The notes under the pieces were generated by a model. The model was not told where the DNA came from and searched no databases. It saw only the letters and a list, made by a program, of their open reading frames with translations. Shown here piece after piece: positions 1-64,000 of a DNA stretch of 64,000 bases; within the stretch, counting starts at the first letter, position 1; each line of letters begins with the position of its first letter. The position numbers were made by a program, and so were the translations under genes. The DNA comes from Streptomyces lydicus (GTDB taxonomy: Bacteria > Actinomycetota > Actinomycetes > Streptomycetales > Streptomycetaceae): NCBI RefSeq assembly GCF_000717345.1, contig NZ_JNZA01000014.1:186001-250000 (forward strand), read 5' to 3'.

Positions 1-783
1 CGGTACCACGAAGCGCTGGTGCACCCGGCGATGGCGGGCGGTCCGCACGCCCGGGTGCTGGTCCTCGGCGGCGGCGACGGCCTCGCGGTGCGCGAGATCC
101 TCCGCTACCGCTCGGTCCGCTCGGTCACCGTCGTCGAACTCGACCCGGGCGTCACGGAGTTGGCGCACTCGGACCCGGGTCTCGCCCGTCTCAACCACCG
201 TTCGCTCGCCGATCCCCGGGTGCAGGTGGTCACCGCCGACGCCTTCGACTGGCTGCGGCAGCAGGACGGGTCCGGCCGCGCCGGGCGCCCGGCGCCGTAC
301 GACGTCATCGTCTCCGATCTGCCCGACCCGGGGATCACCGCCAGCACCAAGCTCTACTCGCAGGAGTTCTACGGCCTCGCGGTACGGCTGCTGGCCGACG
401 GCGGACGGCTGGTCGTGCACGCCGGGCCGCCGGTGACCCGGCCGCGGGCGTACTGGACGGTGGAGGCGACGATCCGTTCGGTGGGCCTGGCGACCGTGCC
501 GTACCGGCTGCCGGGCCGGCCGGTGGACTTCTTCGGCGGGCCGGACCGGCCGGTGGACTCCGCCCGCCCGGCGCCCGTCGTCGCCCAGGCGGCCGGCCCG
601 CTCCAGTACTGGGGCTTCGTGCTCGCCGCTCGGCACCGCCCGCGGTTCGGCCTCGCGCCCGACGCCCCCGTGCTGGCGGGCCTGACGCTCCAGGAGTTGC
701 AGGAGGGCCGGCGGGGGGAGGCCCGGTGCCGGATGTCCGGCCTGCCGCCGTCGACGCTGATGCACCCGCGGTATCCGGACTGA
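1..783 (+). CDS. Spermidine synthase-like aminopropyltransferase, 5'-truncated
   Basis: The reading frame is open from the window edge, so only the last 260 codons are present. The visible part is the Rossmann methyltransferase-like domain of the spermidine synthase family. It starts with a YHE-x-L-x-HP stretch, followed by the GGGDG SAM/decarboxy-SAM loop (nt 67-81), an acidic strand ending VELDP, a DAFDWL segment and SDLPDP after the next strand. Many actinobacterial members carry an N-terminal membrane domain, which would lie outside the window. The family transfers an aminopropyl group to putrescine. Polyamine synthase activity of this protein is inferred from family only. The next gene starts 137 bp downstream from its own promoter. 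Confidence 0.85.
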
Positions 784-906
784 GCGCGCGCTGCCGCCGG
801 GGGGCCGGGCGGGCGCAGGGTACCGGCCGGGCCGGGGCGCCGGGCGGGTCCCGGGCCGGTGCGCAGAAAGTTGTGCGTGGGAGGGCACGGGTCCGGGGCT
901 GCTGGG

Positions 907-920
907 TAGGCTCCCATGTC
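907..920 (+). promoter_or_regulatory. Leaderless-type promoter of the CoxG-like gene
   Basis: A TAGGCT hexamer at 907-912 lies 8 nt before the ATG at 921 and there is no Shine-Dalgarno sequence. This matches the actinobacterial layout in which the -10 box sits directly in front of the start codon and the mRNA has no leader. Confidence 0.5.
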
Positions 921-1817
921 ATGGAGCATGAGGTGTACGTTCCGTTTCCCGTCGGGACCGTGCGGCAGGCGCTCACCGAGCCCGAGCGGGTGGCGCGCTG
1001 CGTCCCGGGGGCCCAGCTCGACGCCGAGGCGGCCGCGCACCGGCCCGAGGGCCGGCTGCGGCTGCGTATCGGAAGCTCCACGATCACCTATCGCGGCTCG
1101 CTGACGGTCAGCGAGCCCGGCGACGGCGCGGACGCGGCGGTGACCGTCGAGGCGAAGGGCACCGAGACGCGGGGCGACGGAGCGGTCGCGCTGACCCTGA
1201 CCGTCCGGCTCTCACCGGCCACCGAGCCCGGCCCCGGCACGACGCTCTCCTGCGCCGGCACGGTCCACGGCGACGGCCGGCTCACCGAGGCCACCGACCG
1301 CTCGGCGGAGTCCGCGGGCCGCCGGCTGCTGGACCGCTTCGCGGAGAACCTGACGGAGGACCTGCGGCAGCGGCCGGTGCCGGACGCCGGGCAGGCCGCC
1401 CGGCCCGGCGTCTTCGACACCGAGGTGCCGCCGCCCTCCCTGGACCCGCACAGCGACGAGGACGCCGCCGAGCCGGCGGGCCCGGGCGACCCCGCCGACG
1501 CCGCGGGCCCGGCCGACACCGCCGACGCGCTCGACGACCTCGTATCCGAAGACCGGGTGCCCGAACTGCGCGCCGAGCACGCCTACGGTCCGGAGGCGGA
1601 CGCCGCCGCTCCCGCCGAGGCCGCGCACGCCCGCCGGACGATGATCGGGCGCAGCGCGGAGGAGGTCGACCACGCCCCGCCGCGCGGCCGGTACGCCCCG
1701 GTCCCCGCGCCCGAGACCGGCGGCACCTCGGCCACCCTGCGCTGGGCGGCGCCGGCCGCCGCGGTCGTGCTGGCCTCCGCGGTGGTCGTCGGCCGGGTGC
1801 TGCGCCGCCGCCGCTGA
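921..1817 (+). CDS. CoxG/SRPBCC-family protein with C-terminal membrane anchor
   Basis: This is a 298-residue protein. Residues 1 to about 150 form a SRPBCC (START-like) domain of the carbon monoxide dehydrogenase subunit G type, opening with the characteristic EHEVYVPFP...VRQALTEPERVARCVPGAQ pattern. About 110 acidic, Ala/Pro-rich residues of low complexity follow, then one hydrophobic segment near residues 270-292 and an RRRR end. The tail should anchor the domain at the inner face of the membrane. CoxG itself recruits CO dehydrogenase to the membrane in Oligotropha, but no cox structural genes are nearby, so the ligand or partner here is unknown. The ATG at 921 was chosen over upstream in-frame starts because of the -10 box immediately before it. 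Confidence 0.8.
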   Translation: MEHEVYVPFPVGTVRQALTEPERVARCVPGAQLDAEAAAHRPEGRLRLRIGSSTITYRGSLTVSEPGDGADAAVTVEAKGTETRGDGAVALTLTVRLSPATEPGPGTTLSCAGTVHGDGRLTEATDRSAESAGRRLLDRFAENLTEDLRQRPVPDAGQAARPGVFDTEVPPPSLDPHSDEDAAEPAGPGDPADAAGPADTADALDDLVSEDRVPELRAEHAYGPEADAAAPAEAAHARRTMIGRSAEEVDHAPPRGRYAPVPAPETGGTSATLRWAAPAAAVVLASAVVVGRVLRRRR

Positions 1818-1869
1818 CCCGCGGTCCGGCGGCCGTCCCCGCTTCCCCTGGTACGCCGTTCCGCACCGC

Positions 1870-1881
1870 TAGGGTCGGAGC
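1870..1881 (+). promoter_or_regulatory. Leaderless-type promoter of the aldose epimerase-like gene
   Basis: TAGGGT at 1870-1875 is followed by 6 nt and the GTG start at 1882. There is no ribosome binding site. Confidence 0.5.
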
Positions 1882-2724
1882 GTGAGCACCGACGAAGACA
1901 CACAGCCCGCGCCCCCGAAGGCACCGGTGCGGCTGGCCGCCGGAGCGGCCGAAGTGACCGTCCAGCCGGACAACGGCTGCCGGATCGGCAGTCTCCGCGT
2001 CGCCGGTACGGAGCTGCTGCGGCAGGGCGCCAAGTACGGCTGTTTCCCGATGGTTCCGTGGTGCGGCCGGATCGACCACGGGCAGTTCCGCAACGGCGGC
2101 GAACTGCACCAGATGCCGGTCAACGCCGCTCCCCACGCCATTCACGGCACCGGCCGCAACCTGGCCTGGCGCACCGCGCGGACGAGCGCCACAGAGGCGG
2201 CCTTCACCTACGACCTCAGCGACCCGGCCGCGCCGTGGCCGTACCCGGGGCGGGTCACCCACCTCGTCGAACTGGCCGAGGACGGCGGCTCGCTCACCCT
2301 GACGATGGGCGTCGAGGCGGCCGCCGACTCGTTCCCGGCGCAGGCCGGCTGGCACCCCTGGTTCCGCCGGAACCCGTTCGGGGACGGCGCGGACGTACGC
2401 CTCGACTTCGCGCCCGAGTGGCAGGAGGAGCGGGGCGACGACCACCTGCCGACCGGCCGGCGGATGCTGCCGAAGCCGGGCCCCTGGGACGACTGCTTCG
2501 GCATGCCGGGCGGGGTGGACGTCACCCTCACCTGGCCGGGCCGCCTGGAGCTGAGGGTCACCAGCCGCACCGAGTGGGTCGTGATCTACGACGAGCAGGA
2601 GGCGGCGGTCTGCGTCGAGCCGCAGTCCGGCCCGCCCAACGGCCTCAACACCGCGCCGCGCCTGGTCACGCCCATCGACCCGCTGGAGATCTCCACGACC
2701 TGGAGCTGGCGCGAGCTGTCCTGA
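1882..2724 (+). CDS. Aldose 1-epimerase (GalM-like) family protein
   Basis: The 280-residue protein has the galactose-mutarotase fold signatures: an early strand with RIGSLRVAGTELL, then PWCGRIDHGQF, the HAIHG motif near residue 90 that carries a catalytic His, a second WHPWF His motif around residue 155, and a late EPQSGPPNGLN segment with the family Glu. Members interconvert alpha and beta anomers of hexoses. Homologues with these motifs can also act on other sugars or glucose-6-phosphate, so the substrate is open. The GTG start is fixed by the -10 box 6 nt upstream. The gene stands alone between coxG-like and pyrE on the same strand. Confidence 0.85.
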   Translation: MSTDEDTQPAPPKAPVRLAAGAAEVTVQPDNGCRIGSLRVAGTELLRQGAKYGCFPMVPWCGRIDHGQFRNGGELHQMPVNAAPHAIHGTGRNLAWRTARTSATEAAFTYDLSDPAAPWPYPGRVTHLVELAEDGGSLTLTMGVEAAADSFPAQAGWHPWFRRNPFGDGADVRLDFAPEWQEERGDDHLPTGRRMLPKPGPWDDCFGMPGGVDVTLTWPGRLELRVTSRTEWVVIYDEQEAAVCVEPQSGPPNGLNTAPRLVTPIDPLEISTTWSWRELS

Positions 2725-2754
2725 GCGGCCCGGCGGGGGCGCGCCGGCAGGCTC

Positions 2755-2767
2755 TAAGCTCATGGCC
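2755..2767 (+). promoter_or_regulatory. Leaderless-type promoter that decides the pyrE start
   Basis: TAAGCT at 2755-2760 is followed by 7 nt and the second of two in-frame ATGs (2768). The first ATG (2762) lies only 1 nt after the hexamer, before the expected transcription start, so initiation at 2768 is favoured. Confidence 0.45.
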
Positions 2768-3310
2768 ATGAGTGACGACGTGCGCGGCGCGCTGCTGCAG
2801 CAGATCAAGGACAAGGCCGTGGTGCACGGCAAGGTGACGCTTTCCTCCGGCAAGGAGGCCGACTACTACATCGACCTGCGCCGGATCACCCTGGACGGCG
2901 AGGCCGCGCCACTGGTCGGGCAGCTGATGCTGGACATCACCGCCGACCTGGACTACGACGCGGTCGGCGGGCTGACGCTGGGTGCCGACCCGGTCGCGAC
3001 CTCGATGCTGCACGCCTCCGCCGCGCGCGGGCGCCGGCTGGACTCCTTCGTCGTCCGCAAGGCGCAGAAGGCGCACGGCATGCAGCGCCGCATCGAGGGC
3101 CCGGACATCACCGGCCGCCGGGTGCTGGTCGTCGAGGACACCTCCACCACCGGCGGCTCGCCGCTGACCGCCGTCGAGGCGGCCCGCGAGGCGGGCGCCG
3201 AGGTCGTCGCGGTCGCGACGATCGTCGACCGCGGGGCCGCCTCGGCGATCGCCGAGGCCGGGCTGCCTTATATCACGGGCTACCAGCTCGGGGACCTCGG
3301 CCTGGCCTGA
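2768..3310 (+). CDS. pyrE: Orotate phosphoribosyltransferase
   Basis: The 180-residue enzyme transfers the phosphoribosyl group of PRPP to orotate to give OMP, the fifth step of UMP synthesis. It has the usual length and a type I PRTase core: a flexible-loop region with KAQKAHGMQRR and the PRPP-binding motif VLVVEDTSTTGGS at about residues 120-132, with two acidic residues before the TSTTGGS loop. The start is placed at the second ATG because of the promoter spacing, and no Shine-Dalgarno sequence is visible. It is followed by a parS palindrome and then fba on the same strand. It consumes the same PRPP pool as the purF gene further along the window. Confidence 0.95.
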   Translation: MSDDVRGALLQQIKDKAVVHGKVTLSSGKEADYYIDLRRITLDGEAAPLVGQLMLDITADLDYDAVGGLTLGADPVATSMLHASAARGRRLDSFVVRKAQKAHGMQRRIEGPDITGRRVLVVEDTSTTGGSPLTAVEAAREAGAEVVAVATIVDRGAASAIAEAGLPYITGYQLGDLGLA

Positions 3311-3370
3311 GGGCGGCCGGGACGGCCGAAGGGCGCGCACGCACCGGCCTGACCTGCGAGATTGCTGAGG

Positions 3371-3400
3371 GGTGCGCCGTTTCACGTGAAACGGCGCACC
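3371..3400. other. parS site 1 (ParB binding) in a 30-bp perfect palindrome
   Basis: The core GTTTCACGTGAAAC is at 3379-3392. It lies inside a perfect inverted repeat from 3371 to 3400, with the arms extended by GGTGCGCC on the left and its complement on the right. The core matches the Streptomyces/Bacillus parS consensus bound by ParB. The extended GC arms followed by CCTTT could also fold in RNA and end pyrE transcription. Streptomyces parS sites cluster around oriC. Confidence 0.85.
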
Positions 3401-3526
3401 CCTTTCGCATGACGGCTGGACCGGCGATGTGGAGCTCCCGGCCGAGTCTGGGAAGATGTGCCCGGCGCAGTGTCGCGCCCTGGTCAGGGCCAAGAACGCA
3501 CACCCGCACACCCAAGGAGCGGACAG

Positions 3527-4549
3527 ATGCCCATCGCAACTCCCGAGGTCTACAACGAGATGCTGGACCGGGCGAAGGCAGGCAAGTTTGCCTACCCGGC
3601 CATCAACGTCACGTCGACGCAGACGCTGCACGCCGCGCTGCGGGGCTTCGCCGAGGCCGAGAGCGACGGCATCATCCAGATCTCCACCGGTGGTGCGGAG
3701 TTCCTGGGTGGTCAGTACAACAAGGACATGGTGACCGGCGCCGTCGCGCTCGCCGAGTTCGCGCACGTCGTGGCCGCGAAGTACGACATCACCGTCGCGC
3801 TGCACACCGACCACTGCCCCAAGGACAAGCTCGACGGGTATGTCCGCCCGCTCCTGGACGTCTCCGCCGAGCGCGTGGCCAAGGGCCTGAACCCGCTCTT
3901 CCAGTCCCACATGTGGGACGGTTCGGCCGAGAACCTCGCCGACAACCTGGCCATCGGCCAGGAGCTGCTCGCCAAGGCCGCCGCCGCCAAGATCATTCTT
4001 GAGGTCGAGATCACCCCGACCGGCGGTGAGGAGGACGGCGTCACGCACGAGATCAACGACGAGCTCTACACCACCGTCGACGACGCGCTGCGCACCGCCG
4101 AGGCGCTGGGCCTGGGCGAGAAGGGCCGCTACCTGCTCGCCGCCTCCTTCGGCAACGTCCACGGCGTCTACAAGCCGGGCAACGTCGTGCTCCGCCCCGA
4201 GCTGCTGAAGGACCTCCAGGAGGGCGTGGGCGCCAAGTACGGCAAGTCCGCCCCGTTCGACTTCGTCTTCCACGGCGGCTCCGGTTCCACCGAGCAGGAG
4301 ATCGCCACCGCGCTGGAGAACGGCGTGGTCAAGATGAACCTGGACACCGACACCCAGTACGCCTTCTCCCGCCCGGTCGCGGACCACATGTTCCGCAACT
4401 ACGACGGTGTGCTGAAGGTCGACGGCGAGGTCGGCAACAAGAAGGCGTACGACCCGCGCAGCTGGGGCAAGCTGGCCGAGGCCGGCATGGCCCAGCGCGT
4501 GACGCAGGCGTGCGCCAACCTGCGCTCCACCGGCACCAAGATCAAGTAA
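3527..4549 (+). CDS. fba: Fructose-bisphosphate aldolase, class II
   Basis: The 340-residue Zn-dependent aldolase cleaves fructose 1,6-bisphosphate to dihydroxyacetone phosphate and glyceraldehyde 3-phosphate. The LHTDHC motif (His93, Asp95, His96) supplies the catalytic Asp and a zinc ligand. Later motifs include the EVEITPTGGEEDG segment, the SFGNVHGVYKPG zinc/K+ region and the phosphate-binding HGGSGST near residue 250. The length is that of the actinobacterial FbaA group. An AAGGAG ribosome binding site ends 7-8 nt before the ATG at 3527, so the 23 extra upstream codons that stay in frame are leader sequence. A strong hairpin follows the stop codon. Confidence 0.97.
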   Translation: MPIATPEVYNEMLDRAKAGKFAYPAINVTSTQTLHAALRGFAEAESDGIIQISTGGAEFLGGQYNKDMVTGAVALAEFAHVVAAKYDITVALHTDHCPKDKLDGYVRPLLDVSAERVAKGLNPLFQSHMWDGSAENLADNLAIGQELLAKAAAAKIILEVEITPTGGEEDGVTHEINDELYTTVDDALRTAEALGLGEKGRYLLAASFGNVHGVYKPGNVVLRPELLKDLQEGVGAKYGKSAPFDFVFHGGSGSTEQEIATALENGVVKMNLDTDTQYAFSRPVADHMFRNYDGVLKVDGEVGNKKAYDPRSWGKLAEAGMAQRVTQACANLRSTGTKIK

Positions 4550-4570
4550 TCCGTCCGTACGGACTCCGCG

Positions 4571-4598
4571 GCCCCGCATCTCCTCCGAGATGCGGGGC
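4571..4598 (+). terminator. Terminator after fba
   Basis: An 11-bp perfect GC-rich stem (4571-4581 with 4588-4598) and a 6-nt loop begin 22 nt after the fba stop. It has no T-run, as is usual in Streptomyces. Confidence 0.7.
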
Positions 4599-4639
4599 TT
4601 CGCCGTGCGTGGACCCCTGTCGCCGGGCAAGCTCACCCT

Positions 4640-6169
4640 ATGGGCGCACCGCGCGAGACCCCCGTTCCGGGCGGCGTACGGCTGGCCTCGGCGCAGGGCC
4701 GCTGGGTGCTGGCGACGAGCGTGCTGGGCTCCGGCATGGCGCTGCTCGACAGCACCGTCGTCAATGTCGCGCTGCCGAGGATCGGCGCGGACCTCAACGC
4801 GGACCTGGCGGTGCTCCAGTGGACGGTGACCGCCTACCTGCTGACGCTCTCCTCGCTGATCCTGCTGGGCGGCGCGCTCGGTGACCGGTACGGCCGGCGG
4901 CGGATCTTCGTCATCGGCGTGGTGTGGTTCGCGGCCGCCTCGCTGGCGTGCGGGCTCGCACCGAACGCCGGGGTGCTGATCGCGGCACGGGCGCTGCAAG
5001 GGGTCGGCGGGGCGCTGCTGACGCCCGGCTCGCTGGCGCTGATCCAGGCGGTCTTCCACCCCGACGACCGGGCGCGGGCGGTCGGCGCCTGGTCGGGGCT
5101 GGGCGGGGTGGGCGCGGCGATCGGCCCGTTCGTCGGCGGCTGGCTGGTGGACGGCGCCGGCTGGCGCTGGGTGTTCTTCCTGAACGTGCCGCTGGCGGCG
5201 GTGTGCGTCCCGGTGGCGCTGCGGCACGTCCCGGAGACCCGGCGGCACGACGCCGCCGCCCGCGGCGGCTTCGACGTGCCAGGCGCGGCGCTGGGGGCGC
5301 TGGCGCTGGCGGGGGTGACCTACGCGCTGATCGCCGCGGCGGAGGGCCTGTCCCCGGCAGTGGTGGTGCCGGCGGTGCTCGGCGTGCTGCTCGGGGTGGC
5401 GTTCGTACGCGTCGAGGGGCGCCGGGCGGATCCGATGCTGCCGCCCGCGATCTTCCGCATCCGGCTGTTCTCCGCGATCAACGCGGTGACGGTGTGCGTC
5501 TACGCCGCGTTCAGCGGCTTCTTCTTTCTGGCCGTGCTCCAGTTGCAGGTCGTGGCGGGTTATTCGGCGCTGCGGGCCGGCACCGCGCTGCTGCCCACGA
5601 CCGTGCTGATGCTGCTGCTGTCCGCCCGCTCCGGCGAGCTGGGACAGCGCCTCGGGCCGCGCATCCCGCTCACCGTCGGCCCGCTGCTGTGCGCCGCCGG
5701 AATGCTGCTGATGCTGCGGGTCGGCCCCGCCGCGTCGTACCTCACCGACGTGCTGCCCGCGATGCTGGTGCTGGGCGCCGGGATGGTGACCCTGGTGGCC
5801 CCGCTCACCTCCACGGTGCTGGCGTCGGTGGACGTGGACCGGGCCGGTCTGGCCAGCGGCATCAACAACGCGGCGGCGCGGGCCGCGGGGCTGGTGGCGG
5901 TGGCCGCGCTGCCGCTGCTGGCGGGCATGGGGCCGGAGGCGTACCGCTCGGCGGCCGAGTTCGAGGCGTCCTTCCGGCGGGCCATGCCGCTGCTGGCCGG
6001 CGTGCTGCTGGTCGGCGCGCTGCTGGCCTGGCTGACGGTCCGCACCGGGACGCTGCGCGCCGCGGAGCCGGAGCCCGGGCGGCGTTGCCACCCGGAGTGC
6101 GCCTACCACTGCGGGGTGAGTTCGCCGCCGCTCGACCCGGGCGAGCAGGAGCCGCGGGCGGAGCGGTAG
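4640..6169 (+). CDS. DHA2-family (14-TM) MFS drug exporter
   Basis: The 509-residue protein is built from about 14 hydrophobic helices. Motif D1 (LDSTVVNVALPRIGADL) lies in the first helix, with the family's LQWTVTAYLL in helix 2, then the loop 2-3 motif GDRYGRRR. Helix 5 carries a motif C-like GxxGxxxGPxxGG (GLGGVGAAIGPFVGG). These mark EmrB/QacA-type proton-coupled efflux pumps at the cytoplasmic membrane. The C-terminus ends in a short Cys/His-containing tail (CHPECAYHC), which is not part of the transport fold. No regulator is adjacent, so the substrate cannot be inferred. It begins just after the fba terminator, with a weak CAAGCT hexamer 6 nt before the ATG. Confidence 0.9.
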   Translation: MGAPRETPVPGGVRLASAQGRWVLATSVLGSGMALLDSTVVNVALPRIGADLNADLAVLQWTVTAYLLTLSSLILLGGALGDRYGRRRIFVIGVVWFAAASLACGLAPNAGVLIAARALQGVGGALLTPGSLALIQAVFHPDDRARAVGAWSGLGGVGAAIGPFVGGWLVDGAGWRWVFFLNVPLAAVCVPVALRHVPETRRHDAAARGGFDVPGAALGALALAGVTYALIAAAEGLSPAVVVPAVLGVLLGVAFVRVEGRRADPMLPPAIFRIRLFSAINAVTVCVYAAFSGFFFLAVLQLQVVAGYSALRAGTALLPTTVLMLLLSARSGELGQRLGPRIPLTVGPLLCAAGMLLMLRVGPAASYLTDVLPAMLVLGAGMVTLVAPLTSTVLASVDVDRAGLASGINNAAARAAGLVAVAALPLLAGMGPEAYRSAAEFEASFRRAMPLLAGVLLVGALLAWLTVRTGTLRAAEPEPGRRCHPECAYHCGVSSPPLDPGEQEPRAER

Positions 6170-6210
6170 CCGCTCCCGTTCCGCGGTCGCGACCAGGCAG
6201 ACTGGGGACC

Positions 6211-6624
6211 ATGGCCATTCACGAAAACCTGCTCGGGGGACCGCCCCCGACCCACCTGCCCGACGACCCGGAGCCGCGCGAGCTGCTCGCCGCGGGCACC
6301 GCGCCGGCCGATGTCGCCGCGAAGTACCCGACGTCCTCGCTGGCGTGGGCGCAGCTCGCGGACGACGCGTACGTGCAAGGGCGGGTCGTCGAGTCGTACG
6401 CCTACGCCCGCACCGGCTACCACCGCGGCTTGGACGCGCTGCGCCGGGCCGGCTGGAAGGGCCACGGCCCGGTGCCGTTCGAGCACGAGCCCAACCGCGG
6501 CTTCCTGCGGGCGCTGCACGCCCTCGCCCGCGCCGCCCAGGCGATCGGCGAGCAGGCCGAGTACGAGCGCTGCTCGACCTTCCTGCGCGACTCCTCGCCC
6601 ACCGCGGCCGACACCCTCTCCTGA
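6211..6624 (+). CDS. DUF3151 family protein
   Basis: This 137-residue acidic cytoplasmic protein begins MAIHENLLGGPPPTHLP and includes the conserved region ending GWKGHGPVPFEHEPNRGFLRALHALA. It is a DUF3151 family member. The middle part, with repeated Ala/Tyr helices (SLAWAQLADDAYVQG...SYAYARTGYHRGLD), looks like a short TPR-like helical bundle. The biochemical role is unknown. A CAGACT hexamer 7 nt before the ATG, with no ribosome binding site, suggests leaderless expression. The gene is followed by a strong terminator. Confidence 0.85.
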   Translation: MAIHENLLGGPPPTHLPDDPEPRELLAAGTAPADVAAKYPTSSLAWAQLADDAYVQGRVVESYAYARTGYHRGLDALRRAGWKGHGPVPFEHEPNRGFLRALHALARAAQAIGEQAEYERCSTFLRDSSPTAADTLS

Positions 6625-6630
6625 GCACCG

Positions 6631-6666
6631 GGCCCGCCTGGTCCGCTGACCAGGCGGGCCTTGCCT
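6631..6666 (+). terminator. Terminator after the DUF3151 gene
   Basis: A 12-bp perfect stem (6631-6642 with 6649-6660), a 6-nt loop and a short TTGCCTT tail lie just after the stop codon at 6624. Confidence 0.75.
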
Positions 6667-6768
6667 TCTCCGGGGACCATTGCGGAAGATGCCCGGTGGG
6701 GACCGGGGCCCCCGTGCCGACATGGCAGGGGCGGACCGCTACCCGGAGTACGTTTCGAGGAGACAGCG

Positions 6769-7611
6769 ATGTCCCACGAGGTAACCGGCGGGGCTCAGGA
6801 GCCTGAGACCCCGAACCTCGACTTCGCAGGTACCACCCCGTACGAGGACTACGTACAGGCCGAGGTCCTCACCCATCTCCAGCACCCGCTCTCCGACGAC
6901 CCCGGCGAGATGGTCTTCCTGGTCACGACCCAGGTGATGGAGCTGTGGTTCACGGTCATCGTGCACGAATGGCGGACCGCGGCCGAGGCACTGCGCCGCG
7001 ACGACCTGCCGGTGGCGATGGAGGCGCTGCGCCGCTCGACCTACGAGCTGGAGGCGCTGAACGCCGCCTGGAAGCCGCTCGCCAAGCTGACGCCGGCGCA
7101 GTTCAACGCCTACCGCAGCGCGCTCGGTGAGGGCTCCGGATTCCAGTCCGCGATGTACCGCAGGCTGGAGTTCCTGCTGGGCGAGAAGTCCGCCTCGATG
7201 CTGGTGCCGCACCGTGGCGCGCCCCGGGAACACGCCGAGCTGGAGAAGGCCCTGCAGGAGCCGAGCCTGTGGGACGAGGTGCTGCGGCTGCTCGCCCGTC
7301 GCGGGTACGCCGTCCCCGCGGCCGTGCTGCAACGGGACCCGTCGCTGCGGTACGAGCCGGACCCGGCCGTCGAGGCCGTCTGGGCCGAGGTCTACACCGG
7401 CGCGCAGGACTCCGAGCTGGTCCGGCTCGGCGAGGCGCTGACCGACGTCGCCGAGCTGGTCTGGCGCTGGCGCAACGACCATCTGGTCGCGACCAGGCGG
7501 GCCATGGGCGCGAAGATGGGAACCGGCGGCTCCGCGGGCGTCGCCTGGCTGGAGAAGCGGGCCCGCAAGAACGTCTTCCCCGAGCTCTGGACGGCGCGCA
7601 GCCATGTCTGA
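6769..7611 (+). CDS. kynA: Tryptophan 2,3-dioxygenase (heme), atypical active site
   Basis: The 280-residue protein opens L-tryptophan to N-formylkynurenine, the first step of the kynurenine route. The family signatures are present: EMVFLVTTQVMELWF near residue 47-61, FNAYRSALGEGSGFQS, and a C-terminal W-R-W-R...H...MG-x-K-x-GTGGSAG block whose His is the expected heme ligand. Position 54 is Thr where characterised enzymes have the active-site His of the HQ pair. An AGGAGA ribosome binding site precedes the ATG at 6769. The 3' end overlaps kynU by 8 bp, giving a coupled operon with kynU and a formamidase-like gene. The three genes together convert tryptophan to anthranilate. Confidence 0.9.
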   Translation: MSHEVTGGAQEPETPNLDFAGTTPYEDYVQAEVLTHLQHPLSDDPGEMVFLVTTQVMELWFTVIVHEWRTAAEALRRDDLPVAMEALRRSTYELEALNAAWKPLAKLTPAQFNAYRSALGEGSGFQSAMYRRLEFLLGEKSASMLVPHRGAPREHAELEKALQEPSLWDEVLRLLARRGYAVPAAVLQRDPSLRYEPDPAVEAVWAEVYTGAQDSELVRLGEALTDVAELVWRWRNDHLVATRRAMGAKMGTGGSAGVAWLEKRARKNVFPELWTARSHV

Positions 7612-8920
7612 GACCCCGTACACCCCGGGCATCCCCGGGACCGCCGACGCCGCCGGACCGGTCGGGGAGCGTCCGTTCGCGGGCCGTGCCCGGGAGCTGG
7701 ACGCCGCCGATCCGCTCGCCGCGCTCCGGGACCGCTTCGTCCTCGACACCGTGGTCGACCCGGCGACCGGGCTGCCGGACGTCTACCTCGACGGCAACTC
7801 CCTGGGCGTGCTGCCCCGCACGGTGCCCGACCGGATCGCCGACGTCCTCCACCGCGAGTGGGGCGAGCTGCGCATCCGCTCGTGGACCGAATCCGGCTGG
7901 TGGACCGCGCCGGAGCGGATCGGCGACAAGATCGCGCCGCTGATCGGCGCGGGCCCGGGCCGGGTGGTGGTCGGCGACTCGACCAGCGTGAACATCTTCA
8001 AGGCCGTGGTCGGCGGCGTACGGATGGCCGGGAAGGGCTGCACGGAGATCCTGGTCGACGCCACGACCTTCCCGACCGACGGCTACATCGCCCGGTCGGC
8101 GGCCCGGATGACCGGCCTCGCGGTGCGGCCCGTGGAGCCCGCGCGGATAGCCGACGAGGTCACCGAGCGCACCGCGCTGGCACTGGTCAACCACGTCGAC
8201 TACCGCACCGGCGCGCTCAACGACCTGCCCGGCATCACCCACGCCCTGCACTCCGCGGGGGCGCTCGCCGTGTGGGACCTGTGCCACAGCGCGGGCGCGC
8301 TGCCGGTCGGCCTGGACGCCCATCACGTCGACCTGGCCGTCGGCTGCACGTACAAGTACCTCAACGGCGGGCCGGGCTCGCCCGCCTTCCTGTACGTCCG
8401 CGAGAGCCTCCAGGAGCGGTTCGAGTCGCCGCTGCCCGGCTGGAACTCGCACGCCGATCCGTTCGCGATGGATCCCTCCTACGCCCCCGCGGACGGCGTC
8501 CTGCGCGGCCGCGTCGGCACCCCCGACATCCTGTCGCTGCTCGCGCTGGAGGCCGCGCTGGAGGTCTGGGACGGGGTCGCCATCGAGGACGTCAGGGCCA
8601 AGAGCCTGGCCCTGACGGACTTCTTCCTGGAGTGCGTGGCCGGGTACGTACCGGCCGGCCGGGCGCGTGCGGTCACGCCGCAGGACCACCAGCGGCGCGG
8701 CAGCCAGGTGTCGCTGCGCTGCGCGGGGGCGGGCGAGGTGATGGACGAGCTGATCCGGCGCGGTGTGGTCGGCGACTTCCGCACGCCCGACGTGCTGCGG
8801 TTCGGCTTCACCCCGCTCTACACCTCCTTCGCGGACGCGGAGCGGGCGGCCCGGGTGCTCGGCGAGGTGCTGGGGGCGCTGCCCGAGGTGGGACCGGCCG
8901 CGGCCGGGACCGGCGGGTGA
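7604..8920 (+). CDS. kynU: Kynureninase
   Basis: The 438-residue PLP enzyme cleaves L-kynurenine to anthranilate and alanine. Landmarks are YLDGNSLGVLPRTVPDRI near the N-terminus, WTESGWWTAPERIGDKIAPLIGA, the PLP-contacting VWDLCHSAGALPVGLDAHHVDLAVGC segment, and the Schiff-base lysine in the following TYKYLNGGPG. The length matches the bacterial enzymes. The ATG lies inside the 3' end of the dioxygenase gene and the stop overlaps the next GTG (GTGA), so the three cistrons are translationally coupled. Confidence 0.95.
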   Translation: MSETPYTPGIPGTADAAGPVGERPFAGRARELDAADPLAALRDRFVLDTVVDPATGLPDVYLDGNSLGVLPRTVPDRIADVLHREWGELRIRSWTESGWWTAPERIGDKIAPLIGAGPGRVVVGDSTSVNIFKAVVGGVRMAGKGCTEILVDATTFPTDGYIARSAARMTGLAVRPVEPARIADEVTERTALALVNHVDYRTGALNDLPGITHALHSAGALAVWDLCHSAGALPVGLDAHHVDLAVGCTYKYLNGGPGSPAFLYVRESLQERFESPLPGWNSHADPFAMDPSYAPADGVLRGRVGTPDILSLLALEAALEVWDGVAIEDVRAKSLALTDFFLECVAGYVPAGRARAVTPQDHQRRGSQVSLRCAGAGEVMDELIRRGVVGDFRTPDVLRFGFTPLYTSFADAERAARVLGEVLGALPEVGPAAAGTGG

Positions 8921-9708
8921 GTGCCGCGGACGAGGAGACGGCGCTGCTGGGGCTCGCCCCGGTGGCGCCGGACGGCACGGTGGCCTACGGGCCGCACCCG
9001 GACCAGGTCGTGGACCTGTACGGGCCGCGGCCGGGCGACGGCGCGGGGTCGGACCGCGGCGCGGGGGCGGCGGTCTCCGGGCCGCTGGTCGTGCTGCTGC
9101 ACGGCGGCTTCTGGCGCGCGGCCTACGACCGCCGCCATCTGTCGCCGCTGGCCGCCGCGCTGGCCGGGCAGGGGCTGCCGGTCGCCCTCGCCGAGTACCG
9201 CAGGGTCGGCGGGGGCGGCGGCGCCCCGCGCACCTTCGAGGACGTGGCGGCGGCGGTCGAGGCGGCGGCGGACGGCCGCCGCCGTGAGGTGGTGCTGGTC
9301 GGGCACTCGGCGGGCGGGCACCTCGCGCTGCTCGCCGCCGCCCGGCCGGGCACCCCGGTGCGCCGGGTGATCGCCGTCTCGCCGGTCGCCGACCTCGCCC
9401 GCGCCCACGAACTGGGCCTGAGCGACGGAGCGGTGGCCGAGCTCCTCGGCCCCGGCCCCGGCTTCGCCGCGCGGCTGGCCGCCGCCGACCCGGTGCGCCG
9501 CCCGCCCGTGGGCGTCCCGGTCACGATCCTGCACGGCACCGACGACCCGGACGTCCCGCCGGACCTCTCCCGCCGCTACGCCGCCGCGAGCCCGGCCACC
9601 ACGACGCTGCGCGAGCTGCCCGGCGTGGGGCACTACGCGCCGGTCACGCCCGGTACGGCGGGCTTCGCCGCGCTGCTCTCCCTGCTGCGCCCACCACGTA
9701 GTACTTGA
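8917..9708 (+). CDS. Alpha/beta hydrolase, probable kynurenine formamidase
   Basis: The 263-residue alpha/beta hydrolase has the oxyanion motif LLHGGFW (near residue 55), the nucleophile elbow GHSAGGH, an Asp in HGTDDPDVP and the final catalytic His in GVGHYAP. HGGFW plus the position behind dioxygenase and kynureninase genes suggests hydrolysis of N-formylkynurenine to kynurenine and formate. The protein is not of the metal-dependent KynB cyclase type, so the gene symbol is left blank. The GTG at 8917 overlaps the kynU stop codon. A Gly-rich GGGGG loop near residue 100 is probably a surface insertion. Confidence 0.8.
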   Translation: MSAADEETALLGLAPVAPDGTVAYGPHPDQVVDLYGPRPGDGAGSDRGAGAAVSGPLVVLLHGGFWRAAYDRRHLSPLAAALAGQGLPVALAEYRRVGGGGGAPRTFEDVAAAVEAAADGRRREVVLVGHSAGGHLALLAAARPGTPVRRVIAVSPVADLARAHELGLSDGAVAELLGPGPGFAARLAAADPVRRPPVGVPVTILHGTDDPDVPPDLSRRYAAASPATTTLRELPGVGHYAPVTPGTAGFAALLSLLRPPRST

Positions 9709-9762
9709 GACGGATGTCCGCAGATCCCCACTGGTGAGGACGCCTCCGGGCCGTCGCTTGCT

Positions 9763-9775
9763 TACCGTTGTCAGC
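9763..9775 (+). promoter_or_regulatory. Leaderless-type promoter of the sensor kinase gene
   Basis: TACCGT at 9763-9768 lies 7 nt before the GTG at 9776. No ribosome binding site is seen. Confidence 0.4.
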
Positions 9776-11143
9776 GTGAACCAGACGACCCAGACGCAGA
9801 ACACTCTGCGCTCAGAGGCCCGGATAGCCCACGGGGTGCTCCACCGACTGCGCCAGGACCTGATCGTCGACGCCTTCGCCTTCCGCCCGATGCCGCCGCT
9901 GGAGGACGCGAAGGTGTCGCGGTGGGTGCCCTGGCTGCCGCAGCGGATCCGCCACTGGGCCCGGTGGCTGCCGCACTGCGCCGTCACCTTCTTCGCGGCC
10001 TGCGTCTTCCTGGCCGGCTTCACCACGAGCTACGACATCGGCCCGCTGCGCGGCCTGCTGACGGCCGGCTTCTGCCTGATGGTCGCCGCCGGTCCGGCGG
10101 TCACGCTGTTCCGGCCGGTGGGCGCCTACTGGCTGTCGCTGGCCGCCTTCGTGCTGTCGGTGTTCGCCAACGTGGCCTTCGCCCCGTACGGCAGCGCCTT
10201 CGGCGGCGCCGCCTTCCCGACCCTGCTGGCCGTGATGACGCTCGTGGTGCTGCGCACCCGGCCGCGGCTGGCGATGGAGATGTGGCTGGTCACCTTCGCG
10301 GTGGCGGCCGTCGTGACCACCTTCGTGGGGCGGGACGTCGGCGATCTGCCGCCGGTGGCGGTCTTCAGCGGTGTGGTGCTGATCTCCGCCGCTGCCGTCC
10401 GGGCCTGGCGCGAGGAGCGCCGGCAGGTCGTCGAGACCCGGACGGTCACCGCCGAGGAGCGTTCCCGGCGCACGCTCCTGGAGGAGCGCGCCACGATCGC
10501 CCGTGAGCTGCACGACGTGGTCGCCCATCACATGTCGGTCATCGCCATTCAGGCCGAGGCCGCCCCGTACCGGGTGGAGAACACCCCGCCGGAGCTGGCC
10601 ACGTCCTTCGCGACGATCCGGGAGAACGCCGTCGCCGCGCTCACCGAACTGCGCCGCATCCTGGGCGTGGTGCGCTCCGAGGACCCGGACGCGTTCGCCG
10701 AGCGCGACCCGGAGGCCCCGCAGCCGACGCTGGCCAGCCTCGAATCGCTGCTCGACAGCGTCCGCGGCGCGGGACTGACCGTCGAAGCCGTGATCACCGG
10801 GGCGCCCCGGCCGCTGCCGCAGGGCGTGGAACTGTCCGCCTACCGGATCGTGCAGGAGGGGCTGAGCAACGCGCTGCGCCACTCGCCGGGCGCCGACGCC
10901 CGGGTGGAAATCTCCTACGTGCTGGGCGGGATCGGCCTGCGGATCGTCAACGGCCCGGCGAGCCGGCTGGCCAAGCCGTCGCCGGGCGCGGGCCACGGGG
11001 TGCTGGGCATGCGGGAGCGGGTGCAGATGCTGGGCGGCGAGATGACCGCCGACCACACCGAGGACGGCGGCTTCGAGGTCGCGGCCTTCATCCCGGTGTC
11101 GCAGACGGCCGGTGAGGCCACGTCCGGGGGGAACAGGTCATGA
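9776..11143 (+). CDS. Sensor histidine kinase (DesK/NarL partner type)
   Basis: The protein has 455 residues from the GTG at 9776. About 50 N-terminal cytoplasmic residues precede four to six hydrophobic helices (about residues 65-205). A linker coiled coil follows, then the HisKA_3 dimerisation domain with the phospho-acceptor His246 in ARELHDVVAHHMSVI. The HATPase domain has EGLSNALRHSP and GVLGMRERV. It autophosphorylates and passes the phosphate to the NarL-type regulator encoded by the next gene, whose start overlaps this stop (ATGA). The signal is unknown. A more distal GTG at 9734 is possible but lies upstream of the -10 box. Confidence 0.9.
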   Translation: MNQTTQTQNTLRSEARIAHGVLHRLRQDLIVDAFAFRPMPPLEDAKVSRWVPWLPQRIRHWARWLPHCAVTFFAACVFLAGFTTSYDIGPLRGLLTAGFCLMVAAGPAVTLFRPVGAYWLSLAAFVLSVFANVAFAPYGSAFGGAAFPTLLAVMTLVVLRTRPRLAMEMWLVTFAVAAVVTTFVGRDVGDLPPVAVFSGVVLISAAAVRAWREERRQVVETRTVTAEERSRRTLLEERATIARELHDVVAHHMSVIAIQAEAAPYRVENTPPELATSFATIRENAVAALTELRRILGVVRSEDPDAFAERDPEAPQPTLASLESLLDSVRGAGLTVEAVITGAPRPLPQGVELSAYRIVQEGLSNALRHSPGADARVEISYVLGGIGLRIVNGPASRLAKPSPGAGHGVLGMRERVQMLGGEMTADHTEDGGFEVAAFIPVSQTAGEATSGGNRS

Positions 11144-11796
11144 TCCGGGTACTGATCGTCGACGACCAGGTGATGGTCCGCGAGGGCTTCTCCGTCCTGC
11201 TCAACGCCATGCCGGACATCGAGGTCGTCGGGGAGGCGGTGGACGGCCGCCAGGCGGTGCAGAAGGTCGCGGTCCTCAAGCCCGACGTGGTGCTGATGGA
11301 CATCCGGATGCCGGAGATGAACGGCCTGGACGCGACCCGCGAGATCGTCGCGGCCGACGCGGAGGCCAAGGTCCTGGTGCTGACCACCTTCGATCTCGAC
11401 GAGTACGTCTACCAGGCGCTGCGCGCCGGAGCCAGCGGCTTCCTGCTCAAGGACGCCTCGGCCGGCCAGCTCGCCGAGGGCGTGCGCATCGTCGCCTCCG
11501 GCGAGGCGCTGCTCGCCCCCACCGTCACCAAGCGGCTGATCTCGGAGTTCTCCCGTCTGGGCACCCCCAGGGCGCCCGCCCAGGAGCGCATCGCCGACCT
11601 CACCGAGCGCGAGACGGAGGTGCTGGTGCTGGTGGCCCAGGGCCTGTCGAACGGGGAGATCGCCGGGCATCTCGTCGTCGCCGAATCCACGGTGAAGACC
11701 CATGTCAGCCGCATCCTGGTGAAGCTGGGCCTGCGCGACCGGACGCAGGCGGCGGTGTTCGCGTACGAGGCGCGGCTGGTGACGCCCGGCGGGTGA
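11140..11796 (+). CDS. NarL/LuxR-type response regulator
   Basis: The 218-residue protein has a receiver domain with the phosphorylation site Asp54 in VVLMDIRMP, the acidic pair DD at positions 8-9 and Lys in FLLKDAS. The C-terminal LuxR-type helix-turn-helix (about 150-210) contains LTERETEVLVLVAQGLSNGEIA and the TVKTHVSRIL recognition helix. It is translationally coupled to the kinase gene. Targets are unknown. The downstream ABC exporter is convergent and has its own MarR/GbsR-type regulator, so it is not an obvious target. A perfect hairpin follows the gene. Confidence 0.92.
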   Translation: MIRVLIVDDQVMVREGFSVLLNAMPDIEVVGEAVDGRQAVQKVAVLKPDVVLMDIRMPEMNGLDATREIVAADAEAKVLVLTTFDLDEYVYQALRAGASGFLLKDASAGQLAEGVRIVASGEALLAPTVTKRLISEFSRLGTPRAPAQERIADLTERETEVLVLVAQGLSNGEIAGHLVVAESTVKTHVSRILVKLGLRDRTQAAVFAYEARLVTPGG

Positions 11797-11812
11797 GCGT
11801 GCGGGCGCGCCG

Positions 11813-11833
11813 TCATCCACAGCCTGTGGACAA
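11813..11833. promoter_or_regulatory. Inverted pair of DnaA boxes
   Basis: TCATCCACA (11813-11821, + strand, one mismatch to TTATCCACA) faces TTGTCCACA (complement of 11825-11833, a perfect Streptomyces-type DnaA box), with 3 bp between them. The pair lies in the convergent gap just before the terminator and about 90 bp from parS site 2. Confidence 0.5.
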
Positions 11834-11862
11834 AGATCGGCGGGGCCCGGAGAACGACAGGA

Positions 11863-11900
11863 GTACGCCGCCGGAGTCCGCTACAGCTCCGGCGGCGTAC
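11863..11900. terminator. Bidirectional terminator between convergent units
   Basis: A 14-bp perfect stem (11863-11876 with 11887-11900) and a 10-nt loop lie between the response regulator gene (+) and the ABC permease gene (-). Confidence 0.75.
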
Positions 11901-11918
11901 GTAGGGGGGCGGCGGTCG

Positions 11919-11940
11919 CGCCGTTTCACGTGAAACGGCG
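11919..11940. other. parS site 2 (ParB binding)
   Basis: The core GTTTCACGTGAAAC at 11923-11936 lies in a 22-bp perfect palindrome. The inner 20 bp (GCC, core, GGC) match parS site 1. It is the second site in 8.5 kb and is also in a convergent or downstream intergenic position. Confidence 0.85.
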
Positions 11941-11966
11941 GCTGCCCGGGGTGCCGCCGCGCGGGG

Positions 11967-13607
11967 TCACCCGATGTCGCGCCGCCGGAAGCCGGCGAGG
12001 CCGGCGGCGGCGAAGAGGGCGGAGAGGGCCAGCAGCCAGACGAACGGGGCCGCGGTGACCTCGGCGCCGGGGAGCTTGGGCAGATGGCCGTAGGGGGAGA
12101 GGTTCATGGCCCACTGCGGGAACTTGAGGGAGGGGCCGAGCCAGCCCAGCGCCAGACAGCCGCCGACGATCGCCCACACCGCGGAGGTCGCCTTGGGCAG
12201 CAGCCCGAAGACGAGGACCGCCACGCCGGTGAGCGTCCAGACCGCGGGGACCTGGGCGAGGGCCGCGGCCAGTACCGGGCCCAGCTGCCCGCCGAGGTCG
12301 CCGACCGAGAGGCCGTAGCTCACGCCCAGGGCCAGGCCGCCGCAGGCCAGGACGACGGCGGTGCCGGCGTACGCGATGACCAGGTGGCCGGCGGCCCAGC
12401 GGAGCCGGCCCACCGCCCCGGCCAGTACGGGCTCCGCGCGGTCCCCGGTCTCCTCACCCCGCAGCCGGAGCACCGCACCGGCCGCGTAGAGCGAGGCGAC
12501 CATGCCGAGCAGGCCGGCCATCGTGGCCAGGAAGGCGTCGGTCAGCCCCTGCTGACCGCCCATCCGCTCGAAGATCTCCCGGGTCTGCTGATTGCCGCCG
12601 ACCAGGTCCGCGGCGCCCTTGGCGATCCCGCCGAAGATTCCGCCCGCACACAGGAAGCCGGCGCTCCAGCCCGCCAGGGTGGTGCGCTGGAGCCGCCAGG
12701 CCAGGCCGAACGGACCGGCCAGGGAGCGCGGCGCGGCGGCCGGCCCGGGGCGGGCGGGCAGAAAGCTCATCCCGAGGTCGCGGCGCGCGGTCAGGGCGTA
12801 CGAGGCGCAGACGGCCGGCGCGGTCGCCGCGGCGAAGAGCAGCAGGACCCACCAGCGTTCCCCGGCGTACGGGCGGAGGTTCTCCGACCAGCCGATCGGT
12901 GAGACCCAGGTGAGCGGCGACGAGGAGTCCGCGGTGGCGGCGTCCCCCGCGGCGCGCAGCGCGAAGGCCAGGCCGAGGACCGCACCGGTCAGCCCCTTGG
13001 CCATCCGGGCGCTCTCGGTGAGCTGGGCGGCGATGGCGGCCAGGCCGGCGAAGAGCATGCCGGTGCAGCCGATGGCGAGCCCGAGAGCCAGCGAACCGGT
13101 GGCCGGCCGCCCGGACGCGGCGAGGCCCGCGGTGATCAGCGCGGCGAGCACGGCATCGGCGAGCAGCGCCGTCAGCAGGGCCGCGGTCAGCGGCGCGCGG
13201 CGGCCGACCATCGCGGCGGAGAGCAGTTCCTGACGGCCCGACTCCTCCTCCTCGCGGGTGTGCCGGACGACGATCAGCAGGCTCATCACCGCGGCGAGGA
13301 CGGCACCGAAGCCGGCCATCCGCCAGGCGATCAGGCCGCCGAGGGAGTCGCCGAAGACCGGCCCGTACAGCGCGCGCATCGAGCCGTTGGCGTTCATCGA
13401 GCCGGCGAGTGCGGCGCGCGCGGCGGCGGTGCCGTACAGCGCCTCGAAGGCCGAGCCCATGGAGGCCACGGTCAGCCCCAGGGCCAGCACCCAGGCCGGG
13501 ATCAGCACGCGGTCGCGGCGCAGCGCGAGCCGCAACAGGGCGCCGGTGCCCGCGAGAGGGCGGGAGCCGGCGGCGCGGGCGGGGAGGTGGGCGGCGGTCG
13601 CGGTCAT
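11967..13607 (-). CDS. ABC-2-type exporter permease
   Basis: The 546-residue polytopic protein is built as two similar halves of about six hydrophobic helices each, typical of large actinobacterial ABC-2 permeases that pair with a single ATPase. The first half contains the conserved [14 protein letters not shown] coupling-type segment after helix 2. The second half has the related [17 protein letters not shown]. The start codon overlaps the stop of the ATPase gene (ATGA), so the two are coupled and probably form one exporter. Expression is likely controlled by the divergent MarR/GbsR-type regulator through the palindrome at 14608. The substrate is unknown, most likely a drug-like or lipid molecule. 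Confidence 0.9.
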
Positions 13608-14587
13608 CGGACGGCCGCCGCGTCGTCCCGTACGGCACCGCGCACGTCGTCCTGGTAGTGGCGCAGGAAGAGCTCTTCCAGAGTGGGCGGGGTGCTGGTG
13701 AGGCTGCGGACGCCGGAGCTGCCGAGCAAGCGGAGCACGGCGTCGAGCTTGTCGTTGTCGACCTGAAGCCTGACCCGGTGCCCCTGGCCGCCCTTGATCG
13801 GCTGGGTGGTCAGATCGTGCACCCCGGGCAGCGCGGCCAACCCTCCACCGGCTACCGCTGGGGGGACCCCCAGCGGTCCGGCGAGTTCGGCGACGACCGA
13901 GGTGCGGGTCAGATGCCGCAGCTCCCCCAGCGAGCCGGATTCGACGGTGCGCCCCTTGCGGATGATGCTGACGCGGTCGCACAGCGCCTCGACCTCGGAC
14001 AGCACATGGCTGGACAGCAGGACCGTACGGCCCCGGTCGCGCTCCTCGGCGACACAGGTCTGGAAGACCTCCTCCATCAGCGGGTCGAGGCCGGAGGTCG
14101 GCTCGTCGAGGATCAGCAGATCGACGTCGGAGGCGAAGGCGGCGACCAGGGCGACCTTCTGCCGGTTGCCCTTGGAGTACGTCCGCCCCTTCTTGGTGGG
14201 GTCGAGTTCGAACCGCTCCAGCAGCTCGGCCCGGCGCGCGCCGTCGAGTCCGCCGCGCAGCCGCCCGTAGAGGTCGATGACCTCGCCGCCGGAGAGGTTG
14301 CGCCACAGGGTGACATCGCCGGGGACGTAGGCGATGCGGCGGTGCAGCGCGACCGCGTCGTGCCAGGGGTCCTTGCCCAGGAGGCGGGCGGTGCCGCGGT
14401 CGGCGCGCAGCAGGCCCAGCAGGACCCGGATCGTCGTGGACTTCCCGGCGCCGTTGGGGCCGAGGAAACCGTGCACCTCGCCGGCCTCGACGGTGAGGTC
14501 GAGGCCATCCAGCGCGGGGGTGCGCCCGAAGGACTTGTGGAGACCGTCCACCCGGATGGCGGGAGCGGAAGCGATTGCCGTGGTCAT
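13604..14587 (-). CDS. ABC transporter ATP-binding protein (DrrA-like exporter)
   Basis: The 327-residue ATPase has Walker A GPNGAGKS at residues 43-50, the signature LSGGE, Walker [14 protein letters not shown] and the H-loop SSHVLSEVE. About 100 C-terminal residues after the ABC domain are typical of the DrrA/CcmA exporter class. It should power the permease encoded by the overlapping downstream gene. The start ATG lies 7 nt behind a TAGCTT -10 box, and no ribosome binding site is visible. Confidence 0.93.
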
Positions 14588-14594
14588 GCTTACG

Positions 14595-14623
14595 AAGCTA
14601 CGGTAGTTTCACAAATTTGTGAA
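14595..14623 (-). promoter_or_regulatory. Promoter of the ABC exporter operon
   Basis: On the minus strand, TTCACA (-35, complement of 14618-14623) is followed by 17 bp, TAGCTT (-10, complement of 14595-14600), 7 nt and the ATG. The -35 box is one half of the operator palindrome. Confidence 0.55.
14608..14623. promoter_or_regulatory. 16-bp perfect palindromic operator, likely bound by the adjacent MarR/GbsR regulator
   Basis: TTCACAAATTTGTGAA is a perfect palindrome, AT-rich in a GC-rich genome. It lies between the divergent ABC operon and regulator gene. It covers the -35 box and part of the spacer of the ABC promoter, so binding would block RNA polymerase. Confidence 0.7.
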
Positions 14624-14681
14624 GTTAAGAAACCGTATAAAGTTGGGATGGGTGGCTCTGATCAGGGGAGATGATGCGGAT

Positions 14682-15278
14682 ATGAGCGAGCAGCGACAGC
14701 AGAGCGCGGACCGGACCGACGACACCCGCCAGGGCGCCCGCGACGAGCACGCGAACGAGGCGCCCGCCCAGTTCGTCGAACGGTTCGCCGCGCAGCTCGT
14801 CGACGCCGGCATGCAGCGGATGCCGGCCCGGGTCTTCGCCTGCCTCCTGGCCTCCGAATCCGGGGTGCTGACCTCCGCCGAGCTGAGCGAGCGCCTCCAG
14901 ATCAGCCCCGCCGCCGTCTCGGGTGCGGTCCGCTACCTCTCCCAGGTCGACATGGTCAGCCGGGAGCGCGAGCCCGGCTCCCGCCGCGACCGCTACCGCG
15001 TGCACAACGACCAGTGGTACGAGGCACTGACCCGCCGGAACGACCTGCTCACCCGGTGGGAGAACACCCTGCGCGAGGGAGTCTCCAGCCTCGGTGAGGC
15101 CACCCCCGCCGGCCGCCGGCTCGGCGAGACCCTCGCCTTCTTCGAATTCATGCAGAACGAACTCGCCGGCATGCTCCAGCGCTGGCGCGACCACCGCGAC
15201 GAGCTGCGCCTCGCACACGACGACCGGGCCGTTCCGCCCGGGGCGTCGGCAAAAGGTGCGTTCGGCTCTTTTGAGTAG
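14682..15278 (+). CDS. MarR/GbsR-type winged-helix transcriptional regulator
   Basis: The protein has 198 residues. After a charged N-terminus (to about residue 30) comes a winged-helix domain: GMQRMPARVFACLLASE, then the recognition region ELSERLQISPAAVSGAVRYLSQVDMV and a wing with REPGSRRDRYRV. The helical C-terminal part should mediate dimerisation. It is divergent from the ABC exporter, with a perfect palindrome between them, so autoregulation and repression of the exporter is the simple model. The ATG at 14682 is used because GGGGAG lies about 11 nt upstream; in-frame codons further upstream run through the operator. Confidence 0.88.
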   Translation: MSEQRQQSADRTDDTRQGARDEHANEAPAQFVERFAAQLVDAGMQRMPARVFACLLASESGVLTSAELSERLQISPAAVSGAVRYLSQVDMVSREREPGSRRDRYRVHNDQWYEALTRRNDLLTRWENTLREGVSSLGEATPAGRRLGETLAFFEFMQNELAGMLQRWRDHRDELRLAHDDRAVPPGASAKGAFGSFE

Positions 15279-15360
15279 GGGTACTCAGGCCGAAACTGCG
15301 CGTGATCCGGAGAATGGATCCCGCAAGCGCAACCGGAACATCTGAGAAGAGGTCGGCGGT

Positions 15361-15723
15361 ATGGCGAGGCCCACCTTCAGCGTGCCGCACCAGAACCGAC
15401 CGGCCGGGGCAGTGGCTTGGCCGTGGGTGCTGTTCGGGCTGCTGCAGCTGCTGGCCGCCGTCCCGATGCTGGCGGTGATCGTGAGCGGCGGCTTGATGGC
15501 CGGCATCATGGGGCTCGCCTCCGGCGGGTCCGTCAGCGTGCTGGGCATGATGCTGCTGCTGATCTCGGGGCCGGCGCTTGGCCTGGCGCTTCCAGCCCTG
15601 GTGCTGCTGTCGCCGGAGGCGCGCCGGTCGAACCGGCACCCGCTCTTCGCGCTGCACTGTTCCGGGCTGCTGTGCGGGACAGCGGTTGAGTACTTTTTCT
15701 GGGTCGCCCCGGCGATGCGCTGA
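15361..15723 (+). CDS. Small membrane protein of unknown function
   Basis: The predicted protein has 120 residues with three hydrophobic segments (about 18-45, 48-82 and 95-115), the first two rich in Gly, Leu and Met. I do not recognise a family. The ATG at 15361 follows an AGAAGAGG stretch about 10 nt upstream, a weak ribosome binding site. The gene is on the same strand as the MarR/GbsR-type gene, 82 nt after it, and convergent with the following kinase-like gene. Confidence 0.6.
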   Translation: MARPTFSVPHQNRPAGAVAWPWVLFGLLQLLAAVPMLAVIVSGGLMAGIMGLASGGSVSVLGMMLLLISGPALGLALPALVLLSPEARRSNRHPLFALHCSGLLCGTAVEYFFWVAPAMR

Positions 15724-15834
15724 GCCACGGGCATCCAGCGGCCATGCGCGGCATGCGAGGGGCTGCCGGTGATCCGGACGAAACGGATTGCGCCGGGGAC
15801 CGGCGCGCCGCGGGCCGGCAGCCCCGGCGGGCGC

Positions 15835-16872
15835 TCAGCCGCCCCGCGGCAGCTGCAGCCGCCAGGCGCCCGCCTGCACGGTCCACGTACGGGTCCTGAC
15901 CGGGCCGCCGACCACCGCGTCCGCCCGGTAGTGGAAGTCCGCACCGGACACCGTCACCGCGTGTGCCCGGACCCGCACCGGCCGCGCCTCCCCGGCCCAG
16001 TGCACCACCACCTCGGCCAGCTCACCGCCGGCCCCGGCCCCGTCGATCCCGCCGGCCACCGGCCGCGCCCCGTCCGGCCCGTCCGCCCCCGCCCGGGCGG
16101 CCGGCACCACCGACACCCCGCGCACCGGCCGGTCCAGATCCGCCAGCAGCACCCCGTCCGCCTCGATCCGCAGCCGCTGGGCCGGCACCCGGGCCCGCCG
16201 CCCGGCCGCCGGCGCCAGCAGCGCCAGTGCCGTACGGGCGGTCCGGGCCGCCGGGCGCCACCACGGCCGGGCAGCGCCGGCCTCGCCCGCCGCGGCACCG
16301 CCCCAGACCTCCGTCGCGGCCCGCACCTCCACCGGGTCACGGGGCGCGGCCGGCCGCGGCACCTGCGGCCCGAGCAGGTGCCGTACCGCGTCGTGGCCGC
16401 CGGCCGCGCAGGGGATCCGCAGCCCGCCCAGCACGATGCCGTCGCTGTCGTCCCTGAGCAGGTCCATCGGCCGCTCGCCGCCGTCCAGGACGGTCCGCGC
16501 GGCGGTGACGGTGTCCGTGGGGACGCCCAGCGCACGGCTCAGCGCGACCGCGGCGGGCGCACCCACCGGGACCATCGAGACCGGCACCTCGGCCAGCTGC
16601 CGCTGCTTGTCCAGCAGGCTCACCACCCGCAGCAGCGCCCGGTCGTCACCGATCACCACCGGCCGCCGCTGCCCCCGTCGCGCCAGGATCCGGGCGAATT
16701 CCTCCGGCCCCTCCGGCAGGCAGATTTTCGCTCCCGCACCCGCACACAGGACATCCTTCGCGATGCGCACGGACTCGCCGTCCGTACTGCGGGCGACCGG
16801 GTCGATGACCACGAGCAGGGGGTGCCCCCGAACGGAGTCCACGGGAGAGTGCCCAGAAGGCTGCGCCGACAC
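15835..16872 (-). CDS. Diacylglycerol kinase-like protein with degenerate catalytic motif
   Basis: The 345-residue protein resembles the DAGK/YegS lipid kinase fold: an N-terminal beta-alpha domain that includes HPLLVVIDPVARS and PVVIGDDRALLRVV, then a beta-rich C-terminal domain. In active enzymes the second motif is GGDGT. Here it reads GDDRA, so ATP binding and catalysis are doubtful. Pro/Ala/Arg-rich insertions make the second half longer. The GTG start at 16872 has AGGAAGGA upstream. The gene is divergent from purA. I infer a non-catalytic or altered-specificity member. Confidence 0.65.
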   Translation of the reverse strand: MSAQPSGHSPVDSVRGHPLLVVIDPVARSTDGESVRIAKDVLCAGAGAKICLPEGPEEFARILARRGQRRPVVIGDDRALLRVVSLLDKQRQLAEVPVSMVPVGAPAAVALSRALGVPTDTVTAARTVLDGGERPMDLLRDDSDGIVLGGLRIPCAAGGHDAVRHLLGPQVPRPAAPRDPVEVRAATEVWGGAAAGEAGAARPWWRPAARTARTALALLAPAAGRRARVPAQRLRIEADGVLLADLDRPVRGVSVVPAARAGADGPDGARPVAGGIDGAGAGGELAEVVVHWAGEARPVRVRAHAVTVSGADFHYRADAVVGGPVRTRTWTVQAGAWRLQLPRGG

Positions 16873-16901
16873 CTCGGTCCTTCCTCAGGTAGCATCTCGG
16901 T

Positions 16902-16970
16902 GCAAGAGCCCCTTGCGCTATTGCGCCAGGGGCTTCGTCTATTCCGGGGCACCGGTCCAACGGCTCTTGC
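16902..16970 (+). promoter_or_regulatory. Competing inverted repeats upstream of purA
   Basis: Two overlapping pairings are possible. A tight hairpin spans 16907-16934 (AGCCCC...GCGC, loop TATT, one mismatch). Alternatively the 9-base GCAAGAGCC at 16902-16910 pairs with GGCTCTTGC at 16962-16970. The left arm is shared, so the two folds exclude each other. The element lies 79-147 nt before the purA start. No clear T-run follows the first hairpin. Confidence 0.4.
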
Positions 16971-17048
16971 GACGACGGACGCGTGAACACGCACGCAGGC
17001 GTCATCCACGCACGTTGGACATGCCCCGCCCGGAAGGGGTGTACGCCT

Positions 17049-18335
17049 GTGCCCGCACTTGTGCTGCTCGGTGCTCAGTGGGGTGATGAGGGCAAGGGAA
17101 AGGCCACCGACCTGCTCGGTGGGTCCGTTGACTATGTGGTGCGCTACCAGGGCGGCAACAACGCCGGCCACACGGTCGTCGTCGGCGATCAGAAGTACGC
17201 GCTGCACCTTCTCCCTTCCGGAATCCTCTCGCCGGGGTGCACCCCGGTCATCGGCAACGGTGTCGTCGTCGACCCGGCGGTCCTGCTCTCCGAGCTGAGC
17301 GGACTCAACGAGCGCGGCGTCGACACGTCCAAGCTGCTGCTCAGCGGCAACGCGCACCTGATCACGCCGTACAACATCACCATCGACAAGGTGACGGAAC
17401 GCTTCCTCGGCAAGCGGAAGATCGGCACCACCGGCCGCGGCATCGGCCCGACCTACGCCGACAAGATCAACCGCACCGGCATCCGGGTGCAGGACCTCTA
17501 CGACGAGTCGATCCTCACCCAGAAGGTCGAGGCGGCCCTCGACGTCAAGAACCAGCTGCTGACCAAGCTCTACAACCGCCGCGCCATCGAGGCCGGCCAG
17601 GTCGTCGAGGAGCTGCTGGGCTACGCCGACCAGATCAAGGGCTACGTCGCCGACACCACCCTGATCCTGAACAAGGCCCTCGACGACGAGAAGGTCGTCC
17701 TCTTCGAGGGCGGCCAGGGCACGCTGCTGGACATCGACCACGGCACGTACCCCTTCGTGACGTCGTCGAACCCGACCGCGGGCGGCGCCTGCACCGGTGC
17801 GGGCGTCGGACCCACGAAGATCAACCGCGTCATCGGCATCCTCAAGGCGTACACGACGCGCGTCGGCGCCGGCCCGTTCCCGACCGAGCTGTTCGACGAG
17901 GACGGCGAGGCACTCCGCCGGATCGGCGGGGAGCGCGGCGTCACCACCGGCCGCGACCGCCGCTGCGGCTGGTTCGACGCGGTCATCGCCCGCTACGCCA
18001 CCCGCGTCAACGGCCTGACCGACTTCTTCCTCACCAAGCTGGACGTGCTGACCGGCTGGGAGCAGATCCCGGTCTGCGTCGCGTACGAGATCGACGGCAA
18101 GCGCGTCGAGGAACTCCCGTACAGCCAGAGCGACTTCCACCACGCGAAGCCGATCTACGAGACGCTGCCCGGCTGGTCCGAGGACATCACCAAGGCGAAG
18201 TCGTTCTCCGACCTGCCGAAGAACGCCCAGGCGTACGTCAAGGCGCTGGAGGAGATGTCCGGCGCCCCGATCTCCGCCATCGGCGTCGGCCCCGGCCGCG
18301 ACGAGACCATCGAGATCAACTCGTTCCTCTCGTAG
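17049..18335 (+). CDS. purA: Adenylosuccinate synthetase
   Basis: The 428-residue enzyme joins IMP and aspartate with GTP hydrolysis to give adenylosuccinate, the first committed step to AMP. The N-terminus carries the GTP loop QWGDEGKGK (residues 10-18) with catalytic Asp13, and GNNAGHT with catalytic His41. The IMP-binding segment [13 protein letters not shown] and the C-terminal GTP site ([11 protein letters not shown]) are intact. The GTG at 17049 is used because GGAAGGGG lies about 9 nt upstream; 22 in-frame upstream codons lack the conserved sequence. It is transcribed alone, with a structured leader and a strong terminator. Confidence 0.97.
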
Positions 18336-18350
18336 GCCCGTCTCACCCCA

Positions 18351-18391
18351 GGGGCCCGCGCACCGTCGGCAACGACGGCGCGCGGGCCCTT
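18351..18391 (+). terminator. Terminator after purA
   Basis: A long GC hairpin (10 bp plus a 6-bp continuation after an unpaired A, GCAA loop) starts 16 nt after the purA stop. Confidence 0.7.
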
Positions 18392-18497
18392 GCGCATGCC
18401 TGCTGTGCGCTGTGCTCGAACGAGTGATCCGATGCGGAACAGCCCCTGGCCCGTCCGGGTCCGGCAACACTGGCCTTCCTCTCGAAAGGAGTGCAGC

Positions 18498-19082
18498 ATG
18501 ACGGTTATGGCCGAGCGCACGTCTCACATGCTGGTGGAGGACTTCGAGCAGATCGCCTCCGCCGCACCCGAGACCGTCACGTTGGAGTTCATCGACGGAC
18601 GGATCGAGGAGAAGCGGGTGCCGGACGGGGATCACGGGACGATCGTCATGTGGCTGATCAGGCAGTGCATGCAGGGCCGCCCGGAGCTCGACCTTGACCC
18701 GACCCAAGGGCTGAAGGTCGGTCGGTACCGCAAAGGACGGGCCCGTCCGGACGGCTCGCTCGCACCCGTCGCGCACTTCGCCGGACAGGGTGAGTGGGCC
18801 GATCCCGAGGGCGTCCTGATGACCGTCGAGGTCACCTCGTACGACGGGGACACCGAACGCCGCGACCGGCAGGAGAAGCCGGCCGCCTACGCCGCCGCCG
18901 GCATTCCCGTCCACCTCCTCGTGGACCGCGACCGCTGCGAACTCGTCGTCCACACCAGCCCCGCCCCGGAGCGGGGCTGCTACCTCGATGTGCACCGGGC
19001 CCCGTTCGGCGAGCAGGTCACCCTCCCCGATCCGGTCGGTCTCACCCTCGACACGGAGATCCTCAAGAACTACGTGCGCTGA
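18498..19082 (+). CDS. Uma2-family (DUF820) restriction endonuclease-fold protein
   Basis: The 194-residue protein has the PD-(D/E)xK arrangement of the Uma2 family. An early strand-turn (LEFIDGRIEEKRVPDGDHG) precedes the core RPDGSLAP. The motif LMTVEVTSYDGDTERRDRQEKPAAYAAAGIPVHLLVDR supplies the acidic E-x-V and the K of the active site. The motifs look intact, so nuclease activity is possible. The family is highly amplified in Streptomyces and its biological role is unsettled. GAAAGGAG ends 6-7 nt before the ATG at 18498. It stands alone after purA and is convergent with the kinase gene. Confidence 0.85.
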   Translation: MTVMAERTSHMLVEDFEQIASAAPETVTLEFIDGRIEEKRVPDGDHGTIVMWLIRQCMQGRPELDLDPTQGLKVGRYRKGRARPDGSLAPVAHFAGQGEWADPEGVLMTVEVTSYDGDTERRDRQEKPAAYAAAGIPVHLLVDRDRCELVVHTSPAPERGCYLDVHRAPFGEQVTLPDPVGLTLDTEILKNYVR

Positions 19083-19153
19083 CCGTCACCACGGAAAAGC
19101 GTTCGCCCGGGACGGCCCCCGCCCCGGCCCCCCGCCCCGGCCGCCGCCCGGGC

Positions 19154-20980
19154 TCAGCCCGCCCTCTCGTACGACAGGGCCTTGCCGTCGTCGAAGGTGC
19201 GGCGCAGTTTGCCGCCCACCATGTCCAGGGTGCTCGACTCGCCGCGGCTGCAGCTGTCGTTCGGGCCGGAGACGACGGTGGACGGGCCGAGCCGGACCGG
19301 GGGACCCGCACTGGCCAGGGTGGCCGCGAACTCGCAGCGGTAGTTGGCGCCGGTGGCCGTCATCGTCAGCACGGTGGCGCCCGGCTTGCCCTGGACGAGG
19401 GTGAAGCGCCGGACGTCGACGCCGGAGTCGCCGACCGTGGCCTCCCAGGTGCCCAGGTAGTCCGCGGGGATCCCGCCGGTCGCCGCGGACTGCGCCGACG
19501 TCCGCCCGTTCGCGTCGCCGCGGCCGTCCTCCGCCCGCACGCCGTCGTCCCGGTCCGTCAGCATGCTGTACGCGGTGGCCGCGCCGGCCCCGGCGAGCGC
19601 GAGGGCGACGACGGCGAGCAGCGCGGTGCCGATGCCCCGCCGGCGCGGGCCGGGGGCGACCGGGGCCGGCGCGGGGTGGGCGTGCTGCGCCTGCGCCGGG
19701 TGGGGCGCGTACGACGTCGGGCCGTGCGGCAGCGCACCGTACGGGCTGTGCGGCAGCGCACCGTACGGGCTGTGCGGTACCGGGGACGGCGGCGGGGTGC
19801 GGCCGGGTACGGGGGTCGGCGAGACGGTGGTGGGGAGGGCGTGGATGCCGGGCGCGTCCGCGGCCCGCACCGGACCGGCCGGACCGACCGGATCCGCCCC
19901 GCTCACCGGGTCGGCCCCGCTCGCCGGAGCCGCCCCGGTTGCCGGAGGTGCCGCGTCCGCCGGTCCGGGCCCGCTCTGCCGTCCCTCCTCCGCCCGCGCG
20001 AGCTCCGCTTGCGGGTTCTCCGCCTCCAGCAGCTCCACGGCGTGCCGCCCCAGCCGCGCGATCAACGCCCCCGGCAGCCACGGCTCGTCGTCCGCGCCCG
20101 GTCCCGCGTCGACGCCGTCCTCCGCCAGTGCCACCAGGTGTTCCGGGGTGGGCCGCTGTGCGGGGTCCTTCGCCAGGCAGGCGGAGATCAGCCCCCGCAG
20201 CCCCTCCGGCACCCCGGTCAGATCGGGCTCCTCCTCGGCTACGCGGAACATCAGCGCGTGCGCCGCGCTCTCCGCCGTCCCGAACGGCTGCCGCCCGGTT
20301 GCCGCGTAGGCCAGCACCGAGCCGAGGGAGAAGACGTCGCAGGCCGGGCCGAGCGGTTCACCGCGCACCTGCTCGGGCGACATGAAGCCGGGCGAACCGA
20401 CCGCCGCGCCGGTACGCGTCACACCGTTGCCGGCGACGCCCTCCAGCGCCCGCGCGATGCCGAAGTCGATGACCCGGGGACCGTCGATGGTGACCAGCAC
20501 GTTCGACGGTTTGAGGTCGCGGTGGATGATCCCGGCGGCGTGGATCGACCTCAGCGCACGGGCCAGCCCGGCCGCCAGGATCCGCACCGTACGCTCCGGC
20601 AGCGGGGGGCCGCCGCCGACGACCTGCTGCAGCGACGGGCCGGCGATGTAGCCCGTGGCGAGCCACGGCGTCTCGGCCTCGGTGTCGGCGTCCAGCACCG
20701 GCGCCGTCCACTCCCCGCCGACCTGCTGCGCGGCCCGCACCTCGCGCCGGAAGCGCGCCCGGAACTCCTCCTCGTCGGCCAGTTCCGCGCGCACCAGCTT
20801 GACCGCGACCGTACGGCCACGATCGGAACGGGCCAGGAACACCCGTCCCATCCCGCCCTCGCCGAGTCGCCCGATCAGGCGGTACGCGCCGATCCGCCGC
20901 GGATCCCGCGGCCCCAGAGGCGCCAGCCCACCCGGCCGTCCCCCACGCCCCTGCTGTCCCGCATGTCTTGGCTCTTCCAC
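19154..20980 (-). CDS. Membrane-anchored Ser/Thr protein kinase (PknB/Hanks type)
   Basis: The protein has 608 residues. The kinase domain (about 33-290) has the glycine loop GEGGMG (40-45), Lys61 in VAVKLV, catalytic HRDLKPSNV, DFGIA and the APE-like MSPEQVRG. A Pro/Ala-rich juxtamembrane region (about 320-450) contains a tandem PHSPYGAL repeat encoded by a 24-bp direct duplication. One transmembrane helix follows (about 460-480), and the roughly 125-residue outer part has two Cys that could bond. The extracytoplasmic part is not PASTA and may be a small sensor or binding domain. The GTG start at 20980 follows GGAAGGG. Substrates are unknown. Confidence 0.9.
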   Translation of the reverse strand: MEEPRHAGQQGRGGRPGGLAPLGPRDPRRIGAYRLIGRLGEGGMGRVFLARSDRGRTVAVKLVRAELADEEEFRARFRREVRAAQQVGGEWTAPVLDADTEAETPWLATGYIAGPSLQQVVGGGPPLPERTVRILAAGLARALRSIHAAGIIHRDLKPSNVLVTIDGPRVIDFGIARALEGVAGNGVTRTGAAVGSPGFMSPEQVRGEPLGPACDVFSLGSVLAYAATGRQPFGTAESAAHALMFRVAEEEPDLTGVPEGLRGLISACLAKDPAQRPTPEHLVALAEDGVDAGPGADDEPWLPGALIARLGRHAVELLEAENPQAELARAEEGRQSGPGPADAAPPATGAAPASGADPVSGADPVGPAGPVRAADAPGIHALPTTVSPTPVPGRTPPPSPVPHSPYGALPHSPYGALPHGPTSYAPHPAQAQHAHPAPAPVAPGPRRRGIGTALLAVVALALAGAGAATAYSMLTDRDDGVRAEDGRGDANGRTSAQSAATGGIPADYLGTWEATVGDSGVDVRRFTLVQGKPGATVLTMTATGANYRCEFAATLASAGPPVRLGPSTVVSGPNDSCSRGESSTLDMVGGKLRRTFDDGKALSYERAG

Positions 20981-21199
20981 GATCCGTCGCCCTTCCCCCC
21001 GAATGCGTCCTGCGGGCGGCGAGGAGACCCGGACGCCGTACACCCATCTGCCCGCGGTCCCTCTTCCGCGGTGAGGATACCGAGGGCAGCCCGGCCACCG
21101 GCAGGCGGCGCGGTGGCCCGGCGGGGTGCCGAACCGGCCGTTCCAACTGGCCGGGGATGGCCGGGACATGACGGTGATGGAGGTTTTCTTCCGCGTCCC

Positions 21200-21225
21200 G
21201 GAACTTTCCGCGTCCGGTGTGCGTA
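21200..21225 (+). promoter_or_regulatory. ECF-sigma-like promoter before the VTC gene
   Basis: GGAAC (21200-21204) and CGTA (21222-21225) are separated by 17 bp, the layout of ECF sigma factor promoters. It lies in the 331-bp divergent gap between the kinase gene and the VTC gene, where I see no other feature. Confidence 0.3.
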
Positions 21226-21311
21226 GAACGCGTACCGCGCCGTATCCCCACGGCGCGGCGCACTTCCCGGTCCCGCACGCTCCCGTCCCCGTCGCCTGCC
21301 AAGGAGACCGT

Positions 21312-22226
21312 GTGATCCCCGCCGTACGTGCCCTTGCCCGCGCCGCCATGGCGGCCCGCCCCGTACCGCTCGCCGGGCTCCAGGCGCGGGCCGAGCTGCC
21401 CGTCCGCGTCGACCGCGGGTATCTGGTTCCGGCCGAGGTCTTCGCCCTGTTCGCCGCGGAACTCACCGACCGCCGCGCCGCCGGCGGCCCGTTCGACGCG
21501 CTGTGCGTCAACGGGCGCCGCTGGTTCCGCTCCCGCTCCGTCTACTACGACACCCCCGACCTGCGGTCCTTCCACGGCCATCGGCGCGGTGCCGGGCCGC
21601 GGTACACGATCCGCGAGCGGCTCTACGAGGACACCGGGGAGCGGCAGTTCGAGGTCGAGCTGCCGGGGCGGCACGGCGGGACCGTCAAGCACCGGCAGCC
21701 GCTGCTGCCGGGCGACCCGGCCCTCGGCGCCGGCCCGCGCGACTTCCTCGCCGCCGTACTCGCCCGCGCCTACGGCCTCGCCGCCCCCGCCGACCTGCAC
21801 CGCTCCCTGGAGACCGACCACCTCCGGGCCACCTTCGTCACGGCCGGGCAGCGCGTCACCTGCGACGCGGCACTGCTGTGCCGGGACCCGGCGACCGGCC
21901 GCACGTTACGGACCGACGGCGGGCTCGTCCTCGTCCGCACCAGGACCGCCGGCGGCCCCGCCCGGGCGGACCACGTGCTGCACGGCCACGGCATACGGCC
22001 CGGTGCCTTCACCCCGTACGCCGGCGGCCTCGGCGCACTCCACCCGGAACTGGCCGCCGGACGGTGGGCGCGGGAGCTGCGCAAAACGTTCCCGGCGGCG
22101 CGCCCCCGGGCGGCCCACGCCGGCGGCACCCCTGCGGACGGTCCCGGAGGCGGCCGGAAGCCACCGCGGGACGGCGGCCCCGCGGCCACCCCGGTCAGCG
22201 GCCCTGGAGGTTCCTCCAGTCCGTAG
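21312..22226 (+). CDS. VTC-domain protein (polyphosphate polymerase-like), contains a TTA codon
   Basis: The 304-residue protein matches the VTC domain of the CYTH/triphosphate-tunnel superfamily. It has an N-terminal strand with RVDRGYLVPAEVF, then the tunnel strands RSRSVYYDTPDLRSFHGH, GPRYTIRERLY, FEVELPGRHGGTVKHRQPL and a later ATFVTAGQRVTCD, with alternating Arg/Lys/Glu that would line the tunnel. Yeast Vtc4 makes polyphosphate, and bacterial members often sit with CotH and DUF4956 genes, which are absent here. The tail after residue 260 is disordered, rich in Gly/Pro. AAGGAG lies 5 nt before the GTG at 21312. A TTA leucine codon is at 21906-21908, so translation should need the bldA tRNA. 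Confidence 0.8.
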   Translation: MIPAVRALARAAMAARPVPLAGLQARAELPVRVDRGYLVPAEVFALFAAELTDRRAAGGPFDALCVNGRRWFRSRSVYYDTPDLRSFHGHRRGAGPRYTIRERLYEDTGERQFEVELPGRHGGTVKHRQPLLPGDPALGAGPRDFLAAVLARAYGLAAPADLHRSLETDHLRATFVTAGQRVTCDAALLCRDPATGRTLRTDGGLVLVRTRTAGGPARADHVLHGHGIRPGAFTPYAGGLGALHPELAAGRWARELRKTFPAARPRAAHAGGTPADGPGGGRKPPRDGGPAATPVSGPGGSSSP

Positions 22227-22360
22227 ACACTCTGTCCGTGCGCGTGGTGAGGGCCATACAGACTGTCGGTACCGGCCGGAGCGCCGTGATCCCTAGGCTG
22301 AGGGCGTTCGCCGCGCCCATCCCCCGGCGGACCCGAGCGACCCGATCCGAGGTACTGACC

Positions 22361-23749
22361 GTGACCACGACGCATCCCGCTGCCTCCGCCGCCGCTGCGG
22401 CTGCCGGTGGCCCTGCCGCCGGCGCCGCCGTGAAGGCCGCCGACCGCGCCCACGTCTTCCACTCCTGGTCCGCGCAGGGCCTCATCGACCCGCTGCCGAT
22501 CGCCGGCGCCGAGGGCTCGTACTTCTGGGACTACGACGGCAACCGCTACCTCGACTTCTCCTCCCAGCTGGTCAACACCAACATCGGGCACCAGCACCCC
22601 AAGGTCGTCGCCGCGATCCAGGAGCAGGCCGCGAAGCTGTGCACGCTCGCCCCGGGCTTCGCCGTGGACGTACGGTCCGAGGCCGCCCGGCTGATCGCCG
22701 AGCGCACCCCCGGTGACCTCGACAAGATCTTCTTCACCAACGGCGGCGCGGAGGCCGTGGAGAACGCGGTCCGCATGGCCCGGCTGCACACCGGCCGCGC
22801 CAAGGTGCTGTCCGCCTACCGCTCGTACCACGGCGCCACCGCCGCCGCGATCAACCTGACCGGCGACCCGCGCCGCTGGCCCTCCGACACCGCCTCCGCG
22901 GGCGTCGTCCACTTCTGGGGCCCGTTCCTCTACCGCTCGCCGTTCCACGCCGAGAACGAGGCGCAGGAGTGCGAGCGCGCGCTCGCGCACCTGGAGCAGA
23001 CGATCGCCTTCGAGGGCCCGCAGTCGATCGCGGCGATCATCCTGGAGACCGTCCCCGGCACCGCCGGGATCATGGTTCCGCCGCCCGGCTACCTCGCCGG
23101 CGTCCGCGAGATCTGCGACCGCCACGGCATCGTCTTCATCCTCGACGAGGTGATGGCGGGCTTCGGCCGCACCGGCGCGTGGTTCGCCGCCGACCACTTC
23201 GGCGTCACCCCCGACCTGCTGACCTTCGCCAAGGGCGTCAACTCCGGCTACGTCCCGCTGGGCGGCGTGGCGATCAGCGCCGAGATCGCCGCCACCTTCG
23301 ACACCCGCCCCTACCCGGGCGGTCTGACGTACTCCGGGCACCCGCTGGCCTGCGCCTCCGCCGTCGCGACCCTTGAGGCGATGGCCGAGGAGCGGATCGT
23401 GGAGAACGCCGCGGAGATCGGCGAGCAGGTCATCGGGCCGGCCCTGCGCGAGATCGCCGAGCGGCACCCGTCCGTCGGCGAGGTCCGCGGCCTGGGCGTC
23501 TTCTGGGCCCTGGACCTGGTCCGCAACAAGGAGACCCGCGAGCCGCTGGTGCCGTACAACGCGTCGGGCGCCGCCAATGCCCCGATGGCGGAGTTCGCCG
23601 CGGCCTGCAAGCGCGGCGGGCTGTGGCCGTTCGTGAACATGAACCGTACGCACGTCGTCCCGGCCTGCACCGTCACCGAGGCCGAGGCCAAGGAGGGCCT
23701 GGCCGCCCTCGACGAGGCCCTCACGGCGGCGGACGCGCACACCGTCTGA
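22361..23749 (+). CDS. Class III PLP-dependent aminotransferase (aspartate aminotransferase family)
   Basis: The 462-residue fold-type I enzyme has a Pro/Ala-rich first 25 residues, then HVFHSWSAQGLIDPLPIAGAEGSYFWDYDGNRYLDF, the cofactor-binding FFTNGGAEAVENAVRMAR and SYHGAT, ILDEVMAGFGRTG with the PLP-contacting Asp, and the Schiff-base Lys in LLTFAKGVNSGYVPLGG. The family transfers amino groups from omega-amino compounds (for example taurine, beta-alanine, GABA or diamines) to pyruvate or 2-oxoglutarate. The exact donor cannot be read from sequence. The GntR gene just downstream on the same strand suggests a catabolic pair. A TAGGCT box at 22294-22299 could give a leader of about 55 nt. Confidence 0.88.
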   Translation: MTTTHPAASAAAAAAGGPAAGAAVKAADRAHVFHSWSAQGLIDPLPIAGAEGSYFWDYDGNRYLDFSSQLVNTNIGHQHPKVVAAIQEQAAKLCTLAPGFAVDVRSEAARLIAERTPGDLDKIFFTNGGAEAVENAVRMARLHTGRAKVLSAYRSYHGATAAAINLTGDPRRWPSDTASAGVVHFWGPFLYRSPFHAENEAQECERALAHLEQTIAFEGPQSIAAIILETVPGTAGIMVPPPGYLAGVREICDRHGIVFILDEVMAGFGRTGAWFAADHFGVTPDLLTFAKGVNSGYVPLGGVAISAEIAATFDTRPYPGGLTYSGHPLACASAVATLEAMAEERIVENAAEIGEQVIGPALREIAERHPSVGEVRGLGVFWALDLVRNKETREPLVPYNASGAANAPMAEFAAACKRGGLWPFVNMNRTHVVPACTVTEAEAKEGLAALDEALTAADAHTV

Positions 23750-23847
23750 GCAGGCCGCCCCCGGGCGGCCCGCCGCGGCCCTCGCCTATCGTGGGCGGGG
23801 GCCGCTCCCACCCGCGCGGTCAACGGACGTCGAAGGAGACGCACACG

Positions 23848-24516
23848 ATGGCCGCCGGCGGAGACAGTTCAGTCATACGTCGCAGCACCCTGCGCCAGCA
23901 GATCGCCGACGCCCTGCGCGACGAGGTCCTGGCGGGCCGGCTGCCGTCCGGCCACCCGTTCACCGTCAAGGAGATTGCCGAGCAGTACGGCGTCTCCGCG
24001 ACCCCGGTGCGCGAGGCGCTGCTCGACCTGTGCGCCCAGGGCCTGCTCGACGTCGAACAGCACCGCGGCTTCAAGGTGCACGCCTTCACCGCCGACGACT
24101 TCCGCGCCATGGTCGAGGCCCGCACCCTGATCATCGAGGGGATCTTCCGCAGCGGCGCCGGGCCGGCGCTGCGCGCCACCCCCGCCGAGGTGCTGATCTC
24201 CATCCGGCGCCGCGCCGACGAGGCCGAGCGGGCCGCGCGGGCCGGCGACCTGGACGTCCTGATCGGCTACGACCTGCGGTTCTGGCGCGAACTCAGCAGC
24301 ATCGTGAACAACGCCTACATCAGCGACTTCCTGGACCGCATCCGCGTGCAGACCTGGATGTTCGCGGTTCCGCTGCTGCGCCGGGTCCCCGATCTGCGGG
24401 GCCACCTGTGGCAGGACCACTGCGCGCTGGCCGACGCGCTGATCCGCCACGACCTGCCCGCCGCCCAGCATCTGATCGCCGAGTACAACGAGCACTCGCT
24501 CGCTCTCATCGGGTAA
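23848..24516 (+). CDS. GntR-family transcriptional regulator (FCD/FadR type)
   Basis: The 222-residue protein has an N-terminal winged helix with LRQQIADALRDEVLAGRLPSGHPFTVKEIAEQYGVSATPVREALLDL (split here between the two GntR helices) and a helical FCD-like C-terminal domain. That domain has an Asp/His pattern (residues about 130-215) usual for metal and small-acid ligands. AAGGAG lies 9 nt before the ATG at 23848. Its position after the aminotransferase suggests control of that gene by its substrate or product, which is inference. Confidence 0.9.
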   Translation: MAAGGDSSVIRRSTLRQQIADALRDEVLAGRLPSGHPFTVKEIAEQYGVSATPVREALLDLCAQGLLDVEQHRGFKVHAFTADDFRAMVEARTLIIEGIFRSGAGPALRATPAEVLISIRRRADEAERAARAGDLDVLIGYDLRFWRELSSIVNNAYISDFLDRIRVQTWMFAVPLLRRVPDLRGHLWQDHCALADALIRHDLPAAQHLIAEYNEHSLALIG

Positions 24517-24638
24517 CGCCCGCTCTCGTCGGATGGCGCGGCGGGCACTACGCTGTCCCGACTCGGCCGTAACGGTCCGATCCCGTAAGCGTTCGTGCGC
24601 CGGTGTCCCCGTCCCCGACCGGAAGCGAGTTCTCACCC

Positions 24639-25289
24639 GTGGCATGTGACCTGTGGCTGGTACCCCTCGTCGATGTGCTGTGCCACAGCCCCGACAACCC
24701 GTTCTCCGAGGAGATCGCCGCCTACGACAAGGCCCTGACGGAGGCGGGACTGCCGCCGGTGCCGGTCTTCAGCTACATGCCGGGTTTGTCGGGTGACGTG
24801 GCCCCCGTCGCCGGCTTCGACTACGACGCGCTGCACTTCCTGCGCCGCGCCTACCTCCTGCGCCTGTGCGGCCTGGAGGTGACGCCGGTCGACGAACTGG
24901 GCGGCGACTACGAGCAGTTGCTGGAGATGTTCGAGGCCACCGCGCAGCAGTCCCACCTGGTGTGGCACTACGACCACGCGGGCGCGTACGTGCCGGTCGA
25001 CTTCCCGCACCCGCTCGCCAACGACGAACTCCTGGAGGGCGGCGGCCCGTTGGGCTCGTCGCACGGTTTGCTGCGCGATCTGGAACTCGTCGCGCCATCC
25101 CTGGGTATCGATCCGGCCAATCCGCCGGCCGCGCCCGCGCCACCGGCCGGCCCCACCTCTCTGGAGGAGCGGTCGGGCGCGGTGCCCCTGGACGACGGTC
25201 CGTTCGCCCGGGAGCGCCATGTGTGGCTCGGCCTGCACGCGGCCGCCACCAAGAGCCTGGGCCAGGGCTCCATGATCGTCTTCAGCTGA
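24639..25289 (+). CDS. Conserved hypothetical protein
   Basis: The 216-residue acidic cytoplasmic protein begins ACDLWLVPLVDVLCHSP after the GTG. An N-terminal ordered part (to about 140) is rich in aromatic and acidic residues (DYDALHFLRRAYLLRLCGLEV, HLVWHYDHAGAYVPVDFP). A Pro/Ala linker (about 145-165) precedes a C-terminal stretch ending GSMIVFS. I do not recognise a family. The GTG at 24639 was preferred to the GTG at 24603 because the upstream codons look like leader and GGAAGCGAG lies nearby. It sits between the GntR gene and the SLATT gene, convergent with the latter. Confidence 0.75.
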   Translation: MACDLWLVPLVDVLCHSPDNPFSEEIAAYDKALTEAGLPPVPVFSYMPGLSGDVAPVAGFDYDALHFLRRAYLLRLCGLEVTPVDELGGDYEQLLEMFEATAQQSHLVWHYDHAGAYVPVDFPHPLANDELLEGGGPLGSSHGLLRDLELVAPSLGIDPANPPAAPAPPAGPTSLEERSGAVPLDDGPFARERHVWLGLHAAATKSLGQGSMIVFS

Positions 25290-25318
25290 TCCGACGGCCC
25301 ACGGGACCGGCCGGTAAT

Positions 25319-26080
25319 TCAGCGGCCCTGCTCCGGCGGCCGCTGGCGCGGCATGTTCGGCCGGGTGCGGTGCGGTACCGCGTACCGCCCCGGCGGCCCC
25401 GCCCCCTCGTGCCGCGGCGCCGGCCACGGCACCATCGCCTGGGTGGCCTGCGGCACCGGCCCGGCCCGGAACTCCGTCATCCAGTCGGCCGTCTCGGTCC
25501 GCACCAGCTCGCCGAGGTCCTCGTTGAACCGCCGCAGCACGCCCAGACAGCGCTCCGCCGCGTCGCCGGCCGTGCCCTCGGTCGGCCCGAGCACCTCACG
25601 CACGCCCTCCGCCGCCCAGTCGAACTGCAGGGCCTCCAGCCGCCGGTGGATCGCCTGGGCGGTCGCCAGGTCCCGCATCCAGCCGGCCGTCACGCCGAAG
25701 TACCGGTCGCAGCCCACACACACCGCGGCCAGCAGCAGCGACAGGCAGCCCCACGACGCACCGCCGTCCCAGACCGCGGCGAGGTCCAGCAGCGGCAGCG
25801 CCCCGCCCACCGTCACCCCGGCCGCGGCGCCCAGCCGCAGCGCCCGCGCGCCGCGCCGCTTGGCCAGCCGGTCGTGCAGATACCAGTCGGCGGCGCGCAG
25901 CGCGCCCTCCTCGGTCCACAGGTAGAGCGCGTCCAGCCGGCCGGCCGGGTCGCCCCAGCCGCCGGGCGGGAAGGCCCGCCCCGCGAGGTCCCGCCGGCCG
26001 AGGCCGCGGTTCCCGTACCGGCGAGCGGGGCGGCCGCCCTCCCGAGGGAGTCCCTCGGGCTGCATCTCGGGCTGACTCAC
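25319..26080 (-). CDS. SLATT-domain two-TM protein
   Basis: The protein has 253 residues. The region from about residue 48 has the SLATT layout: LDALYLWTEEGALRAADWYLHDRLAKRRGAR, a first TM segment (ALRLGAAAGVTVGGALPLL), a second (WGCLSLLLAAVCVGCDRYF), then a helical segment WMRDLATAQAIHRRLEALQFDW. SLATT proteins are predicted 2-TM effectors in nucleotide-signal defence systems. Here no SLOG, SMODS or sensor gene adjoins it, so it is a solitary member, and in Streptomyces such genes are often chromosomal and stable. A GAAGGAG ribosome binding site precedes the GTG at 26080. The C-terminal 50 residues are Pro/Arg-rich. The 362-bp gap to purD (26081-26442) shows only GC-rich sequence besides the two promoters. 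Confidence 0.75.
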   Translation of the reverse strand: MSQPEMQPEGLPREGGRPARRYGNRGLGRRDLAGRAFPPGGWGDPAGRLDALYLWTEEGALRAADWYLHDRLAKRRGARALRLGAAAGVTVGGALPLLDLAAVWDGGASWGCLSLLLAAVCVGCDRYFGVTAGWMRDLATAQAIHRRLEALQFDWAAEGVREVLGPTEGTAGDAAERCLGVLRRFNEDLGELVRTETADWMTEFRAGPVPQATQAMVPWPAPRHEGAGPPGRYAVPHRTRPNMPRQRPPEQGR

Positions 26081-26430
26081 CCCTGCACTCCTTCTCCGCG
26101 CTCTGTGTGGATACGTCCGGTGCACGCGGGACATCCGGGACGGCCGTTGCGCGCAGCCCCTTCCTACCGCCGAAAGACTGGTCTCGCCCCCAAGATCCCG
26201 CTATTTCCGCCCAGAAGTGGTGCGGGACGGGACGGGGGACCCGGAGGTGGCTCACCCGAAAGAGTTACCGACGGGGCGGCGAGGTGACGGCGGGTGCGGC
26301 GCCCGGCGGCCTCCGGCCGCGCCTGGTGGGCGCCGCGGCGGGCTCCGGCGGCTTCCGTCGGTTTCCGGCCGCGGCGCCGGCCTTGTGCGATCGGGGCAAG
26401 GCCGACGTCCGGCCGTCTGGTGCGTTCGTC

Positions 26431-26442
26431 TAGGCTGCCACC
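26431..26442 (+). promoter_or_regulatory. Leaderless-type promoter of purD
   Basis: TAGGCT at 26431-26436, then 6 nt, then the GTG at 26443. No ribosome binding site is present. Confidence 0.5.
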
Positions 26443-27717
26443 GTGAAGGTCCTCGTCATCGGCGGCGGCGCCCGCGAACACGCCCTGTGCCGCTCTCTGT
26501 CCCTCGACCCCGACGTCACCGCGCTGCACTGCGCTCCCGGCAACGCCGGCATCGCCGAGGTGGCCGAATTGCACGGGGTCGACGCCCTCGACGGCCGGGC
26601 CGTCGCCGAACTCGCCACCGGCCTGCAGGCCGACCTGGTCGTCGTCGGTCCCGAGGCCCCCCTCGTGGCGGGCGTCGCGGACGCCGTGCGCGAGCGCGGC
26701 ATCCCGGTCTTCGGCCCGTCGGCCCAGGCCGCCCAGCTGGAGGGCTCCAAGGCGTTCGCCAAGGACGTGATGGCCGCCGCGGCCGTCCCGACCGCCCGCA
26801 GCTACGTCTGCACCACCGCGGAAGAGATCGACGAGGCACTGGACGCGTTCGGTGCGCCGTACGTCGTCAAGGACGACGGCCTGGCCGCCGGCAAGGGCGT
26901 CGTCGTCACCGAGGACGTCGAGGCCGCCCGGGCGCACGCGCTGGCCTGTGAGCGCGTCGTCATCGAGGAGTTCCTCGACGGCCCCGAGGTCTCGCTCTTC
27001 GCGATCACCGACGGCGAGACCGTCGTGCCGCTCCAGCCCGCCCAGGACTTCAAGCGGGCCTACGACGGCGACCAGGGCCCCAACACCGGCGGCATGGGCG
27101 CGTACAGCCCGCTGCCGTGGGCCGACCCGAAGCTGGTCGACGAGGTCATGGCCACCGTGCTCCAGCCCACCGTCGACGAGCTGCGCCGCCGCGGCACGCC
27201 CTTCTCCGGGCTGCTCTACGCCGGGCTCGCGATCACCTCGCGCGGGGTGCGGGTGATCGAGTTCAACGCCCGCTTCGGCGACCCGGAGACCCAGGTCGTC
27301 CTCGCCCGCCTCAAGACCCCGCTCGGCGGCCTGCTGCGCGCCGCCGCCACCGGCAACCTCGCCGCGCTGCCGCCGCTGCGCTGGAGCGACGACGCGGCCG
27401 TCACCGTCGTCATCGCCTCGCACAACTACCCCGGCACCCCGCGCACCGGCGACCCCATCGAGGGCCTCGCCGAGGTCGCCGACCAGGACGCCCCGGGCGC
27501 GTACGTGCTGCACGCCGGCACCCGGCGGGACGACTCCGGCGCGGTGCTCAGCGCCGGCGGCCGCGTGCTGTCGGTCACCGCCACCGGCACCGACCTCACC
27601 ACCGCCCGGCAGCGCGCCTACCGGGCCGTGGAACGGATCTCCCTGGACGGCTCCCAGCACCGTACGGACATCGCCGCCAAGGTCGCGGACGCGGCAGCGG
27701 AGGCACAGGGCGCATAG
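26443..27717 (+). CDS. purD: Phosphoribosylamine-glycine ligase (GAR synthetase)
   Basis: The 424-residue ATP-grasp enzyme joins glycine to phosphoribosylamine, step 2 of purine synthesis. It opens [15 protein letters not shown], followed by the N-domain [12 protein letters not shown], the ATP-grasp segment [16 protein letters not shown], the [14 protein letters not shown] loop and the metal-binding [13 protein letters not shown]. The length is that of the monofunctional bacterial enzyme. A leaderless promoter sits directly in front of the GTG. The gene is first in a run of + strand pur genes, but spaced from them by unrelated ones. No obvious hairpin follows the stop. Confidence 0.97.
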
Positions 27718-28053
27718 GGCGTAAGCCGCATATGCCACACGCGCCGCACCCGGCTCACACCACCCCCGCCCCGGGTTCCCGGCTTTGCCCAAAGCCATTC
27801 CATCGAGTGACCACGCCAGATTCCGGCTGACGAGACCAGCACCCCCAACTAGGGTGCCGCGCAAGCGTCCTGCGGTCGCCGTGCCGTTCCGCGGCACGGT
27901 CACCGCGGCGACGTCCGGCAAGTGGCTCACCGGCATTGCGATGTCAGTGGCCGGTGCCACAGTGGTGGTGGGTGAGCTCGCTCGCACCACACGCAATGTT
28001 CGAAGGCGTCCGTCCCGTGTTCTCTCCGTCCGGCTCCATCAGGACAGCAGGGG
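27718..28053. other. Intergenic region purD to M48-like gene
   Basis: These 336 bp hold a TAGGGT box (27848-27853) that could start a leader of about 200 nt for the next gene, and a small GC hairpin near 27880-27897. An open frame crosses the region but overlaps the next gene out of frame and lacks a ribosome binding site, so I do not call it. Confidence 0.3.
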
Positions 28054-29844
28054 GTGTACAGGCTCGTGGCAAGTCCGGAAACAGGCGTCCTGGCGGCGCG
28101 TGCCCGCGCCCTCGCCGTGCTGCGGATCCGCGGCACGGCGCTGGCGGTGGCGCTGCTGCCGGCTGCCGTGGCGGTGGTGCTCTTCGCCGGCCGCGCGACC
28201 GGCCACTTCGGCGCGGGCGGCGCCGGCGCGGCCGTCCGCTGGGCCGTGAGCGGCCTCGCGCTGCTCAGCCTGCTGCTGGCGACGCTGGTCGGGCTCGTCG
28301 TCGCGCGCGCCAGACCCGCGCTCAGCCCCTCCGTGCCCGTCTCCGAGCAGTCGGCGCCTGATCTCTACCGCCTGGTACGCGACCTCGCCGACCGCCTGGA
28401 CGTCCCCGCGCCCTCCGCCATAGCGCTCACCCCGGACTGCGACAGCTGGCTGGAGGACCGTACGCACCGCGCCCACGGACCCCCGCGCCGCGCCCGGCGC
28501 TCCGGCACCGCCGAGGACCGCCGGGCGGCCGCCGCCCCCGTCCTGGTCATCGGCTCGCCGTTCCTGTGGTGGATGCGGGTCGCCGAGCTGCGCGCCCTGC
28601 TGGCGCCGGTCGTCGCCGGCACCGGCCCCTCCGCGCACCCGGACATAGCGGCCGCCCGCCGCTTCATCCGCGGCCTGGACGCCGCCGTCGCGGTCGCCGC
28701 CCGCCCCCGCGGCCCGCTGCGCGCCCTCCCGCTCCGCTTCGTCGGCCGGGTGGCCCGGCTGCTGCTCCGCGCCTGCCGCGAGCACGCCACGATCATGGAG
28801 CGGGCGGTCGCGGCCGCCGCCTCCGAGCGGGCCCAGACCGTCGACTACGGCCTGCGGATCGTCGCCCAGGAACAGGTCGGCCTGGCCTACGCGGGCTGGG
28901 ACCGGCTGCTGACCCGGGTCGCGCTGCCCGCCTGGCGGATGGGCCGCTGGCCCTCCCGGCTGGACGCCGGCGTGGTCTCGGCACTCACCGAGCTCTCCCG
29001 CCGCGACCGCCTCGCCGACGGCTTCGCCTCCCGGCTGGGCGAACGCCCCGCCTGCGACCTCCTGGAGGAGCCGGGCGCCATCGACCGCGCCGCTTCCCTG
29101 CTGGCCGCCCGCCTGTTCCACGGCGGCCCGGCCGAGCCCGGGCCCGACTGGTCCCCGGTCGGCTGGCAGCAGTACCCGGAAGAGGTCGTGGACCGGAAGT
29201 GGCGCCTGGAGGCCGCCCGGCTCCACCGCGTCCTCGACGCCCTCCCGACGACCGCGTTCCCGGCGGCCCCCGCCCCCGAGTCCGCCGCCCCGACGCTGTC
29301 GTACGCCAGCACCCCGAGCCGTACGCCCGCGGGCGTACGCCCGGCGGACCCCCGGGACGACGAGCCCGTGGTGCCGCCGGGCCCGACCCTGGCCCGGGTC
29401 ATCGACCGGCTCACCCACGACGCGGGCGCCGGCGACCTCGTCGCCGCCCGGCTGGGCGCCGAGGTCGAGCGCGAGGAGCGCGAGGAGGCCGCCCGCCAGG
29501 CCGCCCGCGGCGGCGCGGCGCAGGGCGTGCCGGTGGACGCGGGCTGGGGCGACGGCACCGCCGAGGGCGGCCTGCCGCTGTTCCCGCTCCAGCCGCCCCG
29601 TACGGGCCGTGAGCTGCTCGCCGACCACGTGACCGCGATGGTCTGCTGCGCCGCCGTCGACACCGCCGGCGCCGCCCCCGGGCTGGACTGGCTCGACGGC
29701 CCGGCGCTGCTGGTCGGCGGCGCCCGCCGGGCCGACCTGGGCCGCCCGGTGCTCAGCCTGGTCGACGACGGCGACGCGGAGCCGCTCCGCGGCTGGCTGA
29801 CGACGGTCGGTGTTCGCCCCGAGAAGCCGGTCCGGCTGGTATGA
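28054..29844 (+). CDS. M48 peptidase-like membrane protein lacking HExxH
   Basis: The protein has 596 residues. Two N-terminal hydrophobic segments (about 25-50 and 62-90) precede a segment that resembles the start of an M48/HtpX protease domain (SAPDLYRLVRDLADRLDVPAPSAIALTPD). In true M48 enzymes an HExxH helix follows the VLVIGSPFLWWM-type strand. Here that place reads VAELRALLAPVVAG, with no His or Glu pair, so zinc cannot bind in the usual way. The remainder is an Arg/Ala-rich helical region and a disordered stretch. I infer a non-catalytic relative with an unknown role. A second GTG at 28066 is an alternative start. Confidence 0.6.
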   Translation: MYRLVASPETGVLAARARALAVLRIRGTALAVALLPAAVAVVLFAGRATGHFGAGGAGAAVRWAVSGLALLSLLLATLVGLVVARARPALSPSVPVSEQSAPDLYRLVRDLADRLDVPAPSAIALTPDCDSWLEDRTHRAHGPPRRARRSGTAEDRRAAAAPVLVIGSPFLWWMRVAELRALLAPVVAGTGPSAHPDIAAARRFIRGLDAAVAVAARPRGPLRALPLRFVGRVARLLLRACREHATIMERAVAAAASERAQTVDYGLRIVAQEQVGLAYAGWDRLLTRVALPAWRMGRWPSRLDAGVVSALTELSRRDRLADGFASRLGERPACDLLEEPGAIDRAASLLAARLFHGGPAEPGPDWSPVGWQQYPEEVVDRKWRLEAARLHRVLDALPTTAFPAAPAPESAAPTLSYASTPSRTPAGVRPADPRDDEPVVPPGPTLARVIDRLTHDAGAGDLVAARLGAEVEREEREEAARQAARGGAAQGVPVDAGWGDGTAEGGLPLFPLQPPRTGRELLADHVTAMVCCAAVDTAGAAPGLDWLDGPALLVGGARRADLGRPVLSLVDDGDAEPLRGWLTTVGVRPEKPVRLV

Positions 29845-30134
29845 GGCGGACCGCGGGTCCGTACGCGCGCCGGGGCGCAGGCCCGTCCCCGGCCCGCCGG
29901 AGCTGCCGACCTGCGAACACCCGGCCGGACCCGTCACCCGCAGGGTTCCGCGACCCCGGCTGAATGTTCCCTTCCAGTTCGCGTTTCGGGGGAGTGGGGC
30001 TCTAAATTCACGACGAAGGGTGACGAAGTGAGTGCGTAATGTGATGTGCTGGGGGATGGCCGGGCTCGCTCAGCCGGACGTGACACCGGCCCGATCGGCC
30101 GCGGCCGCAGGGGGACGCGGGAGGGGAGTGGAAG

Positions 30135-31613
30135 GTGGCGACGGAACAGATCAGGCGCTGGGAATCGGGCGCCCTCGCCCACGCGGTCACGGACCCGTTC
30201 GGGCAGGGGCCGCTGCCCTGGCTGCGCGGCAGCGAGAACTACTTCGACTCCGGCCACATCATCCCCTGGTACGTCGACCCCGCCGTCGCCCAGGGCGACC
30301 TGCGGATGCCCGCACCCCATAAGCACAACGGCCCGCGTACCGCCGACGACGTGCACGGCCAGATCAAGGGCTTCGCGAGCACCGGCGCGGTGGCCCCCGG
30401 CGAGGCGATCGACTTCCGGGTCTCGGTGGACCCGTCCCAGCCGTTCAGCATCGACGTCTACCGCATCGGCCACTACGGCGGCGTCGGCGCCGCCAAGATC
30501 ACCACCAGCCCGCGGCTGGCCGGCATCGTCCAGCCGGCCCCGCTGACCGCCGGCCGCACGGTCTCCTGCCACCACTGGTGGCTGTCCTGGCGCCTCCAGG
30601 TCCCCACGTTCTGGAACCTCGGCGCGTACGTCGCGGTCCTGACCACCGCCGACGGCTACCGCTCCCACATCCCCTTCACGGTCCGCGACGACCACCCCGC
30701 CGACCTGCTCCTGCTGCTGCCCGACATCACCTGGCAGGCGTACAACCTCTACCCGGAGGACGGCCGTACGGGCGCCAGCCTTTACCACGCCTGGGACGAG
30801 AAGGGCGCCCTGCTCGGCGAGCAGGACGCCGCCACCACGGTCTCCTTCGACCGCCCCTACGCCGGCGCCGGCCTTCCCCTGCACGTCGGCCACGCCTACG
30901 ACTTCATCCGCTGGGCCGAGCGCTACGGCTACGACCTCGCCTACGCCGACGCCCGCGATCTGCACGCCGGCCGGGTCGACCCGTCCCGCTACCGGGGCCT
31001 GGTCTTCCCCGGCCACGACGAGTACTGGTCGGTGCCGATGCGCCGCACGGTCGAGCGCGCCCGCGATACCGGCACCTCCCTGGTCTTCCTCTCCGCCAAC
31101 ACCATGTACTGGCAGGTCGACCTCTCCCCGACGCCCTCCGGCCCGCACTCCCTGCTCAGCTGCCGCAAGCGCCAGGGCCCCGGCCGGCCCGCCCTCTGGC
31201 GCGAGGCCGGCGACCCCGAGCAGCGGCTGATGGGCATCCAGTACGCCGGCCGGGTCCCCGAGCCGGCCCCGCTGGTCGTCCGCAACGGCGACCACTGGCT
31301 GTGGGAGGCCACCGGCGCCCACGAAGGCGACGAGATCCCCGGCCTGGTCGCCGGTGAGGCCGACCGGTACTTCCCGCGCACCGCCCTCCCCGAGCACACC
31401 CACCGCATCCTGCTCGCGCACTCCCCGTACCGCGACAGCGAAGGCACCCGGCGCCATCAGGAGACCTCCCTGTACCGCGCCCCCAGCGGCGCCCTGGTCT
31501 TCGCCTCCGGCACCTTCGCCTGGTCGCCCGCCCTGGACCGCCCCGGCCACGTCGACCAGCGCGTCCAGCGCGCCACCGCCAACCTCCTGGACCGCATCTG
31601 CAAGCGGGACTGA
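30135..31613 (+). CDS. N,N-dimethylformamidase beta-subunit-like protein
   Basis: The 492-residue soluble protein is similar in layout to the large subunit of N,N-dimethylformamidase: an N-terminal beta-rich domain (FSIDVYRIGHYGGVGA) and a second domain with LLLLLPDITWQAYNLY, the catalytic-type region VFPGHDEYWS and SLVFLSANTMYWQVDL. A small-subunit gene is not seen next to it, so dimethylformamide hydrolysis is doubtful, and many actinobacterial homologues are uncharacterised. The GTG at 30135 is preceded by GGGAGGGGAG. The roughly 290-bp upstream gap has an AT-richer patch (30000-30060) that may be its promoter. It lies between the M48-like gene and purC on the same strand. Confidence 0.7.
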   Translation: MATEQIRRWESGALAHAVTDPFGQGPLPWLRGSENYFDSGHIIPWYVDPAVAQGDLRMPAPHKHNGPRTADDVHGQIKGFASTGAVAPGEAIDFRVSVDPSQPFSIDVYRIGHYGGVGAAKITTSPRLAGIVQPAPLTAGRTVSCHHWWLSWRLQVPTFWNLGAYVAVLTTADGYRSHIPFTVRDDHPADLLLLLPDITWQAYNLYPEDGRTGASLYHAWDEKGALLGEQDAATTVSFDRPYAGAGLPLHVGHAYDFIRWAERYGYDLAYADARDLHAGRVDPSRYRGLVFPGHDEYWSVPMRRTVERARDTGTSLVFLSANTMYWQVDLSPTPSGPHSLLSCRKRQGPGRPALWREAGDPEQRLMGIQYAGRVPEPAPLVVRNGDHWLWEATGAHEGDEIPGLVAGEADRYFPRTALPEHTHRILLAHSPYRDSEGTRRHQETSLYRAPSGALVFASGTFAWSPALDRPGHVDQRVQRATANLLDRICKRD

Positions 31614-31721
31614 GGCACCGCCCGCACGGGGCCGGGCAGCGGTCCGGCCCCCGGGGGACGCCACCCTTCCGCATACGGGAGAATCGACAGCGACTCCTGG
31701 ATCAACCTACGCGGAGGAAGC

Positions 31722-32636
31722 GTGTCCGGTTTTGTAGAAAAGCCTGAGCCTGTGGAGGTCCCGGGGCTCACCCACCTCCACACCGGCAAGGTGCGCGACC
31801 TCTACCAGAACGCCGACGGCGACCTGGTCATGGTCGCCAGCGACCGCACCTCCGCCTACGACTGGGTGCTCCCCACCGAGATCCCCGACAAGGGCCGCGT
31901 GCTGACCCGGCTGTCCCTGTGGTGGTTCGACCAGCTCTCCGACCTCGTCCCGCACCACGTCCTGTCCAGCGACGTCCCGGCCGGCGCCCCCGCCGACTGG
32001 GAGGGCCGCACCCTGATCTGCAAGTCGCTGCGGATGGTGCCCGTCGAGTGCGTGGCCCGCGGCTACCTCGCCGGCTCCGGCCTCGTCGAGTACGACCGGT
32101 CCCGTACGGTCTGCGGACTGGCCCTGCCCGAGGGCCTCACCAACGGCTCCGAGCTGCCGTCGCCGATCTTCACCCCGGCCACCAAGGCCGCCGTCGGCGA
32201 CCACGACGAGAACGTCTCCTACGAGGAGACCGCCCGCCAGGTCGGCGCCGACGTCGCCGCCGAGCTGCGCCAGACCACCCTCGCCGTCTACAGCCGGGCC
32301 CGCGACATCGCCCGCGAGCGCGGCCTGATCCTGGCGGACACCAAGTTCGAGTTCGGCTTCGACGAGCGCCCCGACGGCGAGCGCGTGCTGACCCTCGGCG
32401 ACGAGGTCCTCACGCCCGACTCCTCGCGCTTCTGGCCCGCCGACCAGTGGGAGCCGGGCCGCGCCCAGCCCTCCTTCGACAAGCAGTTCATCCGCGACTG
32501 GCTCACCTCGCCGGCCACGGCCTGGGACCGTACGGGCGAGCAGCCGCCGCCGGCCCTCCCGCAGGAGATCGTCGAGGCCACCCGCGCCAAGTACCTGGAG
32601 GCGTACGAGCGCCTCACCGGCCTGAGCTGGTCGTAG
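31722..32636 (+). CDS. purC: SAICAR synthetase
   Basis: The 304-residue enzyme couples CAIR and aspartate with ATP to give SAICAR, step 8 of IMP synthesis. The signature regions are GKVRDLYQ near the N-terminus, VASDRTSAYDWVLP, VECVARGYLAGSG, the substrate loop LADTKFEFG and the SSRFWPADQWEPG segment. The length is that of the longer actinobacterial/yeast-type enzyme. GGAGGAAG lies before the GTG at 31722. A large GC hairpin follows the stop. Confidence 0.97.
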   Translation: MSGFVEKPEPVEVPGLTHLHTGKVRDLYQNADGDLVMVASDRTSAYDWVLPTEIPDKGRVLTRLSLWWFDQLSDLVPHHVLSSDVPAGAPADWEGRTLICKSLRMVPVECVARGYLAGSGLVEYDRSRTVCGLALPEGLTNGSELPSPIFTPATKAAVGDHDENVSYEETARQVGADVAAELRQTTLAVYSRARDIARERGLILADTKFEFGFDERPDGERVLTLGDEVLTPDSSRFWPADQWEPGRAQPSFDKQFIRDWLTSPATAWDRTGEQPPPALPQEIVEATRAKYLEAYERLTGLSWS

Positions 32637-32645
32637 GGCCGGACC

Positions 32646-32678
32646 GCGCCCCGGGCTCGCACGACGGGCCCGGGGCGC
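32646..32678 (+). terminator. Terminator after purC
   Basis: An 11-bp perfect stem (32646-32656 with 32668-32678) and an 11-nt loop, 10 nt after the purC stop. Confidence 0.7.
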
Positions 32679-32694
32679 GGGCCCGCACGACGAA

Positions 32695-32723
32695 AAGGAC
32701 CCCGGTCACCGACCGGGGTCCTT
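32695..32723. terminator. Terminator for tRNA-Gly copy 1, bidirectional
   Basis: A 13-bp perfect stem (32695-32707 with 32711-32723) starts 7 nt beyond the 3' end of the minus-strand tRNA and also backs up the purC terminator. Confidence 0.7.
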
Positions 32724-32730
32724 CACTCTG

Positions 32731-32803
32731 AGCGGACGACGAGGCTCGAACTCGCGACCTCAACCTTGGCAAGGTTGCGCTCTACCAACTGAGCTACGTC
32801 CGC
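32731..32803 (-). tRNA. tRNA-Gly (GCC), copy 1
   Basis: A canonical cloverleaf of 73 nt: GCGGACG acceptor stem, D-loop with GG, anticodon loop TTGCCAA (GCC), TTCGAGC T-loop and discriminator T. CCA is not encoded. The sequence is identical to copy 2 at 36831-36903. Confidence 0.95.
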
Positions 32804-32856
32804 ATGCTCCGTGCCGGGCTCCTGGAACCAGTCGCCGCCGCGCGGTGCGGGGACCA

Positions 32857-33486
32857 CTATAGCCAACCTCGCCGGCGTGCGAGGCGCGCCGCCGCATGGC
32901 GGTTCTCGGCGCCCAGCTTCGCGGTCGCCGACGACAGGTAGTTGCGCACCGTCCCCGGCGACAGCGCGGCCCGCTCGGCGATCTCCGTGACGGGCGCCCC
33001 GGCCTCGGCGAGTTCCAGCACCTCCGCCTCCCGGGCCGTCAGCGGAGACTCCCCGGCGCTGATCGCGTCCGCCGCCAACTCCGGGTCCACATAACGGCTT
33101 CCGGCATGGACGGTCCGGATGATCTCCGCCAGCCGCTGCGCCGACACGGTCTTGGGGACGAACCCCCGCACCCCGGCCTCCAGCGCCCGCTTGAGGTGCC
33201 CCGGCCGCCCGTGACTCGTCACGATCATGGACCGGCACCCCGGCACCTCGACCCGCAGCGATGTGGCCACCGCCACACCGTCCGCCCCCGGCATCTGAAG
33301 GTCCAGCACCGCCACATCCGGCTCGTGGGCCCGGGCCATCGCCCGCGCCTCCGGCCCCGACGCGGCCTCCGCGACCACCTGAAGATCGTCCTCCAGCGAC
33401 AGCAGCGCCGCCAGCGCCCCCCGGATCAGATGCTCGTCGTCCGCCAGCAGCACCCGGATCACCCCGTCACCCCTCGCGTCACTCAT
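32857..33486 (-). CDS. NarL/LuxR-type response regulator
   Basis: The 209-residue protein has a receiver with ADDEH (residues 15-19), Asp62 in AVLDLQMPGADG and Lys in GFVPKTVS, then a LuxR helix-turn-helix with LTAREAEVLELAEAGAPVTEIAERAALSPGTVRNYLSSATAKLG. It is coupled by ATGA to the upstream kinase gene and is the last gene of an ABC-permease-kinase-regulator unit. By analogy with similar modules it may control the exporter genes, but no binding site is evident. Confidence 0.93.
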   Translation of the reverse strand: MSDARGDGVIRVLLADDEHLIRGALAALLSLEDDLQVVAEAASGPEARAMARAHEPDVAVLDLQMPGADGVAVATSLRVEVPGCRSMIVTSHGRPGHLKRALEAGVRGFVPKTVSAQRLAEIIRTVHAGSRYVDPELAADAISAGESPLTAREAEVLELAEAGAPVTEIAERAALSPGTVRNYLSSATAKLGAENRHAAARLARRRGWL

Positions 33487-34748
33487 CCCGCCGCCCCCGC
33501 ACCGGCCACCGGCAGCTCGACCGTCAGCCGGAACGACCCCTTCGGGCCCGGGCCCGCCGTCAGCGCCCCGCCCAGCGGATGGAGCCGTTCCCGCAGCCCC
33601 TTCAGACCGCTCCCGGGGACGGAGCCGGAGCCGGCCACCTCGGCCGGCACACCGCCGACCCCGTCGTTCTCCATGGTCATCACCAGCACCGCGCGCTCCG
33701 CGTCGATCCGGGCCCGCAACGCACAGCTGCGGACGTCGGGCGCGTGCCGCAGGACATTGGTGGTGCCCTCGCGGACGACCCAGCCGAGCGCCGACTCCAC
33801 CTCCGCCGGCAGCCGGATGTCCTCCTCGCCGTCGATGCGGCAGTCGACGCCGGCCGCGCGCAGGATCGAGCGGGCGCCGGCCAGCTCCGCCCGCAGATCC
33901 GCCTTCCGGTAGCCGCGCACCACCTCGCGGATCTCCCGCTGCGACTCCTGGGCGATCCGCTGCACCTCCACCATCTGCGCCACCGCCTCCGGCCGCTCCC
34001 GCCGCGCCAGCTGCACGGCCAGCTCGCTCTTCAGCGCGATCACCGCCAGGTTCCGTCCCATCACGTCGTGCAGGTCCCGTCCGAACCGCAGCCGTTCCTC
34101 GGCGACCGCGAGGCGGGTCTCGGTGCTGTGCGCCGCGTCCAGCTTCCCGATCACCGCGAGCAGCCAGCCGGTCGGCCGGGTGATCACGAAGCTCCACGCG
34201 CCGGCGGAGAGCAGCAGGACCGCCAGGCCCACCGAGCTCCCCCACACGCCCGTGAACAGCCCCATCAGCAGCGCCAGCGCCGCCGCGGCACCGGCTAGTG
34301 CCGCCAGGAACACCCGCTTGGACACCACCAGGCAGTACGCCATGAAGAACGGCGTGACGACCCCGCCCATCGCCAGCACCGCCGCACTCAGGCCGTCCTC
34401 GCCGGCCAGCCCCCGCACGGCGACCAGCGCGAACAGCAGGAACTCGGCCAGCAGCGCCAGCACCGCCGAGGCGACCAGCAGCGGCCGCGGAGTCGCGCCC
34501 CGGGTGAGGTAGCGGTTCAGGGAGCGGTTCAACAGCGGTGCCGCCAGCCCGCCGTGCAGCACGGTCAGCCCCGCGAGGACGCCGACCAGGGTGACCGCGG
34601 TGGGGGTGCCCGCCGCGCTGCCCATGACCGGCCCCACCCCGCCGAGCAGCGAGATCCAGGGAACGGCGTACAGCGACCAGCGGAAGTACGCGTCGACCCT
34701 GCCCATATGGCTCCGCCGCTGCCACCCCGCCCGTACCCGCCGGATCAT
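33483..34748 (-). CDS. Sensor histidine kinase (DesK type)
   Basis: The 421-residue protein has an N-terminal region of about six hydrophobic helices (residues 20-190), then the HisKA_3 domain with the phospho-acceptor in FGRDLHDVMGRNLAVIALK. The HATPase has REGTTNVLRHAP and GSGLKGLRERLHPLGG. It is the partner of the overlapping regulator gene. The ATG at 34748 gives a start 33 nt after the permease stop; a second ATG at 34706 (MGRVDAY) is also possible. The transmembrane sensor resembles DesK and may read membrane state or an antibiotic. Confidence 0.9.
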   Translation of the reverse strand: MIRRVRAGWQRRSHMGRVDAYFRWSLYAVPWISLLGGVGPVMGSAAGTPTAVTLVGVLAGLTVLHGGLAAPLLNRSLNRYLTRGATPRPLLVASAVLALLAEFLLFALVAVRGLAGEDGLSAAVLAMGGVVTPFFMAYCLVVSKRVFLAALAGAAAALALLMGLFTGVWGSSVGLAVLLLSAGAWSFVITRPTGWLLAVIGKLDAAHSTETRLAVAEERLRFGRDLHDVMGRNLAVIALKSELAVQLARRERPEAVAQMVEVQRIAQESQREIREVVRGYRKADLRAELAGARSILRAAGVDCRIDGEEDIRLPAEVESALGWVVREGTTNVLRHAPDVRSCALRARIDAERAVLVMTMENDGVGGVPAEVAGSGSVPGSGLKGLRERLHPLGGALTAGPGPKGSFRLTVELPVAGAGAAG

Positions 34749-34780
34749 CCGCTGCCCCCGTCCCCGCCGTACCGATAGCC

Positions 34781-35599
34781 CTAGCGCCGCGGTTCCCAGC
34801 GGAACCACCGCTGCACAGCAAACAGGGCGAGCCCGCTCCAGGCCAATCCGGTGAGCAGCTGCCGCACGGTGTCGTGCGTCGTCCCGCCACCCGTCCAGCC
34901 GGCCCGTATCAGCTCCATCGCCGGGGACAGCGGCAGCAGTTCGAGGACGCCGGCCACCCGGTCCGGAAGGACGTCGAGCGGGACGACCATCCCGGAGCCC
35001 GCCAACGACACCGCCATGAAGGGGAGTACGGCCAGCTGGGCGGCCTCGGCCGACCCGGCCAGCCGCGACGACGCCGCCGCGCACCCGACGACCGTGACCA
35101 TGCCCAGCGCCAGTCCGGCGATCAGCAGGTGCGGCGCCGTCGGAAGGCCGGTGTCCAGCACCAGCCCGCCCAGGACCACCAGCAGGACGCACTGGGCCAG
35201 TCCCAGGAACACCGCGGGCAGCGCCGTGCCGACGAGAATTTCCAGATCCCGCAGCTCTCCGGTCCGCAGCCGTTTGAGGACGAGTTCCTCGCGCCGGGCG
35301 ACATAGGCGCCGGTGAGGCCGGAGTAGACGGCGAACACCAGGACATATCCGAGAGTGGCCGGCAGCAGCACCGTTTCGGGCGAGAGCCCGGCCCGGGCCA
35401 GCGGCATTCCGGCCACCGCCTGTTTCATGGCCAGGGCCATGGCGACGGGGATGACCAACGAGGTGAACAGCGCAGACTTGTTGCGGCCGATGAGCGTCAA
35501 CTCGGCCCGTCCCAGGGACAGTAGCCGCGCCACGGAACCGATTTCCGCTCCGGTTCCGGTGCGCAGATTGCCGTCCGCTTCCCGCACGCTTGCCCTCAT
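34781..35599 (-). CDS. ABC-2-type permease
   Basis: The 272-residue protein has six hydrophobic segments with the ABC-2 membrane fold: a cytoplasmic N-terminus, TM1 near 45-65, then the EELVLKRLRTGEL elbow-type segment before TM3, and a late SGMVVPLDVLPDRVAGVLELLPLSPAMEL signature. It should form a homodimeric channel with the ATPase of the overlapping upstream gene. The start codon overlaps that gene's stop. Confidence 0.9.
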   Translation of the reverse strand: MRASVREADGNLRTGTGAEIGSVARLLSLGRAELTLIGRNKSALFTSLVIPVAMALAMKQAVAGMPLARAGLSPETVLLPATLGYVLVFAVYSGLTGAYVARREELVLKRLRTGELRDLEILVGTALPAVFLGLAQCVLLVVLGGLVLDTGLPTAPHLLIAGLALGMVTVVGCAAASSRLAGSAEAAQLAVLPFMAVSLAGSGMVVPLDVLPDRVAGVLELLPLSPAMELIRAGWTGGGTTHDTVRQLLTGLAWSGLALFAVQRWFRWEPRR

Positions 35600-36660
35600 G
35601 CCTTCTCCAGCCCCTTTGCAATCTGCAGAAATGCCTCTTCCAGAGAGGCCGGTCTGACATCCAGCCGGCCCAGCGCAATCCCCTTCTCCTGCGCCCAGAC
35701 CAGCACCCCGGTCGCGGCCCGCTGGAGTTCGTCCGTCCGCAGCCGGACCGTCCGCCCGGCCGTCTCGTGACCGGTGACGCCCAGTTCCGCCAGCGGGGGA
35801 AGATCCCCGAGGTGGTACCCGTCGGGCAGCTCGAAGGAGAGGTGCGAGGGGTGCGCGGCGACGACGTCGGCAACCCGTCCGGCCGCCGCGATCCGCCCCT
35901 CGTGCAGGATCGCCAGCCGGTCCGCCAGCTCCTCGGCCTCCTCCAGATAGTGCGTGGTCAGCACGACCGTGGCGCCGCTGTCGCGCAGCTCACGGACCAG
36001 CGCCCAGGTCTCGTGCCGGGCCTCGGTGTCCAGCCCGGTCGTGGGCTCGTCCAGGAACAGCACCTCCGGGTCGCCCAGCAGCGCCAGGGCCAGGTCCAGC
36101 CGCCGCCGCTCACCGCCGGACAGCTGCTTGACCCGTACGTCCTTGCGCCGCTCCAGCCCCACCCGGCGAAGCGCCTCGGCGACCGGCCGCGCCCCGGTGG
36201 TGCACCCGGCCCACATCCGCGCCGTCTCCTCGGGCGTCAGGTCGGACGGGAACCCGCCCTCCTGGAGCATCACGCCGATCCGCGGCCGGATCCTGGCCCG
36301 CTCGCGGAACGGATCGTGCCCCAGCACCCGGACCTGCCCGGCCGTCGGCGCGGCCAGCCCCTCCAGCAGCTCCAGGGTGGAGGTCTTGCCGGCCCCGTTG
36401 GTCCCCAGCAGTGCGAACAGCTCTCCCCGCGCGACCGAGAAGTCGATCCCCCGTACGGCCTCGAACCCCGGCCGTCCGCCCGGCCGCACCCGGCCGCCCC
36501 GCTCGCTCCGTCCCTGCTCGTTCCGTCCCCGCGGGTTCCGGTCCGGCCGGGTCCGCCCGCCGCCGTACGCCCTGCGCAGTCCCGTGACGTCGATCACGTC
36601 GGCGTCGGACCACGCGCCGCTGTGCCTCGCGCCCCCGGCGCTTTTCTCCCCGATGTTCAT
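35596..36660 (-). CDS. ABC transporter ATP-binding protein with an Arg/Gly-rich insertion
   Basis: The 354-residue ATPase has Walker A GTNGAGKT near residues 86-93, the signature LSGGERRRLDLAL, Walker B EVLFLDEPTTGLD and the H-loop TTHYLEEAEE. An odd low-complexity insertion of about 30 Arg/Gly/Asn residues (about 36-66) separates the first strand from the Walker A core, where the fold normally has a short A-loop turn. A C-terminal extension of about 100 residues is of the DrrA/CcmA type. It heads a four-gene minus-strand unit (ATPase, permease, kinase, regulator). The ATG at 36660 is the only good start. Confidence 0.9.
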   Translation of the reverse strand: MNIGEKSAGGARHSGAWSDADVIDVTGLRRAYGGGRTRPDRNPRGRNEQGRSERGGRVRPGGRPGFEAVRGIDFSVARGELFALLGTNGAGKTSTLELLEGLAAPTAGQVRVLGHDPFRERARIRPRIGVMLQEGGFPSDLTPEETARMWAGCTTGARPVAEALRRVGLERRKDVRVKQLSGGERRRLDLALALLGDPEVLFLDEPTTGLDTEARHETWALVRELRDSGATVVLTTHYLEEAEELADRLAILHEGRIAAAGRVADVVAAHPSHLSFELPDGYHLGDLPPLAELGVTGHETAGRTVRLRTDELQRAATGVLVWAQEKGIALGRLDVRPASLEEAFLQIAKGLEKA

Positions 36661-36790
36661 GCTTCCAGCGTTTCGCCGGTCCGGGATTCCGGGCAGTGCG
36701 CCCTGTCATCACGGCCGATGACAAATGTCAGTTGCCGATGAGCGAAGAGCGGGTAAGGAGGCGCGGGCGGAGCCGGGCACCGGGAAATGC

Positions 36791-36823
36791 AGAAGGCCCC
36801 GGTCGCGATGACCGGGGCCTTCT
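36791..36823. terminator. Terminator after tRNA-Gly copy 2
   Basis: A 14-bp perfect stem (36791-36804 with 36810-36823) and a 5-nt loop, 8 nt beyond the tRNA. The position and sequence parallel the hairpin beside copy 1. Confidence 0.75.
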
Positions 36824-36830
36824 CTTTCTG

Positions 36831-36903
36831 AGCGGACGACGAGGCTCGAACTCGCGACCTCAACCTTGGCAAGGTTGCGCTCTACCAACTGAGCTACGTC
36901 CGC
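36831..36903 (-). tRNA. tRNA-Gly (GCC), copy 2
   Basis: Identical in sequence to the copy at 32731-32803, with anticodon loop TTGCCAA and no encoded CCA. It lies 75 nt downstream of the unusual tRNA-Gly (UCC) gene and is probably co-transcribed with it. Confidence 0.95.
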
Positions 36904-36978
36904 AGGCATCCACTCGGCTTTCACCGAGCGGCGCGACAGCTACTCTACCTGATCCAATGGACTGGTCGAGACTGTCAG

Positions 36979-37050
36979 AGCGGGTGACAGGGATTGCACA
37001 CTGCGCCTCCCCCTTGGAAAGGGGGCGCTCTACTACTGAGCTACACCCGC
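36979..37050 (-). tRNA. Atypical tRNA-Gly (UCC) with GTGC T-loop
   Basis: The cloverleaf has 72 nt: a perfect GCGGGTG/CACCCGC acceptor stem, GCTC/GAGC D-stem, a CCCCC/GGGGG anticodon stem with loop TTTCCAA (anticodon UCC) and discriminator T. It departs from the norm at the elbow. The D-loop is AGTAGTA, lacking the GG pair, and the T-arm reads G53-T54-G55-C56 in place of GTTC. The T-stem pairs only with an irregularity (CAGTG against CCTGT, or GCAG plus a bulged T). G18-Psi55 contact is therefore impossible. CCA is not encoded. A promoter and a canonical tRNA-Gly (GCC) accompany it, so a simple pseudogene is not the only reading. Confidence 0.75.
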
Positions 37051-37100
37051 GTGACTCCGTGAGGTCCGGCCTTCCGGCCTCGCCCCTCGGCGTGCTCCAG

Positions 37101-37131
37101 ACTCTAGCTGATCAGTAGGGGTGCTGTGCAA
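37101..37131 (-). promoter_or_regulatory. Promoter of the tRNA-Gly pair
   Basis: On the minus strand, TTGCAC (complement of 37126-37131), 19 bp and TAGAGT (complement of 37101-37106) precede the atypical tRNA by about 50 nt. Confidence 0.45.
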
Positions 37132-37169
37132 GTCGGCTCCGCCCGGCCCGAGGGACGCCGGCAAATCCG

Positions 37170-37490
37170 TTAGCGGTTGGCGGCGTTGAAGGCCTCGTAG
37201 ACCTTCTTCGGGATCCGGCCGCGCGGCGGGACGTCCATCTGGTTCGAGCGGGCCCAGGCGCGGACGGCCGCGGGATCGGGGGTCACCGCGGTCCGGTGGT
37301 ACGCCTTGCCGGACTTCGCCCGCTTGCGGCCGGCCTCGACGAACGGGGCGAGTGCGCCGCGCAGTTTCTTCGCATTGGCGGGATTGAGGTCGATCTCGTA
37401 CGACTTCCCGTCCAATCCGAAGGTGACCGTCTCTGCGGCTGCTCCTCCGTCGATGTCATCGGAGAGCGTTACTACTACGCGCTGCGCCAC
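37170..37490 (-). CDS. Lsr2-family nucleoid-associated protein (paralogue)
   Basis: The 106-residue protein has the two Lsr2 domains. The N-terminal dimerisation part reads AQRVVVTLSDDIDGG with VTFGLDGKSYEIDLN. The C-terminal AT-hook-like DNA-binding part has the pattern IPKKVYEAFNAAN, preceded by VRAWARSNQMDVPPRGRIP; the RGR is the minor-groove-inserting motif. Lsr2 silences AT-rich DNA. S. coelicolor has two such proteins, and the one beside purSQL (SCO4076 as I recall) corresponds to this. The GTG at 37490 follows an AAAGGA sequence. The AT-rich region immediately upstream may be its own target. Confidence 0.93.
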   Translation of the reverse strand: MAQRVVVTLSDDIDGGAAAETVTFGLDGKSYEIDLNPANAKKLRGALAPFVEAGRKRAKSGKAYHRTAVTPDPAAVRAWARSNQMDVPPRGRIPKKVYEAFNAANR

Positions 37491-37539
37491 GGATATCGGT
37501 CCTTTCGTGGAGCAACCCCGTGTTGACGTGGAGTGATGC

Positions 37540-37770
37540 TCCGGATCCGGCTGATTGGGATCAATGCTTTTTCATTTGTACAGCGATGGGCATTGCATTG
37601 TGAAGCCCAGTTAATTTCGTCAGCGTGTCTTCCCGCAATCCGGACTCCGGATCTTTTCGAGGATTTTTCCAGCGGTCCACTCCTGCCGATACCGGGCCGT
37701 GATCGGACGGCCAGGATATCTATGCGCGTAGATTTTCGAACACGGTACTGTGAGGACACCGCCTTACGCA
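37540..37770. other. AT-rich intergenic region between the lsr2 paralogue and purS
   Basis: These roughly 230 bp contain runs such as CTTTTTCATTTG and GTTAATTTCG, and are clearly richer in A/T than the surrounding coding DNA. They hold the divergent promoters of the lsr2-like gene and the purSQL unit. A frame that runs through into purS has no good start and is not called. Confidence 0.6.
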
Positions 37771-37790
37771 CCACACCACCGGGAGTGCCA

Positions 37791-38036
37791 GTGGCACGCG
37801 TCGTAGTCGACGTCATGCTCAAGCCGGAGATCCTCGACCCGCAGGGCCAGGCGGTGCAGCGCGCACTGCCACGCCTGGGCTTCGAGGGGATCGCCGACGT
37901 CCGTCAGGGCAAGCGTTTCGAACTTGAGGTGGAGGGTCCGGTCGACGAGGCCGCCCTCGCTCGCATCCAAGAGATGGCCGAGACCTTCCTCGCCAACACC
38001 GTCATCGAAGACTTCACCGTGCGGGTCGACTCATGA
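37791..38036 (+). CDS. purS: Phosphoribosylformylglycinamidine synthase subunit PurS
   Basis: The 81-residue protein forms the small structural subunit of the three-part FGAM synthase, linking the glutaminase PurQ to the synthetase PurL. Conserved elements are [25 protein letters not shown] and VRQGKRFEL. The GTG at 37791 has GGGAG 5-9 nt upstream. The stop overlaps the purQ start (ATGA), so it leads a coupled purSQL operon. Confidence 0.95.
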
Positions 38037-38709
38037 CCTCGCGGATCGGAGTCATCACCTTCCCCGGCACGCTCGACGACCGCGACACCCAGCGCGCGGT
38101 CCGGGTGGCCGGCGCAGAGGCGGTGCCGCTGTGGCACCGCGACAAGGACCTCAAGCAGGTCGACGCCGTGGTGCTGCCCGGCGGTTTCTCCTACGGCGAC
38201 TATCTCCGGGCCGGGGCCATCTCCCGGTTCTCGCCGGTGATGGAGACCGTGATCGAGCAGGCGAAGGCCGGTATGCCGGTCCTCGGCATCTGCAACGGCT
38301 TCCAGGTGCTCACCGAGAGCCACCTGCTGCCCGGCGGCATGCTGCGCAACAACCACCTGCACTTCATCTGCCGCGACCAGAAGCTGCGGGTGGAGAACGC
38401 GGACACCGCCTGGACCACGGATTACACCGCCGGCCAGGAGATCTCCGTACCGCTGAAGAACATCGACGGCCGGTACGTCGCCGACGAGCGCACGCTCGAC
38501 ATGCTGGAGGCCGAGGGCCGGGTCGCCTTCCGCTACCTGGACGGCAACCCCAACGGCTCGCTCCGCGACATCGCCGGCATCACCAATGAGGCGGGCAACG
38601 TCGTCGGCCTGATGCCGCACCCCGAGCACGCCGTCGAGCCGCTGATCGGTACGGGTCGTACCGACGGCCTCGGATTCTTCACCTCGATCCTGAAGAAGCT
38701 GGTCAACGC

Positions 38710-38713
<4 letters not shown>
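38033..38713 (+). CDS. purQ: FGAM synthase, glutaminase subunit PurQ
   Basis: The 226-residue class I glutamine amidotransferase has the nucleophile in GICNGFQVL, and the His/Glu pair in PHPEHA. It supplies ammonia from glutamine to PurL for step 4 of purine synthesis. It overlaps purS and purL by 4 bp each. Confidence 0.97.
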
Positions 38714-40959
<2,246 letters not shown>

Positions 40960-40968
40960 TCGTCCGGA

Positions 40969-41009
40969 AGGAGCCGCGGCCCGCACGTACGGTGCGGGCC
41001 GCGGCTCCT
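40969..41009 (+). terminator. Terminator after purL
   Basis: An 18-bp perfect stem (40969-40986 with 40992-41009) and a short loop, 10 nt after the purL stop. Confidence 0.8.
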
Positions 41010-41045
41010 GCCATGAATCCGGCGGCGCGCGGGCCGCGGCCCCAG

Positions 41046-41058
41046 TAGCCTCGGCGCC
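41046..41058 (+). promoter_or_regulatory. Leaderless-type promoter of the maleylpyruvate isomerase-like gene
   Basis: TAGCCT at 41046-41051 is 7 nt before the ATG at 41059, with no ribosome binding site. Confidence 0.5.
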
Positions 41059-41856
41059 ATGTCTCCCGCCCGCGGTACGTCCCGCACCCGCAGCTACGAC
41101 CCCGCCAGGACCCGCGCCGCCGTCGCCGCACAGCTCGCCCATGTGCGCGCGGCCGTAAGGGAGTTGACCGCCGAGCAGTACGCGCTGCCGACGCGGCTGG
41201 GGGACTGGACGGTGCGGGAGCTGGTGGCGCACCTGTCCATGGCCCTGGGCAGCGTGGCGCGCAGCCTGGAGCTGCCGACGCCGTCGCAGGCGGAGGCCAC
41301 CCTGCAGGAGTATCCGTTCGCGTCCGCGCCGTTCGCCGCCGCGGTCGACGAGCGCACTCGTGAGCTGGCCGCCGGCGACGATCCGGCGGAGCTGCTGACC
41401 CGCACCGCCGACGAGTTCGAGCGGATCCTGGCCGAGCAGCCCGACGACCGCCTGCTGGCCGTACGGCCCGGTGCGATGCGGCTCGGTGACTATCTGGTCA
41501 CCCGCTGCCTCGAACTCGTCGTGCACGGCGACGACCTGGCGGCGGCGACCGGCACGAAGATCCCGTACGACCGCCAGGCGCTGGCCGCCACCACCCGGCT
41601 GCTGGCCGACGCGCTGGCGGTCAAGGCGCCCGGCGGGTCGGTCGAGGTCCGCGTCCCGCCGTTCGCCGTGGTGCAGTGCGTCGAGGGCCCCAGGCACACC
41701 CGCGGCACCCCGCCGAACGTCGTCGAGACCGACCCGCTCACCTGGATCCGGCTGGCCACCGGCCGTACGACCTGGGCCGCCGAGCTGGCTGCGGCGACCG
41801 TCCAGGCAGGCGGCGAGCGGGCCGACCTCAGCGGCTACCTCCCGGTGATGAGCTGA
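41059..41856 (+). CDS. Maleylpyruvate isomerase-fold (DinB-like) protein with SCP2-like tail
   Basis: The 265-residue protein has an N-terminal DinB/maleylpyruvate isomerase four-helix bundle: AQLAHVRAAVRELT, the LGDWTVRELVAHLS motif with the first metal-ligand His, and a later RCLELVVHGDDLA with a second His. The C-terminal part (about 170-265) resembles the sterol-carrier-type domain common in mycothiol-dependent isomerases. Mycothiol-linked isomerisation or transfer is a family-based inference and the substrate is unknown. The gene lies between purL and purF on the same strand. Confidence 0.8.
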   Translation: MSPARGTSRTRSYDPARTRAAVAAQLAHVRAAVRELTAEQYALPTRLGDWTVRELVAHLSMALGSVARSLELPTPSQAEATLQEYPFASAPFAAAVDERTRELAAGDDPAELLTRTADEFERILAEQPDDRLLAVRPGAMRLGDYLVTRCLELVVHGDDLAAATGTKIPYDRQALAATTRLLADALAVKAPGGSVEVRVPPFAVVQCVEGPRHTRGTPPNVVETDPLTWIRLATGRTTWAAELAAATVQAGGERADLSGYLPVMS

Positions 41857-42318
41857 GCCCGGGCCGCCCCGGGACGGCGCCGCGCGGAGCGGCGTCGTGT
41901 ATCTCACACCGGAACTCCGGCGCCGGCGTACGGCATTCGGCACGTACGGCGCGGAAGCGACATTCCGGGCGGGCGGCGGGAAGCTCCGAGGGAGCGATGA
42001 AAGGCCAGCTCAGAGGGGTGGCCGCAAGATCCCGGCGGGCTCGCCGTTACCCGTAGCTACGCCGCTGATGCGCAGTGGCAGAGGGCATCGGCGAGGCCGG
42101 CGCGGTCGACGTCGCGGCGCCGTCGGAGGTGCCGGGCGAGGCGGGCCGGCCGGTGACGTGCCAGGCGCGCCAAGGGATGTGGGCTCTGCGGGGGCGGACA
42201 TCGCGGCCGAATAGCCGTGGCCACGTCAAGCAGGCTTCCTGCGCCATTCATGCACTCATCCAGATTCGCGGGCATCCCCGGTTCGGATGAATGCGCGACC
42301 TGCCCTAGACTCGGGGGC
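41857..42318. other. Intergenic region before purF
   Basis: It starts with an imperfect GC hairpin (about 41871-41895, probable terminator). A 19-codon ORF (41997-42056), with GAGGGA before its ATG, could be a leader peptide, but it has no recognised feature. A 10-bp inverted repeat with one mismatch (42252-42261 and 42285-42294) overlaps the -35 area of purF. Other open frames here lack ribosome binding sites and family motifs. Confidence 0.35.
42306..42318 (+). promoter_or_regulatory. Leaderless-type promoter of purF
   Basis: TAGACT at 42306-42311 is 7 nt before the GTG at 42319. A weak TTCGGA at 42282-42287 is 18 bp upstream. Confidence 0.5.
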
Positions 42319-43878
42319 GTGCCACGTGGTGACGGACGACTCAACCACGACCTGCTCCCCGGTGAGAAGGGCCCCCAGGACGCTTGCGGCGTCTTCGGTG
42401 TCTGGGCTCCGGGTGAAGAGGTCGCCAAACTCACCTATTTCGGGCTGTACGCGCTGCAGCACCGTGGACAGGAGTCCGCGGGCATCGCAGTGAGCAACGG
42501 CTCCCAAATCCTCGTCTTCAAGGACATGGGCCTGGTTTCCCAGGTCTTCGACGAGACTTCCCTCGGCTCCCTGCAGGGCCACATCGCCGTGGGCCATGCC
42601 CGCTACTCCACCACCGGTGCCTCGGTGTGGGAGAACGCCCAGCCGACGTTCCGTGCCACCGCGCACGGCTCGATCGCGCTCGGCCACAACGGCAACCTCG
42701 TCAACACCGCCGAGCTGGCCGAGATGGTCGCTGCGCTGCCCCGCGAGGGCGGCCGGGCGACCCAGGTCGCGGCGACCAACGACACCGACCTGGTGACGGC
42801 CCTGCTGGCCGGGCAGGTCGACGAGGACGGCAAGCCGCTGACCGTCGAGGAGGCCGCCCCGCGCGTCCTGCCGAAGGTCAAGGGCGCCTTCTCGCTCTGC
42901 TTCATGGACGAGCACACGCTCTACGCCGCCCGCGACCCGCAGGGCATCCGCCCGCTGGTCCTCGGCCGGCTGGAGCGCGGCTGGGTGGTCGCCTCCGAGA
43001 CCGCCGCCCTCGACATCTGCGGTGCCAGCTTCATCCGGGAGATCGAGCCCGGTGAGATGGTCGCCATCGACGAGGACGGACTGCGCAGCAGCCGCTTCGC
43101 CGAGGCCCGCCCCAAGGGCTGCGTCTTCGAGTACGTCTACCTCGCCCGCCCGGACACCGACATCGCCGGCCGCAACGTCTACCTCTCCCGCGTGGAGATG
43201 GGCCGCAAGCTGGCCGCCGAGGCGCCCGCGGACGCGGACCTGGTGATAGCGACGCCGGAGTCCGGTACCCCGGCGGCCGTCGGGTACGCCGAGGCCAGTG
43301 GCATCCCCTACGGCTCGGGCCTGGTCAAGAACTCCTACGTGGGCCGGACCTTCATCCAGCCCTCGCAGACCATTCGCCAGCTCGGCATCCGCCTCAAGCT
43401 CAACCCGCTCAAGGAAGTCATCCGCGGCAAGCGCCTGGTGGTCGTCGACGACTCGATCGTCCGCGGCAACACCCAGCGCGCGCTGGTCCGGATGCTGCGC
43501 GAGGCCGGCGCCGCCGAGGTCCACATCCGGATCTCGTCGCCGCCGATCAAGTGGCCGTGCTTCTTCGGCATCGACTTCGCCACCCGCGCGGAGCTGATCG
43601 CCAACGGGCTGAGCGTGGAGGAGATCGGCAAGTCGCTGGGCGCCGATTCGCTGGCGTACATCTCCATCGACGGCATGATCGAGGCGACCACCATCGCCAA
43701 GCCGAATCTCTGCCGCGCCTGCTTCGACGGCGAGTACCCGATGGAGCTGCCCGACCCGGAGCTGCTGGGCAAGCACCTCCTGGAGACGGAGGCCGCGGCC
43801 CCGACGACGTCCGACGTGGACGGCGTCCAGACGCTCACGGCCGGGGTCGGCGGCGCCGACGCGCTGCGTCGCCCGTAG
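42319..43878 (+). CDS. purF: Amidophosphoribosyltransferase
   Basis: The 519-residue enzyme starts purine synthesis by converting PRPP and glutamine to phosphoribosylamine. A 22-residue propeptide precedes Cys23 of DACGVFGVW, which becomes the N-terminal nucleophile. The phosphoribosyltransferase half has the PRPP motif VVVDDSIVRGNT. Cysteines placed for the [4Fe-4S] cluster of the Bacillus-type enzyme are visible: KWPCFFG and NLCRACFDG. The start at the GTG, behind a leaderless promoter, agrees with the propeptide length. It is separated from purM by only 34 bp. Confidence 0.97.
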   Translation: MPRGDGRLNHDLLPGEKGPQDACGVFGVWAPGEEVAKLTYFGLYALQHRGQESAGIAVSNGSQILVFKDMGLVSQVFDETSLGSLQGHIAVGHARYSTTGASVWENAQPTFRATAHGSIALGHNGNLVNTAELAEMVAALPREGGRATQVAATNDTDLVTALLAGQVDEDGKPLTVEEAAPRVLPKVKGAFSLCFMDEHTLYAARDPQGIRPLVLGRLERGWVVASETAALDICGASFIREIEPGEMVAIDEDGLRSSRFAEARPKGCVFEYVYLARPDTDIAGRNVYLSRVEMGRKLAAEAPADADLVIATPESGTPAAVGYAEASGIPYGSGLVKNSYVGRTFIQPSQTIRQLGIRLKLNPLKEVIRGKRLVVVDDSIVRGNTQRALVRMLREAGAAEVHIRISSPPIKWPCFFGIDFATRAELIANGLSVEEIGKSLGADSLAYISIDGMIEATTIAKPNLCRACFDGEYPMELPDPELLGKHLLETEAAAPTTSDVDGVQTLTAGVGGADALRRP

Positions 43879-43912
43879 AGCTCGTACACACACGACACGA
43901 AAGTTCTCTGCC

Positions 43913-44983
43913 ATGTCCACTGCAGACACTGGTGCCAGCTACGCGAGCGCGGGCGTCGACATCGAAGCCGGCGACCGCGCCGTGGACCTGATGAAGGAGT
44001 GGGTGAAGAAGGCCACCCGCCCCGAGGTCGTCGGCGGCCTCGGCGGCTTCGCCGGTCTCTTCGACGCCTCCGCCCTCAAGCGCTACGAGCGTCCGCTGCT
44101 GGCCTCGGCCACCGACGGCGTCGGCACGAAGGTCGACATCGCCCGCAAGATGGGCGTCTACGACAGCATCGGCCACGACCTCGTCGGCATGGTCGTCGAC
44201 GACCTGGTCGTCTGCGGTGCCGAGCCGCTGTTCATGACCGACTACATCTGCGTCGGCAAGGTCTACCCGGAGCGGGTCGCCGCGATCGTCAAGGGCATCG
44301 CCGAGGGCTGTGTGCTGGCGGGCTGTGCGCTGGTCGGCGGCGAGACCGCGGAACACCCGGGGCTGCTGGGTGCGGACGAGTTCGATGTCGCCGGCGCCGG
44401 CACGGGCGTCGTCGAGGCGGACCGGGTGCTGGGCGCGGACCGTATCCGAACGGGCGACGCGGTGATCGCGATGGCGTCCTCCGGACTTCACTCGAACGGG
44501 TACTCACTCGTCCGCCACGTGCTCTTCGACCGCGCCGGCATGGCCCTGGACCAGGAGGTTCCGGAGTTCGGCCGCACGCTCGGCGAGGAGCTCCTGGAGC
44601 CCACCAAGATCTACTCGCTGGACTGCCTGGCGCTGACCCGCACGACCGAGGTGCACGCCTTCTCGCACATCACCGGCGGCGGTCTGGCCAACAACCTCGC
44701 CCGGGTCGTCCCGGACGGCCTGCACGCCACGGTCGACCGCTCCACCTGGACGCCCGGCCCGGTCTTCGACCTGGTCGGCAAGGCCGGCTCGGTCGAGCGC
44801 CTGGAGCTGGAGAAGACCCTGAACATGGGGGTCGGCATGGTCGCCGTCGTCCCGCAGCAGTCGGTGGAGGTCGCCCTGACCACGCTGGCGGACCGCGGCG
44901 TGGACGCCTGGGTCAGCGGTGAGATCGTCGAGCGCGGCGCTCACGCCGAGGCTGTGACCCTGACCGGTGACTACGCGAGCTGA
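43913..44983 (+). CDS. purM: Phosphoribosylformylglycinamidine cyclo-ligase (AIR synthetase)
   Basis: The 356-residue ATP-dependent enzyme closes FGAM to AIR, step 5. Typical segments are GGFAGLFDASAL, LASATDGVGTKVDIARKM, HDLVGMVVDDLVVCGAEPLFMTDY and SSGLHSNGYSLVR. It is probably co-transcribed with purF. A hairpin follows the stop. Confidence 0.97.
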   Translation: MSTADTGASYASAGVDIEAGDRAVDLMKEWVKKATRPEVVGGLGGFAGLFDASALKRYERPLLASATDGVGTKVDIARKMGVYDSIGHDLVGMVVDDLVVCGAEPLFMTDYICVGKVYPERVAAIVKGIAEGCVLAGCALVGGETAEHPGLLGADEFDVAGAGTGVVEADRVLGADRIRTGDAVIAMASSGLHSNGYSLVRHVLFDRAGMALDQEVPEFGRTLGEELLEPTKIYSLDCLALTRTTEVHAFSHITGGGLANNLARVVPDGLHATVDRSTWTPGPVFDLVGKAGSVERLELEKTLNMGVGMVAVVPQQSVEVALTTLADRGVDAWVSGEIVERGAHAEAVTLTGDYAS

Positions 44984-44994
44984 ACGGACGAGCC

Positions 44995-45019
44995 CCCATG
45001 GCCCCGCACGGGCCATGGG
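44995..45019 (+). terminator. Terminator after purM
   Basis: A 10-bp perfect stem (44995-45004 with 45010-45019) and a 5-nt loop, 11 nt after the purM stop. Confidence 0.7.
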
Positions 45020-45151
45020 TGAGCGTGCCCCCGGCATCCGCCGGGGGAGTACCCGCGGTCGCCCCGGCACCCGCCGGCGCGGCCGCCGTCCCGACGATCA
45101 CCACCCCACCGTCGGATCACCGGACGCGTGCGGACTTCCGGGCAGCACAGA

Positions 45152-45181
45152 ACCCGGTCCGGGCAAGAGCCAGGACCGGGT
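45152..45181 (-). terminator. Terminator after the DUF3073 gene
   Basis: A 9-bp perfect stem (45152-45160 with 45173-45181) with a 12-nt loop lies 40 nt beyond the stop of the minus-strand DUF3073 gene. Confidence 0.55.
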
Positions 45182-45220
45182 CCGTAATGCTGTTATGGGT
45201 GCCGTGAGCGCGCAGAACGG

Positions 45221-45469
45221 TCAGGCGCGACGACGCTGCTGGGACGAGTCGCCGTCGTCCTCGTCGTCATCGTCCTTGTTGTACAGCTCTGCGTACCGTG
45301 CGTACGGGTCGTCCTCGTCATCCTCGAACGGCTCCCCGTTCGGAGGCTGCTGGTTCGACTGCGTTGCACCCAGCTCGTCGGCCAGTCGTGAGAGATCCGT
45401 CCCACCGCTGCTGTACTTCAGCTGGCGGGCGACCTTTGTCTGCTTGGCCTTGGCCCGGCCGCGCCCCAT
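45221..45469 (-). CDS. DUF3073 protein
   Basis: The 82-residue protein has a basic N-terminus (MGRGRAKAKQTKVARQLKYSS) and an acidic C-terminus with a run of Asp and Glu (KDDDDEDDG). This two-charge pattern and the start sequence mark DUF3073, an actinobacterial family found next to purM. A nucleic-acid or ribosome association is possible from the basic segment but is not established. The ATG at 45469 follows GAGGGGG; the 19 upstream in-frame codons are discarded. The 318-bp region up to the next gene (45470-45787) shows no other recognisable feature. Confidence 0.88.
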   Translation of the reverse strand: MGRGRAKAKQTKVARQLKYSSGGTDLSRLADELGATQSNQQPPNGEPFEDDEDDPYARYAELYNKDDDDEDDGDSSQQRRRA

Positions 45470-45787
45470 GGGTCGACCCCCTCGATGACGGGGCCCGATG
45501 GCCCCAGAGTCTTGACACGCGTTCATGGATCAGAGCGGGCTCTCGACAGAGAGACCGGCCCGTAGGGCTTTAACGGTACCTGCTTCCGCGGCCATACGGT
45601 ACGTCGCCCGCATCACCCGCCGCTCGGCACGACCGGCAAGGCGCCCCGTCCCCGCTGGTCAACTGCGATTTTAACCTGTCCTGTACGGCGACCCGCCGAC
45701 GGGTGGTGAGGGATGTCTCCCCCGCCGCCCGTGGCGGGTCGCGCAAGGCAGTGTTTCCGGCCGGCAAGACCGGATCTCCGCGCTCGG

Positions 45788-46891
45788 TCAGGCGTGCCGT
45801 GCCTCCGCCATGCGCGCTTCGGCCAGGCGGTCGGCGGCCGCGGCAGGCGGAATGCCGTCGGCCTTCGCACGAGCGAATATCGCCAGCGTGGTGTCGAAGA
45901 TCTTCGCCGCCTTGGTCTTGCAGCGGTCGAAGTCGAAGCCGTGCAGCTCGTCGGCGACCTGGATCACGCCACCGGCGTTCACGACGTAGTCGGGCGCGTA
46001 GAGGATGCCGCGGTCGGACAGGTCCTTCTCGACGCCGGGGTGCGCGAGCTGGTTGTTGGCCGCGCCGCACACCACCTTCGCGGTCAGCACCGGCACCGAG
46101 TCGTCGCTCAGCGCACCGCCCAGCGCACACGGCGCGTAGACGTCCAGGCCCTCGGTGCGGATCAGCGTCTCGGTGTCCGCGACCACGGTGACCTGCGGGT
46201 GGTCGGCGACGACCCGGGCCACCGACTCGGTGCGGACGTCGGTGATCACGACCTCGGCGCCGTCCTTGAGGAGGTGCTCGACGAGGAGGTGCCCCACCTT
46301 GCCCACGCCCGCGATACCCACCTTGCGGCCGCGCAGCGTCGGGTCGCCCCAGGCGTGCTGGGCCGAGGCGCGCATGCCCTGGAAGACGCCGTAGGCGGTC
46401 AGCACCGAGGAGTCGCCGGCGCCGCCGTTCGCGGGGGACCGGCCGGTGGTCCACTTGTTCGTACGGGCGACGACGTCCATGTCGGCGACGTACGTGCCGA
46501 CGTCGCAGGCGGTGACGTAGCGGCCCCCGAGGGAGGCCACGAACCGGCCGTAGGCGAGCAGGAGTTCCTCGGTCTTGACCAGGTGGGGGTCGCCGATGAT
46601 CACGGCCTTGCCGCCGCCGTGTTCCAGACCCGCGAGGGCGTTCTTGTAGGACATGCCGCGCGACAGATTGAGCGCGTCCAGCACGGCCTCCTCCTCGGAG
46701 GCGTACGCGTGGAAGCGGGTGCCGCCCAGCGCGGGGCCCAGCGCGGTGCTGTGGACGGCGATCACCGCCTTGAGGCCACTGGCCCGGTCCTGGCAGAGAA
46801 CGACCTGCTCATGGCCGCCCTGCTCGGACCGGAAGAGGGTGTGCAGAACGCCGCCGTCGGTGCCGGCGGGGGCCGGACGTACGTCAGTCAC
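45788..46891 (-). CDS. vdh: Valine (branched-chain amino acid) dehydrogenase
   Basis: The 367-residue enzyme belongs to the Glu/Leu/Phe/Val dehydrogenase family, catalysing NAD-dependent oxidative deamination of valine to 2-oxoisovalerate. This feeds branched-chain acyl-CoA precursors for fatty acids and polyketides in Streptomyces. The catalytic Lys is in [11 protein letters not shown], preceded by [10 protein letters not shown], and the NAD site is [21 protein letters not shown]. The GTG at 46891 is preferred over the ATG at 46906, because GGGAG lies 8-12 nt upstream and the following TDV resembles the S. coelicolor start as I recall it. It is divergent from the next gene. Confidence 0.93.
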
Positions 46892-47111
46892 TGTGGTGAC
46901 TCCCATAAGTCGCGAAGGATGCCCTCCTACGGGTGGGGAGGGCCGGTTGAAAAGAGCGTAAGACCTGCCGGGCCGGTTGATCCGGCAGGTGCCGAGGATC
47001 ACCCTCTCCCGGGGGACGGACGTGGGACGATCTGGTCGTATCGCAGGCCGGCCGAGGCCCCGGAACGCGTCCGGGACCTTCGGCAGGGGACTTCCCTTTG
47101 GAGGAGCGGGC

Positions 47112-47948
47112 GTGGCCGTGGCGTCGTCGGTGAGGGTCCCGTACATGGCGTATCTGCGGGTCTATGAGCCGCTGGCAGCGTTCCCCGAGCCGGAGCGCTC
47201 CCACTGGGCCCGCTACGCCAAACGGGACGACACCCCCACCGCCCAGGACGAGCAGCGCCGGGCGCTGGCCGACCTGCTGCCGACCCCGCCGGTGCCGGTT
47301 CCGGTGCACGAGAGCGCGGACGCCTTCGTCGCCGTGGTGAACGAGGTGACCTGCGTCTGTCCGTGGCGGACCCGGCTGCGCGGCTGGCAGGCCCTGGAGG
47401 GCCTGGAGGAGCTGCTGCCGGCGTCGGTGCTGGACGCGGCGCTGCCCCCGGTGGTGCGCCGGCAGGCGGCGACCGATTACGAGCAATGGCGCGAGCGCAA
47501 CCCGGACGCCCGGCCCTGGATCCGCGGCGCGGCCTGGCACGTCCCGGTCCGCTGGTTCGTCCTCTTCGACGACGACGAGCGGGAGTACGCGAAGGGTGAC
47601 CAGGGGCCTCTGCTGCGTTACCGGACGCCGATGGTCCAGGCCAGGCGCCGGGTCGCGCGGGGACTGCGCACGCTGCGGGACGCCCTGGAAGAGGGACCGC
47701 TGATCGACGGCCTGGTAGATGTGGGGCGCTGGCTCGAGGAATTCCATCCGCGCTCGCTCGTGGAGCTGGACTACGGAGGGCTGGTGCACGCGGTGCCCGA
47801 GGAGCAGCTCGCCGAGGACCGTTCCGCCGCCGAGGTGGCGGAGGGGCTGGCGGCGCTGCGCGACGGGGACGGCGAGCGGGCCGGCGTGGCGTACGAGAAG
47901 CTTTCGCAGCGCTGGCGTGCGGTGCGTGAGCGGCAGTTCGCCAGCTGA
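47112..47948 (+). CDS. Conserved hypothetical protein
   Basis: The 278-residue soluble protein is rich in Arg, Glu and Trp. The N-terminal region has [22 protein letters not shown], a Cys pair occurs in [15 protein letters not shown], and the middle reads [26 protein letters not shown] know no function. The position between vdh and bldC is as in other Streptomyces (SCO4090 as I recall). GGAGGAG lies about 7 nt before the GTG at 47112. A T at every third position is rare throughout, so the frame is well supported. Confidence 0.8.
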
Positions 47949-48114
47949 GGGCCCCCGGTTGCCGAAGGTTCGAGGCGCGGTGGCGTCCTGTTCGCCTTCC
48001 GGTGGTTGGGCGGTAAGGGACGTAGGTCCTTAACCGGGCGATTGCCTCAAGCGTGACCTAAAGCACTGACTTCGGGTCTTGCTAGCAAGGCACACCCTCG
48101 TGCCAAAATAGGAC

Positions 48115-48137
48115 AAGGAGCCCGACCGGGGCTCCTT
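48115..48137 (+). terminator. Terminator-like hairpin in the bldC upstream region
   Basis: AAGGAGCCC (48115-48123) pairs with GGGCTCCTT (48129-48137), with a short loop, about 165 nt after the preceding gene. The remainder of 47949-48461 (513 bp) is AT-richer than its neighbours near 48280-48360 and holds the bldC promoter; TATAAC at 48358-48363 is a candidate -10. Confidence 0.5.
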
Positions 48138-48461
48138 CCGTCCAACTAAGGGCGGATAGATCGGTATTGCGCTCCTTGAGGGGTCTCGTGGGGACTGGTC
48201 GCGTTGTGACTGATCGTCACGGTCGAGTGACTGTCCGCTATGGCACGGTCCATCGGCTTCCGCCGAGGTTGAACACCTGAGAGGGCAATTCCATCGGTTT
48301 GGCCGACGTGGCTGGACAGATGGTGTAGTTGTAGTGCCGAGGACAAGCCGTTCGTCCTATAACCGACTCGGCCCGCGTCCGCCATTTCGGGCAACGCGGG
48401 TCAAGGTGCAGAATTTAGAGGAAAGAACCGTGATGGTTCGGTTCTCCCGAGGAGGCCGCTC

Positions 48462-48668
48462 ATGACCGCTCGCACCCCTGACGCCGAGCCGCTGCTGACC
48501 CCTGCCGAGGTTGCCACGATGTTCCGCGTGGACCCGAAGACGGTCACCCGTTGGGCCAAGGCAGGCAAGCTCACGTCCATCCGCACGCTCGGAGGACACC
48601 GGCGTTACCGCGAGGCTGAGGTCCGCGCACTGCTCGCGGGCATTCCGCAGCAGCGCAGCGAGGCCTGA
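48462..48668 (+). CDS. bldC: Developmental regulator BldC
   Basis: The 68-residue protein is a stand-alone MerR-type DNA-binding domain with no effector domain: LTPAEVATMFRVDPKTVTRWAKAGKLTSIRTLGGHRRYREAEV. The helix-turn-helix and the GGHRRY wing are complete. BldC binds cooperatively to direct repeats and holds off sporulation. The sequence agrees with the Streptomyces protein as I recall it. GAGGAGG ends about 8 nt before the ATG. A small hairpin (GAACC GTGAT GGTTC) lies just upstream. A true T-run terminator follows. Confidence 0.97.
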   Translation: MTARTPDAEPLLTPAEVATMFRVDPKTVTRWAKAGKLTSIRTLGGHRRYREAEVRALLAGIPQQRSEA

Positions 48669-48823
48669 ACAACCGCATAACCAGGCTGTTTTCGGGGCCC
48701 CCAACCCGAGAACGCCCGCTTTGCAGCACCAGCTCGACCTGCTCCACCCCGCTGCACACAGCTTCATACGACGCGGCGCCTGCCCCAACAGGCCCCACAC
48801 CCGCTCCACCCGGGTACGTCATC

Positions 48824-48864
48824 GATCGCGCTGGACTCCGCCGGGTCCAGCGCGATCTCTTTTT
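48824..48864 (+). terminator. Intrinsic terminator with T-run after bldC
   Basis: A 13-bp perfect stem (48824-48836 with 48845-48857) is followed by TCTTTTTG. T-runs are uncommon in this genome, so termination should be strong. Confidence 0.85.
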
Positions 48865-49199
48865 GTGTGCGGCCGCTCCCGGGCTCGTCAGGGCGGTCGC
48901 CCCGGGCTGACGCCGCCGGCGTCCCCGGCGGCTCCCAGGGCGCCGTCAGGGGGCCTGCAGGGGCCTTCCCGAGCGGACCCGACGGTCTCCTCCCGGAGTC
49001 ATTCGAGGGGGGTGCAATTGCACATATTAAATTGACTGGTTGTAGGGGAGGTGTAAGTTCCCCGCTTCGGGAAACCAGTTCGGTGACTCCCGTCACACGG
49101 CGCACCGCTTGAACCCGATACGTCCACTGGGGTAGTGAACTTTCCCCGTTGACACCGCTCAGCCTTTCACCGCGCGGGCCGTGGCACAGGCGTCTTCCG
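48865..49199. other. Convergent gap with promoter-like AT-rich patch
   Basis: Between the bldC terminator and the DUF6274 gene lies a patch with a perfect 12-bp palindrome GTGCAATTGCAC (49012-49023) and a TTGACT -35 (49032-49037) 16 bp before TAAGTT (49054-49059). This would read rightward into 49065-49199, where no convincing ORF exists. It could be a small RNA or a missed short gene. Confidence 0.35.
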
Positions 49200-49433
49200 T
49201 CACCTGGGGGCGGGACTTTCGTCCTCGGCCGCGGACGGCTCACAGGCGGCCGGAGCGGGCGCCGGAGCGGGCGCGTGCGCCGGGGCTTCCGAAGGGGCCG
49301 TGTGCGGCTCCATGGCGAGCCGCAGCAGCTGATGGCAGACCGGGCAGTGCCGGGTCAGATGGCGGTAGCCCGCCGCGGCCGCCAGATGGGCCCGTAGCAG
49401 TGCCTTGGTCTCGTGCCGTACCGCAGTCGTCAT
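49200..49433 (-). CDS. DUF6274-type small protein with CxxC motif
   Basis: The 77-residue protein has a helical basic first half (TTAVRHETKALLRAHLAAAAGYRHLTRH), then a CPVC pair preceded by His (H-C-P-V-C-H), which could bind zinc, and an Ala/Pro-rich tail. The order bldC, this gene, hrpA is conserved in Streptomyces as I recall it. The function is unknown. GGAGGG lies about 6 nt before the ATG at 49433. The 197 bp between it and the tRNA-Asp gene show nothing further. Confidence 0.75.
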   Translation of the reverse strand: MTTAVRHETKALLRAHLAAAAGYRHLTRHCPVCHQLLRLAMEPHTAPSEAPAHAPAPAPAPAACEPSAAEDESPAPR

Positions 49434-49630
49434 CGCGATCCCTCCCCGGCCCCCACGCCTTTCCATGTGAGTACCGGGGGCGCAGCCCGCAGTCAATACG
49501 GCCGGCAGCGCGACGATCACTGCCCGCAGTCGGCGGGCGGCCGGGACGCGGCTGGTCCGGGCGGCTATCCGGACGGCGGGCCGGAACGCACTACGGCCCG
49601 CATCGACGAGCGATGCGGGCCGTAAAAAAG

Positions 49631-49705
49631 CGGTCCTGACGGGATTTGAACCCGCGGCCTCCACCTTGACAGGGTGGCGAGCACTCCAAACTGCTCCACA
49701 GGACC
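49631..49705 (-). tRNA. tRNA-Asp (GTC), copy 1
   Basis: A canonical 75-nt cloverleaf: GGTCCTG acceptor, anticodon loop CTGTCAA (GTC), TTCAAAT T-loop and discriminator G. CCA is not encoded. It is identical to the copy at 55339-55413, including several flanking bases. Confidence 0.95.
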
Positions 49706-49795
49706 TTGCGTTTGCCTCCCGCTTGCGGCGGGCTGCGAGCAAGACTCTACAGCAGGTCAGGGGGTGCGGTCGAACTCGATGCCGGGGGCCGTCCG

Positions 49796-52700
49796 TCACC
49801 GGGGGACCGCGGCGTCCACCGCCTTCACGATGCGCTTGTCGGAGACCGGATACGCGGTGCCCAGGGCGTGCGCGAAGTAGCTCACCCGCAGCTCCTCGAT
49901 CATCCAGCGGATGTCCAGGGCCGCGGCCGGCACCGGGCGGCCGGGCGGGAACTGCTCCAGCAGCCAGGCGAATTCGTCCTGCATCTCCTTCACCTTCGCC
50001 ATCCGGGTGCGGTCCCGCTCGGCGTTGGTGGGCAGCTGCTGGAGCCGGCGGTCGGCCGCCACCAGATAGCGCATCAGGTCCGGCAGCCGCTTGGCGCCGT
50101 GCGCCGTCACGAAGCCCGGCTTGATGAGCGCCGCCAGCTGCTCCTTGACGTCCGCAAGGGACGGCAGCAGCGAGGGGAAGGTGGTCTCCTTCAGCCGGCG
50201 CTCGCACGCCTGCCAGGCGGCCAGCACCTCCTGCGCCTGCTGGATGGTGCGCAGCGTGACGTCCACCAGGTCGGCCCGGACGGCGTCGAACAGCTTCCGG
50301 AAGGACTCCTCGTCCCACGCCGGGCCGCCCCGGGCCGCGATCAGTCGGTCGGCGGCGGCGGTCACGCAGTCCTCGAAGAGCGCCGCGATCGAGCCGTGCG
50401 GATTACGCGACAGCGCGAGCTTCTGCTGGTTGCTCAGCTTGTCCTGGGCGAACTTGGCGGGGTTGGAGGGGATGTTGAGCAGGATGAGGCGACGGGTGCC
50501 CGCCCACATGGCGGTCAGCTGCTCGGCCTCGGTGTCGAAGAGCCGTACGGCGACGCTGCTGCCCTCGTCGACCAGCGCCGGGTACGCCTTCAGCGGCTGG
50601 CCCGCCCGGCGGGTCTCGAAGGTGCGCGGCAGCGTGCCGATCGTCCAGGACGTCAGCCCCGTCCGCTGCTCCGGGCCGGCCGGCGGCTGTGCGTCGTCGG
50701 CGCCCGTCCGGCCGCCCTTGCCGTCCCTGGCGGGACGCCCGGCGGCCTCCTCGAACGCCTTGGAGATCGCCGCCCGGGTCTTCGGCTTGAGCTGGAGCCG
50801 CAGCGCCTCCAGGTCCTTGGCCTCGGCGAGCTTGCGGCGCCGCTCGTCGACCACCCGGAAGGTGATCTTGAGGTGGTCGGGGATCCTGCCGGTGTCGAAG
50901 TCCGCGGCCGCGACCGGGACGCCGACCATCCGCTGCAGTCCCGCGGCCAGCGAAGCCGTCAACGAGCCCTGCAGGGGCACCGTCGAGTCCAGGAAGCGGG
51001 CCGCGAAGTTCGGCGCCGGGACGTAGTTGCGCCGGATCGGCTTGGGCAGCGAGCGGATCAGCTCCGTCACCAGCTGCTCGCGCAGGCCCGGGATCTGCCA
51101 GTCGAAGCCCTCGGAGGAGACCTGGTTGAGCACCTGGAGCGGGATGTGGACGGTCACGCCGTCCGCGTCCGCGCCCGGCTCGAACTGGTAGGTGACCTTG
51201 AACTTCAGCTTTCCCTGCCGCCAGGAGTCCGGGTAGTCGTCCTTGGTGACAGCCTCCGCGGACTCGTTGATGAGCATGGAGTGCTCGAAGTTCAGCAGCT
51301 CCGGCTCCTCGTGGCGCTGCTTCTTCCACCAGGAGTCGAAGTGCGCCCCGGAGACCACCTCGGCCGGGATGCGCTGGTCGTAGAAGTCGAAGAGCGTCTC
51401 GTCGTCCACGAGGATGTCGCGGCGCCGGGCGCGGTGCTCCAACTCCTCGACCTCGCCGAGGAGTTTGCGGTTGTCATGGAAGAACTGGTGATGGGTGCGC
51501 CAGTCGCCCTCGACCAGGGCGTTGCGGATGAACAGGTCCCGGGAGGTCTCCGGGTCGATCCGGCCGTAGTTGACCTTGCGCTGGGCGACGATCGGGACGC
51601 CGTAGAGCGTCACCCGCTCGTACGCCATCACCGCGGCCATCTTCTGTTCCCAGTGCGGCTCGCTGTACGTCCGCTTGACCAGGTGCTGGGCGAGCGGCTC
51701 GATCCACTCGGGCTCGATCTTGGCGTTCACCCGCGCCCACAGGCGGGAGGTCTCGACCAGCTCCGCCGACATCACCCAGCGCGGTGGCTTCTTGAAGAGC
51801 GCGGAGCCGGGGAAGACCGCGAACTTGGCGCTGCGGGCGCCGAGATACTCGTTCTTGCCGCCCCCCTCCTTCGTGCCCTCCAGCCCGGCATTCTTCAGTC
51901 CGATGTGCGAAAGCAAACCAGAAAGCAGGGAGGTGTGTACGTGGTCCGGCGCCGCGTCCTCCTCGTTGAGGTGGATGCCCATGGACTTGGCGACCGTCCG
52001 CAGCTGGGAGTAGATGTCCTGCCACTCGCGTATGCGGAGGTAGTTGAGGAACTCGCTGCGGCACATCCGGCGGAAGGCCGACGAGGACAGCTCCTTCTGC
52101 TGCTCGCGGATGTACCGCCACAGGTTCAGGAACGCCAGGAAGTCGCTGGACTCGTCGCGGAAGCGGGCGTGCTGCTGATCGGCCTGCTGCTGCTTGTCGG
52201 AGGGCCGCTCGCGGGGGTCCTGGATGGACAGCGCCGCCGCGATCACCATGACCTCACGGACGCAGCCGTTCCGGTCCGCCTCCAGCACCATCCGCGCCAG
52301 CCGCGGGTCGACCGGCAGCTGGGAGAGCTTGCGGCCCATCGGCGTCAGCCGCTTGCGGGGGTCCTTCTGCTTGGTGTCCAGCGCGCCCAGCTCGCTGAGC
52401 AGGTCGACGCCGTCCTTGATGTTGCGGCGGTCCGGCGGGTCGATGAACGGGAACTTCTCGATCTCGCCGAGGCCGGCCGCGGTCATCTGGAGGATGACCG
52501 AGGCGAGGTTCGTACGGAGGATCTCCGCGTCGGTGAACTCGGGGCGGGAGAGGAAGTCGTCCTCGGAGTAGAGCCGGATGCAGATGCCGTCGCTCGTACG
52601 GCCGCAGCGGCCCTTGCGCTGGTTGGCGCTGGCCTGCGAGATCGGCTCGATGGGCAGCCGCTGGACCTTGGTGCGGTAGCTGTAGCGCGAGATCCGGGCC

Positions 52701-53914
52701 ATGCCCGGGTCGATGACGTACCGGATGCCGGGGACGGTCAGCGAGGTCTCGGCGACGTTCGTGGCGAGCACGATGCGCCGGCCCGTGTGGCGCTGGAAGA
52801 CCCGGTGCTGCTCGGCGTGCGACAGACGGGCGTACAGCGGGAGCACTTCGGTGCGCGGCAGCTGCTTCTTGTTGAGCGCGTCCGCGGTGTCCCGGATCTC
52901 CCGCTCGCCGGAGAGAAAGACCAGGATGTCGCCGGGCCCCTCGGCCTGGAGCTCGTCCACCGCGTCGCAGATCGCGGTGATCTGGTCGCGGTCCGCGTCC
53001 TGCCCGCCCTCCTCCAGCAGGGGGCGGTAGCGCACCTCGACCGGGTACGTACGCCCGGAGACCTCGACGATCGGCGCGCCGGGCCGCTCGTCGCCGTCGT
53101 CCGGCGCGGCGGCCGGGGCGTCCCCGACCGTGGCGAAGGAGCCGAAGTGCCGGGCGAACCGCTCCGGGTCGATGGTCGCGGAGGTGATCACGATCTTCAG
53201 GTCCGGGCGCCGGGGCAGCAGCTGCGCCAGGTAGCCGAGGATGAAGTCGATGTTGAGACTGCGCTCGTGCGCCTCGTCGATGATGAGCGTGTCGTACTGG
53301 CGCAGCTCGCGGTCCGTCTGGATCTCGGCGAGCAGGATGCCGTCCGTCATCAGCTTGACGAGGGTGTCCCCGCCGACCTGGTCGGTGAAGCGGACCTTCC
53401 AGCCGACCGCCTCGCCCAGCGGGGTCCTCAGCTCCTCGGCGACCCGCTCGGCGACCGTACGGGCGGCGATCCGGCGCGGCTGGGTGTGCCCGATCAGGCC
53501 GCGCACGCCCCGGCCGAGCTCCAGGCAGATCTTGGGGATCTGCGTGGTCTTCCCGGAACCGGTCTCACCGGCGACGATCACGACCTGGTGGTCGCGGATC
53601 GCGGCGAGGATGTCGTCCTTCTTCTGGCTGACCGGCAGCTCTTCCGGATACGTGATCTCCGGTACCGCGGCGCGCCGCTGCGCCACCCGCAGCTCGGCCT
53701 CGTCGAGGCCCTGCGCGATCTCGGCGAGCACCGCGGCCCGGGCCTCGGGCTTGCGGATCCGGCGGGCGCCGTCGAGCCGCCGGCCCAGCCGCTGCTGATC
53801 GCGCAGCATCAGCTCGGGCAGGCGCTCCAGCAGGGCGGGAAGGGTGGGAGCGGTGGCGCCGGACGCGGCGTGAGCAGTGCCGTCGGGCAGGGCGGAGGCA
53901 GGCTGACTGGACAT
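49796..53914 (-). CDS. hrpA: ATP-dependent DEAH-box RNA helicase HrpA
   Basis: The 1372-residue helicase has Walker A GETGSGKT at 116-123, DEAH at 213-216, SAT in ITSATIDPERF, and the motif VI QRKGRCGR type region (RKGRCGRTSDG). A ratchet domain and an OB-fold follow. The long C-terminal half, with alternating helices, is the HrpA-specific region (E. coli HrpA is about 1300 residues). HrpA acts on RNA, including on collided ribosomes in E. coli. GGGGGA lies 5-6 nt before the ATG at 53914. A complete antisense open frame on the opposite strand is a composition artefact. Confidence 0.95.
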   Translation of the reverse strand: MSSQPASALPDGTAHAASGATAPTLPALLERLPELMLRDQQRLGRRLDGARRIRKPEARAAVLAEIAQGLDEAELRVAQRRAAVPEITYPEELPVSQKKDDILAAIRDHQVVIVAGETGSGKTTQIPKICLELGRGVRGLIGHTQPRRIAARTVAERVAEELRTPLGEAVGWKVRFTDQVGGDTLVKLMTDGILLAEIQTDRELRQYDTLIIDEAHERSLNIDFILGYLAQLLPRRPDLKIVITSATIDPERFARHFGSFATVGDAPAAAPDDGDERPGAPIVEVSGRTYPVEVRYRPLLEEGGQDADRDQITAICDAVDELQAEGPGDILVFLSGEREIRDTADALNKKQLPRTEVLPLYARLSHAEQHRVFQRHTGRRIVLATNVAETSLTVPGIRYVIDPGMARISRYSYRTKVQRLPIEPISQASANQRKGRCGRTSDGICIRLYSEDDFLSRPEFTDAEILRTNLASVILQMTAAGLGEIEKFPFIDPPDRRNIKDGVDLLSELGALDTKQKDPRKRLTPMGRKLSQLPVDPRLARMVLEADRNGCVREVMVIAAALSIQDPRERPSDKQQQADQQHARFRDESSDFLAFLNLWRYIREQQKELSSSAFRRMCRSEFLNYLRIREWQDIYSQLRTVAKSMGIHLNEEDAAPDHVHTSLLSGLLSHIGLKNAGLEGTKEGGGKNEYLGARSAKFAVFPGSALFKKPPRWVMSAELVETSRLWARVNAKIEPEWIEPLAQHLVKRTYSEPHWEQKMAAVMAYERVTLYGVPIVAQRKVNYGRIDPETSRDLFIRNALVEGDWRTHHQFFHDNRKLLGEVEELEHRARRRDILVDDETLFDFYDQRIPAEVVSGAHFDSWWKKQRHEEPELLNFEHSMLINESAEAVTKDDYPDSWRQGKLKFKVTYQFEPGADADGVTVHIPLQVLNQVSSEGFDWQIPGLREQLVTELIRSLPKPIRRNYVPAPNFAARFLDSTVPLQGSLTASLAAGLQRMVGVPVAAADFDTGRIPDHLKITFRVVDERRRKLAEAKDLEALRLQLKPKTRAAISKAFEEAAGRPARDGKGGRTGADDAQPPAGPEQRTGLTSWTIGTLPRTFETRRAGQPLKAYPALVDEGSSVAVRLFDTEAEQLTAMWAGTRRLILLNIPSNPAKFAQDKLSNQQKLALSRNPHGSIAALFEDCVTAAADRLIAARGGPAWDEESFRKLFDAVRADLVDVTLRTIQQAQEVLAAWQACERRLKETTFPSLLPSLADVKEQLAALIKPGFVTAHGAKRLPDLMRYLVAADRRLQQLPTNAERDRTRMAKVKEMQDEFAWLLEQFPPGRPVPAAALDIRWMIEELRVSYFAHALGTAYPVSDKRIVKAVDAAVPR

Positions 53915-54034
53915 ACGTCCCCCAGGATCTCACCTCGGCCGAACGACTGGCGAACCATTTGCCGCGCGGCCGGCCCGCGGATGCCGGGGCGCGCCGCCAG
54001 GGTCCCTGCCCGGGTATGTCCGACATCGGTGTTT

Positions 54035-54046
54035 TAGCGTGTCCGT
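54035..54046 (+). promoter_or_regulatory. Leaderless-type promoter of the membrane protein gene
   Basis: TAGCGT at 54035-54040 is 6 nt before the ATG at 54047, with no ribosome binding site. Confidence 0.5.
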
Positions 54047-55183
54047 ATGTCTGATCATCGCGGCGACCCCGGCCCGCGCGACGACCAGGGCCGGAACGGC
54101 GACCCCGGCCCGCGCGACGACCCCGGCGCCGCCGCCCCGCACGGTGCCCACGGACGGACCGGGACCACCGCGGAGAAGTGGGCGGCCTTCAAGGAGTCAC
54201 CGTTCTTCCCCGCCTGCGTGCTGGTCCTCATCCTCGCCGCGGCGGCCGGCCTGTTCGCCGGCTCGTACACCTACGCCATGGCCAACCCGACCCCGCGGCA
54301 CATCCCCACCGCCGTGGTCGGCTCCCCCCGCGCCCCGCAGGAGAAGGCGTTCGTCCTCGGGATGGAGAAGGCGCTGAACGCCTCGCTCCGGCTGACCGGC
54401 TACGCCACGTACGGCCAGGCCCGGCGGGCCGTCGACGAGCAGGAGGAGTTCGCGATCCTGCGCGACCGCGGCAACCGCGTGGAACTGGACGTCTCCGGAG
54501 CCTCGGGGGCGACGGTGGCCCAGCTGCTGGCCGAGGCCGGTGCGAAGGTCGGCAAGGCGACCGGTGTGGAGGTCATCCTCCGGGACATCAAGCCGCTTCA
54601 GCAGGGCGACCCGCGCGGCCTCGCGCTGTTCTACATCTCGCTGGCCGCCGTGATCATCGGCTTCGTCGGCGCCATCCAGCTCAGCGTGCACGCCCGCGCC
54701 CTCAACCCGGCCGAGCGGATCGTCTTCACCGTGGTCTACGCGCTGCTCGGCGCCTTCGCCATCGCGGCGGTGGTCGACTGGTGGCTGGGCGCGCTGCGGC
54801 TGCCCTTCCTGGAGTCCTGGCTGATCCTCGCGCTGACCATGTTCACCTCCGGCATGGTCTTCACCATGTTCAACACCCTGATGGGGCGCTGGGCGATGCT
54901 CCCCACCTGGGGGCTGATGGTGCTGCTGGGCAACCCGTCCTCGGGCGGCGCGGTCTCCTGGCCGCTGCTGCCGTCCGCACTCGGCCACATCGGCCGCTGG
55001 CTGCCGCCGGGCGCCTCGGTCAACGCCCAGCACACCGCCGTCTACTTCGGCGGCCACCAGCACGCCTTCCCCTTCCTGGTGCTGGCCGGCTGGTCGGCGG
55101 TCTCCTGCGCCGTCTTCTGGGGCTGGCGCCACCGCCACCCCGGCGGCCGCGAGCTCGCGGGGGCCCACGCGGCGGACGGCTGA
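54047..55183 (+). CDS. Membrane protein with DUF3533/ABC-2-like fold
   Basis: The 378-residue protein has a disordered N-terminus with a GDPGPRDD repeat (about residues 6-26), one TM helix (about 58-78), an outer domain of roughly 120 residues (PRHIPTAVVGSPRAPQEKAF...), then five helices (about 195-365). This one-plus-five plan with a large loop is that of ABC-2-like, YhgE/Pip or DUF3533 proteins. No ATPase is adjacent, so transport by itself is uncertain. It is divergent from hrpA (132-bp gap), leaderless, and is followed by the tRNA cluster on the other strand. Confidence 0.8.
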   Translation: MSDHRGDPGPRDDQGRNGDPGPRDDPGAAAPHGAHGRTGTTAEKWAAFKESPFFPACVLVLILAAAAGLFAGSYTYAMANPTPRHIPTAVVGSPRAPQEKAFVLGMEKALNASLRLTGYATYGQARRAVDEQEEFAILRDRGNRVELDVSGASGATVAQLLAEAGAKVGKATGVEVILRDIKPLQQGDPRGLALFYISLAAVIIGFVGAIQLSVHARALNPAERIVFTVVYALLGAFAIAAVVDWWLGALRLPFLESWLILALTMFTSGMVFTMFNTLMGRWAMLPTWGLMVLLGNPSSGGAVSWPLLPSALGHIGRWLPPGASVNAQHTAVYFGGHQHAFPFLVLAGWSAVSCAVFWGWRHRHPGGRELAGAHAADG

Positions 55184-55216
55184 GGCGCGCCGACCGGAGC
55201 CGCGGATCAACAACGA

Positions 55217-55249
55217 AGAAGGCCCCGATTCAGTGAATCGGGGCCTTCT
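55217..55249 (-). terminator. Terminator of the tRNA Glu-Asp-Phe cluster
   Basis: A long perfect inverted repeat (55217-55232 with 55234-55249; effective loop CAGTG) lies 12 nt beyond the tRNA-Phe 3' end. Confidence 0.75.
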
Positions 55250-55260
55250 CCCAATGGGTG

Positions 55261-55334
55261 TGGCTGGGGCCGGGGTCGAACCGGCGACCTATCGCTTTTC
55301 AGGCGATCGCTCGTACCAACTGAGCTACCCAGCC
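55261..55334 (-). tRNA. tRNA-Phe (GAA)
   Basis: A canonical 74-nt cloverleaf with GGCTGGG acceptor, anticodon loop CTGAAAA (GAA), TTCGACC T-loop and discriminator A. CCA is not encoded. It is last in the minus-strand order Glu, Asp, Phe. Confidence 0.95.
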
Positions 55335-55338
55335 GCAG

Positions 55339-55413
55339 CGGTCCTGACGGGATTTGAACCCGCGGCCTCCACCTTGACAGGGTGGCGAGCACTCCAAACT
55401 GCTCCACAGGACC
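55339..55413 (-). tRNA. tRNA-Asp (GTC), copy 2
   Basis: Identical to the copy at 49631-49705. It lies 4 nt from tRNA-Phe and 48 nt from tRNA-Glu, so the three are likely processed from one transcript. Confidence 0.95.
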
Positions 55414-55461
55414 TTGCATTGCGCGAAAGCGGCCTGAGCCAGTCTCGCACACGGTGATGCG

Positions 55462-55534
55462 TGCCCCCAACGGGATTCGAACCCGTGCTACCGCCTTGAA
55501 AGGGCGGCGTCCTGGGCCACTAGACGATGAGGGC
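55462..55534 (-). tRNA. tRNA-Glu (TTC)
   Basis: A canonical 73-nt cloverleaf with GCCCTCA acceptor (one G-T pair), anticodon loop CTTTCAA (TTC), TTCGAAT T-loop and discriminator A. CCA is not encoded. Confidence 0.95.
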
Positions 55535-55616
55535 TGGTGGCCACCTTGGCGTCGTTACCGGCGCCGTCGGGGACGTGAGAAGCATATGGGATGGGAGGAC
55601 CGTTCGCCAAAACGGT

Positions 55617-57290
55617 TTACCCGGGGCTGCCGGAAGGGCTCCTGGCAGGCGGCGAAACCGCGCCGGACGAGGGGCCGGAGGGCGGCGCGGACGGGTGACG
55701 CGGACGGGACGGCGCCGGCGTGGCGCCGGGCTGGTTCTCGCGGGGGAGGTGGCGGCTGACCTCCGCCCGGGAGAGCCCCAGCCCGCCGAGGGTGATCTCG
55801 TCCCACGCCTGCAGCCGCTTGGTCGCGCGGTCCAGATAGAGCACCGAAGCCTGGACCGGCGCGGGCTTCTTGTTCTGCACCGCGCGCAGCCCGCCGCCGC
55901 CGGTCGAGCCCTCGACCATCAGCCGGGTGCCCCGGGGCAGCGTGGTGTTCTCCCGGTGGTGGATGTGGCCGGCCAGGGCCAGCGGGACCAGGCCGTCCGT
56001 CTCGGTCACGGCGGTCGGGTTGTGGGCCAGCGCGATGTCGACCGGGGTCCCGGCCAGCCGCTCGGTGCGCAGCACGTCGGCGAGGTGCCCGCCGGCGGTG
56101 CGCTCGGCCGGGTCGCCGGCCGCCACGACCGAGCGGTCCGGGGTGAACTGCGGATCGCCGATGCCCGCGATGCGTACGCCGGCGACCCGGGTGACCCTGC
56201 CGTTGTCGAGGACGGTGACGTTCCTGCGGCCGGTCAGGTATTTCTGCGTGGTGCGCGAGTCGTGGTTGCCGCGCACCCAGACGTAGGGGGCGCCCAGGGT
56301 GGAGGCCGGGTCCAGGAAGTGGTTCTCGGCGGCCGAGCCGTGGTCCATGGTGTCGCCGGTGTCGATGATCACGTTGATCCGGTACTGCTTCACCAGCGAG
56401 GCGATGATCCGCCAGCTGCCGGGGTTGAGGTGGATGTCGGAGACGTGCAGGACGCGCAGGGTGGTGGGGTCGGGCTGGTACGCGGGCAGCGTCGACGTGG
56501 CGTCGTAGAGCTTGGTGACGTTGGTGACCAGGCGCGCCAACTCCTTCTGGTAGACGTTGAATTCGCTGACGATGCTGCGGGCGTTGCCGACCACGGACGG
56601 GGCCGAGGAGAGCAGGCCGGAGAACTTCGGCTCCAGGACCGACTTCGGGTTCCAGGTGGCGTACGCGGCGGTCGCGGAGGCGCCGAGCAGGGTGAGCGCC
56701 AGGCCGCCGGCGGCCAGCGCGCGGCGCGGGCGGCGGTAGACGGCCAGGCCCAGCGCGGTGGCGCCGGACGCCACCGCGACGCAGGACTGCAGCGCCAGGC
56801 CCAGCGCGCCCCGGGTGACGTCATGGGTGACCTCGTCCTGCAGCCCGGCGAACCGCTCGGGGTGGTCGACCAGGGCCTGGGAGCGGACCGGATCGAGCCG
56901 GTCGACGTCCACGTCGAGCCGTACGGGCGCGTCATGGCTGCGCAGTTCCAGGTCGCCGAGCGGCGAGACGTTGATCCTGGTGCCGCCGGTCAGTGAGGGG
57001 CGCAGCGTCATGCTGGTGTCCATCGGGCCGACGGGGGCGCGGAAGGTGCCGAGGAGCAGCAGGCCCAGCCAGGCGCCGAGGAGGGTGACGGCCGTCAGGC
57101 CGAGCGCCCGGACCCAGGGGTGCGGCGGTTCGACGAGGACGGCGGTCGGGGGCGTACGGCGGGCGCGGTAGCCGCGGCGGACGGCCGCGGGCAGCGCGCG
57201 TACGCCGTCGAGGCGGGTACGGAGCAGCTGGCGCAGGGGGCTTCGCGGTATGTCGGGCTGTGGTGTCCGGGAGCGCTCGACGCGGGCCAT
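55617..57290 (-). CDS. Membrane-anchored metallophosphoesterase
   Basis: The 557-residue protein has an N-terminal hydrophobic helix (about residues 62-85) and a second set near 160-205. The calcineurin-like phosphoesterase domain (about 285-500) has VLHVSDIHLNPG, DTGDTMDHG, VRGNHDSR and LAGHIHHREN, so all five metal-binding motifs are intact. The domain should lie outside the membrane. Substrates of this group (phospholipid, nucleotide or cell-wall phosphate) are unknown. The Pro/Ser-rich tail is disordered. The ATG at 57290 is followed by a basic N-terminus. Confidence 0.88.
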   Translation of the reverse strand: MARVERSRTPQPDIPRSPLRQLLRTRLDGVRALPAAVRRGYRARRTPPTAVLVEPPHPWVRALGLTAVTLLGAWLGLLLLGTFRAPVGPMDTSMTLRPSLTGGTRINVSPLGDLELRSHDAPVRLDVDVDRLDPVRSQALVDHPERFAGLQDEVTHDVTRGALGLALQSCVAVASGATALGLAVYRRPRRALAAGGLALTLLGASATAAYATWNPKSVLEPKFSGLLSSAPSVVGNARSIVSEFNVYQKELARLVTNVTKLYDATSTLPAYQPDPTTLRVLHVSDIHLNPGSWRIIASLVKQYRINVIIDTGDTMDHGSAAENHFLDPASTLGAPYVWVRGNHDSRTTQKYLTGRRNVTVLDNGRVTRVAGVRIAGIGDPQFTPDRSVVAAGDPAERTAGGHLADVLRTERLAGTPVDIALAHNPTAVTETDGLVPLALAGHIHHRENTTLPRGTRLMVEGSTGGGGLRAVQNKKPAPVQASVLYLDRATKRLQAWDEITLGGLGLSRAEVSRHLPRENQPGATPAPSRPRHPSAPPSGPSSGAVSPPARSPSGSPG

Positions 57291-57410
57291 TGGTCGCGTA
57301 TGCCCGGGCGGGGCGGTCGTTACGCCGGGGGCAACGGATCCGGTTGCGCTGCGGGGCGGCGGCCGGTCCGCGACCATCGGATCCGGGACCCGGTAGCGGA
57401 GAATGGTGGT

Positions 57411-57761
57411 GTGCTGGAAATGACGCGCGAGGAGTTCGAGGAACTGGTCGCCGAGGCGCTGGACCGGATCCCACCGGAGCTGACCCGGCTGATGGACAAC
57501 GTGGCGGTCTTCGTCGAGGACGAGCCCCCGGCCGCCGACCCCGAGCTGCTCGGGCTGTACGAGGGCACCCCGCTGACCGACCGCGGCGAGTGGTACGCGG
57601 GCGCACTGCCGGACCGGATCACCGTCTACCGGGGGCCGACGTTGCGGATGTGCGCCACGCGCGAGGACGTGGTCGCGGAGACCGAGGTGACGGTCGTTCA
57701 CGAGATCGCGCACCACTTCGGCATCGACGACGAGCGGCTGCACGCGCTGGGCTACGGGTAG
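57411..57761 (+). CDS. Metallopeptidase family protein (minizincin, MMP-like)
   Basis: The 116-residue protein has the zincin helix VVHEIAHHFGIDDERL (residues about 95-110), with HExxHH and a downstream Asp as third ligand in the minimal zincin family formerly DUF1025. The upstream part has LDRIPPELTRLMDNVAVFVEDEP. Members are small cytoplasmic putative peptidases with unknown substrates. GGAG lies 9 nt before the GTG at 57411; an ATG at 57420 is also possible. It is divergent from the phosphoesterase gene. Confidence 0.88.
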   Translation: MLEMTREEFEELVAEALDRIPPELTRLMDNVAVFVEDEPPAADPELLGLYEGTPLTDRGEWYAGALPDRITVYRGPTLRMCATREDVVAETEVTVVHEIAHHFGIDDERLHALGYG

Positions 57762-57925
57762 GGCGCGCCGCGCGGCCGGTGGGCGAGGGCGCGGGGTTTT
57801 CGCGCGGGGCCGCGGGCCCGGCGTACGCGATCGGCCCGGCGGGGCGCGTGTCCTCAAGCGGTGGACGGGAGTTGGGCAAGGCGTCCGTGCCGCTGTCCCT
57901 GCGCTCCGGATCCGGAGGTCCCGCC

Positions 57926-58585
57926 GTGCGCCCGCGCCCCTGTCGTCACTCGTCCCCGATGCCACCCCCTGCCCCGGTGTCCGCTGCCCCGCCGCAGCCG
58001 CCGCCAGGGGCGGTGCGCTCCCGGGTCCTGACCGTCGCCGTCACCGTCTCCGCGCTGGCCGCGTCCCTGGCCGGCTGCATGAGCGTCAGCGATGCGCCGC
58101 AGCCGAAGCGGCCCGGCAGTGCCGCACAGCACGACGGGAAGGGTGCGGCGCCCGGCCCCGGCGGGGTGACCGTGGACGGCCGCGGCGTCGGTCCGCACCG
58201 GCTGGGGCGCAACGGCGGGGCGCACCCGGCCGGCGGGAAGGGGAAGAAGGACGCGCCGTCCGCCGGGACCTCGGCCACGCCGTCCGAGCCCGGTACGCCC
58301 ACCCGCCCGGTGCAGCCGTCCGGCCCGGAGCCCGGCGCGGGCGGCCACGGCGGCTCCGGCGGCGGGCCCGGCACCGCGAAGCCCTCGCCGTCGCACCCCG
58401 ACCGGCCGACCCCGCCGCCCCCCTCGCCCGCGCCCAGCACCCCGCCCGAACCGCCGACCCCGCCGCCGAGCACGCCCGCGCCGCCGCCGAGCGCCCATGC
58501 CTCCGGGCCGTCGTCGGTCTCGCCGATGGCGTCGCTGATGGAGCCGGGGGAGCCCGGGTACCCCGGCGAGGAGAACGGGGCCTGA
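57926..58585 (+). CDS. Proline-rich lipoprotein
   Basis: The 219-residue protein starts with a basic stretch, a hydrophobic h-region (VLTVAVTVSALAASLAGC) and the lipobox LAGC, after which lipid-modified Cys would be the mature N-terminus. The rest is Gly/Pro/Ser/Thr-rich, with an obvious PPPSPAPSTPPEPPTPPPS stretch that would span the cell wall, and a short ordered end. No enzymatic domain is visible. GGAGG lies 8 nt before the GTG at 57926; a later ATG at 57959 still leaves the signal peptide. Confidence 0.75.
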   Translation: MRPRPCRHSSPMPPPAPVSAAPPQPPPGAVRSRVLTVAVTVSALAASLAGCMSVSDAPQPKRPGSAAQHDGKGAAPGPGGVTVDGRGVGPHRLGRNGGAHPAGGKGKKDAPSAGTSATPSEPGTPTRPVQPSGPEPGAGGHGGSGGGPGTAKPSPSHPDRPTPPPPSPAPSTPPEPPTPPPSTPAPPPSAHASGPSSVSPMASLMEPGEPGYPGEENGA

Positions 58586-58638
58586 AGGGCGCGTACGCTC
58601 GTCGGGGAGGGGTGGGAACGCGGTGGCCGGGAGGTCAT

Positions 58639-58668
58639 TTGCCATCCGGGGGGCCGAGTGCGTATGGT
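58639..58668 (+). promoter_or_regulatory. Promoter of the DEAD-box helicase gene, long leader
   Basis: TTGCCA (58639-58644), 18 bp, TATGGT (58663-58668). Transcription from about 58675 would leave a leader of roughly 150 nt with two small hairpins (CGCGCC/GGCGCG near 58713-58728 and GACCGC/GCGGTC at 58747-58764). Confidence 0.5.
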
Positions 58669-58823
58669 GGTAGATCGTTTGATCCCATTTGCCCGGCGCC
58701 AGAAAAGAAGCGCGCCGCGTGGCGCGTTCTCTCCCTTGCCGTGGCTGACCGCATTGAGGCGGTCGTTGTGAAACACACGGAGTTTGGGCGCGTGCCGAGA
58801 CTCCGGAAGGTTTCGCATTTCGC

Positions 58824-61028
58824 ATGTCCATTTCCACTGAGCAGTCCGTCATGCCCGCATTCGACGAGCAGGACGAGCAGACGGCCGCCGAGGTGACCTC
58901 GGCCGCAGCCGCGGTCGAGTCCGACGCCGACGCCGACACCGACGCCACGACGGACACCGTCACCTTCGCCGACCTCGGACTGCCCGAGGGCGTCGTCCGC
59001 AAGCTGGCGCAGAACGGCGTCACCACCCCCTTCCCGATCCAGGCCGCGACCATCCCGGACGCGCTGGCCGGCAAGGACATCCTCGGCCGCGGCCGCACCG
59101 GCTCCGGCAAGACCCTCTCCTTCGGTCTGCCGACCCTGGCCCGCCTCGCCGGCGGCCACACCGCCAAGAAGAAGCCGCGCGCGGTCATCCTCACCCCGAC
59201 CCGTGAGCTCGCGATGCAGGTCGCGGACGCCCTCCAGCCCTACGGCGACGTCCTCGGCCTCAAGATGAAGGTCGTCTGCGGCGGTACGTCCATGGGCAAC
59301 CAGATCTACGCCCTGGAGCGCGGCGTCGACGTCCTCGTCGCCACCCCGGGCCGGCTGCGCGACATCATCAACCGTGGCGCCTGCTCCCTGGAGGACGTCC
59401 AGGTCGCGGTCCTCGACGAGGCCGACCAGATGTCCGACCTGGGCTTCCTGCCCGAGGTCACCGAGCTGCTCGACCAGGTGCCCGCGGGCGGTCAGCGGAT
59501 GCTGTTCTCCGCCACGATGGAGAACGAGATCGGCACCCTGGTCAAGCGCTACCTGACCAACCCGGTCAGCCACGAGGTCGACAGCGCCCAGGGCAACGTC
59601 ACCACCATGACCCACCACGTGCTGGTCGTGAAGCCGAAGGACAAGGCGCCGGTTACCGCCGCCATCGCCGCCCGCAAGGGCCGCACGATCATCTTCGTCC
59701 GCACCCAGCTGGGCGCGGACCGCATCGCCGAGCAGCTGGTCGAGTCCGGCGTGAAGGCCGACGCGCTGCACGGCGGCATGACCCAGGGCGCCCGCACCCG
59801 CGTCCTCGCCGACTTCAAGGACGGCTACGTCAACGCGCTGGTCGCCACCGACGTCGCCGCCCGCGGTATCCACGTCGACGGCATCGACCTGGTCCTGAAC
59901 GTCGACCCGGCCGGTGACCACAAGGACTACCTGCACCGTTCCGGCCGTACCGCCCGCGCCGGCCAGTCCGGCACCGTCGTCTCGCTCTCGCTGCCGCACC
60001 AGCGCCGCCAGATCTTCCGCCTGATGGAGGACGCCGGCGTGGACGCCTCGCGGCACATCGTCGGCGGCTCCGGCGCGTTCGATGAGGACGTGGCCCGGAT
60101 CACCGGCGCCCGTTCGCTCACCGAGGTCCAGGCCGACGGCGCCAACAACGCCGCCAAGCAGGCCGAGCGCGAGGTGGCCGAGCTCACCCGTGAGCTGGAG
60201 CGGCTGCAGCGCCGCGCCACCGAGCTGCGCGAGGAGGCCGACCGGCTGACCGCCCGCGCCGCCCGCGAGCGCGGCGAGGACCCGGACGAGGCGATCGCCG
60301 CCGCGGCCGAGGCCACCGAGGCGGAGACCGCCGCGGAAGCCTCGGTGCCGGCGCAGGCCGCCGCCTCCGACGACCGCCGTGACGACCGGGGCAACTTCGA
60401 GCGCCGGGACCGCCGCGACGACCGCGACGACCGCGGTGACCGTGGCGACCGCGGTGGCTTCAATCGTGACCGTGGCGACCGTGGTGGCTTCAACCGTGAC
60501 CGCCGTGATGACCGGGGTGGCTTCAACCGCGACCGTCGGGACGACCGCGGTGACCGTGGCGACCGCGGTGGCTTCAACCGTGACCGCCGTGACGACCGTG
60601 GCGGTTTCAACCGCGACCGTCGTGACGACCGTGGCGGCTTCAGCCGTGACCGTCGTGACGACCGTGGTGCCGGTGGCGGTTTCAACCGTGACCGCCGGGA
60701 CGACCGTGGTGCCGGTGGTGGCTTCAACCGTGACCGTCGTGACGACCGCGGTGCCGGTGGTGGCTTCAACCGCGACCGCGGTGACCGCCCCAGCCGTCCG
60801 TTCAACCGTGACGACCGCGGTGGCCGTCCGGCCTCCGGTGGCTACCGCTCCGGTGGCGGCGACCGTCCGTTCAACCGTGACGACCGCTCCGGTGGCCGTC
60901 CGGCCTCCGGTGGTCACCGCTCCGGTGGCGGCGACCGCCCGTACGGCCGCCGCGACGACCACCGTGGCGCTCCGGCCGGCTCCTACGGCCGCCGCGACGA
61001 CAAGCCCCGCTGGAAGCGCAACGGCTGA
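58824..61028 (+). CDS. DEAD-box RNA helicase with RGG-like tail
   Basis: The 734-residue helicase has an acidic N-terminus, a Q motif (TPFPIQ, 68-73), Walker A RTGSGKT (91-97), PTRELA, DEAD (198-201), SAT, and motif VI HRSGRTARAG. A coiled-coil Glu/Arg region (about 450-500) is followed by about 215 residues of RDDRGGFNRD-type repeats rich in Arg, Gly, Asp and Asn, ending RWKRNG. The core unwinds RNA duplexes; the tail should bind RNA and may drive condensates. The long leader suggests cold or autogenous control. The start is the ATG at 58824. Confidence 0.95.
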   Translation: MSISTEQSVMPAFDEQDEQTAAEVTSAAAAVESDADADTDATTDTVTFADLGLPEGVVRKLAQNGVTTPFPIQAATIPDALAGKDILGRGRTGSGKTLSFGLPTLARLAGGHTAKKKPRAVILTPTRELAMQVADALQPYGDVLGLKMKVVCGGTSMGNQIYALERGVDVLVATPGRLRDIINRGACSLEDVQVAVLDEADQMSDLGFLPEVTELLDQVPAGGQRMLFSATMENEIGTLVKRYLTNPVSHEVDSAQGNVTTMTHHVLVVKPKDKAPVTAAIAARKGRTIIFVRTQLGADRIAEQLVESGVKADALHGGMTQGARTRVLADFKDGYVNALVATDVAARGIHVDGIDLVLNVDPAGDHKDYLHRSGRTARAGQSGTVVSLSLPHQRRQIFRLMEDAGVDASRHIVGGSGAFDEDVARITGARSLTEVQADGANNAAKQAEREVAELTRELERLQRRATELREEADRLTARAARERGEDPDEAIAAAAEATEAETAAEASVPAQAAASDDRRDDRGNFERRDRRDDRDDRGDRGDRGGFNRDRGDRGGFNRDRRDDRGGFNRDRRDDRGDRGDRGGFNRDRRDDRGGFNRDRRDDRGGFSRDRRDDRGAGGGFNRDRRDDRGAGGGFNRDRRDDRGAGGGFNRDRGDRPSRPFNRDDRGGRPASGGYRSGGGDRPFNRDDRSGGRPASGGHRSGGGDRPYGRRDDHRGAPAGSYGRRDDKPRWKRNG
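60380..60960 (+). repeat. Degenerate tandem repeat encoding the helicase tail
   Basis: About 12-15 units of a 30-bp or shorter unit encode RDDRGGFNRD, RGDRGGFNRD and RGAGGGFNRD variants, then GGRPASGG repeats. Strong DNA identity between units makes slippage or recombination likely. Confidence 0.85.
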
Positions 61029-61090
61029 CCGCCGGCACCGTCCGCGGCAGCCACAAGCTGATCCGCAGCCCTGATCCGAAGGGCTGACTC

Positions 61091-61127
61091 CAGGGCCCGT
61101 ACGCACGCAAGTGCCGTACGGGCCCTG
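61091..61127 (+). terminator. Terminator after the DEAD-box gene
   Basis: A 13-bp perfect stem (61091-61103 with 61115-61127) and an 11-nt loop. Confidence 0.75.
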
Positions 61128-61272
61128 TGCGTTGGGGGCGGCGGCAGCCGGAGTGGCAGGGGCGCGCAACCCCGCCGCAACGCCTGCCGGCGGCCGTGCG
61201 CGACCCTTCCGACCGGCCCGATCCCTAATGCCTTCGGGCTGCGGCCGATCCTCCGGCTATGCTGCTCGGTGC

Positions 61273-61345
61273 GGGCCATTAGCTCAATTGGCAGAGCAGT
61301 GGACTTTTAATCCATTGGTTCAGGGTTCGAGCCCCTGATGGCCCA
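61273..61345 (+). tRNA. tRNA-Lys (TTT)
   Basis: A canonical 73-nt cloverleaf: GGGCCAT acceptor, D-loop with GG, anticodon loop CTTTTAA (TTT), TTCGAGC T-loop and discriminator A. CCA is not encoded. The 407-bp gap after it (61346-61752) shows no gene; it holds GC-rich leader sequence before the phosphatase. Confidence 0.95.
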
Positions 61346-61752
61346 CCGAATCCTTCGCAGGACAGATCCTTGGCCTGCGGAGCGGCGCCTCGACCGGTAC
61401 GCACCGGCCGGGGCGCTTCGTCGTTCCGGGCCGCTGCACGCCGGGCCCGTGCGGCGGACGCCCGGCCTTCGCCGGGTCAGATGCCGGGCGGGCGCGGGAA
61501 TTGAGTGGCGCGGCGGTCTCCACCGCTGCCGGGCCGTGTCCCGGCTGCCGGCCCGCGCGTCTCCGTCGTGACCCGTCCGGCCCCTGAAGAGTCGCCGGGG
61601 AATCCGGCAGCCGAAAGCCTGGGGACGTCGGTGCGGCCGGCACGACGGTGTGCGGCAGGCGGCGGTACGCGTCGGCCGACGGTGTGTGTCCGTCGAGGTG
61701 TGTGTCCGCCGACGTGTTCGTCCGACGGGTGGAGCGGGAGAGGCCGGAGCGG

Positions 61753-62898
61753 ATGCGGCAAGGCGGCGAGGGGCCCCCTACGGGCGACGGGGAGCGACGG
61801 GCGCGCCGTGCCCGGATGCCCCCGGTGGCACGGCGCCTGGCCCGCTGGCTGCCCGCCGTACTGATCGTCGGCGGCCTCGCCTTCGACATCGGGACACCGC
61901 CCAGCTACACCGCCGCCCCCTTCTTCTCCGCCGCCCCGCTGGTCGCCGCGCCGCTCTGCACGCTGCGGGTCACCGTGCTCACCGCGCTGGCGGCGATGGT
62001 CGGTGAGATCTGGGTGGTCGCCTATCGCAGCGCGGCCCTGGACTACCACGAGTCGGTGACCGAGGTCGCCACCGTCTTCGTCGTCGCGCTGCTCGCCCTC
62101 GGCATCAACCGGGTCGTCCGGCTGAGCGATGACCGTCTGGCGTCCGTACGGGATGTGTCGGAGGCTGCCCAGCGCGCCCTGCTGCCGCTGCCGCCCGGGC
62201 GGGTCGCGGGGCTGGCGGTCGCCGCCCGCTACGTCGGCGCGCGGGCGGACGCCCGGATCGGCGGCGACCTCTACGCGGTGCAGGACACCCCGCACGGCGT
62301 CCGGCTGCTCGTGGGCGACGTGCGCGGCAAGGGCCTGGAAGCGGTGGAGGCCGCGGTCGTCGTCATCGGCGCCTTTCGTGAGGCGGCGGAGCAGGAGGCC
62401 GGCCTGGAGGGCGTGGCGGCCCGGCTGGAGCGGGCGTTGCAGCGGGAGGGCGGGCGGCGCGAGGGACTCGATCAGTACGAGGGGTTCACCACGGCCGTAC
62501 TGGCCGAGATCCCGTCCGACGGACAGTCCGTGCTGCGGGTGCTCAACCGCGGCCATCCGGCGCCCCTGATGCTCACCCCGGACGGCGGGCTGCGCGAGCT
62601 GGCCCCCGCGTCACCGTCGCTGCCCCTGGGGATGAGCGAGGTGGCGAGCTGGCCGGACCGGGCGGACGAGACGTTCTTCCCGGCCGGCTCGCTGCTGCTC
62701 CTCTTCACCGACGGGGTGACCGAGGCGCGCGACCTCCGCGGCCGTTTCTACGACGCGTCCGCCCGGCTGCGCGGACGCCGTTTCCCCGGGCCGGACAGCC
62801 TCCTGGACACGCTCGTCGAGGAGGTCGGCCGGCATACGGGCAGGGCGCCGGCGGATGACATGGCCCTGCTGGCGGTGCAGCGGCCGATGGGGGCGTAG
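61753..62898 (+). CDS. PP2C (SpoIIE/RsbU-type) membrane phosphatase
   Basis: The 381-residue protein has three or four hydrophobic segments (about residues 28-130) and a SpoIIE-type phosphatase domain (about 150-380). The domain has AARYVGARADARIGGDLYAVQ with the metal-binding Asp, LLVGDVRGKGLEAVEAA, LNRGHPAPLML, LFTDGVTEARD and ADDMALLAV. These dephosphorylate anti-sigma antagonists. In Streptomyces there are many and the target is seldom the neighbour. No anti-sigma gene is adjacent. The ATG at 61753 has GGAGAGG upstream. Confidence 0.9.
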   Translation: MRQGGEGPPTGDGERRARRARMPPVARRLARWLPAVLIVGGLAFDIGTPPSYTAAPFFSAAPLVAAPLCTLRVTVLTALAAMVGEIWVVAYRSAALDYHESVTEVATVFVVALLALGINRVVRLSDDRLASVRDVSEAAQRALLPLPPGRVAGLAVAARYVGARADARIGGDLYAVQDTPHGVRLLVGDVRGKGLEAVEAAVVVIGAFREAAEQEAGLEGVAARLERALQREGGRREGLDQYEGFTTAVLAEIPSDGQSVLRVLNRGHPAPLMLTPDGGLRELAPASPSLPLGMSEVASWPDRADETFFPAGSLLLLFTDGVTEARDLRGRFYDASARLRGRRFPGPDSLLDTLVEEVGRHTGRAPADDMALLAVQRPMGA

Positions 62899-62961
62899 CG
62901 GCGCGGGTGTGCCGCCGCGGTGGGCGGGCCGGCGTTCTTTCCCTTGCCCCCCGGGGCCCTC

Positions 62962-64000
62962 CTACAGCCGGTGCAGGCTCTGCCCGTGCGGGCCGGTGCG
63001 GGCGACCGGGCGGCCGTCCAGGGCGAGGGTCAGCTGAAGGGTGTCGTCGGGCTGTGGCGAGCGGGGTTCCGGCACGGTGATCCACGGCAGGGCGGAGTGG
63101 TGCTCGTTCGCGATCCAGTGCCCGCCGCCGGCCCGTCCGCCGAGCAGTCCCCGCACGAGATGCGCGAACTCCTCGCGGCGGGCGGGCGGAAGGTAGGTCA
63201 GCACCGCGCTGTGGAAGATGACCAGGGTCGCCCCGGGCGGCGCCTCGGCAGCCAGCGCCGGCAGCTCCTCGACCAGATCGCCGCGTACGATCCGCGGCCG
63301 CGGCACCGCCCGTACGGCGTCGACGGCCGCGGACAGCCGTGCCGCACGCTCCTCCTCGCCCGGCCAGACCAGCGCCCGCAGCCACCGCAGGTCCGCGGGC
63401 TCGCCGACCGGATCGAGCGGGTCGAGATCGATCCCGGCCCGCCAGACCACCTCGGGCAGCCGGTCGGGAAGTTCCCCTGCGGCCCAGTCCGTACGGCACC
63501 CGAGGACCACCGGGCTCCCGGGCTCGCCCACCTCGTGGCAGTACGCGCTCTCGTTGCCGTATTCGTACTCGTAGCGGTAGCGGTCGGGGTGCAGGCACAG
63601 GCCGGCGGAGGCACCGACCTCCAGCAGGGCCAGCGGCTGCGGCAGCCGGGCGAGCAGCGGCAGCAACGCGGCGCAGCGGCCGGGCTCATTGGTCCGGGTG
63701 GCGCGCTGCATGATCACCGCGCGCACCTCGTCCCAGTGCCGGATCGTCCACTCGCGCCAGCGCCCGTAGGCCGACTCGCCGCGTGGACCCAGCTCCGCGT
63801 GCGGGCCGTCGAGGTAGCGGACGGCGGCGAGCAGGAGGTTCGGCTGCTGCTTGGTGCCGGCCGGCAGTGAGCCCGACAGCAGATCGCACAGCTCCGCGTC
63901 CGCGCCGATGCGCGCGCTCAACTCCTCGTGGGCGTCGGACCGTCCGCGGGCCTCCCGCCATGAGAACTCCTGGTACCGCCGCGCCACGTCCCACGCGCTG
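62962..64000 (-). CDS. DUF2332 family protein, 5'-truncated at window edge
   Basis: At least 341 residues are present, and the frame stays open to the window end (upstream residues read SAWD), so the true start may lie outside; a GTG at 63987 is the inside alternative. The protein has LEVGASAGLCLHPDRY, a methyltransferase-like SAM loop, then the DUF2332 pattern RTDWAAGELPDRLPEVVWRAGIDLDPLDP, the LVIFHSAVLTYLPP strand and a C-terminal HWIANEHHSALPWI. Activity is unknown, though the fold suggests a Rossmann-type methyltransferase relative. It is convergent with the phosphatase gene. Confidence 0.85.
   Translation of the reverse strand, partial: SAWDVARRYQEFSWREARGRSDAHEELSARIGADAELCDLLSGSLPAGTKQQPNLLLAAVRYLDGPHAELGPRGESAYGRWREWTIRHWDEVRAVIMQRATRTNEPGRCAALLPLLARLPQPLALLEVGASAGLCLHPDRYRYEYEYGNESAYCHEVGEPGSPVVLGCRTDWAAGELPDRLPEVVWRAGIDLDPLDPVGEPADLRWLRALVWPGEEERAARLSAAVDAVRAVPRPRIVRGDLVEELPALAAEAPPGATLVIFHSAVLTYLPPARREEFAHLVRGLLGGRAGGGHWIANEHHSALPWITVPEPRSPQPDDTLQLTLALDGRPVARTGPHGQSLHRL

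Follow-up and report, generated by a model that had tools for sequence, protein, structure and literature searches.

A glycine tRNA gene with the anticodon UCC and an altered elbow and T-stem lies at positions 36979-37050 on the minus strand of the stretch of DNA analysed here (64,000 nt of the Streptomyces lydicus genome, hereafter the window), and its pattern of conservation indicates that it is retained by purifying selection across most of the host family. A non-ribosomal role is well motivated, because an ordinary tRNA-Gly(UCC) coexists with the odd one and the changes in the latter are nearly invariant throughout the genus. We put at about even the chance that it is a dedicated non-ribosomal carrier of glycine, which would act as the donor for FemX.

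Structure and surroundings of the gene

The tRNA-Gly(UCC) at 36979-37050 is a real gene. ARAGORN types it as tRNA-Gly(UCC) and Rfam as tRNA, with a match to RF00005 of 54.9 bits (E 4.6e-9 in a scan of the window). Read 5' to 3' it runs from 37050 to 36979, with 72 nt up to the discriminator U73 and no encoded CCA. In the covariance alignment 7/7 acceptor pairs and 5/5 anticodon-stem pairs are formed, the D-stem has 4 bp, the D-loop 7 nt and the variable region 4 nt. The anticodon (37016-37018) is invariant in 16 distinct sequences of the genus and was itself required by the exact search pattern used below. Minimum-energy folding without constraints was uninformative, giving a cloverleaf neither for this tRNA nor for the ordinary tRNA-Gly(GCC).

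The departures lie in the D-loop and the T-arm. Set against a normal 7-nt D-loop, the loop AGUAGUA (37031-37037) is numbered A14 G15 U16 A18 G19 U20 A21, with A18 at 37034 followed by G19. The T-arm (36987-37004) has five pairs and one bulge, in the order G-U, C-G, A-U, G-C, bulged U (at 37000), G-C, and closes on the loop UGCAAUC (36992-36998), or U54 G55 C56 A57 A58 U59 C60, where G55 at 36997 replaces U or pseudouridine. Two features of ordinary elongator tRNAs, the GTTCR T-loop and G18G19, are both missing. The 18-55 contact is altered at both partners, and G19 and C56 are retained and could still pair. An earlier note on this DNA had read perfect acceptor and anticodon stems with the anticodon UCC, a GTGC T-loop and a D-loop AGTAGTA without adjacent GG, and the alignment bears out all three. 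Its T-stem "mismatches or bulged T" come down to the bulge, and the elbow that it called defective is altered at 18-55 and not wholly lost, as G19 and C56 remain.

The host genome has 67 tRNAs by Rfam and 68 genes by ARAGORN, and the GTTCR T-loop is absent from two of the latter, the odd tRNA and a tRNA-SeC call that is doubtful. Within the Rfam set of 67 the odd tRNA alone lacks it. The tRNA-SeC call (G000:C13:72140-72237) overlaps another tRNA match, lies outside the Rfam list and is probably false. There are six tRNA-Gly genes (the Rfam set typed by ARAGORN), three with GCC, one with CCC and two with UCC. The earlier note had proposed a search for a canonical tRNA-Gly(UCC), and the second UCC gene (C3:157231-157302) is indeed ordinary, with D-loop AATGGTA and T-arm GTTCGATT. 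An ordinary tRNA-Gly(UCC) is likewise present in 36/36 genus relatives (37/37 with the host), where the D- and T-loops are normal on reading (36/36); the best matches in the 37 genus genomes are 93-100% identical. Because of these ordinary genes, the reading of GGA is independent of the odd tRNA, and the idea that it is the sole GGA reader is ruled out. Copies of the 3' 42-43 nt of the ordinary tRNA-Gly(UCC), 100% identical, occur in four genomes (G009, G019, G020 and G030), about 6-10 kb from the full gene; they resemble attachment sites at which elements have integrated.

Like ordinary bacterial tRNA-Gly(UCC), the odd tRNA has the shared acceptor stem, anticodon, U73 and glycine identity elements; unlike it, it has G55, A18, a bulged T-stem, A51-U63 and frequently C32-G38. 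The four distinct ordinary Gly tRNAs of the host genome carry G49-U65, C50-G64 and G51-C63, the last of these standing where the odd tRNA has A51-U63. C32-G38 is found in one of 53 distinct tRNAs of the host genome versus 9 of the 16 distinct odd sequences; the window's own odd gene has U-A at 32-38, like other Gly tRNAs.

Downstream on the same strand, after a gap of 75 nt, lies an ordinary tRNA-Gly(GCC) gene (36831-36903, minus strand; ARAGORN and Rfam), the start of which follows the odd gene in 37/37 genus loci and after 18/18 of the family odd genes read. The window holds an identical tRNA-Gly(GCC) about 4 kb away on the same strand, the two copies running over 32730-32803 and 36830-36903. 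Upstream, a promoter-like block on the minus strand (37101-37131) was read from the sequence as TTGCAC (37126-37131), 19 nt and TAGAGT (37101-37106), and is conserved as TTGC...GCTAgaGT in an alignment of 37 upstream regions. Between the two tRNA genes, at 36942-36947 on the minus strand, is a second -10-like TAGAGT, which the 37 aligned spacers show as a conserved ATCaGGTAg. A consensus scan of the locus called neither a sigma-70 site nor a terminator, and missed both -10-like blocks. A G+C-rich inverted repeat seen by eye after tRNA-Gly(GCC) (36792-36822, minus strand) is a possible terminator; the terminator scan requires a T run and did not call it. Of the promoter that the earlier note thought to be shared with tRNA-Gly(GCC), the common strand, the 75-nt distance and the conserved upstream block stand, while the block in the spacer makes it uncertain that this is the sole promoter. 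Co-expression of the two tRNAs is plausible. The upstream neighbour (37170-37490, minus strand) encodes a 106-aa protein without an NCBIfam match, which we take to be Lsr2-like, and tblastn synteny gives the conserved gene order purL, purQ, lsr2-like, tRNA pair.

Conservation, proposed origin and loss

The odd-gene region was found in 37/37 genus genomes (own included), giving an alignment set of 37 loci, 42 copies and 16 distinct sequences after three twice-fetched loci were omitted. Two genomes have three tandem copies and one has two. Of 392 genus genomes, 383 contain an exact match to a degenerate motif that spans the D-loop, anticodon loop and T-arm (two or three matches in 13 of the 392 genome rows), and the reversed-pattern control gave 0 in every row. 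Eight of the nine genomes without it have a gene with one change, bringing the motif or a one-change gene to 391/392: the next-to-last acceptor pair changed on both sides (n=2), AGACG for AGGCG (n=4), or C for U at the bulge (n=2; G751 and G828). The ninth (G840) has no odd-gene match at E 1e-14. The earlier note had also considered that the changes might be absent or scattered in relatives, and they turn out to vary hardly at all within the genus.

In the 16 distinct sequences 99.4% of pairing cells pair. Changes on both sides were seen at four pairs (one in the D-stem and three in the anticodon stem) and in 15 cells; in a shuffle test the 15-cell count was reached in 0/500 and the four-pair count in 4/500. 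Pairing fails in 2/16 cells at columns 26-42. The acceptor pairs and all five T-stem pairs are invariant and thus uninformative on covariation. Mean pairwise identity over the 37 loci is 94.4% for the odd tRNA and 92.6% for the GCC gene, and 65.6% and 65.8% for the upstream region and the spacer.

Beyond the genus, a search model built from the 16 odd sequences scores odd genes at about 100-105 bits versus at most 73 for ordinary Gly tRNAs. At E 1e-17 it matched 222/297 genomes and 15/17 genera of the host family, in a search that, like all those of more than 40 genomes, used stricter filters that lose weak matches. Among the 20 of the 75 misses that were listed, 16 belong to genus g27, three to g24 and one to g29. 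A phylum search at E 1e-16 matched 20/396 genomes, 12 of the host's own genus and eight with what on reading is an ordinary tRNA-Gly(UCC). A free pattern for Gly tRNA(UCC) with a GTGC loop matched 12/396 phylum genomes (the reversed control three genomes, once each). All 12 belong to the host's own genus, on which ground we rejected the idea that Gly tRNAs with a GTGC loop had arisen convergently in other parts of the phylum. Neither model nor pattern found the odd form outside the host family in the 396-genome sample. A phage or plasmid origin was likewise rejected: viral contigs lack the exact motif, plasmids gave no match, and the sole match in the phage collection is a tRNA-Gly of Bacteriophage DSS3_MAL1 (MN602268.1:16607-16678) at 78% identity. 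In the same order, genome G037 (family f2) has a second tRNA-Gly(UCC) (L277:4192-4265) with normal GG and GTTC, the anticodon loop CUUCCCG and one additional base where the T-stem joins the acceptor stem; it may be a further glycine tRNA that departs from the usual pattern.

Across the family, 18 odd genes from 17 genomes were read. In genera g15 and g18 the D-loop of the orthologues reads AGTGGYA or AATGGCA and their T-loop GTTC, with G18 and U55 normal, and their T-stem already has the bulge (GCAG(U)G opposite CCTGT) and A51-U63. All the other genera read have A18 and G55. Five records in a named collection show the bulged form with G18 and U55, from Yinghuangia (two), Embleya (two) and Streptomyces sp. 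SID3343 (one). Elsewhere the 5' strand of the T-stem in one genome (G069, g23) is ACA(U)GG, the bulge being shifted by one place and still a single U; acceptor pairs change together, GCAGG facing CCTGC; and A49-U65 is present in g16 and g23. The defect appears to have arisen stepwise, because the Embleya and Yinghuangia orthologues keep G18 and U55 yet carry the bulge.

In genera g24 and g27 the model search of the family did not find the odd tRNA. At the corresponding locus (L272-L274, three genomes) purL, purQ and the lsr2-like gene are in place, with two ordinary tRNA-Gly(GCC) genes in tandem, and each of five g24/g27 genomes read has one UCC and one CCC gene, both ordinary. FemX orthologues are kept (six genomes), at 75-77% identity to the host FemX in g27 and 69-70% in g24. 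In a FemX gene tree, from which the loci of G087 and G013 were omitted (their best FemAB hit seemed to be another copy), g15 and g18 fall outside the remaining genera, with a weak support of 63 for the clade of A18/G55 lineages, and g24 and g27 fall inside, with support of 88 for their clade with the host's genus and g16. The g24 FemX (L197, L188 and L202) sits on a long branch, 0.26. The simplest order would be the bulge first, the change of the elbow later as one event, and loss in g24 and g27.

A proposed role in the cell wall and its rivals

The glycine identity elements that PMC9976931 lists for bacteria (G1-C72, C2-G71, U73, C35 and C36) and for Thermus (C50-G64, G10 and U16) are all found in the odd tRNA sequences. 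GlyRS would be expected to charge the tRNA with glycine, because the bacterial elements are intact. From the bulge we infer a T-stem that would be captured less readily by EF-Tu, and the loosened elbow, joined in many species by C32-G38, would make a poor ribosomal substrate. The earlier note's weakened T-stem contact with EF-Tu is unsupported as it was written: G49-U65, listed as a strong EF-Tu pair in PMC4052509, is kept in 16/16 distinct genus sequences, as is C50-G64, and both are as in ordinary Gly tRNAs. The weak EF-Tu pair A51-U63 is likewise found in 16/16.

The peptidoglycan of Streptomyces has a single-glycine bridge, and the FemX-type addition of this glycine is tied to glycopeptide resistance. 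FemX may take the glycine for the bridge from the odd tRNA. At E 1e-6 the host genome has one FemAB gene (C9:76489-77565), on a different contig from the odd tRNA (C9 vs C14), and the best solved-structure match of its protein is the lipid II:glycine glycyltransferase 6snr (E 3.3e-32). It scores 94 bits against the NCBIfam FemX equivalog, below the cut-off of 500. The FemX of S. coelicolor uses aminoacyl-tRNA (PMC4052509). FemAB is present in 22/22 host-family genomes examined, and also in 10 of the 12 examined outside the family. The earlier note's proposal of a supply of glycine for the wall stands in part: a role outside the ribosome is well motivated and the genome has one FemAB gene, while FemX also occurs in two genera where the tRNA was not found and FemAB genes are common outside the family. 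That g24 and g27 have FemX but yielded no odd tRNA weighs more than any other result against an obligatory link between the two, and we treat the cell wall as a presumed target.

The same anatomy would suit a glycine donor for some other enzyme or regulator that depends on glycyl-tRNA and would be missing from g24 and g27. The persistence of FemX in genomes that yielded no odd tRNA, which means that the two are not strictly tied, favours such a donor. We nevertheless think it unlikely, as no candidate enzyme was identified and the natural-product glycyl transferases described in PMC12945691 serve single pathways, whereas the odd tRNA is genus-wide. About as doubtful is a minor translational reader of GGA and GGG codons with an elbow restored through modification or an A18-G55 contact. 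The UUCCA around the anticodon is exact, within the motif, in 383/392 genomes, and U34 is invariant although only C35 and C36 of the anticodon are among the listed identity elements, a hint that the anticodon is still being read. Acceptor and anticodon stems are also kept, as are G19, C56, U54, A58 and G49-U65 in the 16 distinct sequences. Such a reader would however duplicate the ordinary tRNA-Gly(UCC) of 37/37 genomes, and it fits poorly with a T-stem bulge that persists even when shifted (G069) and with the excess of C32-G38 over the other host tRNAs.

A regulatory or decoy RNA that needs no charging, perhaps one that binds a T-box or gives rise to tRNA fragments, has a precedent in pseudo-tRNAs with roles outside translation, for example tRNA-Other of Bacillus cereus (PMC3399842), but the glycylation elements are kept here, and we consider this reading improbable. 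A glycine T-box ligand in particular was rejected: the one T-box-like match in the host genome, below the curated score, precedes the isoleucyl-tRNA synthetase gene, ileS. Of the T-box-like matches in eight other genomes, three loci were read by eye, two of them ileS-like (L288 and L289) and one before another synthetase-like protein (L297 in G132). We give almost no credence to decay into a pseudogene or to an error of assembly. Of the eight tRNAs in the window this one scores lowest by covariance, and it deviates from the consensus for tRNAs; against this stand its near-universal presence in the genus, constrained sequence and pairing with compensatory changes, and flanks that are far less conserved, which rule out a pseudogene.

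The reading as a FemX donor can be extended into a fuller history, which we hold only tentatively and rate below the donor role itself. The odd tRNA would then be a second, independent cell-wall-only glycine tRNA, arisen in actinomycetes by the bulge and then by G18 to A and U55 to G, and lost in g24 and g27. Its A18/G55 elbow would be rewired rather than broken, usable by GlyRS and FemX and unusable by EF-Tu.

Relation to other unusual tRNAs

Non-proteinogenic tRNA-Gly of staphylococci have a GUGC T-loop and a UCC anticodon. The odd tRNA resembles them in both, with G55 absent from the Embleya and Yinghuangia orthologues. These isoacceptors are attributed to Giannouli 2009 as described in PMC4052509 and PMC9976931. 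According to the former, in three of the five tRNA-Gly isoacceptors of S. aureus the weak pairs A49-U65 and A51-U63 replace strong EF-Tu pairs, and positions 18-19 read UU or CU. The odd tRNA is similarly extra to the ordinary ones, has lost GG at 18-19 and has A51-U63. It differs from this description in having A18 G19, with one G lost, in keeping G49-U65 in the genus (16/16) and in the bulged U of its T-stem; it also adjoins a GCC gene. Because it has neither UU or CU at 18-19 nor A49-U65, two defining features, we do not file it with the staphylococcal type. That it works as those tRNAs do without being a member of their set is plausible in kind, and a separate origin is likely, because the phylum sample yielded the odd form nowhere else. 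There is also a likeness to tRNA-Other of Bacillus cereus, an odd tRNA, reportedly non-translational, the deletion of which changes the cell wall; that RNA differs in its Trp anticodon, poor charging in vitro and position beside an island, and is not a glycine tRNA (PMC3399842).

In two reviews (PMC4052509; PMC9976931) the withholding of a charged tRNA from the ribosome for cell-wall synthesis is described mainly for Staphylococcus. A family-wide and probably independent case with living intermediates would allow comparative tests of which change matters for EF-Tu and which for FemX, and could also show what replaces the odd tRNA where it is missing, in bacteria that are genetically tractable and make many antibiotics. 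The open-access literature searched held no published account of the odd tRNA. Annotation calls for some care, as ARAGORN misses most odd genes and called only six in the 37 genus loci that hold one.
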